Source: an uncultured Lachnospiraceae bacterium (GTDB lineage: Bacteria > Bacillota > Clostridia > Lachnospirales > Lachnospiraceae). Taken from it: DNA of 64,000 nucleotides. This document shows, piece by piece, positions 1 through 64,000 of this stretch (the first letter of the stretch is position 1; every line of letters begins with the position of its first letter). A model generated the notes under the pieces. The model was given only the letters and a program-made list of their open reading frames with translations. It had not been told where the DNA came from and did no database searches. The stretch is from the NCBI GenBank assembly GCA_902780385.1, contig CACZFF010000002.1, positions 1 through 64,000 on the forward strand, in the 5' to 3' direction. A program made the position numbers and the translations under genes.

Positions 1-990
1 AACGATTGCAACGTTGTGGATGAGCAGAACGACTGCCAGAGCGATCGCTGTCATCACGGAGTCAACGATGATAACCTTCAGCGGATTCCATTTCAGCTTA
101 GCCATCATGAATGCCCAGAAGATAACTGCGCAGAGAGAACCGAGTGTGTAGATGGTGGTCATTCCTGCAGCCTGAACCTCAGTCAGTCCGGAGTAAGCCT
201 GGCCGAAAGCCTTGGTATACTGCTGAGCGCCGTACATGATCGCCATGCAAAGGAATGCATAGAAGTAAGCGAGGAACTTTGCGAAAGTACTGGGCTTGAC
301 GATCATGCGATCCTTAGCTGCCTGGATCTCAGCTTCGATCTCACTGGAGCCCTTGCCGCCGGAAGCTGCAGCAGCCTTCTTCTCATCGTCATAGACATAA
401 GGAGCAATGATGGCAAGTGCCAGGACTACGAAGGACATTACCAGCGGAATATAGATATTCATCTTCCAAGCATCACCGCCCTTGCTGGTATTGGCAACTG
501 CAAGCAGAGGATAAATCATACCAGACAGGGATACGAAGAACTTGATACCGATCAGGGCTGCACCGGGAGCTGCAGGATAAGCTTCCTGAACAGCGGGATA
601 GCCGGATGCATCCCAGAAACCGGAGGTAGCAACGCCTGCCAGAAAGCCCATAAACGCTGCTACAGTCGCATTTCCAGAAGTGAGCATGAACCAAAAGCAG
701 ATAACGTAAAGGATTGCACCGCCGATCATCATTTTCTTACGGCCGACACGGTCGGAAATCTCGCCGCCGATCCAGACGGAGCAGAACTTGCCGAAGCCGG
801 TCCAGGCAATTGCAGTACTGACTGCCGCGACACCTGCTGCATAAGCCGCAGATTTCTCATCGGACATGTCAAAGCCCCACTGAAGGGCAAAATTAATCTT
901 GTTCTGAGAAAAGATCAGAGCCTGGATACCATGGGTCAGATATGCCATATAAACGGCAATCATGGAAAGAGCATATTTTTTAGCTTTCAT
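1..990 (-). CDS. MFS transporter, 3' end outside the window
   Basis: N-terminal 330 residues of a major facilitator superfamily permease of the inner membrane; the reading frame is still open at base 1. Several hydrophobic helices are visible, and the MFS loop 2-3 signature (GGEISDRVGRKKM, residues 75-87) sits after the second helix. A charged cytoplasmic loop (residues about 200-220) follows the sixth helix. The ATG at 988-990 is preceded by GGGAG at good spacing. It is the last visible gene of a minus-strand cluster with a shikimate dehydrogenase, a flavoprotein and a TIM-barrel protein. E. coli keeps MFS genes (ydiM, ydiN) next to ydiB-aroD, so a hydroaromatic acid such as shikimate or quinate is a reasonable substrate guess, but this is inference. 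Confidence 0.85.
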   Translation of the reverse strand, partial: MKAKKYALSMIAVYMAYLTHGIQALIFSQNKINFALQWGFDMSDEKSAAYAAGVAAVSTAIAWTGFGKFCSVWIGGEISDRVGRKKMMIGGAILYVICFWFMLTSGNATVAAFMGFLAGVATSGFWDASGYPAVQEAYPAAPGAALIGIKFFVSLSGMIYPLLAVANTSKGGDAWKMNIYIPLVMSFVVLALAIIAPYVYDDEKKAAAASGGKGSSEIEAEIQAAKDRMIVKPSTFAKFLAYFYAFLCMAIMYGAQQYTKAFGQAYSGLTEVQAAGMTTIYTLGSLCAVIFWAFMMAKLKWNPLKVIIVDSVMTAIALAVVLLIHNVAIV

Positions 991-1004
991 TTATCTCCCT
1001 CTTT

Positions 1005-1080
1005 GAAAAAAACTACTGTGCCAGATCCTGATGCCCGCAGTACTCGATAGGATGAGCATCAGGATCCGACATTCCTGGCA
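1005..1080 (-). terminator. Intercistronic hairpin with T-run between dehydrogenase and MFS genes
   Basis: GATCCTGATGC (1024-1034) pairs with GCATCAGGATC (1056-1066), extended by TGCCAG/CTGGCA at the outside. Read on the minus strand the stem is followed by seven T residues (1006-1012), so it resembles an intrinsic terminator or attenuator lying inside the operon before the transporter gene. It could lower MFS expression relative to the enzymes. Confidence 0.6.
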
Positions 1081-1173
1081 CCAATGGACTGCGCTACAGA
1101 CCATTGAAACCACTTATAACCTGCTGCCTGTTATGGCAGCTGTACCAGATCCTTACAGGAAAAGCGGGACTGA

Positions 1174-2052
1174 TTATTTAGCCTGCTCCGCCTGCCATGC
1201 CTGATACTCTTCCACCGGCATCTCGAGACCGGTGTAAAGCTCGTAGTTGACTGCGCCCTGATACAGAAGCATCCCCTTGCCGCCGATGGCTTTCGCGCAT
1301 CCGGCTTCTTCCGCATCGAGAATCAGCTGGGTCTTCTCAGGATTGTAAACGGTATCCGCTACAACAAGATCCTTTCTGAGAAGAGCCTTGTCAACCAGAG
1401 AAATGCCATCCTGAGGCTTCATGCCGACAGAAGTAGCATTGACAAGGATATCGCAGGCATTGATCGCTGCTGCGAGCTTGTCAGCCTCTTCGAGGTGTGT
1501 CACGGTAACCTTCACATCGGGTGTTTCCTTGGCGAGCTTTTCCTTGGTGGATTCGGCTCTTGCGAAGAACTCATCATCTCTGTTGAAGATTGCCACTTCG
1601 GCTGCACCGTCAAGTGCTGCCTGAACCTGGATTGCAGTTGCTGCACCGCCTGCGCCCAGAACGACCATCTTTTTGCCCTTGACCTCAACGCCGTTGACAG
1701 CGAGGTTCTTGATGAAACCGACACCGTCCGTGACATCGCCGTAGATCTTGCCGTCTCTGTTAACAAAGACGTTGCATGCGCCGATGATACGGGAAGCGGG
1801 GGAAATCTCATCACAAAGAGTCGCTGCGATGTTCTTGACGGGCATTGTGAAGTTGCCGCCGCGCAGGTTCCAGAGTCTGACCGTACTCATGGTCTGCTCC
1901 ATGTCATCGATGTTGACATCAAATGCCATGTATGCGAGATTCAGGCCATGTTTGCGGAAGCACCAGTTGTACATTGCGGGGGATCCTGAATGTCCTACGG
2001 GTGTTCCGAACAGAGCCAGAAGTCCGGTTCTGCCATCAATTCTGTTTTCCAT
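1174..2052 (-). CDS. Shikimate/quinate dehydrogenase family protein (paralog 1)
   Basis: A 292-residue NAD(P)-dependent dehydrogenase of the AroE/YdiB family, which interconverts shikimate with 3-dehydroshikimate or quinate with 3-dehydroquinate. Substrate-site serines S22 and S24 (HSGSP), the catalytic lysine K73 (NFTMPVK), N94 and catalytic D109 (VTDG) are all present. The Rossmann motif GAGGAA is at 133-138 and the cofactor loop NRDD at 157-160 resembles YdiB more than AroE. Start chosen at 2052 because AGAGGAG lies 7 bases upstream. It differs from the other two paralogs in the window (ATSVGMKP instead of ATGCGMKP), so it may use a different substrate. It lies between the flavoprotein and the MFS gene, which argues for a catabolic rather than a biosynthetic role. 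Confidence 0.88.
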   Translation of the reverse strand: MENRIDGRTGLLALFGTPVGHSGSPAMYNWCFRKHGLNLAYMAFDVNIDDMEQTMSTVRLWNLRGGNFTMPVKNIAATLCDEISPASRIIGACNVFVNRDGKIYGDVTDGVGFIKNLAVNGVEVKGKKMVVLGAGGAATAIQVQAALDGAAEVAIFNRDDEFFARAESTKEKLAKETPDVKVTVTHLEEADKLAAAINACDILVNATSVGMKPQDGISLVDKALLRKDLVVADTVYNPEKTQLILDAEEAGCAKAIGGKGMLLYQGAVNYELYTGLEMPVEEYQAWQAEQAK

Positions 2053-2073
2053 TTGTGTTCTCCTCTGAAGCAG

Positions 2074-2214
2074 TTGGCCCGAGCCGGGTACAGTCATACG
2101 CGTCATTGCGTCTGTTTATACCCGGCCGGGGATTTTTTATATTTGTACCGTTCTTTGGTGAAACAGGATCCTGCCCAAACAGGATATTGCACACAAAAGA
2201 ACGAATGGTACCGA
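2074..2214. repeat. Two inverted repeats in the gap between flavoprotein and dehydrogenase genes
   Basis: The first pairs CCCGAGCCGGGTA (about 2079-2090) with TACCCGGCCGGGG (about 2118-2131) and is followed on the plus strand by a T-run. The second pairs GTACCGTTCTTTGGTG (from 2146) with an imperfect complement ending in GGTAC (2213). Neither has a T-run in the operon direction, so RNA stability or processing is a more likely role than termination. Confidence 0.5.
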
Positions 2215-2232
2215 CGAAAAGTCAGATCTTTA

Positions 2233-4206
2233 TCAGATCTTCATTGCAACATCGTAAGCTTCCTTGGTTGCATCCAGTGCTCTTCTGGCCTGAACCGCAT
2301 CACCGACGATGTAGGTCTCGGGAATAACGGCCTTGATCTCATCGCGGAAATCGTAGACCACGTTGCGGTCTGCGTCGCGGTGGCTGTAGCGGGATACGAA
2401 GCCCATGGAAAGAACGACTGTGTCGAATCCTCTGGCCTCATAGATGGTCTCGTCAGACTTGTCTGCTGCGTTCTTGTAGCTAACGCCGTCGGAGAAGATC
2501 TCCTGAACAGCTGCGTCTGTGAGTTCCTGTACACCGTACTCATTCAGGGCATGCATCAGGAAGACGCGGTGCTCATGGATGACATCGGGACCGATCTCGT
2601 GGCGCATCTCGACGATGGATACATCGTGGCCCTGCTCTGCCAGGAACTCGGCAGTCTCGGCACCGACCATGCCGCCGCCGACGACCAGAACCTTGTGGCC
2701 GACAGGACGCTTGCCGTCCAGAGCATCCATACCGTGAACGATATCAGGATTGTGGATACCCTTGATGAAGGGCAGGATCAGGGTCTCGGAACCGGTTGCA
2801 AGGACGACTGCATCGGGCTTGTCCGCCTTGATCATGTCAAGGTCGACCTTGGTGTTCATTTTGATCTCTACGCCGCTCTTCTCACACTTGGTGATGTAGC
2901 TGCGGATCATGTTGGTGATATCGCCCTTTCCGGGAGGGAAGGCCGCCAGACGCATGTTGCCGCCCAGCTTGTCAGTTGCCTCGAACAGGGTGACCTTGTG
3001 GCCGCGCTTCTGTGCTGTAAAAGCTGCACACATACCGGCGACACCGCCGCCGATGACATAGACCTTCTTGGAAACTTCTGCCTTGGGAAGTCCCTCGACT
3101 TCGCGGCCCAGAACAGGGTTGGTCAGGCAGCAGATGGGCTGGCCCTTGTACATGTTTGCAACGCAGCCCTGGAGGCAGGCGATGCAGGGGGTCATATCTT
3201 CCAGTCTTCCCTCGAAGGCCTTCCTGGGCATCTCGGGATCAGCCAGGGACTGACGTCCGAAAGCGACCATATCGGCAACGCCGAGTTTGACGACCTGCTC
3301 AGCGAACTGAGGCTCGGTGTAACGGCCGACGGTGATGACCGGGATGGAGACGCACTTCTTGATGTTGCCGACGAGCTCTGCGGAGAAACCGCCGTGGATA
3401 CCGGTGGGTGCCCACATGTACTCATCCTTCAGATGGACTGCACGGGATACATGCAGAGCATCCAGGCCGCACTCCTCAAGATAGGCAGCGACTGCGCACA
3501 TATCGTGGTTGTCAAGGCCGCCGAACATATCCTCGGTGCTGTTGATACGGGCCAGAACAGCGATCTTGCCCTCTGTAGCCTTCTTGACTTCCTCGATGAT
3601 CAGGCGGGAGAAACGCATTCTGTTCTCGAAGTTGCCGCCGAACTCATCGATACGCTTGTTGGTTCTGGGAGACAGGAAGGAGTTGACCAGATAGCCGTGT
3701 GCCATATGGATCTCAACAGCGTCGGCACCTGCCTTCATAGCGCGCTTTGCAGCCTCGCCATAGCCCTTGATCAGCTCATAAACCTTCTCGGTGGAAACTT
3801 CCACAGGGATGTCTCTTCCGTCTGCAGCCGCGATGGGAGAAGCCGCCTCGATGGGAGCGCCTGCGTTCTTGGCATTTCCTTCGGGACCTGCGTTCTGCAG
3901 CTGGATGGAAACCTTGGCGCCCTCTGCATGACAGATGTCGATGACCTTCTTGAAGCTGTCGATGGAGGAGTCGTCATAGAGACAGGGCTTTCTGGGGCCG
4001 CCCTTTGCGCCCTTATGTACTACAGTCGCCTCAAAGGTGATCAGGCCGAAACCGCCCTTTGCCCTTGCGCCGTAGTATGCTGCAGACTGATCGCTCATGG
4101 TGCCGTCGGTATTGGCAAAGTTGTTTCCCATAGGCGGAACGACAAAGCGGTTTTTAACAGTCATAGGTCCGATCTGGATCGGAGAAAACATATGTAAAAA
4201 CTTCAT
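2233..4206 (-). CDS. NADH:flavin oxidoreductase, Old Yellow Enzyme / 2,4-dienoyl-CoA reductase type
   Basis: A 657-residue iron-sulfur flavoprotein with the FadH/BaiCD/BaiH layout, a cytoplasmic family that reduces activated C=C bonds. An FMN-binding TIM barrel (residues 1-335) is followed by the 4Fe-4S cysteines C341, C344, C348 and C360, spaced as in FadH. The FAD motif GGGVAG (387-392) and NAD(P) motif GGGMVG (509-514) come next. The usual HAG(R) motif reads QNAGPE here (residues 104-109), so the pocket histidine is replaced by asparagine; H170-G171 of the HGYL motif is kept. Start set at 4206 because GAGAGG precedes that ATG and not the in-frame one upstream. In this operon an attractive substrate is 3-dehydroshikimate, an alpha,beta-unsaturated ketone; that is inference. 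Confidence 0.9.
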   Translation of the reverse strand: MKFLHMFSPIQIGPMTVKNRFVVPPMGNNFANTDGTMSDQSAAYYGARAKGGFGLITFEATVVHKGAKGGPRKPCLYDDSSIDSFKKVIDICHAEGAKVSIQLQNAGPEGNAKNAGAPIEAASPIAAADGRDIPVEVSTEKVYELIKGYGEAAKRAMKAGADAVEIHMAHGYLVNSFLSPRTNKRIDEFGGNFENRMRFSRLIIEEVKKATEGKIAVLARINSTEDMFGGLDNHDMCAVAAYLEECGLDALHVSRAVHLKDEYMWAPTGIHGGFSAELVGNIKKCVSIPVITVGRYTEPQFAEQVVKLGVADMVAFGRQSLADPEMPRKAFEGRLEDMTPCIACLQGCVANMYKGQPICCLTNPVLGREVEGLPKAEVSKKVYVIGGGVAGMCAAFTAQKRGHKVTLFEATDKLGGNMRLAAFPPGKGDITNMIRSYITKCEKSGVEIKMNTKVDLDMIKADKPDAVVLATGSETLILPFIKGIHNPDIVHGMDALDGKRPVGHKVLVVGGGMVGAETAEFLAEQGHDVSIVEMRHEIGPDVIHEHRVFLMHALNEYGVQELTDAAVQEIFSDGVSYKNAADKSDETIYEARGFDTVVLSMGFVSRYSHRDADRNVVYDFRDEIKAVIPETYIVGDAVQARRALDATKEAYDVAMKI

Positions 4207-4235
4207 CCTGTTACCTCTCTGCTTGCTAAACAATA

Positions 4236-4312
4236 GATGTGCGAAATCTGTTTATTGACAGGAAAGCCGGATGCCCCCCAAGACGTCCGGTTTTCCTGTC
4301 AATTTGCACATT
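4236..4312. repeat. Long hairpin between TIM-barrel and flavoprotein genes
   Basis: ATTGACAGGAAAGCCGGA (from 4254) pairs with TCCGGTTTTCCTGTCAAT (ending at 4303), with outer pairing GATGTGC/GCACATT. The stem is over 15 bp and lacks a T-run on the minus strand. It sits in the 148-bp gap between two co-directional genes, so it could separate or protect segments of one transcript. Confidence 0.6.
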
Positions 4313-4354
4313 TGTGTCAAATAAGTCGTTAAATTCAGCCTTTTCAGCTTATTC

Positions 4355-5200
4355 TCAGCCTTCCAGGGCCTCCGGCCATGCTTCCTTCAGAACTGCTGCG
4401 CAGCCGTCGAAGGTCTCTTTCGCTGCCTGCTCGATGCCCTTTGCAAGGATGGCGTCGCTGATAACCTCAACACCGAGTGCTGCAGGCTGGATGCCTTTCT
4501 CCTTGATCATCTTGACGAAGGGAACGGTAGCGCCGATGCCGGTGCCGGGTGCAAGACGATCGTGCATGGACTCGTCTCTGAGGATGCTCTTTGCATAAGG
4601 TCTCTCCCAGACGTCGTTGATCTGGATGGAGACGATCTTGTCTGCGGGGATATCAGCCAGGAGCTCCAGATCGCAGGGCTGATTTGCACGGACCCAGTGC
4701 CATGTATCCAGGATCAGCTTGGCGTTCTCGCAGTCAGCTGCCTTGACAACTGCCCAGCCCTTTTTGATATCCGGAATTCCGGAATAAGGCATAGGCTCGA
4801 CGCCGATAATCCACTTGCCGGCTCTCTGGCAGAGCTCTCTGAGCTTCTGAGCGGTATGCTCGACGGAGTAGTTCTCCATCAGGCCGCAGTTGATATGCTT
4901 GACGCCGAACAGCTCGCACATATGGAAGCACATCTGCTCTTTGTATTTCTGCTCGTAAGAACGGTTGTCCTCTGCCCACTGAACAATGTACTCAACCTCT
5001 GTACATTTCATGCCGTGCTTGTCAAGAATTGCAAGGATATCCTCGTCATGAAGTCCCTCTGCGAGAGCGTCTACATAGGTCTCTGCGCGGAGACCGATTC
5101 CATCGTAGCCCGCCTTCTTGGCTGCGATAACACGATCCTCAAATTTACACTGGTCTCCCAGTGTCCAGGAACTGACAGTGATAGGGTACTTTCTGGCCAT
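4355..5200 (-). CDS. Sugar phosphate isomerase/epimerase family TIM-barrel protein, possible 3-dehydroshikimate dehydratase
   Basis: A 281-residue xylose-isomerase-like TIM barrel. Likely metal ligands are present in the expected order: E135 (GVEPMPY), D165 with H168 (LILDTWHW), Q193 and D196 (SIQINDVW) and E245 (GVEVISD). The superfamily includes inosose dehydratase, hydroxypyruvate isomerase and the 3-dehydroshikimate dehydratases that form protocatechuate. Because the neighbours are shikimate dehydrogenase and a LysR gene, dehydroshikimate dehydratase is a plausible role, but the motifs alone do not separate it from a sugar isomerase. It is the first gene of the minus-strand operon, divergent from the LysR gene, and its ATG is preceded by AAAGGAG. 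Confidence 0.75.
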   Translation of the reverse strand: MARKYPITVSSWTLGDQCKFEDRVIAAKKAGYDGIGLRAETYVDALAEGLHDEDILAILDKHGMKCTEVEYIVQWAEDNRSYEQKYKEQMCFHMCELFGVKHINCGLMENYSVEHTAQKLRELCQRAGKWIIGVEPMPYSGIPDIKKGWAVVKAADCENAKLILDTWHWVRANQPCDLELLADIPADKIVSIQINDVWERPYAKSILRDESMHDRLAPGTGIGATVPFVKMIKEKGIQPAALGVEVISDAILAKGIEQAAKETFDGCAAVLKEAWPEALEG

Positions 5201-5333
5201 TTTTAACTCCTTTCGTTAAGCAAAAATTTATGCAGTCTACACAAACAATTCAAACACATTGCTCGTATTTTTACGCTATTTTCAGTTTACTACCATGTTA
5301 ATTTAAAGACAAATTCATATTATTCATTCGATT

Positions 5334-5364
5334 GATAGATTTTCGCTATCGGTTGGTGTATAAT
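5334..5364 (+). promoter_or_regulatory. LysR-type operator and -10 element in the divergent region
   Basis: ATAG-N7-CTAT (5335-5349) is an exact T-N11-A LysR box (GATAG...CTATC with one more pair). A TATAAT hexamer (5359-5364) follows 9 bases after it on the plus strand. The 312-bp intergenic region is AT-rich and lies between the TIM-barrel gene and the LysR gene, so the regulator probably controls both itself and the divergent operon. Confidence 0.55.
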
Positions 5365-5512
5365 AGGTTTGAATTACTTTGAAGGCCGGATTATGGTCCG
5401 GTCCTGCATGTTTTTCGATCAATTACCACGACTTTTCCATGCCTGTTATCGTTTGCGGAAGGGCCGGTGGCCGTATTCGGGCCATCCCCGCACCGGGAAA
5501 GGAGCAGCCTCC

Positions 5513-6415
5513 ATGAATCTGCATCATCTGAGATATTTTGTTACTCTCGCACATCTGGAACATTATACCAAGGCGGCAAAACAGCTGTCCATCACCCAGC
5601 CCTCCCTCAGCCACGCCATTGCGGCGCTGGAGGAGGAGCTGAATGTCCGTCTGTTTGAAAAAGACGGCAGGAACGTCGTTCTGACCAGGTGGGGCAATGT
5701 TTTCCTCAAGGATGTGGAGGAGATCCTGGCGCATCTGGACAGCAGCGTGGCCAATCTGAAGATGACGGGAAGCGGCAACGGCACCATTGATATCGGCTGT
5801 ATCCGTGTACTGGGCGCCAGCTATGTGCCCGGCCTGATGCGGGAATTCGTCAAGGCAAATCCCGACAAAAACATCAGCTACCGCCTTCACAGTGAGGGCG
5901 GATTATCGGCGGATATTATCGAGGGCCTGAAAAACCGTCAGTACGATATTGCCTTCTGCTCCAAATACAAGGACGATCCCTCCATTGATTTTGTCAAAGT
6001 GGCTTCCCAGGATCTGGTGATGGCAGTGCCGATCGATCACCCCCTGGCTGCGCAGGACAGCATAAAGCTCAAGGATACCCTGGCCTATCCACAGATCCTT
6101 TTCGACAGGCGGAGCGGCCTGCGGGACATCATCGATTCTCTCTTCGCCAAAGCGGGCGGCTATCCTGACTGCATCATGGAGATCGAAGAGGATATGGTGA
6201 TTGCCGGCCTGGTCTCCCAGGGATTCGGGATCGCAGTCGTGCCCGATATGCACGTCTTCCATGAGCTTCCCATAAAGACACTCACGATCACAGAGCCGGT
6301 TCCGGAGCGGGATTTCTACATGGCTTCCCTCAAGGGTACCTATTTCGCTCCTCTTGTAATGTCCTTCAAGGAATTTGCAGTCACTTATCAGTACAAGTCA
6401 AAATATATTTTCTGA
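5513..6415 (+). CDS. LysR-type transcriptional regulator 1
   Basis: A 300-residue LysR protein. The N-terminal winged helix-turn-helix (residues 1-60; TKAAKQLSITQPSLSHAI) is canonical and is followed by a periplasmic-binding-like effector domain. The start at 5513 is supported by AGGAG 8 bases upstream; an upstream in-frame extension of 48 codons is not LysR-like. It is transcribed away from the flavoprotein/dehydrogenase operon with a consensus LysR box in between. A second regulator at 31467-32366 serves the other cluster. The effector is probably a hydroaromatic acid such as shikimate or 3-dehydroshikimate (inference). Confidence 0.92.
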   Translation: MNLHHLRYFVTLAHLEHYTKAAKQLSITQPSLSHAIAALEEELNVRLFEKDGRNVVLTRWGNVFLKDVEEILAHLDSSVANLKMTGSGNGTIDIGCIRVLGASYVPGLMREFVKANPDKNISYRLHSEGGLSADIIEGLKNRQYDIAFCSKYKDDPSIDFVKVASQDLVMAVPIDHPLAAQDSIKLKDTLAYPQILFDRRSGLRDIIDSLFAKAGGYPDCIMEIEEDMVIAGLVSQGFGIAVVPDMHVFHELPIKTLTITEPVPERDFYMASLKGTYFAPLVMSFKEFAVTYQYKSKYIF

Positions 6416-6427
6416 CCTCTGACATTG

Positions 6428-6597
6428 GAGAATAAGTTACTGTACAGACCCACCTGAACTCGAGGTGTTTTTGCGTGGCTTCCAACGCAAAAACCCGAGT
6501 TAAACGGCGTTCGCCCCATTCGCGGAGCGAATTTAGCATGGGCGAACGCAAGTTACTGTCACGCCCCTCGAGAGGGCGTGAACAGTAACGAGAATAA
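6428..6597 (+). mobile_element. Structured MITE-like element, copy A, with 8-bp flanking direct repeats
   Basis: The element (6436-6589) begins GTTACTGTACAG and ends GAACAGTAAC, giving terminal inverted repeats GTTACTGT/ACAGTAAC. It is bounded exactly by the direct repeat GAGAATAA (6428-6435 and 6590-6597), as expected of a target-site duplication. Inside are three further stems: TTTTTGCGT/ACGCAAAAA, GCGTTCGCC/GGCGAACGC and CACGCCC/GGGCGTG. It encodes no protein. Copy B is at 45411-45581. Confidence 0.8.
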
Positions 6598-6737
6598 TTC
6601 TTTTTCGTTTTTCTCTTGTATATTCCGGTCAATTAATTTATCATTTCAATTAAAATATACGGATTCATTGGCGGCATCTATAGAAGCTGTCAATCAATAT
6701 CCGTTACACCATCTATCGATCAGAAAAGGAGACTGCC

Positions 6738-7616
6738 ATGGAACGTCATCAGATTACCGGACACACCGAATTAACCTGTCTTCTGGCCTACCCGATCCGC
6801 CACTCAAACTCCCCGGCCATGCACAATGCCGCCTATGAGAAGCTCGGAAAGGACGTAGTCAACCTCGCCTTTGAAGTAGACGCAGAGCATCTGGAAGCTG
6901 CAATGGAAGGCGTCCGTGCCATGAAGATCCTGGGCGGAAACATTTCCATGCCCAACAAGACCATCGTCCACAAGTATCTGGACGAGGTGGATCCCGCCGC
7001 ACAGCTCGTCGGAGCCTGCAACACCTTCACAAACCACGACGGCTATCTCAAGGGCTATGTCACCGACGGTATCGGTTACATGGCTTCCCTCAAGGATAAC
7101 AACATCGACATCATCGGCAAGAAGATCACCATCGCCGGTTCCGGCGGCGCCGCGACTGCCGTTCAGATCCAGGCGGCTCTGGACGGCGTAGCAGAGATGT
7201 CCATCTTTGCCCGCGATGACAAATTCTATGCAAATGCTGAGGAGACCGTCGAAAAGATCAATACCAAGACCAACTGCAAGGCCACTCTTTTCCACCTCGA
7301 AGACCTGGCTGCCCTCAAGCAGGAGATCGCCACTTCCGTCCTCTTTACCAACGCCACCGGCTGCGGCATGAAGCCCCTCGAAGGCTACACCTATATTCCG
7401 GACAAGTCCTTCTTCCGCCCTGACCTCATCGTCACCGATGTCGTCTATGCTCCGCCGGAAACCGCCATGCTCAAGATGGCCAAGGAAGTCGGATGTAAGA
7501 CCATGAACGGCTCCGGCATGATGCTCTTCCAGGGCCTGGCTGCCATCGAGCTCATCATGGGCGAGAAGGTCGACAGCGAATACATGAAGGCCAAACTCGG
7601 CATCAAGTACGACTGA
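6738..7616 (+). CDS. ydiB: Shikimate/quinate dehydrogenase, YdiB-like (paralog 2)
   Basis: A 292-residue dehydrogenase of the YdiB branch, oxidising quinate or shikimate with NAD(P). The opening AYPIRHSNSPAM matches YdiB closely. Substrate-site S23 and S25, catalytic K74 (SMPNK), N95 and D110 (VTDG) are present. The dinucleotide motif is GSGGAA (134-139) and the cofactor loop reads ARDD (158-161), without the asparagine usual there. AAAAGGAG precedes the ATG at 6738. It stands alone after the MITE-like element on the plus strand and is followed by a strong terminator. It is clearly closer to paralog 3 (30101-30979) than to paralog 1. Confidence 0.9.
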   Translation: MERHQITGHTELTCLLAYPIRHSNSPAMHNAAYEKLGKDVVNLAFEVDAEHLEAAMEGVRAMKILGGNISMPNKTIVHKYLDEVDPAAQLVGACNTFTNHDGYLKGYVTDGIGYMASLKDNNIDIIGKKITIAGSGGAATAVQIQAALDGVAEMSIFARDDKFYANAEETVEKINTKTNCKATLFHLEDLAALKQEIATSVLFTNATGCGMKPLEGYTYIPDKSFFRPDLIVTDVVYAPPETAMLKMAKEVGCKTMNGSGMMLFQGLAAIELIMGEKVDSEYMKAKLGIKYD

Positions 7617-7632
7617 GAATATGCCTGAATTC

Positions 7633-7675
7633 AAAAAGGCACTGCAGGAAATCTTCTTCCCGCAGTGCCTTTTTT
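7633..7675 (+). terminator. Intrinsic terminator after the ydiB-like gene
   Basis: AAAAAGGCACTGC (7633-7645) pairs with GCAGTGCCTTTTTT (7662-7675), a 13-bp stem ending in a T-run on both strands, so it can serve the plus-strand dehydrogenase gene and the minus-strand TRAP operon. Confidence 0.85.
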
Positions 7676-7823
7676 GTATGTTTTACAATGCCTTTTTTAT
7701 GCGTGGCAAAACCTTTTTTTGTGTTTTGCAAAGCCTTTTTTATGTGTGACAAAGCCTTTTTTGTATGTTTTGCAAAGCCTTCTTTCCGCGTTTTTTCAAG
7801 GCATTTTTGTGCATGTGTTTTTG
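7665..7823. repeat. Degenerate tandem array of about seven CCTTTTTT units
   Basis: After the terminator come about seven units of 21-25 bp with a core GCCTTTTTT: 7665-7686, 7687-7707, 7708-7729, 7730-7750, 7751-7773, 7774-7797 and 7798-7823. Units alternate between a GTATGTTTTGC tail and an ATGTGTGAC tail, suggesting expansion as a dimer of about 43 bp. It fills the gap between convergent genes. A minus-strand frame through it is lysine-rich but starts inside dctP in another frame and is not taken as a gene. Confidence 0.7.
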
Positions 7824-7831
7824 TTAAAAGA

Positions 7832-8842
7832 TCACTCCTCCACAATGGCAGTGTACTCGTCAAAGAGCTCCGCGCCGCAGTCCTCGCGGATGGTCTCCCA
7901 GACCGGCTGACACATCTGCCGCATGTCCTCGTAGTCCTGCTCGGAAGGCGTGACGATCTCCATGCCGGCATCCTCCAGGTATTTGGTGGCTTCCTCGGCC
8001 TTCTGATCTGAAATATCCTTGGCGTCCGCCTGGGCGAGGCGCGCCGCCTCTTCGATGATGGCAGCCTGTTCTTCGGTGAGGCTGTCCATAAACTTGCCGC
8101 TGGCGATCAGGGTGACGAGGTCCGGGACGGCATTGGTCCGGATCAGGCGCTTCTGCTGCTCATAGAGCTTGGCCGTCACGATCAGAGGTAGGGCGTTCTC
8201 CTGGGCGTCGATGGTGCCCTGCTGCAGACCGATGTAGACCTCGGAGAAGGTCATGGGGGTGGGATTGGCATTGACGCTCTTCCAGAACTGGATGTGGTAT
8301 TTGTTCTCCATGACCCGGATCTTCTGTCCCGCGATGGACGAGAGGTCTTCATAGGGTTTCGACATGGTCATTACGCGGAAGCCCTGGTCCGTGATCCCCA
8401 GGAAGCGGTAGCCGTGCTCCCTGTAGATCCTGCGGAACTCATCCATCAGCTTTTCGTTTTCCATGTTTTTGCGGAAGGTATTGATATCCGTATAGACACA
8501 GGGCGTGTCAAAGACACACAGCTGGGGAATATAGCTGACCTGGGGAGAGGGGGAAGCCACGATAAAGGGGATATCTCCGTCCTTCATACTCTCCATCAGC
8601 TCCAGGTCGGTTCCCAGTGTGCTGTCCGTATAGACCTGGATCTTCATTTTGCCGTCACTGAGCTCGCTCACATAATCGGCGAAGGTCTGCGCGAACACAT
8701 TGGTGACCGTATCGCCCGAACTGCAGGTCGCGAGGGGCCAGGCAAAGTGCTGTTCATTTTTTCTGCTGCTGATAAAGCCATAGGCAATTGCAGCGAAAAT
8801 GATCGCGATGGCGATCAGCTGTTTGATTCTTTTTCCACTCAT
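7832..8842 (-). CDS. dctP: TRAP transporter substrate-binding protein DctP (system 1)
   Basis: A 336-residue DctP-family solute receptor that hands carboxylate substrates to the DctQM permease. Family landmarks are R176 (KIRVMEN), which typically binds the substrate carboxylate, and the TFSEVYIGLQQGTIDAQEN block at 198-216. The N-terminus has a single hydrophobic segment (about residues 8-25) but no lipobox cysteine, so the protein may be anchored by an uncleaved helix, unlike its paralog at 26118-27161, which is a lipoprotein. AGGAGGT lies 11 bases before the ATG. It is the last gene of a dctQ-dctM-dctP operon near the quinate/shikimate genes, suggesting a hydroaromatic acid as cargo (inference). 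Confidence 0.9.
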   Translation of the reverse strand: MSGKRIKQLIAIAIIFAAIAYGFISSRKNEQHFAWPLATCSSGDTVTNVFAQTFADYVSELSDGKMKIQVYTDSTLGTDLELMESMKDGDIPFIVASPSPQVSYIPQLCVFDTPCVYTDINTFRKNMENEKLMDEFRRIYREHGYRFLGITDQGFRVMTMSKPYEDLSSIAGQKIRVMENKYHIQFWKSVNANPTPMTFSEVYIGLQQGTIDAQENALPLIVTAKLYEQQKRLIRTNAVPDLVTLIASGKFMDSLTEEQAAIIEEAARLAQADAKDISDQKAEEATKYLEDAGMEIVTPSEQDYEDMRQMCQPVWETIREDCGAELFDEYTAIVEE

Positions 8843-8876
8843 ACTCTGTTATGACCTCCTATTCAGAAACACGATC

Positions 8877-10166
8877 CTAGACCAGCAGCAGGCTGATGGC
8901 CGGGATAAAGGTGATCAGCAGCAGCGCGATGATGAACATGCAGATCAGCGGGATCGCTTTTTTCGAGATGTCCATGACGGGAATATCCGTCATAGCGCTG
9001 GCGACAAACAGGTTGACGCCGATGGGCGGGGTCACATAGCCGATGGCCAGGTTGACAACCATCATGACACCGAAATGAATGCCTGTCATGCCAAAGCCCT
9101 TGACGATTGGCAGCAGGATGGGTGTCAGGATCAGGATGGCCGGCGTCGTGTCCATGAACATGCCGACGATGAGAAGGAAAATATTGATCACGAGCAGGAC
9201 GATGACCTTGCTGGTGAAGTTGGCCAGGATCCAGGAGCTGACGGTCTGCGGGACCTGCATGAGGGTCAGGACTCTGGAGAAAGCGATGGCCGCTGCCATG
9301 ATAAAGAGGATGGGCGTATAGGTGCCCACTGCCTCGAGAAAGAGGTGGTAGAGCTCGGAGAGCTTGATCTCCCTGTAGACCACCAGGCCGATCAGGAGAG
9401 CATAGAAAACAGAGATAACGGCCGCCTCTGTGGGAGAGGCAATACCGCTGTAAATACTGCCCAGAATGATCACAGGGGACAGGACAGCCAGAAAGCTCTC
9501 CTTGATGACGGCGGCAAAGCCTCTGCCGCGCAGTTCGTCAATATATTCCCCGATCTTCTCCTTGTCCTCGCCGTATTTTTTGCAGTGATAGACTGCGTAG
9601 GCCATAAGGAGCAGGGCGATCAGGATGCCGGGGATGATACCCGCAGTAAAGAGGTCGCTGACGGATTCGCCCGAAGCAAGGCCGTACATGATGAAGGGAA
9701 TGCTGGGCGGAATGATGACGCCCAGGCTGCCTGCCACGGCGATGATGGCCACACAGAATTTCTTTTCATAGCCCAGACGCAGCAGGATGGGCAGGGTCAT
9801 GCTGCCGACCGCTGCCACCGTGGCGACGCCGGAGCCAGAGATGGCGCCGTAGAAAAGGCAGGTGACGATGACCGCGCAGGGAAGGCCTGCCGTCCGCTTG
9901 CCGATCAGGAAAGAAAACAGATCGAAAAGACGGCGGGAAATGCCTCCCCTGGCCATGAGAATACCGGACAAAATGAACATAGGCACTGCCAGCATGGGAA
10001 AGCTGTTCAGAGCGTTGAACATGGCGCGGACAATATAGGTGGCGCTGGCCGTAAAGGACGCGTCAAAGGCACTGGGCAGGATACAGGCCGCCGCGAGCGC
10101 CATGGAAATCGGCACTGCCAGAAGGAGCAGGACCGCAAACAAAATCATTACAAATGCAGCAGACAT
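8877..10166 (-). CDS. dctM: TRAP transporter large permease DctM (system 1)
   Basis: A 429-residue, highly hydrophobic membrane protein, the ion-coupled transport subunit of a TRAP system. It shows DctM landmarks: the AVPMFILSGILMARGGIS segment near residues 59-76, GAISGSG in the middle and YVTPPIGVNLFVAS near the end. Its length is typical for the family. The ATG follows directly on the stop codon of dctQ (TAAATG), with AAGGGGGG as ribosome binding site, so the two are translationally coupled. It works with the small subunit just upstream and the receptor just downstream; sodium coupling is expected from the family. Confidence 0.95.
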   Translation of the reverse strand: MSAAFVMILFAVLLLLAVPISMALAAACILPSAFDASFTASATYIVRAMFNALNSFPMLAVPMFILSGILMARGGISRRLFDLFSFLIGKRTAGLPCAVIVTCLFYGAISGSGVATVAAVGSMTLPILLRLGYEKKFCVAIIAVAGSLGVIIPPSIPFIMYGLASGESVSDLFTAGIIPGILIALLLMAYAVYHCKKYGEDKEKIGEYIDELRGRGFAAVIKESFLAVLSPVIILGSIYSGIASPTEAAVISVFYALLIGLVVYREIKLSELYHLFLEAVGTYTPILFIMAAAIAFSRVLTLMQVPQTVSSWILANFTSKVIVLLVINIFLLIVGMFMDTTPAILILTPILLPIVKGFGMTGIHFGVMMVVNLAIGYVTPPIGVNLFVASAMTDIPVMDISKKAIPLICMFIIALLLITFIPAISLLLV

Positions 10167-10691
10167 TTAGACTTCCCCCCTTTCGTGCTCTTCTTCTCTC
10201 TCACCCCTGCGGATCATGGCGATCCTGGAGATCAGTTTCTGAAGCAGACGGATCTCGCACAGTCCGAAGGAAATCACTGTGATCGACTGCACGATCCACA
10301 TGGGAATGCCCACGGCAGGACTTGCCGCCTTTCCCAGATAGGAAGCCCGCACAAAGTGATAGGCAAAAGGAAGCAGATAGCCGAAGAGGACCAGCTCGAC
10401 CAGATAGCTGACCAGGCGGAAGACGTGCACGCCCATGCCGCCGAAGTCGTCCCTGAACCACTCCACAAACTGCTCGATCTTGATGGATTTACTGTTCTTC
10501 ACACAGTAGCTGATGCTGAGGAAACCGGTCCAGATAAAGCAGAACCTGGTGATCTCCTCCGACCAGGAAAGTGAATTTCCCAGCGCGTATCTGGCAACGA
10601 TCTGGATGCCCATGATGATCATCATGATAAACAAAAGCGCCACCAGAAGAATCTCTTCAAAATGCCTGTCCAGCCATTTGACTGCCTTCAT
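10167..10691 (-). CDS. dctQ: TRAP transporter small permease DctQ (system 1)
   Basis: A 174-residue protein with four predicted membrane helices, the small subunit of a TRAP transporter that forms a complex with DctM. The WSEEITRF motif (residues about 43-50) after the first helix is diagnostic of DctQ proteins. It is the first gene of the operon and its stop abuts the dctM start. The C-terminus is a charged tail rich in R and E. The AT-rich region upstream (10692-10925) should hold the promoter. Confidence 0.92.
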   Translation of the reverse strand: MKAVKWLDRHFEEILLVALLFIMMIIMGIQIVARYALGNSLSWSEEITRFCFIWTGFLSISYCVKNSKSIKIEQFVEWFRDDFGGMGVHVFRLVSYLVELVLFGYLLPFAYHFVRASYLGKAASPAVGIPMWIVQSITVISFGLCEIRLLQKLISRIAMIRRGEREEEHERGEV

Positions 10692-11019
10692 GATTCTCCC
10701 CCTCTTTCTTCTTGAGATCTGCAGAAAAGGAATATGGCCCGCTTCTTCAGAAAAAGCCGGCTCCGGCAGCCGGTGTCCTGGCCTTTCGGGCAGACTGCCC
10801 CTCTCCTGCTATTGTGTCAAAAATATAACATTCTCGCATACTCAAAATTATATCTACAAAAAGGAAAGTTTGCACATATAATCCTCATTTTAAACCATGA
10901 AACTTTCTACGCGAACCAATAGAGAGAATCAATAAGAATGTGGTTTGTGAATAATCTATAGCATACATAGCATATGCCATTGCCAACCGCTGTAATCAGC
11001 TGCTGAGAGCCGGACAAAA
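10692..11019. other. Intergenic region upstream of TRAP operon 1
   Basis: About 330 bases without a gene. The part from 10815 to 10960 is AT-rich and is the likely promoter region of the TRAP operon on the minus strand. I see no confident LysR box or -35/-10 pair. Confidence 0.4.
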
Positions 11020-11057
11020 AAGGCCACCCGAATGGAGCATCCATCCGGGTGGTCAGC
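11018..11057 (-). terminator. Intrinsic terminator after desulfoferrodoxin gene
   Basis: CCACCCG (from 11024) pairs with CGGGTGG (ending 11053) around an ATGGAGCATCCAT core that also pairs. A T-run follows on the minus strand, so it ends the transcript of the desulfoferrodoxin gene. Confidence 0.8.
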
Positions 11058-11175
11058 ATTTTTCATGTCGCGGCTATTGAAAAAAACGACAGTACTCTCC
11101 TCTCACTTCCTCCCCATGCCGGGAGGACTGATCAGACAGTCAGATTGAAGATTCCTGAAAAGGAATGGCCGTCAA

Positions 11176-11556
11176 TCAGATATCCTTTTTCCAAAGGCCG
11201 TGCAGGTTGCAGTACTCATAAGCGGTGACAGCCTTGTCATCGACCAGAGTAAAGTCAGCCGCGGGAGCCTCGCCGGGCTCAAGGAACTTGCACTGAACGC
11301 CCTTCTCGGTCTCGAGGGCGATGAAGGTGATGTAGTGGGCATCCAGCATAGGGTGCTCGACGGAGCCGACTTTGACCTTGACAACGCCGTCTTCGACAGC
11401 GACATCGGGGACGTGTTTCTCTTTCGCGCCGTCGGTATCATTTGCGCGGACTTCGCTCATAGGCTCGCCGCAGCAGGAGGGAGAACATCCGCCTCTGTTG
11501 ATTTTCACGACCATGCTGCCGCACTTTTTGCACTTAAAAACTACGAGTTTTGCCAT
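11176..11556 (-). CDS. dfx: Desulfoferrodoxin (superoxide reductase)
   Basis: A 126-residue superoxide reductase that reduces superoxide to peroxide in the anaerobe cytoplasm. The N-terminal desulforedoxin-like domain has CKKC (about residues 9-12) and a second pair PSCCGEPM. The catalytic centre II ligands are visible: the EHPM histidine, DAHYI histidine and the C-terminal CNLHG. Length is typical for the two-domain form. The start at 11556 is chosen because AAGGGG precedes it and the upstream in-frame residues are not conserved-looking. It stands alone with its own terminator, downstream of the TetM-Rae1-like fusion gene. Confidence 0.93.
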   Translation of the reverse strand: MAKLVVFKCKKCGSMVVKINRGGCSPSCCGEPMSEVRANDTDGAKEKHVPDVAVEDGVVKVKVGSVEHPMLDAHYITFIALETEKGVQCKFLEPGEAPAADFTLVDDKAVTAYEYCNLHGLWKKDI

Positions 11557-11857
11557 AATAACCCCTTTCTTCTCCCGGGAATACTCTGCCGGATCCCGCA
11601 GATCATAAACCGGACCCGGTGTATGGAATATCCCGTGCCGAGACGATAGAACAATTGTTTTCCGATTTCTATTATATCCCATTCACCGACAATTTTGAAT
11701 AAAAAAAGCATGATATTCTAATGTATTTTTTACATAATGAACAAAAATTCTGCCGGCAGGAAACGCATTTTGTGCATGGAGGCGGAGCCGCGGGTACTCC
11801 GGAGCTTCCGGTCGCCGCCGGCAAATCCACCCCCCTGTGCTGCCCCATATGACTATT
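11557..11857. other. Intergenic region, desulfoferrodoxin to GTPase fusion
   Basis: 301 bases without a gene. The stretch 11640-11760 is AT-rich and probably carries the dfx promoter. A GC-rich part (11775-11830) may fold at the 3' end of the GTPase gene but has no clear T-run. Confidence 0.35.
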
Positions 11858-14800
11858 TTATTCATCTGTCCCGATGCCGTAGCGCTCCCGCATCTCCCGC
11901 TCCGTGAACAGGATCTCCTCCAGCAACATCTGGGCGGACATGCGGTAGGCGCCGGCGCCGAAGATAATGATCTGTTCGACGGCATCCGACGTGGCGACCG
12001 TGACGCGGTATTTTTTAGCCAGGACGTGGGCGGTCTTCTCGATGTAGAGGTCGGCAGTCTCCGCCTCTTTTGTAAAGACGACGTCGATATTGTGCCAGCG
12101 CAGGACCTCGCCGGGACCGCCGGCGACCTTGTAGGCGTCAAAGACCAGGATCACCTTTTCTGTGCGGTAGCCGGCAAAGTTGGACAGAATATCCATCAGC
12201 TTGTCGCGGGCGGACTTGATGTCCCGCATAGCAAGCTCACGGAGGTCATTCCAGGCAAAAATGATGTTGTAGCCGTCGACCAGCAGGTAATGGTCCTGCG
12301 GGGCAGGCTTCTTTTTCCTGACAGAGGCATCCGGCTGCTCTCCGCTCTCCAGCCCCCATGGATCATCCGCACCGGCCTTTTTCTTCTTCGGGGCCCCGTC
12401 CGGGCCTGCCGCAGGGTCAAACAGATCGCTCCCGCTGCCGGCTCTGGATTTAATCTGTCCGTAGGTGCGCTCGAAGATCTGCATGAGTTCTTTTTCAGCC
12501 GCAAAGACAGCCTGCTGGCGGCGCTTGAAGGCATCGTCCTGCTTTCGGCCCCCTGTACCGGACGGACCGCCGCCCTGACCGGAGGCACCTGCATTTCTGC
12601 CTCCGCTGCCTCCGCCGCCTCTGCTTCCTCCGTTTCCGGCAGCAGTGCCGTTCGGGTCTGTATCCAGGATGCCCTGCTCGAGCAGGTGCTTCTTTTTCTC
12701 GCGCTCCTCTGCCGCCTTTCTGGCGCGCTCGGCAGCCAGATCCAGAGCCTCTTCCTCGGTCATGGCAGGTGCTTCCTCCGGGAAGCGCCAGCCGGTGTCC
12801 ACATGCATAAAACTGCGGACCTCGTACCAGGGAATGATGGTGCCGGCGCCGTGGGAGCAGAACACAGAGGAGGAAGGGTTGCGGACATCCAGCTCGGGGT
12901 CATAGCCCGAGGCCGCGATGACCGCCTCCGCGTTTTTGCAGGGGACATAGCCCTTTAGGGTGCACTGAAGAGACCCTGCACCGCGGGTGTAGGCGGCGAC
13001 CTCCTCGACGTAGTTGCCCAGGGCTGCGACCGTCACGGTTCCCTGCAGGACCGCTGTATTGTTTTTAGAAGAAAACTCAGGCTGGCCGAAGGAGGCGTCC
13101 ATCTGCTGCAGGTCCGACATGGCCCTGCCCAGGTTCTCCTGAGGAAGTTCCAGGCAGAAGCTGTAGGCCGGCTCCAGAAGGACCGACTGCGCCATCATCA
13201 GGCCCTGGCGGACTGCCCGGTAGGTGGCCTTGCGGAAATCGCCGCCCTCCGTATGCTTGGCATGGGCGCGGCCGCCGATGATGCTAATCTTCATATCCGT
13301 GATCTCGGCGCCCATGAGCACTCCCCTGTGGCGGCGCTCCTCCAGATGGGTCATGATCAGGCGCTGCCAGTTGAGGGCCAGATCGTTGACGGAACAGCGG
13401 CTCTCAAAGACCAGTCCGCTGCCGGGTTCACCGGGCTCCAGCAGCAGGTGGACCTCTGCGTAGTGGCGCAGGGGCTCGAAATGGCCGACGCCCTCCACGG
13501 TGTCAGCAATGGTCTCCTTGTAGATGATCCTGGAGGGTCCGAACTCGATCTGCATGTCGAAGCGGTCCTTGATCAGGCGCTGCAGGATCTCCCTCTGGAC
13601 CTGACCCATGACCTGGACAGTGATCTCCTTTTTCTCCTCATCGTAGGACAGGCGGAGCATGGGATCCTCTTCCTCCAGGGCGCGCAGCTTTCTGTAGGCC
13701 GCGTAGAGGTCCTGTCCGGGCGGCAGGATCAGCCGGCTCTGCATGACCGGCTGCAGCAGACGCTCGGTCTCCTCCCTGTCCGCCTCGGCCCCCAGTCCCA
13801 TACCGGCCCGGGTCCCTGTCAGCCCCGGGACGGCGACAATGATGCCGGCGGGAGCCTCCTGCAGGGCCTCATACTTTTCCCCTTTGTAAAAGCGGAGCTG
13901 GGCCGCCTTCTCGGGCTGCCCTTTTTCATCCGGGCTCTCCGGAATCTGCTGCCTGGGCAGAAGGGAGCCGCCGGTGATCTTCATCCAGGTAAGCCGCGCG
14001 CCGGTCCCCGTTCCGCCGCCTGCGGAAGCATTGCCGCCCTCGTGGGTAATCTTGTAGATCCTGGCGCCGAAAGTCTCCCCGCGGGGCGGCTCCTTGGCCA
14101 ATGTATCCATCATAGCCAGCAGGTCGTCGACCCCTTCCTCCCGAAGGGCCGAGCCGAAGCAGACCGGAAAGAGCTTTCGCTCCGCGGCCAGCTCCGCCGC
14201 ATCCGCCAGCGTGATCTCCTCCCCGTCAAAAAAGCGCTCCATCAGGTCCTCGTCGCAGACTGCGATCTCCTCCTGCAGTTGAGGAGAAAAGACCGGTTCG
14301 GTCTGCAGGGGCGCATATTCTGCAGAATCTTTACTTGAAAAAACATCGGGTTTTCCGGAAAAAGCACCAGATGCGCCCCCACCTGAGGCAGCACCAGCCG
14401 CAGCGTCGGCCGGAACGGCCGCCGCGAAGGCCTCCTGCAGATCCACGCAGGCACTTCCGAGTTCCTCCCGAATCTGCGCATAGACAGCCGCCCGGTCCGC
14501 CCCGGACTGGTCCATCTTGTTGACAAACAGAAAGGCAGGAACCCCGTAATGCTCCAGAAGTCTCCAGAGCGTGCGCACCTGCCCGGTGACGCCGTCCGCC
14601 GCGCTGATGATCAGGACCGCGTAATCCAGCACCTGCAGGACTCGCTCCATCTCTGTGGAAAAATCGGCGTGTCCGGGCGTATCCACCAGGGTCCAGATTC
14701 GCTCGATCTGTGTCCGGCTGCCCGTCGTTCCGGCTGTTCCGGCTGCCGGCCCGCCTGTTCTGCCCGCTTTTCGGTTTTTTTTCGCGGTTTCCGTGGGTAG

Positions 14801-15013
14801 AGAAAAAACCGGCCTGGTCGTGAACGAGGCCTGCTTGGAAAAAATCGTGATGCCCCGGTCCCGCTCCATGGAATCGGTATCCAGGAAAGCATCCCCGTGG
14901 TCCACCCGTCCCGCATTGCGGATCGCGCCGGTGCGATGCAGAAGCGCCTCCGAAAGCGTTGTCTTGCCCGCGTCCACGTGTGCCAGCAGACCGATACAGA
15001 TATATTCACGCAT
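11858..15013 (-). CDS. TetM-like ribosomal GTPase fused to a Rae1/YacP-type NYN ribonuclease
   Basis: A 1051-residue fusion. The N-terminal two thirds is an EF-G-like ribosomal protection GTPase of the TetM/TetO group, with AHVDAGKTT (G1, residues 11-19), DRGITI (G2), DTPGHADF (G3) and NKMD (G4). Low-complexity stretches interrupt it, one between G2 and G3 and one after G4. A long Gly/Ser-rich linker (about residues 780-900) leads to a complete NYN domain (907-1051) with VDGYNII, VFDAYK, FTKEAETAD and ATSDAVEQ. These match B. subtilis Rae1 (YacP), an endoribonuclease that cuts mRNA in the ribosomal A site. TetM-type proteins act at the same site, so the fusion could deliver a nuclease to the A site. 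TetM itself is about 640 residues. No ribosome binding site stronger than AAAGGAT is seen. It is probably a single-gene unit. Confidence 0.9.
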   Translation of the reverse strand: MREYICIGLLAHVDAGKTTLSEALLHRTGAIRNAGRVDHGDAFLDTDSMERDRGITIFSKQASFTTRPVFSLPTETAKKNRKAGRTGGPAAGTAGTTGSRTQIERIWTLVDTPGHADFSTEMERVLQVLDYAVLIISAADGVTGQVRTLWRLLEHYGVPAFLFVNKMDQSGADRAAVYAQIREELGSACVDLQEAFAAAVPADAAAGAASGGGASGAFSGKPDVFSSKDSAEYAPLQTEPVFSPQLQEEIAVCDEDLMERFFDGEEITLADAAELAAERKLFPVCFGSALREEGVDDLLAMMDTLAKEPPRGETFGARIYKITHEGGNASAGGGTGTGARLTWMKITGGSLLPRQQIPESPDEKGQPEKAAQLRFYKGEKYEALQEAPAGIIVAVPGLTGTRAGMGLGAEADREETERLLQPVMQSRLILPPGQDLYAAYRKLRALEEEDPMLRLSYDEEKKEITVQVMGQVQREILQRLIKDRFDMQIEFGPSRIIYKETIADTVEGVGHFEPLRHYAEVHLLLEPGEPGSGLVFESRCSVNDLALNWQRLIMTHLEERRHRGVLMGAEITDMKISIIGGRAHAKHTEGGDFRKATYRAVRQGLMMAQSVLLEPAYSFCLELPQENLGRAMSDLQQMDASFGQPEFSSKNNTAVLQGTVTVAALGNYVEEVAAYTRGAGSLQCTLKGYVPCKNAEAVIAASGYDPELDVRNPSSSVFCSHGAGTIIPWYEVRSFMHVDTGWRFPEEAPAMTEEEALDLAAERARKAAEEREKKKHLLEQGILDTDPNGTAAGNGGSRGGGGSGGRNAGASGQGGGPSGTGGRKQDDAFKRRQQAVFAAEKELMQIFERTYGQIKSRAGSGSDLFDPAAGPDGAPKKKKAGADDPWGLESGEQPDASVRKKKPAPQDHYLLVDGYNIIFAWNDLRELAMRDIKSARDKLMDILSNFAGYRTEKVILVFDAYKVAGGPGEVLRWHNIDVVFTKEAETADLYIEKTAHVLAKKYRVTVATSDAVEQIIIFGAGAYRMSAQMLLEEILFTEREMRERYGIGTDE

Positions 15014-15081
15014 ATTTGTTTATCCTTTTTTCGTTTATTCTTTATGGTCAAAATCCATTATGATCATAGTTCTTTATGAGT

Positions 15082-15111
15082 ATCATTCTTAATGATGATC
15101 ATTCTTAATGA
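15082..15111. promoter_or_regulatory. Tandem palindromic operator candidate upstream of the GTPase-nuclease fusion
   Basis: ATCATTCTTAATGA occurs twice (15082-15095, 15098-15111), 69 bases before the start codon. Each copy is a palindrome TCATT-N3-AATGA, and across the junction AATGAT-G-ATCATT forms a 6-1-6 repeat like the boxes of Fur/PerR-family repressors. A possible -10 TATGAT lies downstream on the minus strand. Confidence 0.5.
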
Positions 15112-15169
15112 CAACCGTGCATTAATCATCTCAGTGTTCAAAGAGCTCAGCACATCGTATTCTCAGTCT

Positions 15170-15946
15170 TTAAAAACCGCCTTCTGCAGGTCTTTTTCCG
15201 ATCAGCTTGACGATTTCCTTTTCAGGGCTGTCGGGGTATGCTCCGCGGACATGCCGGAAAACGCGGTCCCAGGATTGTGCGGGGGATTCCGCATAGGCTT
15301 TTGTCACAGCGGCGTGGCCCCAGACCGCTTCCGGGGGCTGCAGGACAGATACCGACATACCGTATTCCTGCCCCCGCTTGTTCTTCCTTCTGCGGAAATC
15401 CGTGATGACAAGGTAGATCTGCATCTGGAGTCCGGTGATGATGCCCGGGTAGTTTTTCTCCCTGCCCTTCCCGAATCCAGCCATCTTTTTGAGGTCCGTG
15501 GACAGGATCTGATCCGTCTTCCAGGTCACATCCCCGTCTTCATCTATGTCCATCATGAAATCCATGATCATCTTTTCGCGCCGACTGGCAAGGCCGTCCT
15601 CCCAGCGGGCGTCAAAATCGTAGCCCTCACGCCGGAAATTTGCAAAATACGGCAGCCATTCCAAACTGATAAAGCCCGCTCTGCCGCCGAAAAACTTCCC
15701 GTAGGCGACCTGACGGCCGGCGGCAATGATCTCCCGCCACTCCCAGGGATCCTCACTGCGGATACCCGACCACCAGTAGTCGGGTGATGTGTGTTCCTCG
15801 GCGGAAAAGCCTGTCACACCGTTCCCGAAAAGGGGGAGAAATCCAATCTCATTGATCCAGTTGATAAGCTCCTGCCATGTGCGGATCCTGTAGGGGTCGT
15901 CCCAGGCCATTCCGCGCATGATCCACTCGCCGTTTTCGATCGACAT
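15170..15946 (-). CDS. AlkZ-related (winged-helix) protein, function unknown
   Basis: A 258-residue soluble protein that I associate with the AlkZ-related family of Clostridia; AlkZ proteins are winged-helix DNA glycosylases. Visible features are a conserved-looking block around DYWWSGI, DPWEWREII and YGKFFGG, followed by basic and aromatic residues. The QxQ-type catalytic motif of true AlkZ/AlkX glycosylases is not obvious, so activity is uncertain. I chose the start at 15946 because AGGA lies 6 bases upstream; starts at 15997 and 16024 are also in frame. It is followed by the GTPase fusion gene in divergent spacing, with no clear operon partner. Confidence 0.55.
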   Translation of the reverse strand: MSIENGEWIMRGMAWDDPYRIRTWQELINWINEIGFLPLFGNGVTGFSAEEHTSPDYWWSGIRSEDPWEWREIIAAGRQVAYGKFFGGRAGFISLEWLPYFANFRREGYDFDARWEDGLASRREKMIMDFMMDIDEDGDVTWKTDQILSTDLKKMAGFGKGREKNYPGIITGLQMQIYLVITDFRRRKNKRGQEYGMSVSVLQPPEAVWGHAAVTKAYAESPAQSWDRVFRHVRGAYPDSPEKEIVKLIGKRPAEGGF

Positions 15947-16024
15947 CTCTAGTCCTGTCTCCTGTTCTCCTGCTTTTTTTGAAAATACGCGATTCATTAT
16001 AACATCCCAGGCAATCCAGAACAA

Positions 16025-16598
16025 TCGTTCGTGCAGAAATACAGCCCCTCGGCCGGCTCTCTTGGGAGTGATTTTTTACTCCCAGGGCGCCTTTGTCGCT
16101 TCGCTTTTTTCGGGCATGCGTGACCTTTTGCTCAGCACGGCCCCCAGTCGCTTCGCTCCCTCTCTCGCAGTGGTGATCTTTTACTTAAGGAACGCCTCTG
16201 TCGCTTTGAATTTTCATGATAGTGTCTGAATCGTATCGTTAATATTTTAATTATCGGCATTCCGGCTTGTCTTTATTGAAAATGCAGCATGATAGACGTA
16301 AAATTTATATAGATTCCGGAAGCAGATGCCTGGACGGCTCAGCTTCCGACCTGTCATTTTTTCCGGCTGCAGACCGGCACTGGCTTTCTCCTGGAATGGT
16401 GTAAGCTCCTTTGTTCACTGATCATTTAGATGAGAAGCCGAAGCCGCTCAAAGATATCTCAGGTATTCCGGGCCTTGAAGTCTCCTGAAGGCATTCCGGG
16501 CATTGAACCCCTGAAGACATTCCAGCTCATCAAGATATTCCGGGCATTCCGGCCTGCAGGCGGAGGGTTTTTGTTTTTTTTAAGAATGGGAGGTAATC
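16025..16598. other. Long intergenic region with short degenerate repeats
   Basis: 574 bases without a credible gene. Three loosely similar CGCTTCGC-containing segments lie at 16095-16205. A degenerate array with the core ATTCCGGGC spans about 16466-16556, with units starting AGGTATTCCGG, AGGCATTCCGG, AGACATTCCAG and AGATATTCCGG. The aldA promoter is expected in the AT-rich part at 16210-16310. Confidence 0.45.
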
Positions 16599-18050
16599 AT
16601 GAGAACGTACGAGTTGTTTATCAATGGCGAATTCATCCCGAACGGAGACCGCGAAATGCTGCAGGTCATCAATCCCGCGACGGAGGAAGTGATCTCCGAG
16701 GTTCCCAAAGCGACAGCGGCAGATGTTGAAGCGGCGATCGATGCCGCAGCCGCCGCGCAGAAAGAGTGGGCCAAAACGCCTCCCATCGTACGTGCCGGCT
16801 ACGTCCGCGAGCTGGCACAGCTGGTCGCCGACAATCGTGAGCTGTTCGCAAGGACCAACTCGGAAGAGATGGGCAAGCCTCTGGCACAGTCCATGGACGA
16901 GGCCGGCTGGCTGACCGAATATCTCAATTATTTCGCGGAAATGGCGCGTCATATCAAGGGACAGATCATTCCCTCCGACCGCCCCAACGAGAATATTTTC
17001 ATGTACAAGATGCCTCTGGGCGTCGTGGCAGGCATCATGCCCTGGAACTTCCCGCTCTTCCTGATCGGCCGCAAAGTGGCTCCGGTCCTGATGGCGGGCT
17101 GTACGGTCGTGCTCAAGCCCTCCAGCGACTCCCCCAACGGCTGCTATGAGTTCGCCAAGCTGGTCGAGAAGAGCTCTCTTCCCAAGGGCGTCATCAATGT
17201 GATCACCGGATCCGGCGCCGTTGTGGGCGATATGCTTGCCTCCAGCCCCAAAGTACAGATGGTCTCCATGACGGGATCCACGGCAGCCGGCAAGAAGATC
17301 ATGGAGAGAGCCGCTGCCAACGTCACAAAGGTGTCTCTGGAGCTGGGCGGCAAGGCTCCGGTCATCGTCATGAACGACTGCAAGCTGGATGAGACCATCG
17401 AGCATGTTTACAATTCCCGTATCATCAACACCGGCCAGGCCTGCAACTGCGCAGAGCGCATCTATGTGCAGGAAGGCATTTACGATGAATTTGTCAAAAA
17501 GATCGTCGCGCGCTTTGAGAAGACCACCTACGGCAATCCTCTGGAAGGTGCCTTCGACATGGGTCCCATGGTCAACAAGGCACAGCAGCAGCATGTGGAC
17601 GAGTTGGTCAAGAGTGCCATTGCGGACGGTGCGACCGTGTGCTGCGGCGGACATCCCGCAACCGTAAACGGCAAGGGCTATTTCTATGAGCCCACCGTCA
17701 TCACCGGCTGCGAGCACGGCTCCAGGATCATGACCGAGGAAATTTTCGGACCTGTCCTGCCGATCACGACCTTTAAGACCTTTGACGAGGTGATCGAGAA
17801 AGCCAACGACTGCATCTTCGGTCTGACCTCTTCCATCTATTCCACCAACTGGGATACCATCATGCGCGCCCTCAACGAGCTGCACTACGGCGAGACTTAT
17901 GTCAACCGTGAGCACTTCGAAGCCTTCCAGGGCTTCCATGCAGGTGTCCGCCAGTCCGGCCTGGGCGGCGACGACGGTGAACTCGGCCTTGAAGAATTCC
18001 TCGAGACCCACGTCTGCTACGTGGACTATGACCTGAACGCCCAGGGATAA
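16599..18050 (+). CDS. aldA: Aldehyde dehydrogenase, AldA (lactaldehyde/glycolaldehyde) type
   Basis: A 483-residue NAD-dependent aldehyde dehydrogenase oxidising an aldehyde to its acid. MPWNFP (residues about 147-152), the GSTAAG nucleotide motif, catalytic glutamate in LELGGKAP and catalytic cysteine in NTGQACNCAER are present. The C-terminus NREHFEAFQGFHAG and SGLGGDDG resembles E. coli AldA, which oxidises lactaldehyde and glycolaldehyde, so that specificity is the best guess. GGGAGG precedes the ATG. It is a single gene between a repeat-rich spacer and a terminator; no fucose or rhamnose genes lie nearby. Confidence 0.88.
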   Translation: MRTYELFINGEFIPNGDREMLQVINPATEEVISEVPKATAADVEAAIDAAAAAQKEWAKTPPIVRAGYVRELAQLVADNRELFARTNSEEMGKPLAQSMDEAGWLTEYLNYFAEMARHIKGQIIPSDRPNENIFMYKMPLGVVAGIMPWNFPLFLIGRKVAPVLMAGCTVVLKPSSDSPNGCYEFAKLVEKSSLPKGVINVITGSGAVVGDMLASSPKVQMVSMTGSTAAGKKIMERAAANVTKVSLELGGKAPVIVMNDCKLDETIEHVYNSRIINTGQACNCAERIYVQEGIYDEFVKKIVARFEKTTYGNPLEGAFDMGPMVNKAQQQHVDELVKSAIADGATVCCGGHPATVNGKGYFYEPTVITGCEHGSRIMTEEIFGPVLPITTFKTFDEVIEKANDCIFGLTSSIYSTNWDTIMRALNELHYGETYVNREHFEAFQGFHAGVRQSGLGGDDGELGLEEFLETHVCYVDYDLNAQG

Positions 18051-18137
18051 CTGACAGGAATAATATACGCAGATAAGTGAAACGGAGTTTGAGTGTCATA
18101 TCCGGATGTACTGACCATAGCTAAATAAAATAACCGG

Positions 18138-18177
18138 GACCGGACAGAATGTTTTGTGCTTCTGTCCGGTCCTTTTT
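18138..18177 (+). terminator. Intrinsic terminator after aldA
   Basis: GACCGGACAGAA (18138-18149) pairs perfectly with TTCTGTCCGGTC (18160-18171), followed by CTTTTTC. Confidence 0.88.
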
Positions 18178-18217
18178 CGGGGAAATAGGCAAGACAGTGG
18201 GGAGACAGCCAGAGACA

Positions 18218-18272
18218 GGGGGTGGTTCTTTGTCTCCAACCCTGTCTCCAACTATCTCCAAAAACCGTCCCC
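18218..18272. repeat. Variant GGGACGGTT palindrome
   Basis: GGGGGTGGTTCTTTG at the left and AAAAACCGTCCCC at the right pair imperfectly around a GTCTCC-rich loop in which GTCTCC is repeated. It is a diverged member of the palindrome family seen at 19407, 25951 and 42564. Confidence 0.55.
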
Positions 18273-18441
18273 TGACTCCTCCAAGTAATCATTTTTTCTT
18301 GTTTTTTATACAGTTTTTCCGGTTTTTCTCACACACAAAAGAAATCTGTGCTACAATGTCGATATTGCATTGAAAGTACAGTATCTGCCTGCAAGTCGCA
18401 CAGATACAATATGTATAAGTTCGAAAGGAGTTCAAGGCACA

Positions 18442-19311
18442 ATGAAAGAATACACCCCGGTCAAGGAAGGCAAGGTCCGCGAGATTTACGATGTGGGCGA
18501 CAGCCTGATCATGGTGGCGACTGACCGCATCTCTGCGTTTGACGTTATCCTGAAAAACAAGATCACAAAGAAGGGCACTGTCCTGACCCAGATGTCCAGG
18601 TTCTGGTTTGATTACACAAAGGATATCCTCCCCAACCACATGATCAGCACGGACGTCTCCGATATGCCCGAGTTTTTCCGTCAGGACCGCTTTGACGGCA
18701 ACAGCATGATGTGCAAAAAGCTCAACATGCTTCCCATCGAGTGCATCGTCCGCGGCTATATCACCGGCAGCGGCTGGGAGAGCTACAAGAAGAACGGTAC
18801 GGTCTGCGGCATTCAGCTTCCCCAAGGTCTGAAGGAATGCGACCAGCTCCCTGAGCCCATCTATACCCCCAGCACAAAGGCAGAGATTGGCGATCACGAC
18901 GAGAATATCAGCTTTGAGCAGAGCATCGATGTCCTGGAGAAAGTCTTCCCCGGCAAGGGACGGGAATATGCCGAAAAGCTCCGTGACTGCACCATCGCCC
19001 TCTACAAGAAGTGTGCAGAGTACGCAAGGACCCGCGGCATCATCATCGCCGACACCAAGTTCGAGTTCGGCCTTGACGAGAAGGGCAATGTAGTCCTGGG
19101 CGACGAGATGCTCACCCCCGACAGCAGCCGCTTCTGGCCTGCAGAAGGCTATGAGCCCGGCCACGGCCAGCCCTCCTTCGACAAGCAGTTTGTCCGCGAC
19201 TGGCTCAAGGCCAATCCCGACAGCGATTACAAGCTTCCTCAGGATGTCATCGACAAGACCATCGCCAAGTATGAAGAAGCCTATACTCTTCTCACCGGCC
19301 TGAAGCTGTAA
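18442..19311 (+). CDS. purC: Phosphoribosylaminoimidazole-succinocarboxamide synthase (SAICAR synthetase)
   Basis: A 289-residue enzyme that joins aspartate to CAIR in purine biosynthesis using ATP. The landmarks VREIYDVGD, TDRISAFDV, ECIVRGYITGSGW, PSTKAEIGDHDENIS and IIADTKFEFG follow in the usual order. It is of the longer type (about 290 residues) rather than the 240-residue Bacillus type. The ATG at 18442 is preceded by AAAGGAG at 12 bases; an upstream in-frame extension of 24 codons overlaps the promoter region and is rejected. It stands alone, without other pur genes in view, and is followed by a bidirectional terminator. Confidence 0.95.
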   Translation: MKEYTPVKEGKVREIYDVGDSLIMVATDRISAFDVILKNKITKKGTVLTQMSRFWFDYTKDILPNHMISTDVSDMPEFFRQDRFDGNSMMCKKLNMLPIECIVRGYITGSGWESYKKNGTVCGIQLPQGLKECDQLPEPIYTPSTKAEIGDHDENISFEQSIDVLEKVFPGKGREYAEKLRDCTIALYKKCAEYARTRGIIIADTKFEFGLDEKGNVVLGDEMLTPDSSRFWPAEGYEPGHGQPSFDKQFVRDWLKANPDSDYKLPQDVIDKTIAKYEEAYTLLTGLKL

Positions 19312-19341
19312 GCATTCCGGCTGCATATTGTTCTTAAGAGT

Positions 19342-19392
19342 AAAAAAACAGCACCTCATCTCATCATTGATGATCGGGGCGCTGTTTTTTTT
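19342..19392. terminator. Bidirectional terminator between purC and transketolase
   Basis: AAAAAAACAGC pairs with GCTGTTTTTTTT around an inner CATCATTGATGATG stem. T-runs occur on both strands, serving both convergent transcripts. Confidence 0.75.
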
Positions 19393-19400
19393 CCAAATGA

Positions 19401-19468
19401 GTCGAAAGGGACGGTTCTGAATAACTCATTGCGCGCAATGAGTTAATCAGAACCGTCCCTCGTGACTC
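19401..19468. repeat. GGGACGGTTC palindrome, copy 1
   Basis: AGGGACGGTTCTGA (19407-19420) and its complement (ending 19460) enclose ACTCATTGCG/CGCAATGAGT, giving a 54-bp palindrome with one mismatch pair. GAGTC and GACTC extend it on the outside. A near-identical copy is at 25943-26012. Confidence 0.85.
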
Positions 19469-19522
19469 ATATCTTCTCATAAACGGGACAGGCAGTACCG
19501 TCCCTCAAGTCTCAGTTTTGTC

Positions 19523-20470
19523 TCATTCTGCGAGGAATTCTTTGACAGTCTTGACGATGTTGGTCTCGTCGAGGCCGAATTCGACCATGAGCTGGGCCAT
19601 GGGGCCGGAGTAGCCGAAGACGTCCTGGAGGCCGATGCGGCGCACGCGGGCAGGATAGTTCTCTGCAAGGACTGCGCAGACAGCCTCTCCGAGGCCGCCG
19701 ATTACACTGTGCTCTTCCGCGGTAATGATTCTGCCGCCGCACTCTTTGGCGGCTGCGACGACGGCTTCCTTATCGATAGGCTTGATGGTGCCCATGTTGA
19801 GGACGCGGGCGTGGATACCCTCTTTTTCAAGAGTCTCTGCTGCCTTGAGGGCCTCATAGGTCAGAACGCCGTTGGAGATGATGCAGATATCAGTACCTTC
19901 GTGCAGAATCTCAGCCTTGCCGATCTCGAATTTGTAGTTTTCCTCATCGTGGAATACAGGGATGGCGGCGCGGCCCAGACGGATATAGACGGGGCCGTCG
20001 TACTCGTAGGCAGCCTTGACCATCTGGCGGGCTTCGACATCATCCGCAGGGGACATGACCAGCATGCCGGGGATGACGCGCATGAGGGCAAAGTCTTCGC
20101 AGCACTGGTGGGAAGCGCCGTCCTCACCGACAGAGATGCCTCCGTGGGAAGCGCAGACCTTTACGTTGAGTCTTGTATATCCGATGGAATTGCGGATGAT
20201 CTCATAGGCGCGGCCGGTAGCGAACATAGCGAAGCTGGACGCGAAGGGGATCAGACCCATTGCAGCCATGCCTGCCGCTGTACCCATGACATTGCATTCC
20301 GCGATGCCGCAGTTGAAATGTCTGTCTGGATAGGCCTTTTTGAACATTCCTGTCTTGGTGGAACCGGCGAGGTCCGCGTCGATCGCTACGACTCTGGGGT
20401 CAATCGCGCCGAGTTCGACAAGAGCTTTTCCGTAGCTTTCTCTGGTTGCGATTTTTTTCACTTCTGCCAT
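19523..20470 (-). CDS. Transketolase, C-terminal subunit
   Basis: A 315-residue pyrimidine-binding plus C-terminal half of a split transketolase, a TPP enzyme of the non-oxidative pentose phosphate pathway. GIAECN (residues about 54-59) holds the glutamate that activates TPP, and the SSFAMFATGRAYE and HGGISVGEDGASHQ segments match transketolase. Transketolase is often split in this way in Clostridia and Archaea. It starts at 20470, four bases after the stop of the N-terminal subunit gene, and both must associate to form the active site. DXS-like enzymes share the fold, but the separate halves favour transketolase. Confidence 0.9.
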   Translation of the reverse strand: MAEVKKIATRESYGKALVELGAIDPRVVAIDADLAGSTKTGMFKKAYPDRHFNCGIAECNVMGTAAGMAAMGLIPFASSFAMFATGRAYEIIRNSIGYTRLNVKVCASHGGISVGEDGASHQCCEDFALMRVIPGMLVMSPADDVEARQMVKAAYEYDGPVYIRLGRAAIPVFHDEENYKFEIGKAEILHEGTDICIISNGVLTYEALKAAETLEKEGIHARVLNMGTIKPIDKEAVVAAAKECGGRIITAEEHSVIGGLGEAVCAVLAENYPARVRRIGLQDVFGYSGPMAQLMVEFGLDETNIVKTVKEFLAE

Positions 20471-20474
20471 GCGA

Positions 20475-21386
20475 TCATTCCTCCTCTTTTCCGGCTTCGA
20501 TCACGGTCTCCGCTTTAGGGGAAACCTCAGGGCCCTCTGCCTCGAGTTTTCTGCGGGTTGCTTCAAGCTCTTCGAGCGCCTGTGCACACTCTGCATCGTT
20601 GGGTCCCTTGCCGTGCCAGTCTGCCACATTTTCCATGTAGGAGACACCGAGGCCCTTGACAGTCTTCATCAAAAAGACGGTAGGTTTGCCGCTGCCCTTT
20701 GCGGCGTGGAAAGCCGCAAAAGCCCTCTCCAGCTCATTGTAATCATTGCCGTCGCACTTGACGACATTGAAGCCGAAGGAAGCAAACTTCTCATCGATAG
20801 GCTCCATATTCATGACATCTTTGGTCCAGCCGTCGATCTGCAGGCCGTTGACATCCACTGCGATGCAGAGGTTGTCGAGCTTATAGTGGGCGGCATATTC
20901 GGAAGCTTCCCAGACAAGGCCTTCCTCGATCTCGCCGTCTCCCAGAAGAGCGTAGACATTGATGTCTTTTTTCAGGACATTTTTGGCAGCGTTGGCCATT
21001 CCGCAGGCTGCGGAATATCCCTGGCCCAGAGAGCCGGTGGAAAACTCCACGCCCGGGGTGGTATTCATGTTGGGATGTCCCTGCAGATAAGAACCGATCT
21101 TTCTGATCGTCATCAGGTCCTCTTCCGGGAAAAAGCCCTTCATTGCCAGAACGGCATACAGGCCGGGCGCGCAGTGTCCCTTGGAAAGGACGAAGCGGTC
21201 ACGGTCCGAATCCTTGGGGTTTTTCGGGTCGATCCGCATCTCTTCATTGTAGAGATAGGTCATGTAATCCATAGAGGAGAGGCTTCCGCCGGGATGTCCG
21301 GACTTGGCCTCATGTGTTTCTTTTACGATGTACATCCGTCCCTTGTTGGCAAAAAGCTTCAGTTCTTTGATTTTCTCAGGTGTCAT
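20475..21386 (-). CDS. Transketolase, N-terminal subunit
   Basis: A 303-residue TPP-binding half of a two-subunit transketolase. The SGHPGGSLS motif (about residues 31-39), RFVLSKGHC, TGSLGQG and the TPP-magnesium motif GDGEIEEG...N are present. I chose the ATG at 21386 (MTPEKIKELK), with GGAGG 10 bases upstream; 21413 is a less likely alternative. The gene immediately precedes the C-terminal subunit gene with a 4-base gap, so the two are coupled. The far C-terminus is a short Glu-rich tail. Confidence 0.9.
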   Translation of the reverse strand: MTPEKIKELKLFANKGRMYIVKETHEAKSGHPGGSLSSMDYMTYLYNEEMRIDPKNPKDSDRDRFVLSKGHCAPGLYAVLAMKGFFPEEDLMTIRKIGSYLQGHPNMNTTPGVEFSTGSLGQGYSAACGMANAAKNVLKKDINVYALLGDGEIEEGLVWEASEYAAHYKLDNLCIAVDVNGLQIDGWTKDVMNMEPIDEKFASFGFNVVKCDGNDYNELERAFAAFHAAKGSGKPTVFLMKTVKGLGVSYMENVADWHGKGPNDAECAQALEELEATRRKLEAEGPEVSPKAETVIEAGKEEE

Positions 21387-21600
21387 TCGCTGCGATCCTC
21401 CATCCGCCGGCATCTTCTCCCACCGGCCTTTTGCAGACAGTTTTGTGGTCTCCACAACAATATTGAAAAAGCATGTAAATGTCAATATTTTTCCGCGATA
21501 ATAAGGAATTTAACAGAAAATTTATACGATAGGCCGTATTTTTCTAACCAACACGGCCCACCGCCTATGGCTTATTATCGTTTGGTACCGGGTAGAATGC

Positions 21601-23382
21601 TCAGTCCAGTGTGTCGATCAGGTCCAGGCTGTGCTCGGCGTTCATCTTCAGGCACATCTGGATGAATGTGTCAAGCGGAATGTTGTTGAGCTGGCGGTTG
21701 GAGCCGCGCAGGTTGAGGGAGACAGTTCCTTCCTCGGCTTCCTTGTCGCCGATGATGACGACGTAGGGAGTCTTGAAGTTCTTGTAGTATTTGATCTTCT
21801 CCTTCATATTCTTGTCGGAGTAATCAGCTTCAAAGCGGATGCGGTTGGCAGCGAGCTTGCCCGCCACCTTCTTTGCATACTCGTTGTGCTCTGTGCGGAT
21901 GGGAACGATGCCCACCTGGTAAGGAGAGAGCCAGAAGGGGAAAGCGCCCTTGAAGTGCTCGATCAGGATGCCGATGAAACGCTCCAGGGAGCCGAACAGT
22001 GCGCGGTGGATGACAACGGGAACTCTCTCGGAACCGTCATTGGCGGTGTAGGTGAGTTCGAAGTTCCTGGGCAGCTGGAAGTCAAGCTGCACAGTGCCGC
22101 ACTGCCACTCGCGGCCCAGGGCGTCCTTGATCTGCAGGTCGATCTTGGGGCCGTAGAAAGCACCGTCGCCTTCGTTGATCTCATAGTTGCCCTCGCCGTA
22201 CATACCGTCGAGGATCTTTTTGAGAGAAGCCTCCGCTTCGTTCCAGAGCTCGATATCGCCCATGAAGTCCTCAGGGCGTGTGGACAGCTCAGCGCGGTAG
22301 GACAGGCCGAAGGTCTGATAGATCTCGTCGGCGATGCCCAGGACATCCTTGATCTCGTCTTCGATCTGGCTTTCCATTACGAAGGTGTGGTCATCGTCCT
22401 GACGGAACATCTGTACACGGAAGAGACCGTTGAGCTGACCGGTCTTCTCTTTTCTGTGTACGACGTCGGTCTCGGAATAGCGGATGGGCAGATCGCGGTA
22501 GGAATGCACTCTGCGCTTGTAGGCCATCATGGCGTTGGGGCAGTTCATGGGCTTGGCCGCCATGGTGTCGTCCGCCTCGATGGTGCCGTCCTTGCCGGGG
22601 ATGATGAACATGTTGTTTACATAATGTGCCCAGTGGCCGCTGATCAGCCAGAGCTTCTTATTATTGATGATGGGTGCAGAGATCTCCTGATATCCGTGCA
22701 GGTCATGGATGCCTCTCCAGTACTCAAGCAGAGTATTGAAAACTCTCCAGCCGCGGGGGAGCCAGTAAGGCATGCCCTGTGCGGTCTCGTCGAACATGAA
22801 CAGGTCGAGCTGCGGTCCCAGCTTCTTGTGGTCGCGCTCCATAGCCTCTTTGATCAGGGCCTTGTGGGCCTTCAGAGCCTGCTTGTCCGGGAAAGCGTAT
22901 GCATAGATCCTCTGCAGGGAATCGCGGTGCTCATCGCCGCGCCAGTAGGCGCCGGAGACGCTCCTGATCTCAAAGGCAGCACCCATGAGCTCCTGGGAAT
23001 TGGCAACGTGAGGTCCGCGGCAGAGATCGACAAAATCTTCACCTGTGTAATAGACAGTGATGCGCTCATCCTCGGGAAGATCTTCGATCAGCTCGGTCTT
23101 GAACTTCTGCCCCTGGAAAAGCTCCAGAGCTTCTGCGCGGGACATCTCCTTTTCAGTCCAGTCTTCGCGGCGCTTGAGGATCTCGCGCATCTTGTTCTCG
23201 ATCATCTTGAAATCGTCTTTGTTCACCTGCCTGGGCAGAATGAAATCATAGTAGAAACCGTCCGCGATCTGCGGTCCGATCGCATACTGTACATTCTCTT
23301 TGCCGAAGATCTCAAAAATGGCTTTTGCCAGAATATGAGACAGAGAGTGACGATAAACTTCCAGGTACTGTTCGCTTGCCAT
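21601..23382 (-). CDS. thrS: Threonyl-tRNA synthetase lacking the TGS domain
   Basis: A 593-residue class II synthetase that charges tRNA-Thr. It begins directly with the editing domain (HSLSH near residues 13-17, LCRGPH), so the N-terminal TGS domain of the usual 640-residue enzyme is absent. The catalytic core shows MNCPNAM with a zinc cysteine, GLFRVQMFRQDDDHTF with a zinc histidine (motif 2 region) and VIHRALFGSLERF (motif 3 region). The anticodon-binding domain follows. The start at 23382 has AAGGAGG just upstream. Expression is controlled by the T-box leader upstream. TGS-less ThrRS is known in some Clostridia. Confidence 0.95.
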   Translation of the reverse strand: MASEQYLEVYRHSLSHILAKAIFEIFGKENVQYAIGPQIADGFYYDFILPRQVNKDDFKMIENKMREILKRREDWTEKEMSRAEALELFQGQKFKTELIEDLPEDERITVYYTGEDFVDLCRGPHVANSQELMGAAFEIRSVSGAYWRGDEHRDSLQRIYAYAFPDKQALKAHKALIKEAMERDHKKLGPQLDLFMFDETAQGMPYWLPRGWRVFNTLLEYWRGIHDLHGYQEISAPIINNKKLWLISGHWAHYVNNMFIIPGKDGTIEADDTMAAKPMNCPNAMMAYKRRVHSYRDLPIRYSETDVVHRKEKTGQLNGLFRVQMFRQDDDHTFVMESQIEDEIKDVLGIADEIYQTFGLSYRAELSTRPEDFMGDIELWNEAEASLKKILDGMYGEGNYEINEGDGAFYGPKIDLQIKDALGREWQCGTVQLDFQLPRNFELTYTANDGSERVPVVIHRALFGSLERFIGILIEHFKGAFPFWLSPYQVGIVPIRTEHNEYAKKVAGKLAANRIRFEADYSDKNMKEKIKYYKNFKTPYVVIIGDKEAEEGTVSLNLRGSNRQLNNIPLDTFIQMCLKMNAEHSLDLIDTLD

Positions 23383-23542
23383 ACTTCCTCCTTTTTCCGG
23401 AATCACACCTGTTCATACTTGCGGTCCCCGGCTGGTGCCCGAAAACATGCCGCCCCGGGCTGGTGCCCGCAAACATACATGACGAATAATACATGTGCTG
23501 CAGTGACACGCTGCGGTCATTCCGGATTGTGAAAATTTTAAT

Positions 23543-23905
23543 AACTGTGCATAGAAAAATCCCCCGCACAGCATATACAGTTGCTTGCGAGGGACGTTTA
23601 TTCAACGCGGTTCCACCCTGCTTGCGGCATATTGCATGCTCATGCAATCACGATCATTTGCAATCTTTTTGAAGATCAGCGATCTTCTGCCGCCACTTTT
23701 TTAAGGACTGTAACGGAGTCACCGGGCTTGATTGGAGCCTCTCCGAGGTGGTCTTCAGGCAGTTTCCGACGGGGTACTTCCAGAACCGTCCCGCATTGCT
23801 GCCGAAGTTCAATCCGCTGTCTTTGATCAGCACAGGAACCCGGAACAAGGCGAAAAGGGCACCCCTCTCTGGGACATCCGCTGTCCTACTTTCCTCATCA
23901 CAGAT
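23543..23905 (-). promoter_or_regulatory. T-box leader (threonine riboswitch) of thrS
   Basis: The T-box sequence AGGGTGGAACCGCG is at 23606-23619 on the minus strand. It is followed by a terminator hairpin CCCTCGCA/TGCGGGGG with TTTTT (23554-23594). Upstream is a stem I region with CCAGAGAGG near 23870. Uncharged tRNA-Thr is expected to pair with the T-box and favour antitermination. I could not fix the specifier codon with certainty; ACC triplets lie in the expected region. Confidence 0.92.
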
Positions 23906-23956
23906 TTATAGCTGCAGGCCTGACAGCCCGCATATATTTTGGAAATAAACATAGAC

Positions 23957-23985
23957 ATTTTAGTATATCTTAAAGAAAATGTAAA
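23957..23985 (-). promoter_or_regulatory. Promoter of the thrS T-box transcript
   Basis: A -35 TTTACA (23980-23985) and a -10 TAAAAT (23957-23962) are separated by 17 bases on the minus strand, about 50 bases upstream of the stem I region. Confidence 0.6.
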
Positions 23986-24074
23986 TAAACAATTTTACCA
24001 GAAAATACTTCCTTAACCTTTCTTAACCTTTTTTGCCGCAAAATACCCGAACGCGGAGAAGGTGAACAGTAACC

Positions 24075-24977
24075 TTATGCCTCTCTGTGTATAAACTCGT
24101 CTCCCGAAGTATACTTGTACACGGCATCTATGAGAATCTCCTCTTCTTCAACCTGCGTGTGATTGATCTCGGTGACGATCTGCAAAAGTCCCTCGGCTTC
24201 TTCCCCGTTATCCGGGAGCAGGATGACTTCGTGGACTGAGCTGGGAAGGACGAAAAAGTCGCTTCCCAGATAATCCGCCACTTCCCGGAGAAGGCCGGGA
24301 TAGAGGATGACCGCGGCGCCGTACAGGGCAGTGTCGTTTGTGAGCAGGTAGAGCTCGCCCTCTCCCTCAGGCTGAAGGACATCAAGTACATCTGAAAGCG
24401 AGCGGAATACAGGCGGGAGCATCTGTGAACAGTTTTCCAATGCATCCGCATACAGCTGTTCCAGCGTCATCCCCCACCTTTCTATATCCTGATTGCGTAT
24501 CACGATAATCCCGTTTCCGAAGGCGGGATTTTCAAGCAGGTAGAAAAAAATCCCCGCCAGATCATCGAGGTCGATGTGAGGCACGTCCTTCAGGAAGGCT
24601 TCATTGCGTTTCTTCCCGATAAGTTTGATCCCCAGCCTTCCGCGGACAGTGCGGTACTCTTTGAAAAAATTCTCGGGAAAGGTAATCTCCGGTGTCTGGC
24701 ATCTGCAATAGCGCAAAATGTTGTCAGCCGACTCAGCGACCGCTTCCCCATGCAGATAGTGGTCGTAATATGGTTCCAGATATACGGTCGGAGCAATCTG
24801 CGCGTCGTTGAAACGGACCGTACATGCCTTTCTGTAGACACCGTTATTTTTCTGCACATCCCTGATCGAGATATCTACATTCTCCCCGGCGCGCTTTTCC
24901 AGTTCCCTGCTCAGCAGTTCATAATATTCCTTTTCACGGATCCTGGTATTTCCAGCCTTCTTCTGTTCTTCGTTCAT
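24075..24977 (-). CDS. DUF5688 family protein
   Basis: A 300-residue soluble protein without signal peptide or membrane helix. I recognise the pattern of the Lachnospiraceae DUF5688 family by the PTVYLEPYYDHYLHGE segment near residues 62-77 and the downstream GIKLIGKKRN block. No catalytic motif is visible and the function is unknown. It stands alone between the thrS leader and efp regions, in an unlinked position that gives no functional hint. Confidence 0.65.
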   Translation of the reverse strand: MNEEQKKAGNTRIREKEYYELLSRELEKRAGENVDISIRDVQKNNGVYRKACTVRFNDAQIAPTVYLEPYYDHYLHGEAVAESADNILRYCRCQTPEITFPENFFKEYRTVRGRLGIKLIGKKRNEAFLKDVPHIDLDDLAGIFFYLLENPAFGNGIIVIRNQDIERWGMTLEQLYADALENCSQMLPPVFRSLSDVLDVLQPEGEGELYLLTNDTALYGAAVILYPGLLREVADYLGSDFFVLPSSVHEVILLPDNGEEAEGLLQIVTEINHTQVEEEEILIDAVYKYTSGDEFIHREA

Positions 24978-25154
24978 CTATGGTTTCCTCCATTTACATA
25001 TGTATATTTGGAGATAAATCAACTGATAATGTTATTGACACCCGCTCTAAGACTTTGAAACAGGCCAGGGCTGCGCTGCCGTGCTCTGCCCCCGACCCGT
25101 CTGCCTCCACTGCGAAGCGGAAAGCCGCCGCGCAGGCTGTGTCATGAACAAAAA

Positions 25155-25188
25155 AAGGCAATGAGCCGAATGTACTCATTGCCTTTTC
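25155..25188. terminator. Terminator between efp and DUF5688 genes
   Basis: AAGGCAATGAG pairs with CTCATTGCCTT, with A- and T-runs on either side. It lies downstream of efp on the minus strand. Confidence 0.8.
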
Positions 25189-25270
25189 CTGATTTACAGA
25201 TTTTCAACAGGGACTGTGCGTGTTCCGCGGCATCCGGGATGCCGTAAACCGTACTCCCCTCAGAAACAGC

Positions 25271-25828
25271 TTATGCCCTGGAAAGATACTCGCCGGATCT
25301 GGTGTCGATCTTGATCTTGTCGCCGATGTTGCAGAACAGCGGAACGCTGACCTGTGCGCCGGTCTCTACAATCGCGGGCTTGGTTGCGCCTGTAGCGGTG
25401 TTGCCCTTGAAGCCGGGCTCGGTTTCTGTGATCTCCAGCTCGACAAACATAGGGGGCTCAATCGCAAAGGGAGTATTGTTGTAGGAATTGACCTTGACCA
25501 TGTCGTTCTCTTTGACGAACTTCATGTTGTCGCCGACAATATCCTTACCAAGCGAAATCTGGTCGAATGTCTCTGTGTCCATGAATGCATAGAGATCACC
25601 ATCCTGATACAGATACTGATACTCTTTGCGGTCGATCCTTGCCTGCGGGAATTTCTCCGTAGGACGGAAAGTAGTCTCTGTAACACCGCCATTGATAATA
25701 TCTTTCAGCTTGGTTCTTACGAACGCCGCACCCTTACCAGGTTTAACATGCTGGAACTCAACGATCTCGAGAACGCTGCCGTCTTTTTCAATCGTAATGC
25801 CATTCCTGAAATCACTTGCAGAAATCAT
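25271..25828 (-). CDS. efp: Elongation factor P
   Basis: A 185-residue translation factor that relieves ribosome stalling at proline runs. The conserved PGKGAAF loop (residues about 30-36) carries the lysine that is modified in many species. Length and order of domains are typical. Its ATG is preceded by CAGGAGG at 7 bases. It is a single gene with a terminator on the 3' side; no poxA/epmA or ymfI-type modification gene is visible in the window. Confidence 0.96.
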
Positions 25829-25942
25829 ATAAAGTACCTCCTGAAATTATCGCGTCAATACAAAAATATTCTATAACACGAAAACAAGTTTTTCAACATA
25901 TTTCTTATAAGGCCATGTCCGTGATCTGCCGGGGCGGTTTCT

Positions 25943-26012
25943 GAGTCGCAAGGGACGGTTCTGACTGACTCATTGCACGCAATGAGTCAGTCAGAACCGT
26001 CCCTTGCGGCTC
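25943..26012. repeat. GGGACGGTTC palindrome, copy 2
   Basis: The core AGGGACGGTTCTGACTGA (25951-25968) and its exact complement (ending 26004) enclose CTCATTGCA/CGCAATGAG. The arms extend outward by GAGTCGCA and TGCGGCTC. It sits upstream of efp, 3' of the TRAP operon 2 terminator. Confidence 0.85.
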
Positions 26013-26030
26013 ATCCCCGGCGCTCGCAAA

Positions 26031-26066
26031 AAACAGGTCGCTCCCGAATGGAAGCGACCTGTTTTT
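26031..26066 (-). terminator. Intrinsic terminator of TRAP operon 2
   Basis: AAACAGGTCGCT pairs with AGCGACCTGTTT, with flanking A- and T-runs (bidirectional). It lies 50 bases downstream of dctP of system 2. Confidence 0.8.
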
Positions 26067-26117
26067 CACATTCTGAATGTATTATACCTGAAAGCATTAA
26101 CCCTTACTTTTTGTGCT

Positions 26118-27161
26118 TTACGGGACCATGGCACGGATCTCTTTGAGCTTTTCGCCGCAGTATGCCTCGACCAGGGACGGGGAGACATTCTGTTCGATCT
26201 TGTCATAGACCGGGATACACTTCTGGCGGATGACCAGCATATTCTCTTCCGACAGACGGTTGATCTGGCTGCCGCTCTCTTCGATCGTGGCAATTCTGGA
26301 TGCAATACGCTCGTCAGAAGCCTGGCGTGCCTCCACCTTTGCTGTCTCGGCAGCTTCACGGATGATGGCCTGCTGGTCTTCGGGCAGGCTGTCCATGAAC
26401 TCGCTGCTTACGATCAGGGAGATCAGGTGAGGCAGGTGGTTGGTCTCGATGACGTAGTCCTGCTGCTCATAGAGTCTGTTGGATACGATGACTTCGTAGG
26501 GATTCTCCTGTGCGTCGATGGTACCCTGCTGGAGACCGATGTAAACTTCGGAGAAGGTCATAGGTGTAGGGTTGGCGCCAAGGGATTTCCAGAAGAGCAG
26601 GTGATAGGGGTTCTCCATGGTACGAATCTTCTGTCCCTTGAGGTCATTGGCTGTGTAGACGTCCTTATTGGAAGTCATGACACGGAAGCCCTGGTCTGCA
26701 TAGCCCAGAAGCTCATAACCTCCGTCCTTGTAGACCTGGTTGACCTGTTCCATGAACTCCGGATTATCGATGTGGTCACGCACGTCCTGGATGCTGTCAA
26801 AGAGGCAGGGCATATCGAAAACTGCAATGTCAGGCAGGAAGGTAACCTGGGGAGCTGTGTTCTGCACGACGAAAGGAATATCGCCGTCCTTGCAGGACTC
26901 GAGCAGCTCGCGGTCACCGCCCACGATACTGTTGGGATAAACCTGGATACGCATTTTTCCGTCGGAGAGGCGGGAGACCTCTTCCGCAAAGCGCTCGGCA
27001 TAGATCTGGGTGACAGTGTCCTCGGGACTGGATGTTCCCAGAGGCCATGCATAGGTCTGTGTGCCGTCAGATGAAGCGCCGCAGCCGGTCAGAGTGAGGG
27101 CAAGGAGGGCTGTAAGCAGGCAGACCGCTATGAAACTGTGCTTAATACTTAATTTTTTCAT
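26118..27161 (-). CDS. dctP: TRAP transporter substrate-binding lipoprotein DctP (system 2)
   Basis: A 347-residue DctP receptor. A signal peptide with lipobox LTGC (Cys27) predicts a lipoprotein on the outer face of the membrane. R180 (KIRTMEN) is the likely carboxylate-binding arginine and TFSEVYIGLQQGTIDAQEN at 202-220 is identical to that of system 1. The ATG at 27161 is preceded by AAAGGAGG; an upstream extension in the same frame is a shadow of dctM. It ends the operon aroE-like, aroD, dctQ, dctM, dctP, which makes a hydroaromatic carboxylate (quinate or shikimate) the likely cargo. Confidence 0.93.
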   Translation of the reverse strand: MKKLSIKHSFIAVCLLTALLALTLTGCGASSDGTQTYAWPLGTSSPEDTVTQIYAERFAEEVSRLSDGKMRIQVYPNSIVGGDRELLESCKDGDIPFVVQNTAPQVTFLPDIAVFDMPCLFDSIQDVRDHIDNPEFMEQVNQVYKDGGYELLGYADQGFRVMTSNKDVYTANDLKGQKIRTMENPYHLLFWKSLGANPTPMTFSEVYIGLQQGTIDAQENPYEVIVSNRLYEQQDYVIETNHLPHLISLIVSSEFMDSLPEDQQAIIREAAETAKVEARQASDERIASRIATIEESGSQINRLSEENMLVIRQKCIPVYDKIEQNVSPSLVEAYCGEKLKEIRAMVP

Positions 27162-27175
27162 GCTATCCTCCTTTC

Positions 27176-28465
27176 TCACAGCAGGCACAGGCTGATTCCC
27201 GGAATATAGGTGATCAGCAGCAGTGCAATCAGGAACATGATGATCATGGGCATAGCCTTCTTGGCAATCTCCATGACAGGAACTTCTGTCAGAGAGCTGG
27301 CGACGAAGAGGTTGACGCCGATGGGAGGCGTGACGAAACCGATCGCCAGGTTGACGACCATGACAACGCCGAAATGAATCGGATTCATACCTACCGCAGT
27401 GACGATCGGAAGAAGGATCGGCGAGAGGATAAGGATGGCAGGTGTTGTATCCATGACCATACCGACAAGGAGCAGGAAGATATTGATGACGATCAGAAGG
27501 ATGATCTTGTTGGTGAAGCTCTCCAGAATGAAGGCACTTACCATCTGAGGCACCTGCATCAGTGTCAGAACACGGGAGAATGCGGTGGATGCCGCAAGGA
27601 TAAACATGATGGGTGAATAGGTTTTCATCGCTTCCACCAGGATGCCCCACAGGTCACGGAACTTGAGAGTCTTGTAGATGAACATACTGATGATCAGCGA
27701 ATAGAAAACGGAAATAACCGCGGCCTCGGTAGGGGAGGCAACGCCGGAATAGATGCACCCCAGAACGATCACGGGACTCAGGATGGCAAAAAAGCTCTCC
27801 CTGAAGACCTTGAAAAATCCTTTTTCATGGAGGACATTGATCTGGCTGTCGATCTTCTCGCGGTCTTCGCCGTGTCTCTTGCAGTAGACAAAAGCATAGG
27901 CCATGAGCAGGACGCCGATCAGGATACCGGGAACGATACCTGCCAGGAAGAGGTCACTGACAGAAGCGCCGGATGCCATTGCGAACATGATGAAAGGAAT
28001 GCTGGGAGGGATGATAACGCCCAGGCCGCCGGCAACAGCAACAATAGCTGTCGAGAAGACCTTGTCATATCCCATGTCGATCAGAAGCGGGATCGTCATA
28101 GAGCCGACTGCCGCGACGGTCGCGGGAGCGGAGCCCGAGATCGCGCCGTAGAAAAGGCAGGTGATAATAACCGCGCAGGGAATACCTGCGGTGCGTTTTC
28201 CAAGGAAATAGGAAAAGACATCGAACAGACGCTTGGAGATCTGTCCGCGTGCCATGAGGATGCCCGCAAGAACGAACATCGGAACCGCCAGAAGCGGGAA
28301 AGAGTCAATACCGCCCACCATGGAACGGATGACATAACTCGCGCTCGCCGTGAAGGAAGGATCAAACGCGCCCGGAAGCACTGCGACAAGGCCCAGTGTG
28401 ACCGAGACAGGGATCGCGATCAGAAGAAAGAGCGCAAACAGAATAAATACAACAATAGGTGACAT
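27176..28465 (-). CDS. dctM: TRAP transporter large permease DctM (system 2)
   Basis: A 429-residue membrane protein, the transport subunit of a second TRAP system. It is the same length as the system 1 DctM and shares most landmarks, including LAVPMFVLAGILMARGQIS, GAISGSAPATVAAVG and FVTPPIGVNLFVASS. This indicates that the two systems arose by duplication. The start at 28465 has AAAGGGG upstream. It lies between dctQ (gap 19) and dctP (gap 14). Confidence 0.95.
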   Translation of the reverse strand: MSPIVVFILFALFLLIAIPVSVTLGLVAVLPGAFDPSFTASASYVIRSMVGGIDSFPLLAVPMFVLAGILMARGQISKRLFDVFSYFLGKRTAGIPCAVIITCLFYGAISGSAPATVAAVGSMTIPLLIDMGYDKVFSTAIVAVAGGLGVIIPPSIPFIMFAMASGASVSDLFLAGIVPGILIGVLLMAYAFVYCKRHGEDREKIDSQINVLHEKGFFKVFRESFFAILSPVIVLGCIYSGVASPTEAAVISVFYSLIISMFIYKTLKFRDLWGILVEAMKTYSPIMFILAASTAFSRVLTLMQVPQMVSAFILESFTNKIILLIVINIFLLLVGMVMDTTPAILILSPILLPIVTAVGMNPIHFGVVMVVNLAIGFVTPPIGVNLFVASSLTEVPVMEIAKKAMPMIIMFLIALLLITYIPGISLCLL

Positions 28466-28484
28466 ACCGGTTCCCCTTTCTCAA

Positions 28485-29027
28485 TTACTTTCCGTCACTG
28501 CCCTCAGACTCATTGTGAATACGCGAAGGCCATCTCTCAAGATCGTCGTTAAATCTGAAGTTATGCAGCTCGAGAAGCCAACGCTCCGCAATACGGATCA
28601 CACACAGTGCGAAACAGATCAGGGGCGCAGACTGGATATAATACATGGGAATTCCGCAGGCAGGACTGACCTGACCGCTCTGGATGGTGGTCATCAGATA
28701 GCGCCATGCGTAAGGAACCAGATAGACAAAGAAAACAAACTGGATGGTGAGATTGATCAGGCCGATGATGGCTCTTCCCCTCTTGGAGAAGATCTTGACG
28801 AACTGATCGATCTTGATTGCCAGGAACTTCTTGGTGCAGAAGCTGACACTGATAAAAGCAGACCAGATGAAGAGGTAGCGGGTCACTTCTTCCGACCAGG
28901 ATAAAGACATACCGAATGCATAACGGGAAAGGACCTGAATGCCCATGATCACTGCCATCAGGATCAGCAGAATGGTCATCACAAACTCTTCCAGATATTC
29001 ATCCACATATAACAGAAATTTTTTCAC
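28485..29027 (-). CDS. dctQ: TRAP transporter small permease DctQ (system 2)
   Basis: A 180-residue four-helix membrane protein, the small subunit of TRAP system 2. WSEEVTRYLFIW (residues about 44-55) is the DctQ signature. It closely resembles the system 1 DctQ in the first 60 residues. It follows aroD in the operon after a 248-bp gap that contains a large hairpin, so transporter expression may be set separately from that of the two enzymes. Confidence 0.92.
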   Translation of the reverse strand: MKKFLLYVDEYLEEFVMTILLILMAVIMGIQVLSRYAFGMSLSWSEEVTRYLFIWSAFISVSFCTKKFLAIKIDQFVKIFSKRGRAIIGLINLTIQFVFFVYLVPYAWRYLMTTIQSGQVSPACGIPMYYIQSAPLICFALCVIRIAERWLLELHNFRFNDDLERWPSRIHNESEGSDGK

Positions 29028-29154
29028 TTTTTACCGGACCTCCGAAAAGCTGGATGCAGAAAACAGCCGATACACAGGGAAAACTCTTCCGCCCCCTTTA
29101 AATGCGAAAAAGGCCTGTAATGTATATACTGTTTTTCTGTCGATACTGATTGTG

Positions 29155-29258
29155 GGCGGAAATCCCGCCTCCCTCCAGGGCCTGCCTGAAGGCTGTCTCT
29201 CAGCACTCAGAAAGAAAAGTTCTCTCTGAGCCGGTCCGAGACAGTCGGGATTTCCGCC
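29155..29258. repeat. Large hairpin between aroD and TRAP genes
   Basis: GGCGGAAATCCCG (29155-29167) pairs exactly with CGGGATTTCCGCC (29246-29258), and inner segments around GCTGTCTC/GAGACAG and CTCAGA/TCTGAG also pair. The gap is 248 bp within one transcription unit. There is no T-run on the minus strand immediately after it. Confidence 0.65.
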
Positions 29259-29275
29259 GCATTGAAAATGTCATA

Positions 29276-30040
29276 TTAGAGGCTGTTGTGAATCAGATTC
29301 AGGACTGTGTCCAGATCAGCAGCGTTCATCTGACCGGGCGCAGATGCCTTGCCGACAGCGCCGAAGGTGCAGGAGCTGCCGAAAACTTCGCCGCAGAGGC
29401 GGCTGATGAGGCCTGTTCCCGCCATGGACATGGTGATGATGGGACGATCGGCATAATCGGTGGCCATCTCCTCGGTGGCGGAGAGAAGGACCAGAACGTC
29501 CTTCTTATTCCTGGGCATAACGGCGATCTTGGGGATATCCGCGCCAAGTTCCTGCATCTTGCGAAGTCTGCCGACGATGTCGTCCTTGTCGGGAGTCTTG
29601 CCGAAGTCATGGTTGGATGCCACAACCTTGACACCTGCTGCATGTGCGCCGGCAATGATCTCTTTGACGATCTCGTCACCGGTGAAAGCTTCTACGTCGA
29701 TCAGGTCTACAAGACCTGTCTGTGCAGCCTGGATGTTGAGCTTTGCGTAAGCTTCGGGCTCAATGGCTTTCTCGCCGCCCTCTTTGGAAGTGCGGAATGT
29801 GAACAGAATCGGGGCATTTCCCAGTGCGGGGCGCAGATCCTTCAGGACATCCTCGACCTTTGCAAAATCAAAGACGCCTTCGAACCAGTCGACACGCCAC
29901 TCAACAAGATCCAGACGGACATCCTTAAAGGAAGCTGCTGCCGCCAGAATCTCCTCTTTTGTCACTCCGACGATCGGGACAATGATCTTGGGTGTGCCTT
30001 CACCGATCTTCACGCCGCGGACTTCGATCACGTTTGCCAT
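29276..30040 (-). CDS. aroD: 3-dehydroquinate dehydratase, type I
   Basis: A 254-residue Schiff-base dehydratase that converts 3-dehydroquinate to 3-dehydroshikimate. Active-site residues are E47 and R49 (EWR), R83 (TFRT), H144 (SNHDF), Schiff-base K171 (PKIAVMP) and the C-terminal SAPGQ. Type I enzymes serve biosynthesis in enteric bacteria, but the operon here (dehydrogenase, TRAP transporter, LysR regulator) indicates quinate catabolism. The E. coli ydiB-aroD pair has the same gene order. The ATG at 30040 has GAGGAG upstream. Confidence 0.95.
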   Translation of the reverse strand: MANVIEVRGVKIGEGTPKIIVPIVGVTKEEILAAAASFKDVRLDLVEWRVDWFEGVFDFAKVEDVLKDLRPALGNAPILFTFRTSKEGGEKAIEPEAYAKLNIQAAQTGLVDLIDVEAFTGDEIVKEIIAGAHAAGVKVVASNHDFGKTPDKDDIVGRLRKMQELGADIPKIAVMPRNKKDVLVLLSATEEMATDYADRPIITMSMAGTGLISRLCGEVFGSSCTFGAVGKASAPGQMNAADLDTVLNLIHNSL

Positions 30041-30100
30041 AATAATCTCCTCCTCTAATAGGGTGTTGTGAGAAATGGTAAAACCACTTTGAACGACTTA

Positions 30101-30979
30101 TCAGTCACCGTAGTGGATTCCCAGAACTTCCTTCATATGCTCGATAGGCATATCGACATTGGTCCAGAGCTTGAAAGCTGCAGCGCCCTGGAAAAGCATC
30201 ATGCCGAATCCGTTCATATTCTTGCAGCCGACTTCCTTGGCGATGCGAAGGAACTCTGTCTCGGCGGGAGCATAAACTGTATCGGTCACGATCAGGTCGG
30301 GACGCAGATAGGATTTGTCGGGGAGCCATGTCATGCCTTCAAGAGGCTTCATGCCGCAGCCGGTAGCGTTTGCAAGAAGGACACTGCTGTCGATCTCTCT
30401 CTTGAGGGCTTCGTGGTCTGCCAGGTCAAACAACTGTGCCTTGCAGTTTGTCTTCTCATTGATTTTCTTGACAGTATTCTCGGCATTTGCCCAGAATTTG
30501 TCTTTGATGTTGAAGATGGAGATCTCTGCTACACCGTCAAGAGCAGCCTGGATCTCAATGGCAGTGCCGGCACCGCCTGCGCCTACAACTGTGATCTTCT
30601 TTCCGATGACGTCGATGTCATAGTCTTTCAGGGACTGCATGTATCCGATGCCGTCAGTGCAGTGGCCTTCCAGGACGCCGTTCTTGTTGACAATAGTGTT
30701 GACCGCGCCGACGAGCTCCGCAGCGGGAGACAGCTTGTCAAGGTACTGCCCGACAACAGTCTTATTGGGCATGGAAACATTGGATCCGACCAGCTTCAGA
30801 GCACGGATACCCTTGACTGCATCTTCCAGAGTGCTGTTATCAACTTCAAATGCAAGATATGCATAGTCCAGTCCAAGATATGCAAATGCTTCATTGTGCA
30901 TTGCGGGTGAGCTGGAGTGTCTGATCGGATAAGCGATCAGACCGACGAGTTCTGTGTGACCTGTAAGTCTCTCTGCCAT
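30101..30979 (-). CDS. ydiB: Quinate/shikimate dehydrogenase, YdiB-like (paralog 3)
   Basis: A 292-residue dehydrogenase, the first gene of the aroD-TRAP operon. Substrate-site S22 and S24 (RHSSSP), catalytic K73 (SMPNK), N94 and D109 (CTDG) are present, and GAGGAG is at 133-138. The cofactor loop reads NIKD (157-160): the arginine usually present after the Asn is Ile, which would favour NAD over NADP, as expected for a catabolic enzyme (inference). It is closest to paralog 2 (6738-7616). The upstream region is shared with the divergent LysR gene at 31467. Confidence 0.92.
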   Translation of the reverse strand: MAERLTGHTELVGLIAYPIRHSSSPAMHNEAFAYLGLDYAYLAFEVDNSTLEDAVKGIRALKLVGSNVSMPNKTVVGQYLDKLSPAAELVGAVNTIVNKNGVLEGHCTDGIGYMQSLKDYDIDVIGKKITVVGAGGAGTAIEIQAALDGVAEISIFNIKDKFWANAENTVKKINEKTNCKAQLFDLADHEALKREIDSSVLLANATGCGMKPLEGMTWLPDKSYLRPDLIVTDTVYAPAETEFLRIAKEVGCKNMNGFGMMLFQGAAAFKLWTNVDMPIEHMKEVLGIHYGD

Positions 30980-31466
30980 TATATTAGTCCTCCTTCATAA
31001 ACCCTTACTGCATTTCCTGTGCAGTGTGTCTGCCGGGAAACCGTCTTCCAACGTTTCCCTCTGCTTTACGGATGCCTCTTACGGATGCCTTTCGTCCCGG
31101 ACCCGGCTGATGTCAGAACATGAAAAAACCGCTCACGCCGACATGATTTGCGCCGAGAGCCTTCAAAATCCGGCATACAGTCTCCCCGGAAACCCGGTTC
31201 CGATACTGCGGACAGCCTTTTTCCCGTTTTATAATTGTTCATGCTTTAACAATTATTATCTGTTTACAATTATAGTTTCTTACTATTAATTCTTCCAATA
31301 CTTATAATCAATCATATCGATGCACTGAATCTATTAAATCAGTTCACTTAAAGAATAAATAATCAGCAGAATATTCGTGTATAATATTCAGTAAATGTAC
31401 TAATTATTTTGTCGAAAACTGTTAACTGCGGGTCACTCATCCTTTACGACAGAAAGGCTTCCGAAT
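30980..31466. promoter_or_regulatory. Divergent control region between ydiB-aroD operon and LysR 2
   Basis: 487 bases with no gene. A perfect dyad GAATATT-N7-AATATTC (31369-31389) overlaps a TATAAT (31380-31385) and could be the LysR operator; it is not an exact T-N11-A box. A 13-bp direct repeat TTACGGATGCCT lies at 31066-31091. The part from 31200 to 31420 is strongly AT-rich, as expected of a promoter. Confidence 0.5.
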
Positions 31467-32366
31467 ATGACATTAAATCAGCTGCAGTATTTTTATCAGG
31501 CTGCCAAGACGCAGCATTTTAACCATGCCGCGGATAATTTAAGTATTTCGCAGCCCTCACTTTCCAGGGCGATCGCCTCCCTGGAGAATGAACTCGGTGT
31601 CATTTTATTTGAGCGAATGGGCCGGAATGTATCGCTGACAAAAGCCGGCCAGATCTTTCTGGAACAGACAGAAAAAATACTCGAAGATATTGCTGTTGCA
31701 GAGAGAAAGATGCACCAGCTTGCAGCCAGCGGCGGGGAAATTTCGATCGCCTATGTTTATCCGCTCTCCTCGGATTTCATTCCTTCCTCGGCACGCGAAT
31801 TCATAAAACTGGAAGAAAACCAGGGGATCACTTTCACTTTTGCCCAAGGTCTGAGCTCCGAAAATATTGACGGTCTCAAGAGCGGAAAGTATGATGTCAT
31901 TTTCGGGACACGTGATTCCTCCGAAATGTCGATACGCTTTGTCCCTGTTCTTCGTCAGAACATGGTTGTCATCATGCCCGGCGGGCATGAGCTCTCAGAC
32001 AGAGAATGGATCGAAGCGGAAGCATTCAATCATTATCCTGTCCTCACCTATGACCGCACATCCGGTCTGGGCAAGGAGACCAGGACATTTTTCCGCCGTT
32101 ACGGAGTCCAGCCCAGGATCATCTGCCAATCCCCCGACGAGAACGGAATTGCCTCCCTTGTACGTAAACAGTTCGGAATCGCACTTGTGGCGGATATCGG
32201 TTACAGCCATCTGGAGGATATCTGCGTCAAGCCTCTTGCCCCGAAACAGTCCTTTTCCCATACGGTCTACATGGGCTATCTTGCAGGCAAATATCAGATT
32301 CCGGCTGTCTCCCGTTATATTAAATTTATCCAGGACAATCATGTGGAAGAAGACATCACAAAATAA
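31467..32366 (+). CDS. LysR-type transcriptional regulator 2
   Basis: A 299-residue LysR protein with a canonical N-terminal helix-turn-helix (HAADNLSISQPSLSRAI, about residues 17-33) and an effector-binding domain. It has the same overall size as regulator 1 but is clearly a distinct paralog. It is transcribed divergently from the ydiB-aroD-TRAP operon, the usual LysR arrangement. AAAGG precedes the ATG. A quinate, shikimate or dehydroshikimate effector is likely from context only. Confidence 0.92.
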   Translation: MTLNQLQYFYQAAKTQHFNHAADNLSISQPSLSRAIASLENELGVILFERMGRNVSLTKAGQIFLEQTEKILEDIAVAERKMHQLAASGGEISIAYVYPLSSDFIPSSAREFIKLEENQGITFTFAQGLSSENIDGLKSGKYDVIFGTRDSSEMSIRFVPVLRQNMVVIMPGGHELSDREWIEAEAFNHYPVLTYDRTSGLGKETRTFFRRYGVQPRIICQSPDENGIASLVRKQFGIALVADIGYSHLEDICVKPLAPKQSFSHTVYMGYLAGKYQIPAVSRYIKFIQDNHVEEDITK

Positions 32367-32581
32367 AATCACATGATAAGGACGTCGCCTTCGGAATATA
32401 TGCGGAAATCGAATGAATCATGCCATTAAATTGTATTAGACTGCATGATTTTTTTATTATATAATGTATAAAGACATAGCAATAAACAATAAAATGTTGC
32501 AAGTACTACAGTTAACCCCCTGGCATTCCGACATACTGTTACAGTTTACGGCGGATGCCGGTATCCATTTCATACATGCCT

Positions 32582-32625
32582 GCTGTAAAGTCCGATGGAA
32601 TTAATATTTCATCGGACTTTACAGC
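32582..32625. repeat. Perfect 16-bp inverted repeat
   Basis: The two 16-base arms GCTGTAAAGTCCGATG and its complement are separated by 12 AT-rich bases. Position between convergent genes suggests a terminator-like hairpin for the LysR gene, though the T-run is not adjacent. Confidence 0.7.
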
Positions 32626-32645
32626 ATTCCGGACTTTTTTCACTG

Positions 32646-32682
32646 CGAAAAAGGCACAGAACAGCGGTTCTGTGCCTTTTTG
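32646..32682. terminator. Bidirectional terminator after nrdR operon
   Basis: AAAAAGGCACAGAA pairs with TTCTGTGCCTTTTT around CAGCGG, with T-runs on both strands. Confidence 0.88.
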
Positions 32683-32817
32683 CTTTTATAATATCCCGAT
32701 AAACTGCCTCCGCCAAGGGAGTAAAAGCCGATTGCTCCGCATGGCGCGGCCATACTCCCGGCAGGAGGGAAGGAAATCTGTTGACATGAGCCGGTGATAA
32801 TAACTGTTTTCCCTATG

Positions 32818-33297
32818 TCAGGATTTCTTTTTGCCGCGGGTATTCTCCTGTTCCAGAAGCTTTCCGAGTTCGTCCATGAACGTGCCGACATCCTTGAACT
32901 CCCGGTAAACAGACGCGAAACGTACATAAGCGACAGGGTCGAGGCTGTGGACACGTTTGATCACGAGTTCTCCGATCTCGGAGCTGGAGATCTCCTTCTC
33001 CTCGCGGTCAAAAATCTCTTTCTCGATCTCATCCACGACGCGCTTGATCTGGTTGATGCTGACAGGGCGCTTGTGGCAGGCCCGCAGGATCCCGCCCTCG
33101 ATTTTCGAGCGGTCATATGGCTCGCGGTTATTGTCCTTTTTGACGACGACCATGGGAATCGTCTCTATTTTCTCATAGGTCGTAAACCTGCGTTTGCATG
33201 CATCACAGACTCTGCGCCGCCGGATGGAGTTGTTCTCCTCGACCGGTCTTGAATCGGATACTCTGGTATCTTCACTTCCGCAATATGGGCATCTCAT
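32818..33297 (-). CDS. nrdR: Transcriptional repressor NrdR
   Basis: A 159-residue zinc-ribbon and ATP-cone repressor of ribonucleotide reductase genes. Zinc ligands are C3, C6, C31 and C34 and the ATP-cone occupies residues about 49-139. Length matches the family. It is the last gene of the yigZ-mgtE-pyk-like-nrdR unit and the NrdG activase of the class III reductase is 29 kb away (62079-62654). The C-terminus is a short lysine-rich tail. No NrdR box pair is noticed near it. Confidence 0.97.
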   Translation of the reverse strand: MRCPYCGSEDTRVSDSRPVEENNSIRRRRVCDACKRRFTTYEKIETIPMVVVKKDNNREPYDRSKIEGGILRACHKRPVSINQIKRVVDEIEKEIFDREEKEISSSEIGELVIKRVHSLDPVAYVRFASVYREFKDVGTFMDELGKLLEQENTRGKKKS

Positions 33298-33351
33298 ACT
33301 CTTCCCCCGTTCTGATCACTGATCTTTATTCTCATGGTATATTCAGCCGCG

Positions 33352-34395
33352 TCAGTTTGCTGTGCGGTACTTTTCACCTTCTTTTGCCGTGGCGGCAAGG
33401 AACCGTATGACGTCAACGGGATATTGTCCCACTGCAGTCTCTCCGGTGACCATTACGCCCGAGGCTCCGTCCGCGACGGTATTGAATATGTCATTCACTT
33501 CCGCTCTGGTGGGAACCGCCCGGTTTTCCATGCTGGCAAGCATCTGGGTCGCGACCATGAAATATCTTCCGGCCTCTCTGCAGGCGGCAGCGATCTTTTT
33601 CTGCGCCGCAGGAAGCTCCCATAGATCCATATCGTTGCCCAGGTCGCCGCGGGCTATGCAGACCGCATCGCAGACAGGCAGCAGGCTGTCAAGCTGGGCC
33701 ATTCCCTCGCGGTTCTCGATCTTGGCGACAAGCTGCAGGTCACCGGCGCCGTTTTCCCTGAGAGTGTTCTTCACCGTCACAAGATCCCCGCGGTTTCTCA
33801 CAAAGGGCTGCATGATGCCGGTCACGCCGAATTGTGCCGCATCACGTATATTCATGCGGTCCGCAGCCGTCATTGTCGGAGGATGGATATCCGCTCCGAC
33901 CACCTTGATGCTCTTTCTGCCCGACAGCATTCCGCCGCGCACGATCTGTGCCCGGGCAAGGAAATCCGACACTTCCGTGACTCTGAGAAGGAGCCGGCCG
34001 TCATCCATCAGAATCTCCTCCCCCTTATGCAGGGCCTGAAAAACCACCTGCGGTACGGGAATGGCCGTTCCCCCTTTTCTCCGAAGAGACAGTCTCTCGT
34101 CATCTCCGATCTCTTCATCAAAGAGTACTGTTATTTCGTCTTCGCACATCATAAGGGGCGCCGGCAGGCGGCCGATCCGCAGCTCCGGCCCCTGCATATC
34201 AACCAGCAGAAGGGGACGGACTCCGGCACGTGATGCCGCTGTATGGAATATATCGAGCTGGTGCGCACTCTCACGCAGGCTGATATGGGAGAGATTGAGG
34301 CGGATCCCCGTCATTCCGCTGAGGAACATTTCTGTCAGCACTTGCTCCGAATGACAGGACGGACCCAGTGTTCCATATATATCTATCATCTGCAT
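33352..34395 (-). CDS. Short pyruvate-kinase-like protein lacking the C-terminal domain
   Basis: A 347-residue protein related to pyruvate kinase (usually 470-580 residues). R32 and NLSH (34-37), DMQGPELRIG (66-75), AKIENREG with K225 and E227, ARGDLG with D251 and ATQMLASM with T283 match the A-domain catalytic sites. The B domain is present but the C-terminal allosteric domain is missing. The potassium/phosphate-site threonine of the DTKGPE motif is replaced by Met67. It may be an unregulated isozyme or an enzyme with altered substrate; a main pyruvate kinase would be expected elsewhere. It sits between mgtE (gap 11) and nrdR (gap 54). Confidence 0.8.
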   Translation of the reverse strand: MQMIDIYGTLGPSCHSEQVLTEMFLSGMTGIRLNLSHISLRESAHQLDIFHTAASRAGVRPLLLVDMQGPELRIGRLPAPLMMCEDEITVLFDEEIGDDERLSLRRKGGTAIPVPQVVFQALHKGEEILMDDGRLLLRVTEVSDFLARAQIVRGGMLSGRKSIKVVGADIHPPTMTAADRMNIRDAAQFGVTGIMQPFVRNRGDLVTVKNTLRENGAGDLQLVAKIENREGMAQLDSLLPVCDAVCIARGDLGNDMDLWELPAAQKKIAAACREAGRYFMVATQMLASMENRAVPTRAEVNDIFNTVADGASGVMVTGETAVGQYPVDVIRFLAATAKEGEKYRTAN

Positions 34396-34406
34396 CCTCC
34401 GGTCTG

Positions 34407-35762
34407 CTAAATGTGCAATACTACTTTTGCAATCGTAAAGTAAACAGTCAGCGAAATAGCATCCACGATGGTAGTGATAAAAGGACTTGCCATGACGGCC
34501 GGGTCAAATCCGATATGTTCGGCCGTCAGAGGCAGAACACATCCGATCACTTTTGCGATCAGTACTACAACGACCAGGGTCATACAGACAATGGCTGCCA
34601 CCTGGATCGGGATCCTGTCAACGACCAGGAGCTTGACAAAGTTACAGAGGGACAGTGTCACGCCGCACATGGCGGCGACCCTGATCTCCTTCCATACTGC
34701 CTGCAGGGTCTCCCTGAACTCGATCTCTCCCAGTGAAATACCGCGGATGACCGAGACGCTGGCCTGGGAACCGGCATTACCGCCGGTATCCATCAGCATG
34801 GGGATATAGGCTGTTAAAATCACATATTTGGCGAGTGCGCCCTCAGCGCGGGTAATGATCGCGCCCGTAAAGGTCGCTGAGATCATCAGGAAGAGGAGCC
34901 AGGGCATCCTGGCCTTGTAGGTCTCCAGAATGGTAGTCTTAAAATAAGGTCTGTCCGTAGGCAGGATAGCTGCCATCTTTTCGATATCCTCGGTGGCCTC
35001 TTCCTGGATGATATCGACGATATCGTCGATGGTGATGATACCGACCATGCGGTCTTCGTTGTCCACGACAGGCATGGCTGTAAAGTCATATTTCTGGAAA
35101 GCCATGGCGGCTTCTTCCTGGTCGGTCGTGGTGCTGATGCTGATGATGTTTTCATTCATCATCTCGCCGATGATCGTATCGGGATCCGCCATGACCAGGT
35201 AGCGGAGGGCTACAGTTCCGAGCAGAACGCGCTGGGGATCCAGTACGTAACACACATTGACGGTCTCTTTGTCAAGACCGATCTTGCGGATCCGCTCGAT
35301 CGCGTCCCGGACCGTCATGCTCTCTTTGAGGTCGACATACTCGACCGTCATGATGCTGCCGGCCGAATCCTCCGGATATCTGAGCAGGTGATTGATGTCC
35401 GCACGGGTATCCGGACGGGCGTTGCTCAGGATTTTCTTGACAACATTGGCGGGCATCTCCTCGAGGAAGTCCGCCGCATCGTCCGCCATCAGATTATCGA
35501 TGATGCTGGATGCTTCTTTGTCGGAAAGTGACTGGATGATATACTGCTGATCTTCAAATTCAAGGTCGGCAAAAACATCCGCCGCCATGCTCTTGGGAAG
35601 AATACGGAAAATCTTAAGGGATTCTTCGTCTTCCATATCGTCCATGACCGCAGCGATATCCGCCGTCTGCATATCCGCACATGTCTGCCGCAGTCTGGTA
35701 TATTGCCTTGATTCAAGCAGTTCCCGGAGTAGTACTTCATATTCCCTGTTCTTATCTTCCAT
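34407..35762 (-). CDS. mgtE: Magnesium transporter MgtE
   Basis: A 451-residue magnesium channel. It has the N-terminal superhelical domain (residues 1-130), a CBS pair (about 135-260) that senses cytosolic magnesium, a connecting helix and five membrane helices. The pore signature GGNAGSQASVSVIRG occurs in the second helix region. Its length is standard. It follows yigZ with a 21-bp gap. No M-box riboswitch is visible upstream of the operon. Confidence 0.96.
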   Translation of the reverse strand: MEDKNREYEVLLRELLESRQYTRLRQTCADMQTADIAAVMDDMEDEESLKIFRILPKSMAADVFADLEFEDQQYIIQSLSDKEASSIIDNLMADDAADFLEEMPANVVKKILSNARPDTRADINHLLRYPEDSAGSIMTVEYVDLKESMTVRDAIERIRKIGLDKETVNVCYVLDPQRVLLGTVALRYLVMADPDTIIGEMMNENIISISTTTDQEEAAMAFQKYDFTAMPVVDNEDRMVGIITIDDIVDIIQEEATEDIEKMAAILPTDRPYFKTTILETYKARMPWLLFLMISATFTGAIITRAEGALAKYVILTAYIPMLMDTGGNAGSQASVSVIRGISLGEIEFRETLQAVWKEIRVAAMCGVTLSLCNFVKLLVVDRIPIQVAAIVCMTLVVVVLIAKVIGCVLPLTAEHIGFDPAVMASPFITTIVDAISLTVYFTIAKVVLHI

Positions 35763-35783
35763 AATACCCCCTTTCCAGACATA

Positions 35784-36425
35784 TTAATCACTGGTCCTGC
35801 TGATCGGAAAATATCCTTCCGATTCCGTTTCTATCAGGGCGGCTCCGCTGGTAAGTGCAGTGATCGTATTGATCAGGGCGTCCGAGTTCGCCTCTTCCAC
35901 TGTCAGATGAAGTGTGACCCTGGCACCGTATTCTGTCTCCCCCATTTCAATTCCCTGGCGCCGGAGTTCATATAGAAGTCTGTCAAGAGCACCGTACTCC
36001 ACAGTCACGGCAAGTTTCCTGCACAGACACATGCGCACTGTCTGCGCATTCTCCAGGGCTGCGCGGGCTGCCTGTGTGTAGGAACGCACCAGACCGCCGG
36101 TCCCCAGCAGCGTGCCGCCGAAATACCGGGTGACGATGACAAGCACGTTTGTACAGCCGCTTCCCTCGATCACCTTGAGGATAGGCTGGCCGGCCGTTCC
36201 GGAGGGCTCGCCGTCGTCCGCGGACTTTTTGCGCTCCGAGCCCTCTCCCAGAACCCATGCATAGCAATGATGCCGGGCGTCATAGTACTGCTTGCGGATA
36301 CGCGCCACATGGGCGGACGCCTCTTCTTCGGTCTCCACATGGATCGCCTCGCCGAGAAAGCGGGATTTTTTCTCTTCATATTCACCTTTTCCGGTCTCTC
36401 TGATCGTCAGATACTCGGCAGCCAT
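35784..36425 (-). CDS. yigZ: YigZ/IMPACT family protein
   Basis: A 213-residue protein of the YigZ/IMPACT family. The N-terminal half shows the conserved KSRFLGEA and GEPSGTAGQPIL blocks, DGEPSGTAG being the signature; the C-terminal half is the DUF1949 domain. The biochemical role in bacteria is not firmly known; eukaryotic IMPACT inhibits Gcn2. It is the first gene of the four-gene unit with mgtE. CGGGAGA upstream serves as ribosome binding site. Confidence 0.9.
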   Translation of the reverse strand: MAAEYLTIRETGKGEYEEKKSRFLGEAIHVETEEEASAHVARIRKQYYDARHHCYAWVLGEGSERKKSADDGEPSGTAGQPILKVIEGSGCTNVLVIVTRYFGGTLLGTGGLVRSYTQAARAALENAQTVRMCLCRKLAVTVEYGALDRLLYELRRQGIEMGETEYGARVTLHLTVEEANSDALINTITALTSGAALIETESEGYFPISRTSD

Positions 36426-36721
36426 CTCCCGTCTTCCTCCTTTTCCGCCTTTGATCCGCCTGCTGCCTGACAGGTAAAACCTTATTCAGGCACAGACATT
36501 GCCTTGTATAGTATACCATCAAAATCACACTTTTGGTAAAAACTGTAACGCATGTTTTCCTTTTTTCGTGTTTATAAGCATCGGGCTTTTTGTTATAATG
36601 TAGCAATAATGGTCATTTGACAATGTATCTGCTGCGGGTTTATATTACCCGCATTATTGTCTATATCACCCGCAATATTTACATAATATTTATTTAGAAG
36701 AAATGGAAGAAGGTATCACAT
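36426..36721. promoter_or_regulatory. Divergent promoter region yigZ / penicillin-binding protein
   Basis: About 300 AT-rich bases. A TATAAT (36594-36599) is a likely plus-strand -10, and TATACT on the minus strand near 36510 is a likely -10 for yigZ. -35 elements are weak. No riboswitch is seen. Confidence 0.45.
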
Positions 36722-39265
36722 ATGGTATTTGACAAAAAGACAGTATCCGGAAAAAGAAAGGCGCTGAATGCAAAATCCGCCAGGCGCTTTTCGCGCCTCC
36801 GGATCCTGGTGATCACACTCCTGGTCATCGTGATCACCGGCGGCGGCATCATCGGAGCGAGCGCTGTTTACGGGACTTATATGGGAATCCTGGATGTCTC
36901 ACCGGACATCGGCACCATCGATGTAAGCCCCAAGGGATTTTCCACCTTTGTCTACGACAATAAGGGTACTGAGATCGCAAAGCTGGTCTCAACAGATTCC
37001 AACCGTATCCCGGTAGACCAGAGCGGCATCTCCGAAAATCTTGCACATGCCTTTGTGGCGATCGAGGACGAGCGTTTTTACCAGCATCGGGGAATCGATA
37101 TTCCCGGTATTTTCCGCGCCATTTATGTAGGTGTCAAGGGCGGCCTCGATTTCTCCGAGGGCGCCAGTACGATCACCCAGCAGCTGATCAAGAACAACGT
37201 CTTCACCGACTGGACAAACGAGACGACCCAGGACCGCATCAAGAGGAAGATCCAGGAGCAGTATCTTGCCTATGAGCTTGAAAAGAACATGCCCAAATCC
37301 GAGATCCTCCTGAATTACCTCAACACGATCAACCTCGGCCACAATACACTCGGTGTAGAGGCTGCGGCACAGCGCTATTTCAACAAATCCGCCGTGGACC
37401 TATCCCTGGCGGAATGCGCGGTACTCGCAGCGATCACACAGAATCCGACCGCCTACGATCCGGTCGTCTACCCCGAAGACAACAGGTCACGCCAGGAAGT
37501 CGTCCTCGAGCACATGCTCACACAGGGCTATATCACACAGGAGCAGTATGAAGAGGCTCTCGCGGAGAATGTCTACGATATAATCGCAGCTGTAAATGTC
37601 GACAAGGAAAAAGTGGACAACCGCGTAAACTCCTATTTTGTCGATGCACTGATCCGGCAGGTCCTGCGCGATATGCAGAACGAGGAGCTCAACCTCGTTG
37701 ATGACGGTGTGGCATGGGACGAGGACCAGGCATATGCAATGCTCTACAGCGGCGGTCTCCGCATCAATTCCACTCAGGATCCGGATATTCAGAAGATCGT
37801 CGACAAGCAGTGCAGCGAAGACTCGGGCAACTTCCCCGCAGGAACTACCTATTATCTCAACTATGCCCTGACCGTCATTTCCCCCGACGGTACGGAGACC
37901 AACTACGACAGCAACAGCCTGGAAGCTTATTTCCGGGGACGCGATGAAAATTACAGTATCCTCTACACCTCGAGATCCCGCGCAAGAGAGGATATTGAGG
38001 CCTTCCGCAAATCTGTCATGGGTCCCGATGACACGTATGATGAAAACTATGAGCTGGCGCCGCAGCCGGAGATTTCCGTGACAGTCGCTGACCAGAACAC
38101 CGGCTATGTCGTCGCCATGCTGGGCGGCCGCGGCGAGAAGGAAGCAAGCCGCACGCTCAACCGCGCCACAGACACCACAAGACAGCCCGGCTCCACCTTC
38201 AAGATCGTCTCCACGTTTGCCCCCGCCCTGGACAGCGACAAGGCAAAGGACAAATACGGCAACCGCTTCACACTGGCCTCCACACAGGTCGATGAAAAGT
38301 TCAAATATGCCAACGGTGTGGAAGTGCACAACTGGTACGAAGGTTACCGCGGAACGCAGACACTCCGCTCCGCGATCCGGGATTCCCTCAATGTCATCAC
38401 CGTCAAGACCCTGACGGATATAACACCGGCGCTCGGCTATGAATATGCCGAAAAGCTCGGCATTAATACACTTGTCGACGGAGAAGAGATCAACGGCCAG
38501 ATCTTCTCGGATGTCAACCAGACCCTGGCACTGGGCGGTATCACCTACGGCGTGCGCAATATCGAACTCAATGCCGCCTACTCCACCATCGCCAACGGCG
38601 GAAAGTATATTGTTCCCCGCCTCTACACCAAGGTCGTCGACCAGGAAGGCAGAGTTGTCCTGGACAATACAGATCCCGAAAAGGAACGCGTGCTCAAAAA
38701 GACCACCTGCTTCCTACTCACAGATGCTATGAAAGATGTTCTGACCAAGGGCACCGGAACCGTCGCCAACTTCACTTCCACAGCCGTCGCCGGAAAGACC
38801 GGTACGACAGAGGACAGCAACGATGTCTGGTTTTCCGGCTTCACGCCCAACTACACAGCGACTGTCTGGGCCGGTTATGACAACAACACCAAGCTTTCGA
38901 AAAACGAGGAATCTCTCGCAATGATCATCTGGAAACAGATCATGTCCAACATCGGCGCGAACAAAAAGTACTCTGATTTCAAGAAGCCGGACGGACTTAC
39001 CACAGCTGCCATATGCAGCGATACCGGACAGCTGGCCGTCAGCGGCTACTGCGACCATGCCTACACGGAATATTTTGTTAAGGGCACCGAACCCACAAGC
39101 TACTGCTCCGTCGGTCTTAAGAAGAAGCAGAAGGCAGATGACAAGAAGAAGAAAGAAGAAGAACAGAAAAAGAAACAGACTGAACAACAGCAGAAACAAA
39201 ACAACAGCGGCAATTTCGGAGGCGGAGGAGTCGGCTCCATCGGCGGCTCCCGCGGCGATGACTGA
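36722..39265 (+). CDS. ponA: Class A penicillin-binding protein (PBP1A)
   Basis: An 847-residue bifunctional peptidoglycan synthase. One N-terminal membrane helix (residues about 27-50) is followed by a GT51 transglycosylase domain with the catalytic glutamate E115 (AIEDERFYQHRGID) and GASTITQQLIKN (147-158). The transpeptidase domain has PGSTFK (S near residue 490), the SLN motif and AGKTGTT (near 690). The C-terminal tail is charged and ends in a Gly/Asn-rich stretch. The ATG follows AAGAAGG. It is transcribed alone, divergent from yigZ. Confidence 0.95.
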   Translation: MVFDKKTVSGKRKALNAKSARRFSRLRILVITLLVIVITGGGIIGASAVYGTYMGILDVSPDIGTIDVSPKGFSTFVYDNKGTEIAKLVSTDSNRIPVDQSGISENLAHAFVAIEDERFYQHRGIDIPGIFRAIYVGVKGGLDFSEGASTITQQLIKNNVFTDWTNETTQDRIKRKIQEQYLAYELEKNMPKSEILLNYLNTINLGHNTLGVEAAAQRYFNKSAVDLSLAECAVLAAITQNPTAYDPVVYPEDNRSRQEVVLEHMLTQGYITQEQYEEALAENVYDIIAAVNVDKEKVDNRVNSYFVDALIRQVLRDMQNEELNLVDDGVAWDEDQAYAMLYSGGLRINSTQDPDIQKIVDKQCSEDSGNFPAGTTYYLNYALTVISPDGTETNYDSNSLEAYFRGRDENYSILYTSRSRAREDIEAFRKSVMGPDDTYDENYELAPQPEISVTVADQNTGYVVAMLGGRGEKEASRTLNRATDTTRQPGSTFKIVSTFAPALDSDKAKDKYGNRFTLASTQVDEKFKYANGVEVHNWYEGYRGTQTLRSAIRDSLNVITVKTLTDITPALGYEYAEKLGINTLVDGEEINGQIFSDVNQTLALGGITYGVRNIELNAAYSTIANGGKYIVPRLYTKVVDQEGRVVLDNTDPEKERVLKKTTCFLLTDAMKDVLTKGTGTVANFTSTAVAGKTGTTEDSNDVWFSGFTPNYTATVWAGYDNNTKLSKNEESLAMIIWKQIMSNIGANKKYSDFKKPDGLTTAAICSDTGQLAVSGYCDHAYTEYFVKGTEPTSYCSVGLKKKQKADDKKKKEEEQKKKQTEQQQKQNNSGNFGGGGVGSIGGSRGDD

Positions 39266-39300
39266 TCCCCCCTCTGCTCAAGAATCTAAGCAAAAAAGAA

Positions 39301-39348
39301 AAAACGATCGGCAGCCTGTAAAAGGCACATTGCCGATCGTTTTCTTTT
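39301..39348. terminator. Bidirectional terminator after ponA
   Basis: AAAACGATCGGCA pairs with TGCCGATCGTTTT; A- and T-runs flank it, so it serves ponA and the convergent membrane-protein gene. Confidence 0.88.
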
Positions 39349-39415
39349 TAAAATGATTTTATTAGCATATACTCTTGCAGCCATGGGCGGATGCCCGCAA
39401 ACATGTATAAATAAG

Positions 39416-39862
39416 CTAAGCCTGCTGTCTCGTATTCCGATGTAATAAGAAAAGGACACCGGCCGCTCCGCAGACCAGCATGACTGCGCCGGCATACATC
39501 AGGGCCTCCGGATAAAAGGAGTCGGTTCCCGCAATCTCCAGTACACCGCTCAGAAAGCTCGAAGCCGTAAGAGCGGCGATACCGAACCGGTAAATATCCT
39601 TGAGGATCTCTGCCCCCGCGGGATCACCGGCTTCAGGATCCTGCCCTTCCCCGCTCTTTTTTTTGAAGGGAAAAAGCCCCGCAGCTTGCAAAAGAGAGGG
39701 AACAAGCCCGAAAAGAAACGGCCAGAGAGCCAGATACTGCATCCAGAAGGAACGGATCCCGTGTGAGAAGCGGCCGTATATGATGGAAACGATCAGGCAG
39801 AATACTGTGACCGCCAGATAGCGCACCGGTATCTTTCTGTGTTTTTTTACATCTTCCTGCAT
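39416..39862 (-). CDS. Small hypothetical membrane protein
   Basis: A 148-residue protein with four predicted membrane helices (about residues 13-30, 40-62, 86-105 and 115-138) and a charged loop in the middle. I do not recognise the family. It follows the phosphodiester glycosidase gene by 90 bp in the same direction and may belong to the cell-envelope unit with the glycosyltransferase-GtrA gene. Confidence 0.55.
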   Translation of the reverse strand: MQEDVKKHRKIPVRYLAVTVFCLIVSIIYGRFSHGIRSFWMQYLALWPFLFGLVPSLLQAAGLFPFKKKSGEGQDPEAGDPAGAEILKDIYRFGIAALTASSFLSGVLEIAGTDSFYPEALMYAGAVMLVCGAAGVLFLLHRNTRQQA

Positions 39863-39952
39863 CTTATCAATTCCTTTTTTCCCGGTATTTCAGATTATCG
39901 TACATGTCTGAACAGCAGCCATTCCGCCTTTACATGTCTTCTCCCCGGATAT

Positions 39953-40864
39953 TCAGTAGCCGACATAGAGGATATCGCTGATCGTCCGTTCGGCGATCAC
40001 ATCCCCGTAGGTTGTCGGTTTGTTGAGAACTTTATCGTTGAACCAGATGGTGGAGGAACCTCCTCCATCCAGGTTGTAAGCCGTTTCGCATCCCTCACTC
40101 TGCATCAGTTCTGCCAGCTGGTAGAGGGACAGGCCTCTGCTCTCTCTCGTTCTTCCGTCCGAGACCACCATCAGATAATGAAGGGGCTCCAGAATGCCGA
40201 TCGCAGTGCGCGGATTTGTGATCTGGGCCCGCTCCACCTCTTCTCCGGCGAAAACCTGCACCTCGCCCTGATTGACCAGAGCCGGGCCGAAGGAAAAGAT
40301 CTCCTGCGCGCCCCTGTCTGCAAGCTCCTGTGCCGTCGCGGAGGCCTCATTGACAATCTCAAATGATCCGTCCTCCCATATGACCAGATCCTCCCCGTAC
40401 GGGTAGCGGGTATTGGATGTCTGACGGTAGAGGTAGCCGCCCCGCATGACGTAGCCTTTTTCGCGAAAGCCGTAATAATCACCGTTGATTGCAAATATGG
40501 CATCGTTACGCTTTGCGATCGAGGAAGTCACTTCCGCCAGGTTCCGGCCGAAGGAATCTCCCGCCAGACCGGTCTTGAGCAGAGAGGCATCGCTGAGCTG
40601 CACATCCGCAATATATACGGTGGTGTCATGAAGGCGCTCTGTCCGGATCTGCAGCCGGATATTGCCGTCGTCATAACTTGTGTCTGTCACAAGCGGCTTA
40701 TATTTCCTGCTGATCACCTTACTCTCTCCGCGCAGGATCTTCACTATGTTTCTCGGGATCACAAATGCATCCAAAAGAGTGAATAAGGAGTAGAGGACAA
40801 GGAAGACCGCGTAGACGATCCTGATCCTCCCTGTGCCCTTGTGTCTGCGTTTACTGTTTCTCAT
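39953..40864 (-). CDS. Phosphodiester glycosidase (NAGPA) family membrane-anchored protein
   Basis: A 303-residue protein with an N-terminal membrane anchor (residues about 12-35) and an extracellular NAGPA domain, the fold of the uncovering enzyme that removes phosphodiester-linked sugar. The signatures INGDYYGFREKGYVMRGG and NLDGGGSSTIW are typical. Its role in Firmicutes is thought to be with teichoic acid or exopolysaccharide glycosides. I prefer the ATG at 40864; the GTG at 40891 would overlap the preceding gene. It follows the GT2-GtrA gene with a 7-bp gap. Confidence 0.85.
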   Translation of the reverse strand: MRNSKRRHKGTGRIRIVYAVFLVLYSLFTLLDAFVIPRNIVKILRGESKVISRKYKPLVTDTSYDDGNIRLQIRTERLHDTTVYIADVQLSDASLLKTGLAGDSFGRNLAEVTSSIAKRNDAIFAINGDYYGFREKGYVMRGGYLYRQTSNTRYPYGEDLVIWEDGSFEIVNEASATAQELADRGAQEIFSFGPALVNQGEVQVFAGEEVERAQITNPRTAIGILEPLHYLMVVSDGRTRESRGLSLYQLAELMQSEGCETAYNLDGGGSSTIWFNDKVLNKPTTYGDVIAERTISDILYVGY

Positions 40865-40871
40865 AGGTTTC

Positions 40872-42122
40872 TCACTGTCTGCACGGTGCACGGAATACCC
40901 AATGCTTCTGAATGTAATAGTTGACGATAAAAAGGGTTACATCCGCGATGACTTTTCCCAGGGCGGCCGGCATGCCTGTATAGGAAAATGCCGTCACCAT
41001 GCCCGCGTTGCAGGCCATGTTTGCGCCGAAAAGGACAAAATAGCGGACAGCTTCTCTGCCGGCATGGCCTTTGCTGCGAAAACTCCAGCGTCGGTTGACC
41101 TCAAAGTTAAAAAGACCGGAGCCGATCCTGGCTGCAGCCGCCGAAATACCGGCAGCTTTTGCTGCAGCCCCCGTTGCGCCTGCTCCTGCGGCCCCCGTTG
41201 CGCCTGCTGCGGAAGAAAACGCAGATACCCCGAAGATCTTCATGAACAGAAGAAACAAAGCCCAGTCCACACCTGCGCTGCCAATGGCAGATGCCGCATA
41301 GCGCAGGGGCTTTTTATATATCAGCATGGAGTCCCGGACCGGGCGGAAATGCGATGTCCGGTTTCCCTCTTCGTACACAGTCTCAATGGGAATCTGCATA
41401 AGATCCGCATTTCTGACAGCTTCGGTCAGAAAATTCATCTCATACTCGTACCTGTCCCCCTCTGTATCCATAGCGAGGGGCAGAAGTGCCGCGGGAATCC
41501 CCCTCAGACCGGTCTGTGTGTCCCCGCAGGCTGTTCCGGTCGAAAGCTTGAAAAAGGCCGCTGTGATCCGGTTTCCCGTCCTGCTGCGCCAGGGAACATC
41601 ATCCCCGGAAAAATCCCGCACGCCCAGTACCAGGACCGGCCTGCTGCCTCTTTTTCCGTTTTTTTCCGACAGCGTCCGCGCGACCCGCACGATATCCCGG
41701 GGAAGGTGCTGCCCGTCTGCATCCGCTGTCACCACATGTACATCTTTTCCGAAATAATCGATGGCTGCCTGCAAACCGGTCCGGATCGCCGCGCCCTTGC
41801 CGCGGTTTACTTCGTGATGGACAACGCGGCAGCCCATCGCCTCCGCAGCATCAAACAGCGCCCGGTATTCTTCCTGACCGCCGTCATCCACGATGACGAT
41901 TCCGTCGATCTCCTTTTCCTTTTTCCCGACACGGCCGGCAGCTGACTCCGCAACCTCAGCTGTTCCTGTTTCTGTACTTGCTGCAGCTGTTGTATCTTTC
42001 TTCTTTTCGGAATGCTCCGCATCTGCGTTCATTGTGCCCTGATATTCTCTGAGGGACTCCAGGAGCCGGAGCATCTTATCCTCCGGTTTATAGGCCGGAA
42101 TGAGGACTATCATTTTTTCCAT
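40872..42122 (-). CDS. Glycosyltransferase family 2 fused to a GtrA-like flippase domain
   Basis: A 416-residue fusion. The first 260 residues are a GT2 domain with VLIPAYKP, the DDGG and DADGQH nucleotide-sugar motifs and a low-complexity insert around residues 30-70 that departs from the family. The C-terminal 150 residues are a four-helix GtrA domain, which moves undecaprenyl-phosphate-glucose across the membrane. A second Ala/Gly-rich insert separates helices 1 and 2. Such fusions link sugar transfer and flipping for cell-wall glycosylation. It leads a unit with the NAGPA-type protein. Confidence 0.88.
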   Translation of the reverse strand: MEKMIVLIPAYKPEDKMLRLLESLREYQGTMNADAEHSEKKKDTTAAASTETGTAEVAESAAGRVGKKEKEIDGIVIVDDGGQEEYRALFDAAEAMGCRVVHHEVNRGKGAAIRTGLQAAIDYFGKDVHVVTADADGQHLPRDIVRVARTLSEKNGKRGSRPVLVLGVRDFSGDDVPWRSRTGNRITAAFFKLSTGTACGDTQTGLRGIPAALLPLAMDTEGDRYEYEMNFLTEAVRNADLMQIPIETVYEEGNRTSHFRPVRDSMLIYKKPLRYAASAIGSAGVDWALFLLFMKIFGVSAFSSAAGATGAAGAGATGAAAKAAGISAAAARIGSGLFNFEVNRRWSFRSKGHAGREAVRYFVLFGANMACNAGMVTAFSYTGMPAALGKVIADVTLFIVNYYIQKHWVFRAPCRQ

Positions 42123-42263
42123 CTCTGTTCTCCTGCTGAAAAAATAAACTCAGCGCAGGCTTTCTTTTTCATCACTGGGATTATAACGCATCCGGACCAG
42201 ATCAGGGGCTAAAAACACAGGTTTTCCACAAAATAGTTATCAAATCTTCCATTTTCGAGAAGC

Positions 42264-42301
42264 TGGGGGTGTCACGGGGACGGTTCCTTTGGTGTCGCTG
42301 G
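42264..42301. repeat. Half copy of the GGGACGGTTC repeat
   Basis: GGGGGTGTCACGGGGACGG and GTGTCGCTGG match the left arm and tail of the palindrome at 42564-42653, without the inverted centre. It lies upstream of tRNA-Met, so the tRNA is flanked by repeat copies. Confidence 0.65.
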
Positions 42302-42362
42302 CTGCCCTGCGATAAAAAAAAGAACTCCGGCAAGCCATACGGCTTTCCGGAGTTACAAATCG

Positions 42363-42436
42363 TAGCGAGGGGGGGACTTGAACCCTCGACACCGCGGGTA
42401 TGAACCGCGTGCTCTAGCCAGCTGAGCTACCTCGCC
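42363..42436 (-). tRNA. tRNA-Met (CAT)
   Basis: A 74-base tRNA reading GGCGAGG...CCTCGCT (one G-U pair), discriminator A. The D-arm GCTC/GAGC and the T-arm with GGTTCAAGTC are complete. The anticodon loop TTCATAC has CAT between the stems CGCGG and CCGCG. The sequence resembles the elongator methionine tRNA of Firmicutes, and the first pair is G-U rather than the mismatch of the initiator. No CCA is encoded. Confidence 0.93.
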
Positions 42437-42563
42437 ATATAAAATTTACTGCTGAACTCACTCACAGAATCATTTCTCATGTCCTGTCTTCGGTCAGCTT
42501 CTATAGTATACGATTGAGACTGACGTTTGTCAACAGGATTTTTTTTATTTTTCTCAAACTTTT

Positions 42564-42653
42564 GGGGGTGTCACGGGGACGGTTCCTTTGACACCAGGCA
42601 TATCACCTGGTGTCAAAGGAACCGTCCCCAGCGACACCCCCCAGCGACACCCC
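42564..42653. repeat. GGGACGGTTC palindrome, copy 3
   Basis: GGGGACGGTTCCTTTGACACCAGG (given here as positions 42575-42598) is complementary to 42606-42629. The outer arms are GGGGGTGTC and GACACCCCC; the right one is present twice. It lies just 3' of clpB. Confidence 0.85.
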
Positions 42654-42670
42654 CAACAGACAACCGGCAG

Positions 42671-45382
42671 TTATCCCTCGATCTCGCCGTTGTGGACAGC
42701 GCTGGCTGTGAGCTTTCTGCCGTCGGTGCCAATCTCAATGGTATCGCCTTCCGAGACCTCGTCGGCGAGGATCAGGCGGGCGCCTGCAGTCTCGACGTTC
42801 TTCTGGATATAGCGCTTGAGCGGACGTGCGCCGTAGGCCGGGTCGTAAGCAGCTTCAGCCACAAAGGTTTTGGCATCGTCCGTGAGGCGGATGTCGATGC
42901 GGCGGTCCTCCAGGCGGCGGTTGAGGTCATCGACAATGAGGTCGATAATCCCCTTGATGTCGCTTCTGGAGAGAGGGTTGAACATGATGGTCTCATCCAG
43001 ACGGTTGAGGAACTCGGGGCGGAAGGTGTCGCGCAGAAGCTTGTGCACCTTCTCCCTGGTGTAGGAGGAAATCTCCCAGTGCTCGGGTTCCCTGCTGAAG
43101 GCATCGGACAGGGCTGCACCTGTATCCTCTTCCTCGTCAAAGTTGAACCTGACCTTGTCGCCGCCCGCACCGGACTTCTCGCGGTTTTCGATGTCCGCGA
43201 GGATCTCCTGGGCGCCGAGGTTGGAGGTCATGATCAGGATCGTGTTCTTGAAGTCCACAGTTCTTCCCTGGGAATCGGTGATACGGCCGTCGTCAAGGAC
43301 CTGAAGGAGGACGTTGAAGACATCCGGATGGGCCTTCTCGATCTCGTCAAAAAGAACGACCGAATAGGGTTTCCTGCGGACAGCCTCGGTCAGCTGACCG
43401 CCTTCCTCGTAACCGACATATCCGGGAGGCGCTCCGATGAGTCGGGACACCGAGAATTTCTCCATGTACTCACTCATGTCGATACGGACCATATTTTTCT
43501 CATCATCAAACAGGGCTGCAGCAAGAGCCTTGGCCAGTTCGGTCTTGCCGACACCGGTGGGGCCGAGGAAGAGGAAGGATCCGATCGGCTTGTCGGGATC
43601 TTTGATGCCCGCCTTGCTGCGGATAATGGCCTCTGTGACACGCGTGACTGCCTCATCCTGCCCGATGACACGGCGGTGCAGCTCGTCGCCCAGATGCAGA
43701 GTCTTGGAGCGCTCACTCTCTGTCAGCTTGCTGACAGGAATGCCTGTCCAGCGGGACACGATACGGCTGATCTCATTGTCCGTCACACGGTCGTGGACCA
43801 GGGAGTTGCCGCCGCTGTGGGCTGCCTCCTCGCTCTGTGCCAGTTCTTTTCTGAGCTGGGGGAGACGTCCGTACTGCAGCTCCGCGGCGCGGTTGAGGTC
43901 GCCGTTCTGCTGAGCGATCTGGATCTCGCTGCTGACCGCGTCGATCTCCTCACGGAGCCTGGAGAGATTGTCGGAACGATCCTTTTCATTCTCCCACTGG
44001 GCCTTCTTCTCAGCGAAGGACTCTTTGAGCTCCGCAAGTTCCTTCTGCAGATCTTCCAGACGCTCACGGCTGAGCTTGTCTTCTTCCTTTTTAAGGGCAG
44101 TCTCCTCGATCTCCAGCTGCAGGATCTTGCGCTGCTGCTCGTCGAGCTCGGTGGGCAGGGAATTCATCTCTGTCTTGATCAGAGCGCAGGCCTCATCGAC
44201 CAGGTCGATGGCCTTGTCGGGCAGGAAACGGTCGGAAATATAGCGGTTTGAGAGCACAGCTGCACTGACCAGGGCATTATCGAGGATCTTCACGCCGTGA
44301 TAGACCTCGTAGCGTTCCTTCAGGCCGCGGAGGATGGAAATGGTATCCTCGACCGTGGGTTCATCCACCATAACAGGCTGGAAACGGCGCTCCAGGGCGG
44401 CGTCCTTCTCGATGTACTGTCTGTACTCCTTAAGTGTCGTCGCGCCGATGCAGTGGAGCTCACCTCGGGCCAGCATGGGCTTGAGCATATTGCCGGCGTC
44501 CATGGCTCCCTCGGATTTTCCTGCGCCGACGATGGTGTGCAGCTCATCGATGAAGAGCAGGATCTCGCCTTCGCTCCCCTTGATATCCTCGAGGACCGCT
44601 TTGAGACGCTCCTCAAATTCACCCCTGTATTTGGCGCCCGCCACCAGGGAGCCCATATTCAGGGAGAAGATCTTCTTGTTTTTCAGTCCGTCCGGCACAT
44701 CGCCGCGAGCGATCCTCTGGGCCAGACCCTCTACGACAGCAGTTTTGCCGACACCGGGCTCGCCGATCAGGACGGGATTGTTTTTGGTCTTTCTGGAGAG
44801 AATACGGATCACGTTGCGGATCTCGGCGTCCCTGCCGATGACAGGATCCATCTTCTGCGCCTTTGCCTTGGAGACCAGCTCCTCGCCGTACTTCTCCAGT
44901 GTGTCATAGGTCGCCTCGGGATTATCGCTGGTAACACGCTGATTGCCGCGCACGGTCGAAAGCGCTTTCAGGAAAGTTTCACGGTTGATCCCGTAATCTT
45001 TGAAAAGCCCCTTCAGCGTGCGGTCCGCATTTCTGATCAGGGAAAGGAACAGGTGCTCCACACTGACATATTCGTCACCGAGAGCCTTTGCCTCGTTCTC
45101 CGCTCCCAGCAGGGCCTTGTTCATCTCGCCGCCCACATAGACACGGGAATCGCCGCCATGGACTTTTGTCAGCCCTTCCACAGTGCCGAGTACCCGGTTG
45201 GTGAAGGAGCCCGGGTCGATGCCCATCTTCTCGACCAGCTTCAGGATCAGACTGTCTTCCAGCATCAGCAGGCTGTAGAGCAGATGCTCCTGCTCGATCT
45301 GCTGGTTGCCGTACTCATAAGCCAGTTTCTCGCACTGATTGATCGCTTCAATAGATTTCTGCGTAAATTTCTGTATATTCAT
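42671..45382 (-). CDS. clpB: ATP-dependent chaperone ClpB
   Basis: A 903-residue disaggregase that works with DnaK to unfold aggregates. Two AAA modules are present with Walker [10 protein letters not shown] and GPTGVGKTE, plus a middle coiled-coil domain. ClpB is usually about 860 residues; the extra length is largely an insert in the second module near [16 protein letters not shown], rich in Glu/Asp. The start at 45382 has GAGAGGAGG. The MITE-like copy B is 29 bp upstream. A heat-shock CIRCE element was looked for and not seen. Confidence 0.97.
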
Positions 45383-45402
45383 GAGATTACCTCCTCTCAT
45401 AG

Positions 45403-45589
45403 GATTTCCGGTTAGTGTACAGGCCCACCTGAGACGTGAGGTCTTTTTCGCGCGCTTTTCGCGAAAAAGCCGAGTTAAACGGCGAAAATCGCGCGCACAG
45501 CGCAGACAATGCTTCGCTTTGTTGGAATGCGATTTTCGCAACGTTACTTGTACATGCCCTCAATAGGGCATGTACAGTAACGATTTCTG
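45403..45589 (+). mobile_element. Structured MITE-like element, copy B, with 8-bp flanking direct repeats
   Basis: Element 45411-45581 begins GTTAGTGTACAGG and ends GTACAGTAAC, matching copy A. Flanks are GATTTCCG (45403-45410) and GATTTCTG (45582-45589), an 8-bp duplication with one difference. Stems TTTTTCGCG/CGCGAAAAA, GCGAAAATCGC/GCGATTTTCGC and TGTACATGCCCT/AGGGCATGTACA keep pairing although their sequence differs from copy A. The linker CCGAGTTAAACGGCG is conserved. It lies upstream of clpB in the opposite orientation. Confidence 0.8.
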
Positions 45590-45705
45590 AAAGAAATTCA
45601 TAGAATCACAGATAACATAAAGGCAGCTCCGGATCATTGCCCCTTGTTTATCTGTTCTATTAGAAATATAACACATATAATCAAATTGTCAACAGTTTCC
45701 GCCAA

Positions 45706-45740
45706 AAAAATAAGGGACACAGAAATTCCTTCCTGTGTCC
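45706..45740 (-). terminator. Terminator after the HdeD-like gene
   Basis: GGGACACAG pairs with CTGTGTCC, with a T-run (AAAAAAATAA on the plus strand) on the minus-strand side. Confidence 0.75.
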
Positions 45741-45829
45741 GCTGCGTAACAGCCGATCAATGCAGAGCCATCCCGCATATGTATTTTACCAAAAAATGAA
45801 TTCTACCAAAAACAGACCCGAACCTGTCC

Positions 45830-46480
45830 TCACAGCTCGCGGTAATTCTCCGCGTCGATGATATCCGGATCGGAAGTATCGCGGCGGGTACTGCCTGTAC
45901 CGCCCGATCCGGAGTTGCTGCTCCTGCCTGATGCGCGGTTGTTTCTGCGCAGATTCTTTGCGTACTGGTCAACACGGCGGTTGATCCACAGATCAGAGAT
46001 GCCGTTGAAAAGAAGGGCAACGCCGCCGATCCTCACCATGGTCGCAGCAATGCCGAAAGCATGGTTGACCAGGGTCAGACCCAGGACAATTGTCAGCACT
46101 GCCGCTAAAAGAGAGACCCACCATTTTCTGTAATGTGCCCTGGACAGAGTAAATGTCTCCAGAAGATTGATGATCCCGCTGATCGTAATAAGGTATCCTA
46201 CCGCCGTAGGAATGATCGAGGCAAAATTCTCCGGATTTACAAAAATCCAGCCGCCCACGAGCGTGATCAGAACAGCTACGATCATGCTGGTCAGGGAGCC
46301 GTTTCGCCGTCTCCTGTTTCGAAGCTGGGTCAGAACAGATGCTATACCGCCTGCCATGATGATAATACCGACCGCGTACGAGACGATCCTGAGTGCACTC
46401 ACCGGCCATAGAAGCAACAGGATTCCGCAAATGAGAGATCCGATTGCATAGATTTTCCTGCTGTTGGAATAATACCTCAT
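45830..46480 (-). CDS. HdeD/DUF308 family membrane protein
   Basis: A 216-residue protein with about six membrane helices in the first 175 residues. Repeated Gly-rich helices and the WIFVNPENF segment are typical of the HdeD/DUF308 family, which in E. coli is linked to acid stress. The C-terminal 40 residues are hydrophilic, rich in Ser, Gly and Arg. It stands alone between clpB and engB and its function here is unknown. The ATG at 46480 has AAGGGGG upstream. Confidence 0.8.
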   Translation of the reverse strand: MRYYSNSRKIYAIGSLICGILLLLWPVSALRIVSYAVGIIIMAGGIASVLTQLRNRRRRNGSLTSMIVAVLITLVGGWIFVNPENFASIIPTAVGYLITISGIINLLETFTLSRAHYRKWWVSLLAAVLTIVLGLTLVNHAFGIAATMVRIGGVALLFNGISDLWINRRVDQYAKNLRRNNRASGRSSNSGSGGTGSTRRDTSDPDIIDAENYREL

Positions 46481-46560
46481 GCTACACCCCCTTTACAGCA
46501 TCTGCAGATTCTTTTTCCGGCGCAGACATGCGCAGCGAAAAAATATTGCATCGGCAATTT

Positions 46561-47250
46561 TTACTCTTTGATGAAAGAATCCTCCGCGCCTTCCGCAGCT
46601 GCCTGGTCTGTTTCTGTGTCTTCCGTATCAGCCCCGTCTGCAAGAAAGCGGTCCAGAACTGCATAGATTTCCTCCCGGCCGCTCTTTGTCTGTCCTGACC
46701 AGGGAATGATCTGCAGTGACTGCGCTCCGGTCACGCCGCCCTGCACATGGCTCTCCTCGCGCAGCACTCTGCGGAGAAGCGCGATCTGCTTCTGGATCTG
46801 GCTCCGCTTGATCTTGTCCGCCTTGGTCGCGATGATGACAGGTGTGAAACCCGCCTGAAGGATCCAGTCGTACATCATCACATCCTGTCCGGTCGGCTCG
46901 TGGCGGATATCGAGGAGCAGAAAGACTGTGCGGAGCTGGCTGCTGGTATGCAGATAGCGCTCGATCATCTTCCCCCACTGTTCTTTGACCTTTACATTCG
47001 CCTTCGCGTAGCCATATCCGGGCAGATCTACAAGATGAAATGTGCCGTTGATCTCATAATAGTTGATCGTCTGGGTCTTGCCGGGCTGCGCACTGACGCG
47101 CGCGAGCGATTTGCGGTTCATCAGACCGTTGATCAGGGTCGATTTGCCGACATTGCTCCTTCCCGCAAATGCAAATTCCGGCAGAGTACCTGCCGGAATT
47201 TTGCTGGTCACCCCGCAGACGAGTGCAAGATTTACTGTTTTAATTACCAT
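46561..47250 (-). CDS. engB: Ribosome biogenesis GTP-binding protein EngB/YsxC
   Basis: A 229-residue essential GTPase of 50S subunit assembly. GRSNVGKST (G1, residues about 30-38), DLPGYGYA (G3) and TKADK (G4) are visible. It is longer than usual (about 195-200 residues) because of an acidic C-terminal tail of some 30 residues. It is the last gene of the tig-clpP-clpX-engB block, 10 bp after clpX, a common arrangement in Firmicutes. Confidence 0.96.
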   Translation of the reverse strand: MVIKTVNLALVCGVTSKIPAGTLPEFAFAGRSNVGKSTLINGLMNRKSLARVSAQPGKTQTINYYEINGTFHLVDLPGYGYAKANVKVKEQWGKMIERYLHTSSQLRTVFLLLDIRHEPTGQDVMMYDWILQAGFTPVIIATKADKIKRSQIQKQIALLRRVLREESHVQGGVTGAQSLQIIPWSGQTKSGREEIYAVLDRFLADGADTEDTETDQAAAEGAEDSFIKE

Positions 47251-47260
47251 AGTTTATCAC

Positions 47261-48613
47261 TTATGCACGTACTGCTTTGCGTTTACGCCGGGTCTTCTCT
47301 GTTCCGCTTCTCCTTTCAGAGGGCTTTTTCTCCGGAAGCGGAGGTTTCTCTCCATGTGTCAGCCTGGGCGGTGCGGTTCCCTCGACGGAATCCTTTGTGA
47401 TCACACAGGAGACAATGGTCTCGTCGGAAGGGATATCATACATGACATCCATCATGGTCTTTTCCATAATGGACCGCAGGCCGCGCGCGCCTGTACCGCG
47501 CTGCAGGGCCTTTTCCGCGATCGCATCCACGGCCTCGTCCTCGTACTGGAGGTCGACCCGGTCGTAGGAAAAAAGCTTCTGGTATTGCTTGAGGATCGCG
47601 TTTTTGGGCTCCTTGAGAATGCGCATAAGCGCCTCTTTGTCCAGTTCGTCCAGAGTGACAACGACCGGAACACGGCCGATGAACTCGGGGATCAGGCCAA
47701 ACTTGGTCAGATCCTCAGGGAGGACATTTTTGATCACATTGCCGAGTTTTTTCTCTTCTTTATCCGCGATCTCGGCGTGGAAGCCCATGGATCTCCTGTC
47801 CATGCGGTTGTTGATGATCTTGTCCAGACCGGAGAATGCGCCGCCGCAGATAAACAGGATATTGTTGGTGTCGATCTGGATCAGCTCCTGCTGGGGATGC
47901 TTGCGGCCGCCCTGGGGCGGAACGGAAGCGACCGTTCCCTCAATAATCTTGAGGAGGGCCTGCTGAACACCTTCTCCGGAGACATCGCGTGTGATCGATA
48001 CGTTTTCGCCCTTTTTGGAGATCTTGTCGATCTCGTCGACATAGATAATGCCCACCTGGGCGCGTTCAATATTGTAGTCCGCTGCCTGGATCAGCTTGAG
48101 AAGAATATTCTCAACGTCCTCACCGACGTAGCCTGCCTCTGTGAGCGTCGTGGCATCCGCGATCGCAAAGGGGACGTTAATGATCTTTGCCAGCGTCTGG
48201 GCAAGATAAGTCTTGCCGGAACCTGTCGGACCCAGCATCAGAATATTGCTCTTCTGCAGCTCGACGCCGTCATCGTCTTCCTCTGTTTCCTTTGCGCGGA
48301 CGATACGCTTATAGTGATTGTAGACAGCAACGGCGAGGACCTTTTTTGCCTCTTCCTGCCCGATGACATACTCATCCAGAAACCGCTTGATCTGGGCGGG
48401 TTTCAGAAGCTTGATGCCGTCTGTGTCGAGTGTCGAAAGCGACATGTTCTCATCGCGTTCCGATTCCTCGAGAATATCCATACAGATTGTAACACACTCG
48501 TCGCAGATATATATTCCCTCCGGTCCGGAGATCAGGCGGTTTACCATATTCTCTGTCCGGTTGCAGAAGGAACACCTGCGCATCCCGGGATACATTCTCT
48601 TATTGTCTGCCAT
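47261..48613 (-). CDS. clpX: ATP-dependent Clp protease ATP-binding subunit ClpX
   Basis: A 450-residue AAA unfoldase that feeds substrates to ClpP. The zinc-binding domain has C14, C17, C37 and C40. The Walker A motif GPTGSGKT is near residue 124 and YVDEIDK is Walker B. The ClpP-binding loop appears as MGF in RSMGFHAEI where IGF is common. The C-terminus has a basic extension (about 30 residues). It follows clpP by 48 bp. Confidence 0.97.
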
Positions 48614-48661
48614 ACATCCCTCACTGTACTGATATAGTACCAGTCTTATTGCTGACCTTAC

Positions 48662-49258
48662 TTACTGAATTTCCTTGCGCGTCGTATAAATACGGTCAAT
48701 CAGTCCATATTCCAGTGCCTGTTCGGGGGTCATCCAGTTATCGCGGTCTGTATCCTGTACGATCTTATCATAGGGCTGTCCGGTATTTTCGGCGAGCAGC
48801 CTGCTCAGACGGTCCTTGGTAAAGGCCATATGTGCCGCCTGGATCGCGATATCGGACGCCTGTCCTTCCGCGCCGCCCAGAGGCTGATGGATCAAAATCT
48901 CACTGTGGGGAAGAGAATATCTCTTGCCCTTGGTGCCGCCGGCCAGCAGGAATGCGCCCATGCTGGCAGCCATGCCTACACAGATCGTAGACACATCACA
49001 CTTTACAAAGTGCATTGTATCATAGATCGCCATGCCCGCCGAAACAGATCCGCCGGGGCTGTTGATATAAAACTGGATGTCCTTCTCGGGATCCTCGCCC
49101 TCGAGAAAGAGCATCTGCGCGATGATCAGCTCCGCGGATGCATCTGTGACCTGGTCGCCCAGGAAGACGATCCTTTCCTTGAGGAGGCGCGAAAAAATAT
49201 CATAGGAGCGCTCTCCCATTCCTGTCTGTTCCACAACATAAGGGATAAAATTTGCCAT
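48662..49258 (-). CDS. clpP: ATP-dependent Clp protease proteolytic subunit ClpP
   Basis: A 198-residue serine protease subunit forming the Clp tetradecamer. The catalytic triad is S99 (GMAASMGAF), H124 (LIHQPLGG) and D173 (DRDNWMT). The start at 49258 has AAAGGGA upstream and gives the standard length; an in-frame extension of 56 codons is not ClpP-like. It lies between tig and clpX in the common Firmicutes order. Confidence 0.97.
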
Positions 49259-49452
49259 GCTGTTCCCTTTCATTAAGTTCATTAAGCGAATACGAAGGAC
49301 CGGCAGGAAACCCCGGCCGGTCAGCCGGATGCGGATTCCTGTCGCCCCTTCGATGTTCTTCATTGATCGTGCCCGCCGCAAAGAGTTCTGCGCACAGACT
49401 TTTCCTTGTATGCGACAGGTTAACAACCATTCGGCATTTTCAATGCATTGTC

Positions 49453-49480
49453 AGAGTACAGGCCCTCTCGAAAGGCATGT
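49453..49480. repeat. Fragment resembling the terminal hairpin of the MITE-like element
   Basis: GTACAGGCC and GGCATGTAC pair around a TCTCGAAA loop, much as in the right end of copy B. It lies just 3' of tig and may act as terminator. Confidence 0.45.
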
Positions 49481-49495
49481 ACATGAAACGCTGCT

Positions 49496-50815
49496 TTATT
49501 CAGCCTTTTCTTCCTCGGCGTCTGCCTTTTTTTCCACTTCCACGGCATTGTCCGCGACAAAAGTGATGGCTTTCTGGACAGCGATGTCTTCCATCATGCC
49601 TTCCTTGCGGGTGACAAAGTATTTTTTGATGGTCTCGACATCCATGCGGTAGGCATCCGCCATCTTCTGCAGCTCAGCTTCGAAATCCTCGTCTGTCGCG
49701 ACGATGTTCTCTTCCTTGGCGACCTGCTCCATAACCAGACGATACTTGATACGGCGCTCGGCCTCTTCCTTCATGTTGTCAGTGAACTGCTCTCTGTTGG
49801 TCTGCGCATACTTGAGGTAATCCTCGAAGTTCATGCCCTGGGACATGACCTGCTGCTCGAACTCGCTCACAAGCTGCTCCTGCTGTGTGCGGAGCATTGC
49901 GGCAGGGATCTCGACATGAGCATCTGCAATGACCTTCTCAACCGCCTGATTTTCCTTTGCGGTCCGTGCAGCGCCTTCCTTGCGCTCTGTGATATTCTTG
50001 CGGACATCTTCCCTGTACTCAGCAAGAGTGGAAAACTCAGAAACTTCGTCAGCGAACTCATCGTCCAGCTCGGGAAGGATCTTCTCGGTGATCTTCTTGA
50101 CAGTGCACTTGAACATAGCGTCCTTGCCTGCCAGATCATCAGACTGATAATTCTCGGGGAATGTCACATTGACTTCCATCTCTTCGCCGATGTTGGCGCC
50201 GACCAGCTGCTCCTCGAATCCGGGAATGAAGGAACCGGAACCGATTGTCAGAGGATAGTCTGTGCCCTTGCCGCCCTCGAAAGCAACACCGTCACAGAAG
50301 CCTTCAAAATCCAGAACGATGTCATCGCCGTCCTTTACAGGGCGGTCTGTGATCTCGTTCCTGGAAGCATTCTTTTCCTGCTCCTTGCGGATCTCTGCAT
50401 CGATTTCCTCGTCAAAAACAGTGATCTCCTGCTTGTCGACCTCGACACCCTTGTACTTTCCGAGGGATACGGGGGGCTTGACTGCGACTTCAGCTGTATA
50501 GATAAAAGGCTTGCCGGCCTCGATCTGGGTCACATTGATCTCGGGATTGGAGACAATATCCTCGCCGCTCTCTTTTGCGGCATCGGGATAAGAACTGTTG
50601 ATGCAGTCGTTTGCGGCATCCTCGTAAAAGATCGCTGCGCCGTACATCTTCTCAAGAACCTTCCTGGGTGTTTTGCCCTTGCGGAAACCAGGGACGTTCA
50701 TTCTGTTCTTCTGCCGGTTGTAGACCTTATTGATCGCTTTATCAAAATCCTCGGCACTCACTTCGATCGTGAGTCTCACCATGCTTTTTTCCAGTTTCTC
50801 AACACTTACACTCAT
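49496..50815 (-). CDS. tig: Trigger factor
   Basis: A 439-residue ribosome-bound chaperone and peptidyl-prolyl isomerase. The ribosome-binding region shows the GFRKGKTPR motif near residues 43-51. The FKBP-type domain spans about 150-245 and the C-terminal arm domain about 260-420; a short Glu-rich tail ends it. It is the first gene of tig-clpP-clpX-engB. A 237-bp gap with a hairpin separates it from clpP. Confidence 0.97.
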   Translation of the reverse strand: MSVSVEKLEKSMVRLTIEVSAEDFDKAINKVYNRQKNRMNVPGFRKGKTPRKVLEKMYGAAIFYEDAANDCINSSYPDAAKESGEDIVSNPEINVTQIEAGKPFIYTAEVAVKPPVSLGKYKGVEVDKQEITVFDEEIDAEIRKEQEKNASRNEITDRPVKDGDDIVLDFEGFCDGVAFEGGKGTDYPLTIGSGSFIPGFEEQLVGANIGEEMEVNVTFPENYQSDDLAGKDAMFKCTVKKITEKILPELDDEFADEVSEFSTLAEYREDVRKNITERKEGAARTAKENQAVEKVIADAHVEIPAAMLRTQQEQLVSEFEQQVMSQGMNFEDYLKYAQTNREQFTDNMKEEAERRIKYRLVMEQVAKEENIVATDEDFEAELQKMADAYRMDVETIKKYFVTRKEGMMEDIAVQKAITFVADNAVEVEKKADAEEEKAE

Positions 50816-50894
50816 TGTTACCTAAACCTCCAAACAAGTTTTACAGTATCTCTATTCGCTGCACATTGCCCGTGCGAGTCCTCAGCCGGTTCAG

Positions 50895-50985
50895 GCCGGT
50901 TCTCCCGGACAAAAAGGCGTTCGCCCAATTGCGCAGCGATCACAATGCTCCGCATTGTCTGAATCGGCGAACGCGAACATAGCAA
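50895..50985. repeat. Partial or decayed copy of the MITE-like element (stem 3 only)
   Basis: GGCGTTCGCC (50928-50937) pairs with GGCGAACGC (50973-50981), the same stem as in copy A. Between them are inner stems such as CAATGC/GCATTG that parallel copy B. Clear terminal repeats are not found. It lies upstream of tig. Confidence 0.5.
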
Positions 50986-51082
50986 AGTCATAGCAAAATC
51001 ACAACTAAACAGCTACGTTCACACAAGTACATTGCATTATAACACAAGTCACAGTCCTTTTCCAACAAAAAATAGAAAAAAA

Positions 51083-51115
51083 CAGGACGGGGTCAAACCC
51101 CGCCCTGCGCTTTTT
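51083..51115. terminator. Terminator after the hydrogenase gene
   Basis: CAGGACGGGGT pairs with ACCCCGCCCTG, with A- and T-runs on opposite sides, so it acts in both directions. Confidence 0.78.
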
Positions 51116-51179
51116 CTCTATTGGACCGCCGGCGCTCCCGGCGCCGGAAGCTCATTGCCTGTCATGCAGGTGAGATCAC

Positions 51180-52673
51180 TCACTGCAGAATGCAGGTCTC
51201 ATCCATGTGGCCGTCGCGGTACATGGAGAACTGATCCATGGGATAATCCTTGAGGTTGGCGAGAACCTTACGGCCGTCAGCCTGCTTGATGAGGCCTTCA
51301 CGTGCGCGCTTGATCTCCATCTCGGTTCTGTGCCTGGAAGGACCGCCGACGCAGCCGCCTTCGCAGATCATGCCCTCGACGAAGTCTTCAGGAAGTCTTC
51401 CTGCCTTGAGCAGGGTCAGGGTCTTCTTGCAGGCATCGCCTCCGGCGACCTGAACGAGCTTGATACCCGAGGTATCCTCGCCGCGCTCCTGCATGCACTC
51501 GAGAACCGCCTTGGCAACACCGCCGGAAGTGGCGAAGCGTTTGCCCCATACGGAGGATTCCTGGTAGGAGTTGTCGGCCGGTTTGACCTCGACGCCCTTG
51601 GAGCGCATCAGGGCGCGGAACTCACCGTAGGTGATGACATAATCGGCGTTATCCGGAATGGTCTCATCCGCTGCTTCGGACTTCTTGGCGATGCAGGGTC
51701 CGAGGAAGACAGTGATGCAGCCGGGGTGTGTCTTCTTGAGGTAACGGGAAATCGCGCACATCGGGGAAACGATGCTGGAGACATTCTCCTGGAATACCTT
51801 GGGGAAATGCTGGCGCTGCATATTGATGAATGCAGGGCAGCAGGAAGTTGTCATCTTCCTGCCTTCGTGAGCAGCTTCCGTCCACTCAAGGGACTCATAG
51901 GCAGCGGTCATATCGCCGCCGAGACCGACTTCTACCATATCCGCAAAGCCCATCTCCTTGAAAGCATTCTTGATGGAAAGCATGGTGATATCAGGACCGA
52001 ACTGTCCCTCAGTAGCGGGAGCGACCATGGCGATGACTTCATCGCCGGCCTTGATATGGCGGATGATCTCGGTCAGATAAGTCTTAGAACCGATGGCGCC
52101 GAAGGGGCATGCATGGATGCAGTGGCCGCACTGGATGCACTTGCTCTCGTCGATATTGCAGATGCCGAACTCGTCATACTGAAGAGCGCCCACAGGGCAG
52201 GCACGCTTACAGGGGCGGACCAGATGCGCGATCGCGCCGTAAGGGCAGGCATTTGCGCACATACCGCACTCTTTGCACTTGGAAGGATCGATTCTGGTCC
52301 TGTGGTCGCCGATCGAAATAGCGCCGAAACGACATGAATTGATGCAGGCCTTGCCCATGCACAGACGGCAGTTGTCTGTCACGGTATAAGCAGCAAGAGG
52401 ACACTCCTCACAGGCAGGACGGATAACCTGCACAATATTCTTGGAATCACTGTCAGGATCCGGATTCAGACCCAGGGAAAGGCGGATTCTCTGTTTGGAA
52501 ACCTCTCTCTCTTTATAAACACAGCAGCGATAGGTAGCAACAGGTCCGGGACTGATCTCTAAAGAGAGCTGTTTGAGGGACTCATCATTGATGTTGTCAT
52601 CCCATGCAAGTCCGGCCACTTTTTCCATAATACTATGTTTAAGACGAACTAATGTAGCATCATTGGTTACCAT
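51180..52673 (-). CDS. Monomeric [FeFe] hydrogenase, group-B-like
   Basis: A 497-residue iron-sulfur protein of the [FeFe] hydrogenase family, which forms or takes up H2 in the cytoplasm. Ferredoxin-type clusters are spread over residues 88-190 (for example C133, C136, C139). The H-cluster motifs are TSCCPA (276-281), GPCIAKK (325-331) and EGMICEGGCVGG (433-444). TSCCP in place of TSCSP is typical of the group B type. I use the ATG at 52673 since AGGAGG lies 8 bases before it. No hyd maturation genes (HydEFG) are in view. The substrate partner is unknown. Confidence 0.88.
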   Translation of the reverse strand: MVTNDATLVRLKHSIMEKVAGLAWDDNINDESLKQLSLEISPGPVATYRCCVYKEREVSKQRIRLSLGLNPDPDSDSKNIVQVIRPACEECPLAAYTVTDNCRLCMGKACINSCRFGAISIGDHRTRIDPSKCKECGMCANACPYGAIAHLVRPCKRACPVGALQYDEFGICNIDESKCIQCGHCIHACPFGAIGSKTYLTEIIRHIKAGDEVIAMVAPATEGQFGPDITMLSIKNAFKEMGFADMVEVGLGGDMTAAYESLEWTEAAHEGRKMTTSCCPAFINMQRQHFPKVFQENVSSIVSPMCAISRYLKKTHPGCITVFLGPCIAKKSEAADETIPDNADYVITYGEFRALMRSKGVEVKPADNSYQESSVWGKRFATSGGVAKAVLECMQERGEDTSGIKLVQVAGGDACKKTLTLLKAGRLPEDFVEGMICEGGCVGGPSRHRTEMEIKRAREGLIKQADGRKVLANLKDYPMDQFSMYRDGHMDETCILQ

Positions 52674-53056
52674 ACTCATTTCCTCCTGAAAAACTCTCTG
52701 CCCCCTGCCGGTTTCATATATGACGAGCAGGAAAACCCACCTCGGTTCCTGCATTCGTCTGCCTTAATCGCTCAGAATTCAGCTTCACGATTTGTCAATA
52801 TTGTATCAAACACAAAGCAAAATAACCACTGTTTTTTATGGAAACATAGACCAATTTTCCAAATCCATAGAAATGATGCATAAGGCTATGCACTTTGGTC
52901 TTCATTTTCGTTTGTTTTCCGTTTGCATCTTTTCCATTAGACGTTCTGTATCGGATGCGTTACAATAGAAAGCGAAAACCGACACCGCAGGCAGGCTCCC
53001 GGGGCTTCCCTGCAGCTGTCACAGCGATTGTCCTGCAGACCAAAAAAGGAGTATAT
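52674..53056. promoter_or_regulatory. Divergent region hydrogenase / DJ-1-like gene
   Basis: 383 bases without a gene. A plus-strand promoter is likely at TAGACG (52938-52943) and TACAAT (52961-52966), spaced 17 bases. The AT-rich part (52790-52880) probably holds the hydrogenase promoter. Confidence 0.4.
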
Positions 53057-53635
53057 ATGTTTGAAGCAAAAACAGATCTGAAGACCGCCATTTTCTTTGC
53101 TGACGGCTGTGAAGAGATCGAAGGCCTCACTGTCGTGGATCTTCTGTACAGGGCGGGGATCCCCTGCACAAAAGTATCGATCAACACTGTCCCGGAAGTC
53201 ACATCTTCCCACGAGGTCACATTCCGCACAGACACTACCATCTCGGAGCTTGACTTTGATGAGTACGATATGCTCATCCTTCCCGGCGGCGTACCGGGAA
53301 CACCCAATCTGCGCGCCTGCGGTCAGCTCATGGACCAGGTCGTCTCCTTCAGCAAAAAGGGAAAACAGATTGCGGCAATCTGTGCGGCACCCGGTATTTT
53401 TGCGGAGCTCGGCCTCCTCAAGGATATTCCTGCGACCTGCAATCCTTCGCGGGATGAATTGCTCAAAGAAAGCGGCGCCCGCCTTACACACGACAAAGTC
53501 GTCGTCAGCGGCAATATCATCACCAGCCGCGCAATGGGGACTGCCATCCCCTTCGGACTGGCCATCGTCGCCCACTACCTCGGGGAAAACACTGCCCGTG
53601 CACTCGGGGAAAATATTCTGTACTATAATGCGTAA
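53057..53635 (+). CDS. DJ-1/PfpI family protein
   Basis: A 192-residue DJ-1/ThiJ/PfpI-type protein. The nucleophile elbow ICAAPGIF contains C109, and EEIEG near residues 19-23 carries the usual active-site glutamate. Family members act as deglycases, chaperones or hydrolases, and the exact role here cannot be told from sequence. AAGGAG precedes the ATG. It has its own promoter candidate and a strong terminator. Confidence 0.88.
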   Translation: MFEAKTDLKTAIFFADGCEEIEGLTVVDLLYRAGIPCTKVSINTVPEVTSSHEVTFRTDTTISELDFDEYDMLILPGGVPGTPNLRACGQLMDQVVSFSKKGKQIAAICAAPGIFAELGLLKDIPATCNPSRDELLKESGARLTHDKVVVSGNIITSRAMGTAIPFGLAIVAHYLGENTARALGENILYYNA

Positions 53636-53683
53636 GTGATCGTCTCATCTTACCCGGGTCTCAAAAAGACTGCCGGGGTATGC

Positions 53684-53717
53684 AAAAAGCCTCTGTGCCG
53701 CGGCGCAGAGGCTTTTT
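53684..53717. terminator. Terminator after the DJ-1-like gene
   Basis: AAAAAGCCTCTGTGCC pairs with GGCGCAGAGGCTTTTT; the perfect 14-base stem has T-runs on both strands and can also end malQ. Confidence 0.9.
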
Positions 53718-53720
53718 CCT

Positions 53721-53776
53721 TTTTCATTCAGCGCTTTTCATTCAGCGTTTTTCATTCAGCGCTTTTCATTCAGCGC
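53721..53776. repeat. Four tandem copies of a 14-bp unit at the malQ 3' end
   Basis: The unit TTTTCATTCAGCGC occurs exactly four times, with one base change (GT for GC) in the second copy. The last copy overlaps the malQ stop codon (53770-53772). Confidence 0.92.
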
Positions 53777-55287
53777 GAATATATTTCAGCGTAACCCAGT
53801 ATTTTTGCCGAGAGCTCTTTTGTGAACACATCGGAGCGCACACGCCATTTCCAGTTGTCTCCAAGTGTGGACGGCGTGTTGATCCTGGCCTCGCTTCCAA
53901 GGTAGAGATAGTCCTGCAGGGGGATGATGCAGGTATCCGCCACGCTCATCATGGCAGTCCGGATCATTGCCTCCACCGCGGCTGCCCGGTCCTTTACTCC
54001 CAGATAGCGGAGGGCGTACTCGCGGACTCCCGGATCTGTATTTTCGATCCATCCCCGGGAAGTATCGTTATCGTGGGTCCCCGTGTATACGACACAATTA
54101 TGATTGTAATTGTGCGGCTGGTAATCGCTGTCACTTTTGGCGTCGAAGGCAAACTGCAGCACTTTCATGCCCGGGAAGCCGGTCTCTTCCAGAAGCTCAT
54201 GCACTTCTGGGGTGAGGAAGCCCAGGTCCTCGGCGATGACCTGCCGGTCACCGATGACATCCCGCAGCGCCTCAAACAGTTCCATACCGGGTCCCTTTAC
54301 CCAGGTCCCGTTCATAGCAGTGTCTTCGTTCGAGGGAATCTCATAATAGGACTCAAATCCGCGGAAATGGTCGATCCTGACCGCGTCATAGAAGAAAAAT
54401 GCGTGCTCCATGCGGGACTTCCACCAGGAAAACTCCTGCTCTTTGTGCTTGTCCCAGTCATAGATCGGATTGCCCCAAAGCTGGCCGGTGGCCGAAAAGG
54501 CATCCGGAGGGCAGCCCGCAACCACAGAGGGTCTGCCTGTCTCATCCAGTTTAAACAGGTCCGGATGGCTCCATGTATCCGCGCTGTCCAGCGCGACATA
54601 GATGGGGAGATCTCCCAGGATCCGGATCCCTTTTTTGGCGGCATATGCCTTGACTGCCTTCCACTGGCGGAAAAACATATACTGCATAAAGCAATAGAAG
54701 CGGATCTGATCCTGCAGCTCTTTGCGCCAGTATTTCACAGCGTCAGGCCTGCGCAGCCGGATATCTTCCTCCCAGTCCATCCACGCCGCATTCTCAAAAC
54801 GGCCTTTCAGAGCACTGTAGAGGGCATAGTCCTCCAGCCAGTCCTTGTTGTCCGCGATATATGTCTCAAATGCGTACCTGTCCCGGTTGTGGGAGGCATC
54901 TGCCCATTTCTCATTCGGGTGCAGGGCATAGGGGCTGTTTTCATAGGCATGATGCAGGAGCAGATACCGCACCTGATAGATCCGGCCGTAATCTATATAA
55001 GAAGGATTACTTCCAAAATCATACAGATCCGTCTCTTCCCGGGTGAGATACCCGTCGCCGATCAGCTGTTCCAGATCGACAAAATACGGATTGCCGGCAA
55101 AAGTCGAGAATGACTGGTAGGGCGAATCACCGTACCCCGTCTGCCCCAGCGGCAGTATCTGCCACCAGGTCTGACCTGATTTCTCAAGAAAGTCAACGAA
55201 ACGATAGGCTTCCGTGGAAAAGCAGCCGATTCCGTATCTGGACGGAAGACTGGCAACCGGAAGCAGGACGCCACAGGTCCGTTTCAT
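53770..55287 (-). CDS. malQ: 4-alpha-glucanotransferase (amylomaltase)
   Basis: A 505-residue GH77 enzyme that transfers maltosyl units between glucans. The catalytic nucleophile is in VRIDHFRGFESY, the acid/base in VIAEDLGFL and the third acidic residue in GTHDNDTS. Length is typical. It lies 32 bp downstream of rho in the same orientation and may be read from the rho transcript. No other maltodextrin genes are in view. Confidence 0.95.
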   Translation of the reverse strand: MKRTCGVLLPVASLPSRYGIGCFSTEAYRFVDFLEKSGQTWWQILPLGQTGYGDSPYQSFSTFAGNPYFVDLEQLIGDGYLTREETDLYDFGSNPSYIDYGRIYQVRYLLLHHAYENSPYALHPNEKWADASHNRDRYAFETYIADNKDWLEDYALYSALKGRFENAAWMDWEEDIRLRRPDAVKYWRKELQDQIRFYCFMQYMFFRQWKAVKAYAAKKGIRILGDLPIYVALDSADTWSHPDLFKLDETGRPSVVAGCPPDAFSATGQLWGNPIYDWDKHKEQEFSWWKSRMEHAFFFYDAVRIDHFRGFESYYEIPSNEDTAMNGTWVKGPGMELFEALRDVIGDRQVIAEDLGFLTPEVHELLEETGFPGMKVLQFAFDAKSDSDYQPHNYNHNCVVYTGTHDNDTSRGWIENTDPGVREYALRYLGVKDRAAAVEAMIRTAMMSVADTCIIPLQDYLYLGSEARINTPSTLGDNWKWRVRSDVFTKELSAKILGYAEIYSR

Positions 55288-55319
55288 GGCATTTCCTCCC
55301 CAAAATATATTACATTTAC

Positions 55320-57503
55320 TTACTGCGGGCGGTCAGATGGGCTGCCCCACTGTATTTTGCGCACCATGGCAACAAACTCGCCGTTTGTGCGGGTCCTGGC
55401 AAACAGATCCAGGGCCTGGGTCACAGCCTGTTCAGCGCTCAATCCGTTAAAGGATCGCCGGATAATGCTCATGGCATTCTGTTCGTCCGGGGTCAGCAGC
55501 AGGTCATCCCTGCGCGTTCCGGAACGCACGATATCGATCGCGGGGAAAATACGGCGCTCTGAGAGCCGACGGTCAAGAACAAGCTCCATGTTGCCCGTTC
55601 CTTTGAATTCCTCAAAGACAATGTCATCCATTTTACTGCCGGTATCGATCAGGGCAGTCGCCAGAATGGTCAGACTTCCTCCCTCGCGCATGTTTCTTGC
55701 CGCGCCGAAAAACCGCTTGGGCATGTGGAGGGCCGCGGGATCAAGACCTCCCGAAAGGGTCCGGCCGCTGGACGGCTCTGTAATATTATAGGCCCTGGTC
55801 AGACGGGTGATGGAATCAAGAAGGATCATGACATCCTTTTTGTGCTCGACCAGACGTCTGGCACGCTCGATCGCCATTTCAGAGACACGTTTGTGGTGCT
55901 CGGGAAGTTCGTCGAAAGTGGAGTAGATCACCTCCGAGTCAGGTCCCTCGATCGCTTCGCGGATATCCGTCACTTCCTCCGGCCTCTCATCGATCAGAAG
56001 CACGATCAGATGGATCTCCGGGTTATTGTATTTGACAGAACGCGCCACTTCCTTGATCAGGGTCGTCTTGCCTGCCTTGGGCGGAGATACGATCATACCG
56101 CGCTGTCCCTTGCCCACAGGACTGATCAGATCCATGATGCGCATGGAAATGCTGCCGCCGGTCCTCTCAAGGCGGATCCTGTCATCCGGAAATACAGGCG
56201 TCATATCTTCAAAATTGTAGCGCCGTGTCGCTTCCTCGGGGGAAAAGCCGTTGACCGACTTGACATAGAGAAGGGCACTGAATTTCTCTCCCTGCGTGCG
56301 CACGCGGATATTGCCCACAATGATATCGCCGGTCTTGAGTCCGAAGCGGCGGATCTGGCTGGGAGCCACGTAGATATCATTCTCGCCGGGCATGTAATTG
56401 GCACAGCGGATAAATCCGAACCCGTCCTGCATGACCTCCAGAATTCCGTTTGCCATCTGGCCGCTGTCAAGCTCTGTATTCAGTTCGTCCTTGTGCAGGA
56501 CAGGTGTATCGGGCCGTCCCGGCTGGTAAAATCTCGACAGTCTTGCACCGGCCGACTCCGGATTGCCTTCCTGGGGAGTATTCTGATATGCAGGGATCTG
56601 TCTGGGTCCCTGTCCCTGGGCTGTCATTTTCGGATCATCGTTCTGCCTTGCAGCCTGATCATCCCCATATGCAGGTGTCTGTTCGCGGACGACTGCCTCA
56701 TCCGTTTCCGGCAGACCACTCATATAGGGATTGGTATTCGGAGCAAAGCCCTGTCCCTGTTCGGAAAACCGTGTCCTCCCGGTCTGTTCCATGCCGGCAG
56801 TTCTGTCGGAATTGGCTTCATTCATACGGCCGGAATCCCGCTGGGAATCTCCGGTCCGGTTTCTGTCCTGAAGAGAACCAAATCCGCTCTGTCCGGACTG
56901 TCTGACGGGGCGGTTCTGGCGCCCGTTCTGTGCATTCTGACGGTCATCCCTCCGTATACGGCCAGCATTGTTCTGTCTGCGCCCGGCCCCGGTCCCCGGA
57001 TTATAATTGCCGGATCCCTGACGGCCCCTCTGGACACCCTGGTTCCTCTGCCTGGCGCGGCTGCTGTCACCTGCCGCGCTCTTATCCTTCCGATCATAAT
57101 CGGAAAGGCCGGCAGCGGTATTCTCCTGGCCCTGCCGGTCATTTCCGCTCCTCTGACGCGGCGGATTGTCTCCCTCCATCCTGGCGGCAGATTCCTGTCC
57201 GGCGCCATCCTGTCCGTCCGCGCTGCGGGAAGTCCCTGTCACGTCTTCAGCTTCCTTCCCTCCGGCTTCGCCGGCTTCATCGCGGGCCGGTCTGACACCG
57301 TCCTGCGTCCCCTGGGCTGCTTCCTGCATCTGCCGTCTCTGTATTCTTTCATTTCTGAGAAGGATCGCCTCCTCCTCATCTTTTTTCAGCATAGCATCGA
57401 TCAGATCTGCCTTTTTGAGGGTTGAGATCCTGCGCATCCCCCTGTTTTTTGCGATCTCACGAAGATCATGCAGTGATATGGACTCATATCGTTCTCTAGT
57501 CAT
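55320..57503 (-). CDS. rho: Transcription termination factor Rho with a long disordered insert
   Basis: A 727-residue hexameric RNA helicase that ends transcription. The Rho_N domain occupies residues 1-43, followed by an insert of about 285 residues (60-345) rich in Gln, Asn, Arg, Gly and Ser. The cold-shock RNA-binding domain then starts (GILEVMQDGFGFIR), and the ATPase core has SPPKAGKTT (Walker A). E. coli Rho is 419 residues. Such inserts in some Clostridia and actinobacteria bind RNA or form condensates. I prefer ATG 57503 to the adjacent one at 57506 because GGAGG is at the usual spacing. Confidence 0.97.
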   Translation of the reverse strand: MTRERYESISLHDLREIAKNRGMRRISTLKKADLIDAMLKKDEEEAILLRNERIQRRQMQEAAQGTQDGVRPARDEAGEAGGKEAEDVTGTSRSADGQDGAGQESAARMEGDNPPRQRSGNDRQGQENTAAGLSDYDRKDKSAAGDSSRARQRNQGVQRGRQGSGNYNPGTGAGRRQNNAGRIRRDDRQNAQNGRQNRPVRQSGQSGFGSLQDRNRTGDSQRDSGRMNEANSDRTAGMEQTGRTRFSEQGQGFAPNTNPYMSGLPETDEAVVREQTPAYGDDQAARQNDDPKMTAQGQGPRQIPAYQNTPQEGNPESAGARLSRFYQPGRPDTPVLHKDELNTELDSGQMANGILEVMQDGFGFIRCANYMPGENDIYVAPSQIRRFGLKTGDIIVGNIRVRTQGEKFSALLYVKSVNGFSPEEATRRYNFEDMTPVFPDDRIRLERTGGSISMRIMDLISPVGKGQRGMIVSPPKAGKTTLIKEVARSVKYNNPEIHLIVLLIDERPEEVTDIREAIEGPDSEVIYSTFDELPEHHKRVSEMAIERARRLVEHKKDVMILLDSITRLTRAYNITEPSSGRTLSGGLDPAALHMPKRFFGAARNMREGGSLTILATALIDTGSKMDDIVFEEFKGTGNMELVLDRRLSERRIFPAIDIVRSGTRRDDLLLTPDEQNAMSIIRRSFNGLSAEQAVTQALDLFARTRTNGEFVAMVRKIQWGSPSDRPQ

Positions 57504-58072
57504 CATTTTCCTCCAAGTATTCTATGATCTCACATGCAGGTAAAGGAGCTTCACGCTCAACAATCCCCCTGCTGTGCTTAAAGCGATTATTCATTCCGGA
57601 CATCAAGCGGCCGGTGTGTCCATGGGACAATGCGCGCAGCAATAACAAAGCGGCGTCCTCTTGTCCGCTTATGCATACATGTCTGCGGATACCCGCCCAT
57701 GTCCACAAGTATTAAAAATGCACTGCTATAAAAAATGCACTGATCTGAGAAAAATACTTCGCCAGACGTGTCTGCGTCCTGCAGGCACACAAAAAATATC
57801 TGAATATATAATTATAATGCGATAAAAATGGAAACTTATATGCCGATTGATGAAATAAGCTGGCAGGTCGTGCTGCACCCGCTATCCGCAGTGGTCACGA
57901 AAACACACTGCCGCAGATCCGTCGGGATCTATGCTGCGGCAGATACACCCGGTTACCGACAACAGACATGGATACTAAGCGCACACACGGCATACATATG
58001 ACTTGATCATAGATTCGGCAGGAAAATCCATCCTGTCCTTTGATGATGTACTTAGAGAGCATTATAGACCAG
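57504..58072. other. Intergenic region upstream of rho
   Basis: 569 bases without a credible gene. It has a -10 TATAAT for the minus strand at 57811-57816. The hairpin CTGCCGCAG/CTGCGGCAG (57907-57941) is probably the DUF4364 terminator. A short frame ending over the rho start (57496-57708) has no visible ribosome binding site. Confidence 0.4.
57907..57941 (-). terminator. Possible terminator of the DUF4364 unit
   Basis: CTGCCGCAG pairs with CTGCGGCAG around an inner GATCC/GGATC stem. The T-run on the minus strand is short (TGTTTTCG). Confidence 0.5.
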
Positions 58073-58585
58073 TCAAAATAGATTTTCAATGAGATATCTG
58101 TATATGTCTGTGTTTTTTTCATCCCAGCGGCCCGCTATGGCCTCCGCCGAGGCGGCATCCGGGACAGCTATTTTCACTTCCAGAAGGGTGACATCCTTCT
58201 CTTTTACTGACATGCGGACTTCATAAACACCGGAGGTCATGCGCTCATACACAGCATTCACCTCCCGGTCCTCCCTGATCTGACGGCCGTTTTCGACGAG
58301 CCATGTATCCACCTGACTGCGGATCTGGGGGTTCAGACGGGCCCCGAAGAAACCCAGGGCCTGGATGCCGGCATCGGTCAGCTTCAGAAATTTCTTGTCT
58401 CCGCGCAGCACAATGCGGACCAGCCCCTGTTTTTCAAGCTGGTCATAACTCTCCGCCAGGGAGACAAAATTCGCATAACCGCTCTCCAGGAGGAAGGAGG
58501 AAAGCATTCCCTGTGTCACTTCCCCCTCCGCGCGGTCAAGCATATAAAGAATGATCAGTTTATAGACGGTAAAAACATTGTCCAT
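58073..58585 (-). CDS. DUF4364 family protein
   Basis: A 170-residue soluble protein that I recognise as DUF4364, common in Lachnospiraceae and other Clostridia. The first 90 residues look like a winged helix (YKLIILYMLDRAEGEVTQG), so a DNA-binding role is possible but untested. No catalytic motif. It follows rarA (51-bp gap) and may be part of that unit. Confidence 0.8.
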   Translation of the reverse strand: MDNVFTVYKLIILYMLDRAEGEVTQGMLSSFLLESGYANFVSLAESYDQLEKQGLVRIVLRGDKKFLKLTDAGIQALGFFGARLNPQIRSQVDTWLVENGRQIREDREVNAVYERMTSGVYEVRMSVKEKDVTLLEVKIAVPDAASAEAIAGRWDEKNTDIYRYLIENLF

Positions 58586-58599
58586 TATTCATCTCCGCC

Positions 58600-58634
58600 G
58601 TTACACGTCCCTTCGGGAAGGTCTTTGCAGTAAC
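58600..58634. repeat. Fragment resembling the MITE-like terminal hairpin
   Basis: GTTAC and GTAAC bound a 35-base segment with CCC and GGG around TTC. It resembles the terminal hairpin of copies A and B but is short, so the link is tentative. Confidence 0.35.
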
Positions 58635-58636
58635 GT

Positions 58637-60013
58637 TTATTCATTCCGGTTTTCCGGATCGCGGTCCAGAAGATCTTCGGCTGTCCGGTAGCGCCCGTCG
58701 CCGGTCAGGCGGTACAGACGCTCGCGGATCTGCTGTTCACAGCCGTTTTCAGAGGGTTCGTAGAGTCTGCTGCCTCTGACTTCCTCCGGAAGGTAAGGCT
58801 GGCCGCTGTAATGTTCCTTATATAAATGGGCATACTGGTATCCCAGCCCGCGGCCGAGTTTTCCGGCGCCGCCGTAGTGGGAATCCTGCAGATATGGCGG
58901 AACAGGCAGATTTCCTGTCTTCTTGACCAGTTCCTTTGCCGAGAAAATGGCGTTGGTCGCGGCATTGCTCTTGGGAGCACTCGCCACATAAGAGGCCGCC
59001 TGGGCCAGAATGATCTGCGCTTCCGGCAGTCCGATCCGCTCGCATGCCAGCGAGCAGGAGACCGCGACTGTGATCGCCATCGGATCTGCGTTTCCCACAT
59101 CCTCCGACGCGCAGATCATGATCCTGCGGGCAATGAATTTGGGATCCTCACCCGCCTCCAGCATCCTTGCCAGATAGTAGACGGCCGCATCGGGGTCAGA
59201 CCCCCGCATGCTCTTGATGAAGGCGGAAATCGTATCATAGTGATTATCGCCTCCCTTGTCGTACCGCGGCGCCCGCCTCTGAATACATTCCTGGGCAATA
59301 TCCAGTGTGATCCGCACTTTTCCGTCCGCCGAGGGCTCTGTGGTCAGAATGCCGAGCTCGACGGCGCTCAGGGCACGCCTTGCATCTCCGTCCGCAACAT
59401 CCGCAAGGAAGTCTGCCGCGTCTTCATCGATGGCAGCATTATACATGCCCATGCCCTTTTCGCTGTCGTAGACAGCGCGCATGATCAGGGCCCGCACATC
59501 TGCCCGGGAAAGAGGCTTCAGCTCGAAGACCGTAGACCGGGAGATCAGCGCCCCGTTCACCTCAAAATAGGGGTTTTCCGTGGTCGCCCCGATCAGTGTG
59601 ACCGTACCGTCCTCAACGAAAGGAAGCAGATAGTCCTGCTGGGATTTATTGAAGCGGTGGATCTCATCGATAAAGAGGATCGTCTTTTTTCCGTACATGC
59701 CCAGACGGTCTTTGGCGCCCCGCACGGCTTCCTCCATGTCCTTTTTGCCGGAGGTCGTGGCATTGAGCTGGATAAACTCCGCACTCGTGGTATTGGCGAT
59801 CACCCGCGCCAGTGTGGTCTTGCCGGTGCCGGGAGGTCCGTAAAAAATCAGTGATCCCAGCTTATCCGCCTGGATCGCCCTGCGCAGAAGACGTCCCTTT
59901 CCGATGATATGCTCCTGGCCCACGACCTGGTCCAGTGTCACGGGCCGGATCCTGGCGGCCAGGGGAGACTCTGTCTGCTGCTGCTCCTGCCGCATGTAGT
60001 CAAATAAATCCAT
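58637..60013 (-). CDS. rarA: Replication-associated recombination protein A (RarA/MgsA)
   Basis: A 458-residue AAA ATPase related to clamp loaders, acting at stalled replication forks. Walker A GPPGTGKTT (about residues 59-67), FIDEIHRFN (Walker B) and GATTENP (sensor 1 region) are clear. Length is usual. ATGG at 60013 begins just after an AT-rich stretch (60014-60040). It likely shares a transcript with DUF4364. Confidence 0.96.
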   Translation of the reverse strand: MDLFDYMRQEQQQTESPLAARIRPVTLDQVVGQEHIIGKGRLLRRAIQADKLGSLIFYGPPGTGKTTLARVIANTTSAEFIQLNATTSGKKDMEEAVRGAKDRLGMYGKKTILFIDEIHRFNKSQQDYLLPFVEDGTVTLIGATTENPYFEVNGALISRSTVFELKPLSRADVRALIMRAVYDSEKGMGMYNAAIDEDAADFLADVADGDARRALSAVELGILTTEPSADGKVRITLDIAQECIQRRAPRYDKGGDNHYDTISAFIKSMRGSDPDAAVYYLARMLEAGEDPKFIARRIMICASEDVGNADPMAITVAVSCSLACERIGLPEAQIILAQAASYVASAPKSNAATNAIFSAKELVKKTGNLPVPPYLQDSHYGGAGKLGRGLGYQYAHLYKEHYSGQPYLPEEVRGSRLYEPSENGCEQQIRERLYRLTGDGRYRTAEDLLDRDPENRNE

Positions 60014-60343
60014 TACTATATAATCTCACTTTCCGATCATGCCGCTCTCCGGAGGGGCATCGCGAGGAAAAAGCCCTGAACGGGTTTCTCCGACGCGATC
60101 AGCGGTGGTTTGTGCCGCGTACTCCGGCAGAAAATACCGACTGACTGCAATCTGCCGTTAATGAACAGCACTCCCTCCGCCGCAGACGCAGTAGAAAGAG
60201 TGCCTTCTTATGCTTGTATAGAAAAATCTTATCAGCAGGTCTCACTGCTGCCGGGTTCCGGAAACGATATCCAATACCGGCCCCGAAAATACATTCGGAT
60301 TATAACAGAATGCATAATTGCGGTCAATGCATGAGCAGCCGGA
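60014..60343. other. Intergenic region between rarA and RsmF-like gene
   Basis: 330 bases without a gene. The rarA promoter should lie here; AT-rich patches are near 60205-60235 and 60290-60315. I see no strong hairpin. Confidence 0.35.
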
Positions 60344-62008
60344 TCAGCCCGGGCGATAGCTGCTGCCCTTGCGAAGTCCCCTGGGATAATGATTTTTGAG
60401 CATGCTGCCGGCAGCCTTTCCCCATCCGACAGCACATCCGTCAATGCAGACAAGGCACCACCCCTTAGATATCCCCTCCGGCAAAGAGACTGCCTCTCCC
60501 CGAAGCCAGGCATAGGCTTCGGGACGATCCCCCTGCAGATGCATTGTGCGCAGAACCTCATTTTCCGTCAAAGCCATACCCAGTGCATGAGATGGTGTAA
60601 AACGTCCCTTTGTAATCTCTCCCAGCTGAAGACCCGGACGCAGAATGCGCAGCCCCTCCAGAGACAGCGAATCTACAGGGACAGGAAGCATATAGAGCGT
60701 GTCCCCGAAAAGGAGAAAGTATTCTTCCCCTGACTGTCCCGCGTCGGAGCAATTCAGGTTTTCTCTGCAAAAATCATACCATAAGCGCAGAGCCTCCTCT
60801 TTTTTCGGATCTCTTTTCCCGCCTTTTCGTCCTCTGTGCTTTTTCTTTGCGGACACCTCTTTTTTATCAGGTCTTTTTTCATCCCTGCCCTGCGGCCCAA
60901 CAACTGCAGGACTGCCGTTTTCCCGGAGAAATCCGGAATCATGAATCTGCAAAAGCTGCTCTGCAGTGCATTCGTTTGAGATACTGTCACGGCCTTTTTT
61001 TGTGAGCACAGCGGCAAAATGACCTTCCCCTTCCAGCAGGTGAGGCCACAGACGGACTGTTTCCCGGACAGACTGGTCCGGATCTTCCTCACCCGGTACC
61101 CATTCGGGTCTTCCTGCGGCAAATCCCCACTTGTCCGGCTGTATAGAGGGCAGGTCGGCGATTGGGACGACAGAGAACTCAGGATGTGCTTTCAGGAAAC
61201 GGACAATCGTACCTTCATTCTCTTCCGGAGAGAATGTGCAGGTAGAATAGACAAGCCTTCCTCCCGGACGCAGCATGGATGCCGCCTCTTCCATAATCTC
61301 CGACTGTCTCTCTGCGCACATACGTACATTTTCCGGACTCCAGTGGGTGAGTGCCTCTTCCTCTTTGCGAAACATTCCCTCACCGGAACAGGGCGCATCA
61401 ACTACGATCCTGTCAAAAAAAAGCGGAAAACGGGAAGCCAGACGATGCGGAGGCTCATTGGTCACCAGTGCGTTGCGAATCCCCATTCGCTCCAGATTGG
61501 AGGACAGAACTCTGGCCCGCTCCGGATGAATCTCATTGGCGACCAGAATCCCTTCCCCCCGCAGGCAGGCTGCCAGTTTCGTGCTCTTGCCGCCCGGTGC
61601 CGCACAGAGGTCCAGCACACGCTCCCCCGGCTTTGCACCGCAGAGCACGGCAGGTACCATGGCGCTGGCCTCCTGGATATAATACATTCCTGCCTCATGC
61701 CAGGGGAGACGTCCCGGTCGGAAGTCCCGGGAATAATAAAAACCGTCCGGCTCCCATGGGACCTGCTTCAGCTCTCCATCCGCCGATTTTACATCCTGTC
61801 CGGCGGCTGCTTTTTGCAGCATGGCCAGAGCCTTTCCCCGTTCCGTCTTGAGCGGATTAAGGCGCAGTGAATAAAGGCGCTTTTGTCTGTAAGAAGACAA
61901 AAACGCCGCATATTCTTCCTCTTTCAAAAGTTCCTGCATCCTGTCAGTGAATGCCTCCGGAAGCGGGAGCCCGTTTTCTGTTTCCTTCTGTTCAGCAAAA
62001 TCTGTCAT
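60344..62008 (-). CDS. rsmF: RsmF/NOP2-family rRNA (cytosine-C5) methyltransferase
   Basis: A 554-residue methyltransferase of the NOL1/NOP2/Sun family, acting on 16S rRNA. The SAM-binding CAAPGGKST, the catalytic-cysteine motif DAPCSGEGMF and the second cysteine in TCTFSPEENE are present. A C-terminal RNA-binding extension with a basic low-complexity segment (KKEVSAKKKHRGRKGG) follows. I chose the ATG at 62008, after the nrdG stop, with AGGA upstream; the longer frame overlaps nrdG. It follows nrdG by 70 bp. Confidence 0.9.
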   Translation of the reverse strand: MTDFAEQKETENGLPLPEAFTDRMQELLKEEEYAAFLSSYRQKRLYSLRLNPLKTERGKALAMLQKAAAGQDVKSADGELKQVPWEPDGFYYSRDFRPGRLPWHEAGMYYIQEASAMVPAVLCGAKPGERVLDLCAAPGGKSTKLAACLRGEGILVANEIHPERARVLSSNLERMGIRNALVTNEPPHRLASRFPLFFDRIVVDAPCSGEGMFRKEEEALTHWSPENVRMCAERQSEIMEEAASMLRPGGRLVYSTCTFSPEENEGTIVRFLKAHPEFSVVPIADLPSIQPDKWGFAAGRPEWVPGEEDPDQSVRETVRLWPHLLEGEGHFAAVLTKKGRDSISNECTAEQLLQIHDSGFLRENGSPAVVGPQGRDEKRPDKKEVSAKKKHRGRKGGKRDPKKEEALRLWYDFCRENLNCSDAGQSGEEYFLLFGDTLYMLPVPVDSLSLEGLRILRPGLQLGEITKGRFTPSHALGMALTENEVLRTMHLQGDRPEAYAWLRGEAVSLPEGISKGWCLVCIDGCAVGWGKAAGSMLKNHYPRGLRKGSSYRPG

Positions 62009-62078
62009 TTTTCGAATCCTGTCAGAATACCGTTTTTCTGCCTCATTGCCTTTGTCCGCAGTCTTTCGGACTCCGGTC

Positions 62079-62654
62079 TCATTTCCAGTTGGAATCTCCC
62101 TTTGCAATGTCGGCGATCTGCTGCTCAGCATCAACCGCTCCTGAATCCTCACAGTTTCCTTCAGGTCCTGCGGCATGGAGGGCAAGAATCCGCTGGTTTC
62201 TGCTCCCCCGATACAAAAGAGTGATATCTTTTTCTGCGAGCAGAAAGCGCCCGTCCACCAGCACATCGATCAGGGACAGCATCTCATCCGTATGGGATGT
62301 GTGCTTATCCCCGCCCTGCAGAAGATCTCTCTCATAGGTATAGCCGGTATAGCACCAGACGGTCTTTTTCGGATAGATCCGTTTCACCTTGCGCAGAAGA
62401 CCCACCAGGACCGACTGATTTTCCGGCTCAAACGGTTCACCCCCCAACAGAGTCAGTCCTTCGATATACTCCGGCATCAGAAGCCGGAGGATCCGGTCCT
62501 CGGTCTCCAATGTATAGGTCTTCCCGTAATCAAAGTCCCATGTCTCCGGGTTAAAACATCCGGGGCAGGCATTGCGACAGCCTGATACAAAGAGACTCAC
62601 CCTCACACCGGGACCGTCTGCAATATCATACTCTTTGATCTGCGCGTACTTCAT
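62079..62654 (-). CDS. nrdG: Anaerobic ribonucleotide reductase activating protein NrdG
   Basis: A 191-residue radical SAM activase that installs the glycyl radical of class III reductase NrdD. C26, C30 and C33 (CRNACPGC) bind the 4Fe-4S cluster. It is about 30-40 residues longer than usual, with a hydrophilic C-terminal extension. NrdD is not in the window. The start overlaps the stop of the upstream acyltransferase gene by four bases (ATGA), so the two are coupled. Confidence 0.95.
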   Translation of the reverse strand: MKYAQIKEYDIADGPGVRVSLFVSGCRNACPGCFNPETWDFDYGKTYTLETEDRILRLLMPEYIEGLTLLGGEPFEPENQSVLVGLLRKVKRIYPKKTVWCYTGYTYERDLLQGGDKHTSHTDEMLSLIDVLVDGRFLLAEKDITLLYRGSRNQRILALHAAGPEGNCEDSGAVDAEQQIADIAKGDSNWK

Positions 62655-63718
62655 TTTCTACCTCTCTTTGTTTTCTGCGGGGTCTCAGCCGGAAGGAGCA
62701 GGATTTTCCTGATAGTATCCATGATCAGATCGTAGAGCCGGCCGAATACCGGAATGGAGCAGACACTGACCAGGACGGCACTAAAGACAATCATACCCGC
62801 AAGATTCAGAACTCTGCTGGAGCGCAGCTTCAGGACAGAGGCGATCAGAATGTATGCGTGAGGCGACAGGAATGTCGACCCCGCGTACACGATCAGGGAC
62901 GCCTTTCCTATACCGGAAATCCATGTTCTGCGGGCCGGCATCAGCTGAATGACAGCGGCGCCCATGAGAAAAGCAACTGCATAAAACAATATCCTCCACA
63001 GAATTCCCTGTGCGTCGGAAAAGCCCTCCGCCTCATAAGTCAGACGAATACTATGTATCCCATAGGGAGTGAAAAAGGCGACGGGTATTCCGATAAGCAG
63101 TATGAGGACACCGATCCAGCGGGGAAACTCTCTAAGCTTCCGGATCATCTCCGGTTGGCACATGACGCCCGCTGTGAAGAAGATCAGAAGACTGAAAACA
63201 GCGCCATAGCCTGTGTGGAATTCCTCCTGCTTTGTGAGACTGATGAGCAGTCCCAGGATCAGCGACAAGACCAAAGGGTATCTGAAACGAAACAGGTCTT
63301 TCTGCAGAAGTTTCCAGAAAAAAACTGCCAGAAGATAATAAAAGGCTGAGGAGGGAAGCAGGATCGAGCCATTGAAAATATCCGTGTTGAAGCTTGCCAG
63401 CCCCAGCAAGATCATCCCCCTGGCCATCAATATATATATGCCCTGAAGCAGAATATAAGGGAAGAGAGCACCCGTCACAGCCTTTTCTCTTGACCTGTCG
63501 GGGTTTTTGGAGAAATAGCCTGTGACAAAGGCAAATACCGGCATATGGAAAAGATAAATGTATTTGATCAATGTAAACTCAACTGCCCCGTCGCGCATAT
63601 AAACATTGACCACATGGCCGAGAGCGACCAGAAACAGCATGACCGCTTTGACATTATCAAAAAGATAGTCTCTTTCTTTTGTCTTCTTCGGGCCAACAGC
63701 CGTTCCCCCATTTTTCAT
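62651..63718 (-). CDS. Acyltransferase family 3 membrane protein
   Basis: A 355-residue protein with about ten membrane helices. It begins with DYLFDNVKAVMLFLVALGH near residue 16, the typical start of the acyltransferase 3 family that O-acylates cell-surface sugars. The FHMPVFAFVTGYF segment is the second landmark. It lies between glf (a galactofuranose-forming mutase) and nrdG. A role in decorating surface glycans is likely. Confidence 0.85.
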   Translation of the reverse strand: MKNGGTAVGPKKTKERDYLFDNVKAVMLFLVALGHVVNVYMRDGAVEFTLIKYIYLFHMPVFAFVTGYFSKNPDRSREKAVTGALFPYILLQGIYILMARGMILLGLASFNTDIFNGSILLPSSAFYYLLAVFFWKLLQKDLFRFRYPLVLSLILGLLISLTKQEEFHTGYGAVFSLLIFFTAGVMCQPEMIRKLREFPRWIGVLILLIGIPVAFFTPYGIHSIRLTYEAEGFSDAQGILWRILFYAVAFLMGAAVIQLMPARRTWISGIGKASLIVYAGSTFLSPHAYILIASVLKLRSSRVLNLAGMIVFSAVLVSVCSIPVFGRLYDLIMDTIRKILLLPAETPQKTKRGRK

Positions 63719-63766
63719 GTCGAAAATCCTTTCCTGCCTTCCCGCAAAACCGGGGTTGATTTACAT

Positions 63767-63815
63767 AGACCGGCCTGCACAGCAAATCTGATCTGCCTGT
63801 ACAGGCCGGTCTGCA
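63767..63815. terminator. Hairpin between glf and acyltransferase genes
   Basis: AGACCGGCCTG (from 63769) pairs with CAGGCCGGTCT (ending 63813), with inner GCAGATC/GATCTGC. It has no strong T-run on the minus strand. Confidence 0.6.
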
Positions 63816-63827
63816 AAAATCGTAAGA

Positions 63828-64000
63828 TTATCCGATCACCCTTTCGGCCGCTTCCAGCGCAGAAGCAATGACCTGGTCCATGTCGTAGTACTTGTATTCG
63901 CCGAGTCTGCCGCCGAAGACCACTTTTTCCTCTTTGTCCGCCAGTTCGCGGTAACGTCCGTAGAGTTCTCCGTTCTTTGCATCATTAACAGGATAATAGG
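63828..64000 (-). CDS. glf: UDP-galactopyranose mutase, 3' end only
   Basis: The last 57 residues of UDP-galactopyranose mutase, which makes UDP-galactofuranose. YYPVNDAKNG, VVFGGRLGEYKYYDMDQVI and the stop at 63828-63830 fit the C-terminal part of Glf, whose GGRLGEY contributes to the FAD site. The rest lies beyond base 64000. It shares a direction with the acyltransferase gene, suggesting a surface glycan locus upstream of the window. Confidence 0.9.
   Translation of the reverse strand, partial: YYPVNDAKNGELYGRYRELADKEEKVVFGGRLGEYKYYDMDQVIASALEAAERVIG

Follow-up and report, generated by a model that had tools for sequence, protein, structure and literature searches.

What might a protein do that carries a translational GTPase and an A-site ribonuclease in one chain? 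The question is raised by a gene in the window (the whole stretch of 64,000 nucleotides of DNA that was analysed, from an uncultured Lachnospiraceae bacterium), for which the original prediction had proposed a TetM-like ribosomal GTPase fused to a Rae1-type nuclease, able to read a blocked or drug-bound ribosome and cleave its message. The same architecture was briefly noted, as Tet-NYN, in ten Clostridiales species, with the suggestion of a possible role in antibiotic resistance and a reference to Additional file 8 (Atkinson 2015; PMC4342817). That no function is described for it, as had been stated, holds within the literature searched on Rae1/YacP, NYN-GTPases and ribosomal protection (Rae1 being covered in part), where no functional test of the fusion was found; the architecture itself, however, has been public since 2015, PMC4342817 being the only place within that partly covered literature where it was encountered.

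Architecture and surroundings of the fusion gene

The gene (positions 11858..15013, minus strand, as are all coding features below) is a single open frame with an ATG start and no internal stop, encoding 1051 residues plus the stop codon. Pfam matches, all of which exceeded their cut-offs, gave the domain order EF-G/Tet-type GTPase, long linker and NYN_YacP (Rae1) nuclease domain. In the GTPase, GTP_EFTU covers residues 4–306 (6.4e-48; 14096..15004) and EFG_III residues 441–492, while EFG_IV (residues 495–609) and EFG_C (residues 611–695) mark domains IV and V (12929..13531). These are followed by a C-terminal extension (residues 696–737; 12803..12928) ending in W..V..(Y/F)MH; stand-alone sister GTPases terminate at this motif or, at most, ∼13 residues past the end of the extension. 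Cys692, Cys719, His721, and His737 in this region were considered, from their conservation, a candidate metal site. The Gly/Ala-rich linker (residues 738–908; 12290..12802) is with 171 residues the longest of 63 aligned (range 70–171, median 93) and contains a short conserved island, ELMQIFERTYG (residues 842–852; 12458..12490), a pattern which, as searched, was present in 42 of the 63 linkers. The nuclease domain (residues 909–1051; 11861..12289) was matched by NYN_YacP (PF05991) at residues 910–1045 (1.9e-44; 152.1 bits against a cut-off of 24.6).

Chance or an artefactual assembly join was ruled out by the relatives: in 79 of the 80 best ones in named GTDB contigs, GTPase and NYN domain share one frame, and the remaining one stops at a contig end. 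The best named relatives were mostly from Lachnospiraceae, a large group of gut bacteria, which we therefore take to be the family referred to below. The predicted stop-free frame and Gly-rich linker thus proved correct, and the frameshift or assembly join that might have produced them was not found.

The upstream region fared differently. What had been described as a tandem palindromic operator is a set of 16-nt tandem direct repeats (15037..15110, without strand assignment) that precedes the start codon and overlaps weak promoter-like sites: none of 500 shuffles contained an exact direct repeat as long as the longest one here (14 nt), whereas 97 of them equalled its longest perfect palindrome. 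In its own genome, the 16-nt pattern occurred at this place only, with two overlapping matches (one for a reversed control pattern), and it was not seen, by eye, in the 150 bases upstream of 10 relatives. Given this distribution, and promoter-like matches of 9 of 12 bases, the stress or metal control proposed for the element was rejected. So were a role in defence against phages (PADLOC gave no match at E 0.01) and membership of a conserved operon or of mobile cargo (among the clusters listed, none of the neighbour families recurred beside more than four fused loci). Two plasmid-collection records, from A. rectalis and M. pectinilyticus and both typed non-mobilizable, hold the fusion; of the 952 plasmid records that matched the domain IV-to-extension part, the 12 listed were inspected.

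The GTPase and nuclease halves compared with their relatives

The GTP-binding domain contains all of the motifs AHVDAGKTT, DTPGH, NKMD, and GSAL, and His115 (of DTPGH) is identical in 63 of 63 aligned rows. The GTPase motifs are intact, in support of the prediction, and the EF-G domains were matched by Pfam. Its best solved-structure matches were TetM (3j9y, 2.5e-62) and also EF-G, and the best NCBIfam match of the fusion protein was tet_protect (1.2e-114). Nevertheless, the protein fell below the curated cut-offs of all five Tet models listed, among them the Tet model NF012153 (383.8 bits; cut-off 775) and the TetM/W/O/S model NF033148 (239.5 bits; cut-off 1100), and equally below that of the EF-G model TIGR00484 (240.1 against 659.4 bits). 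The tip of domain IV is among the most conserved stretches of the protein. In its loop, GRAHAKHTEGGDFR (residues 581–594; 13232..13273), Lys586 aligns with Pro509 of TetM, a residue reported to be located in the tetracycline site (PMC8161019), and this lysine is invariant in 63 of 63 aligned rows. The designation TetM-like, if taken to mean a protection protein that reads a drug, is unsupported, since the loop with the tetracycline-contacting Pro509 is replaced and the Tet cut-offs are missed. Judged by alignment, the domain IV tip is not of the TetM kind, which is new here.

The best solved-structure match of the NYN part was YacP (5mq8/5mq9, 1.1e-26), structures which we take to be those of Bacillus subtilis Rae1/YacP. 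Asp7, Asp53, Asp81, and Asp104 of that chain correspond to Asp913, Asp959, Asp988, and Asp1010 of the fusion, presumably the catalytic residues of the active-site region, and were identical in 84/84, 84/84, 84/84, and 83/83 NYN domains, respectively (54 rows of the comparison were labelled fused). The acidic residues are therefore kept, a finding that is likewise new here, and the predicted completeness of the NYN domain applies to its catalytic core. It does not apply to the whole domain: the match spans profile positions 1–138 of 166, and a C-terminal tail of ∼25 residues that every one of 29 stand-alone Rae1 domains has is absent from the fusion protein of the window, which has 41 residues after the fourth aspartate compared with at least 64 in all 29 stand-alone forms. 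Among fused forms, 14 of 53 have lost this tail, among stand-alone ones 0 of 29 (8 changes on the tree), a contrast that is new here; it is as though some of the docking had passed to the GTPase. Rae1 of B. subtilis is reported to be an A-site endoribonuclease on mRNA (PMC6613710, PMC12320835), and its R166P exchange, at a position inside the tail, to suppress efp like loss of rae1 (PMC6613710). By analogy, tail loss could alternatively reflect weakened nuclease function.

Distribution and the vacant rae1 slot

The fusion is widespread: among the 100 genomes of the family sample (own genome included), 90 have NYN_YacP, and in 79 of these, the NYN domain is found downstream of the GTPase, sharing contig, strand, and frame with it. 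The rest comprise one cut by contig ends (G095), one in another frame (G042), and nine stand-alone forms. The GTPase subfamily, present in 86 of the 100 genera of this sample, was found in 86 of 90 genomes with NYN but in 0 of 10 without (Fisher 5.8e-11; kinship ignored); in the class sample, NYN was found in 114 of 122 genomes with the GTPase compared with 75 of 169 without (5e-20; kinship again ignored). That the GTPase is seldom found where a Rae1 domain is missing is new here. Because eight of the 122 class genomes, three of them from one genus, have the GTPase and no NYN match, it is apparently able to act without Rae1; conversely, 75 of 189 class genomes with NYN are without the GTPase. 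In the GTPase tree, one change between fused and stand-alone was needed and the 23 stand-alone GTPases formed one clade (SH-aLRT 100), but several long-branched fused rows fell outside the main fused clade, so that fusion and later fission are indistinguishable. Together with the weakly resolved NYN tree, in which three changes were needed, this led to rejection of a clean history with a single fusion event.

Stand-alone rae1 adjoins rlmB in 7 of 9 genomes of the family sample, within the neighbourhood cysS-mrnC-rlmB-rae1-sigH (its RNase-III-domain gene being, we assume, mrnC). In the own genome, rlmB exceeded its curated cut-off, cysS and the RNase III domain of mrnC were Pfam matches, and for the sigma factor the best match came from SigH models, at 190.5 bits against a cut-off of 208; since the SigH models fit best without their cut-offs being reached (that of TIGR02859 in 0 of 100 family-sample genomes), the gene is called SigH-like. 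It directly follows rlmB, in the usual rae1 slot, in 51 of the 52 fusion genomes that were scorable, that is, with both genes on one contig and strand; the distance, from match end to match start, was 14–144 bases. In the own genome the gap is 19 bases and the slot empty, and the fusion is the only NYN_YacP match (genome 92% complete); the suggested check for a separate yacP thus found none in this host. From gene order and content, the fusion appears to replace stand-alone Rae1, which is also new here. That rae1 has left the operon does not by itself prove such replacement: in four of five scorable NYN-less genomes, too, rlmB is followed directly by the SigH-like gene.

A proposed function and its relation to known systems

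In function, the fusion is most probably an mRNA endonuclease that depends on the ribosome and is guided by its GTPase half, and coupled ribosome engagement and mRNA cleavage would be the best reading of its architecture. That it cuts mRNA on the ribosome in place of free-standing Rae1 seems to us slightly the better bet. This proposal builds on what can be read from sequence: a single polypeptide with intact GTPase motifs and invariant nuclease aspartates, conserved in many genera; an operon slot from which the usual rae1 is missing; and a GTPase rarely found unaccompanied by a Rae1 domain. What we infer is that the protein binds the ribosome and cuts in the A site, in which order the steps follow, and what triggers them. 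The EF-G-shaped GTPase, in its GTP form, would bind a slow or stalled ribosome at the factor site and insert domain IV into the A site. Because the A site is unlikely to hold GTPase and NYN domain at once, sequential action must be assumed: upon GTP hydrolysis the GTPase would depart, and the Rae1 domain, on its flexible tether from the C-terminal extension, would enter the emptied site and cut the A-site codon, leaving the message to be degraded and the ribosome rescuable. The downstream rescue route assumed here is unconfirmed, since the best tmRNA match in the own genome (92% complete) was tRNA-sized and scored 40.1 bits against the Rfam cut-off of 47. A single protein able to reset a stalled ribosome and also to cleave the message on it is not known to us. 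More tentatively, and with some doubt on our side, the fusion may be a GTP-timed no-go decay enzyme and the main Rae1-type system of the family and many other Clostridia, whose GTPase would select stalled ribosomes, clear or translocate the A site, hydrolyse GTP, and hand the site to the tethered nuclease for cutting.

Alternatively, the GTPase might be a mere anchor that brings Rae1 to ribosomes generally, GTP hydrolysis not gating the cut. The flexible linker of variable length, a Rae1 tail lost repeatedly among fused forms, and the occurrence of sister GTPases as separate genes would fit this. Against it, the GTPase motifs and His115, which a mere anchor could do without, are all kept, and the domain IV tip is highly conserved; we regard this explanation as unlikely. 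The fusion might also act in ribosome maturation or quality checking, with rRNA or tRNA rather than mRNA as the nuclease target; the company that stand-alone rae1 keeps, an mrnC-like gene and rlmB, whose products are reported to target 23S rRNA (B. subtilis or E. coli; PMC8266666, PMC6613710), and the first proposal for NYN domains, rRNA/tRNA maturation (cited in PMC4342817), speak for it. The fusion, however, lies outside that operon, no neighbour family among the clusters listed stood next to more than four fused loci, and the characterised relative, B. subtilis Rae1, is reported to cut mRNA in the A site, which renders such a role very improbable.

Protection of the ribosome against tetracyclines or another drug, plus an added RNase activity, is how Atkinson 2015 (PMC4342817) and some NCBI product names read the fusion; public annotation calls at least one fusion, that of Agathobacter rectalis, a tetracycline resistance protein of the TetM/TetW/TetO/TetS family, and tet_protect and TetM were indeed the top family and structure matches. 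Against this stand the missed Tet cut-offs, the invariant lysine in place of Pro509, a presence across genera that is more core-like than that of a resistance gene, and one genome that has the fusion plus a TetM/TetO-type protein with a YYSPVSTP loop; we regard drug protection as improbable. The protein of the window lacks both a Tet score above cut-off and the drug-contacting residue; tetracycline-resistance names for such fusions may inflate resistance-gene counts in gut genomes. If the preferred mechanism, guided cleavage of mRNA on the ribosome, is true, a translational GTPase and mRNA decay are linked in one chain, and how A-site nucleases choose stalled ribosomes becomes directly testable.

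With Tet(M)/Tet(O), the fusion shares the EF-G-like domain order, intact GTPase motifs, and a C-terminal extension, but their tip is GLYYSPVSTPADFR, whereas that of the fusion is GRAHxKHTEGGDFR. It shares domain order and the tip histidine with EF-G (GRAH aligned with GSYH of the EF-G of its own genome) and differs in a domain IV loop I that is four residues shorter and in the sequence of the tip. B. subtilis Rae1/YacP has the NYN_YacP domain with the same four aspartates but is free-standing; stand-alone relatives retain the C-terminal tail missing here, and their gene lies beside rlmB, whereas the fusion gene lies outside that operon. The Tet-NYN proteins of Atkinson 2015 have the same combination of a Tet/EF-G-type GTPase with a YacP-like NYN RNase domain; the present analysis adds where the fusion occurs, which residues mark its tip and its nuclease site, the state of the operon slot, and how far the GTPase and the NYN domain depend on each other.

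One reading frame, its linker and its surroundings

The fusion is encoded by a single open reading frame of 1,051 aa on the minus strand (window positions 15013 down to 11858). Pfam matched GTP_EFTU, EFG_III, EFG_IV, EFG_C and then NYN_YacP (aa 910–1045), each above its cut-off, which bears out the original prediction of a GTPase and a NYN nuclease in one frame without a stop. Nor was there any sign of a frameshift or an assembly join: GTPase and NYN shared one frame in 79 of the 80 best stretches in named GTDB contigs, taken from a scan with at least 597 stretches, 595 of them confirmed. Carriers include Butyrivibrio proteoclasticus P18, Clostridium fessum, Clostridium punense DSM 28650 and Anaerostipes butyraticus. 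The architecture was also present in the 30 long frames examined first, that of the window counted in (in one, L068, the contig end cuts the NYN part). In the family sample, 86 of 100 genomes contained the GTPase subfamily, and NYN was in frame with it in 79. The GTPase subfamily was found in 122 of the 291 genomes of the class sample (124 places, 98 of them in frames of at least 841 aa) and in 30 of the 398 of the phylum sample (23 in frames of at least 857 aa, 7 in frames of 651–674 aa). At locus L062 (genome G042), a 711-aa GTPase and a 190-aa NYN overlap in different frames, which is either a split gene or a frameshift. The GTPase–NYN architecture is not new and is already in print (Atkinson, 2015; PMC4342817). 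Public annotation is divided, with the A. rectalis fusion named "TetM/TetW/TetO/TetS family" and that of M. pectinilyticus "translation factor GTPase family protein".

The Gly/Ala-rich linker between GTPase and NYN_YacP comprises 171 aa in the window protein (median of 63 rows, 93 aa). Low-complexity in-frame insertions at aa 68–103, 204–236, 326–335 and 780–822 are common to fewer than 10% of 62 relatives; one of those in the GTPase is flanked by switch I and DTPGH. Because the insertion at aa 780–822, which makes up much of the Gly-rich linker, is rare among relatives, Gly-richness looks like a trait of the strain and not of the family. A conserved island, ELxxIFxRTYG (aa 842–852; 12458–12490), may be a binding motif; the searched pattern occurred in 42 of 63 linkers, the rest of the linker being variable.

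Just upstream of the gene lies a 16-nt tandem direct repeat in four to five degenerate copies (CATTAAGAATGATCAT and variants; 15037–15110), previously taken for a tandem palindromic operator. None of 500 shuffles matched its 14-nt exact direct repetition, whereas 97 contained a perfect palindrome at least as long as its longest. The degenerate pattern had no match elsewhere in the same genome. Neighbors are genes for a desulfoferrodoxin (11179–11559), an AlkZ-related protein (15173–15967), a DctP-type solute-binding protein (7835–8842) and an aldehyde dehydrogenase (16599–18047), and no neighbor family was found beside more than four fused loci. No tmRNA match above the Rfam cut-off was obtained in this genome (a 92%-complete draft), reflecting either absence or a gap.

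The nuclease domain and the rae1 locus

The closest solved protein to the NYN part is YacP (5mq8/5mq9). Its residues Asp7, Asp53, Asp81 and Asp104 were identical in all NYN domains compared (84, 84, 84 and 83 rows, respectively). The tail following the fourth Asp spans at least 64 residues in 29/29 stand-alone domains but at most 41 in 14/53 fused domains, that of the window protein among them (Fisher P = 0.0015, uncorrected for kinship; the tree requires eight changes), and at most 41 in 15/62 of the named set. By eye, three-frame translation gave no remnant of the tail 3′ of the stop codon. That fused proteins have lost this tail more than once suggests that some of the docking passed to the GTPase. 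NYN_YacP-like reading frames were also seen in 12 phage-labelled records (hits H11–H20), among them human faecal phages and small Listeria records.

Stand-alone rae1 is directly preceded by rlmB in 23/29 loci, in the order cysS and mrnC, rlmB, rae1 and a SigH-like gene. In the window's own genome, this operon is intact (families checked), but rlmB is followed directly by the SigH-like gene, 19 bases on (locus L226). Behind rlmB, rae1 was absent in all six fusion genomes examined at the locus; at L224, the SigH-like gene was likewise not found in the stretch examined. Across the family sample, the gap between the rlmB and SigH-like matches was 14–144 bases in 51 of 52 scorable fusion genomes, the sole exception being G096 (1,128); a further 27 lacked one of the matches and in 2 the genes lay apart. 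Among stand-alone genomes, three of nine were scored (gaps of 564, 570 and 2,311). The gap was also short in 4/5 scored genomes without NYN, so the operon slot can be lost without a fusion.

Co-occurrence and a possible order of action

NYN_YacP was present in 86/86 GTPase genomes of the family sample, and the GTPase in 0/10 NYN-less ones; in the class sample, NYN occurred in 114/122 GTPase genomes versus 75/169 others. Rae1 is often found without the GTPase, but the GTPase seldom without Rae1, a pattern that fits the GTPase being an accessory of Rae1. Exceptions do occur, as eight GTPase genomes of the class sample have no NYN match (G128, G133, G161, G177, G230, G282, G305 and G335; in G230 the GTPase match lies at a contig end).

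EF-G-type factors insert domain IV into the A site and leave upon GTP hydrolysis. The parts of the fusion are evident from the sequence; its working can be proposed by analogy with the families they belong to. The GTPase would enter first, hydrolyze GTP and leave, upon which the tethered nuclease would move in and cut. With the two tethered, this order, GTPase before nuclease, is the simplest, and we lean slightly toward this reading as a whole. B. subtilis Rae1 is reported to cut mRNA in the A site (PMC6613710; PMC12320835).

The GTPase compared with TetM and EF-G

Judged by sequence, the GTPase of the fusion is a separate subfamily. A local profile spanning domain IV through the C-terminal extension was built from 34 members, all of which scored at least 341 bits; members left out of the building scored at least 270 bits if complete in that part (the long-branched fusions L101, L115 and L116, 270–318 bits). 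The profile gave at most 143 bits to two sequences that resemble protection proteins and to the EF-G and EF-G paralogue encoded in the window's genome. Every GTPase motif is intact. Stand-alone sister GTPases, mostly ∼650 aa long, end at W..V..YMH or at most ∼13 residues beyond, where the chain of the fusions continues into the linker. Within the C-terminal extension (aa 692–737; 12803–12940), Cys692, Cys719, His721 and His737 are conserved and look like a possible metal site, judging from conservation.

Assignment of the fusion to the Tet proteins was not borne out, as curated cut-offs were missed and the tip loop differs. One genome with a fusion (G028) also encodes a TetM/TetO-type protection protein with a YYSPVSTP loop (L078). 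The tip loop of domain IV in the subfamily is GRAHxKHTEGGDFR, whereas that of TetM is GLYYSPVSTPADFR and that of EF-G GSYHEVDSSEMAF. Lys586 of the window protein, invariant in the 63-row alignment, aligns with Pro509 of TetM, and the His at EF-G's His position is kept in 27/30 fused rows, with Ser in its place in L064, L065 and L067.
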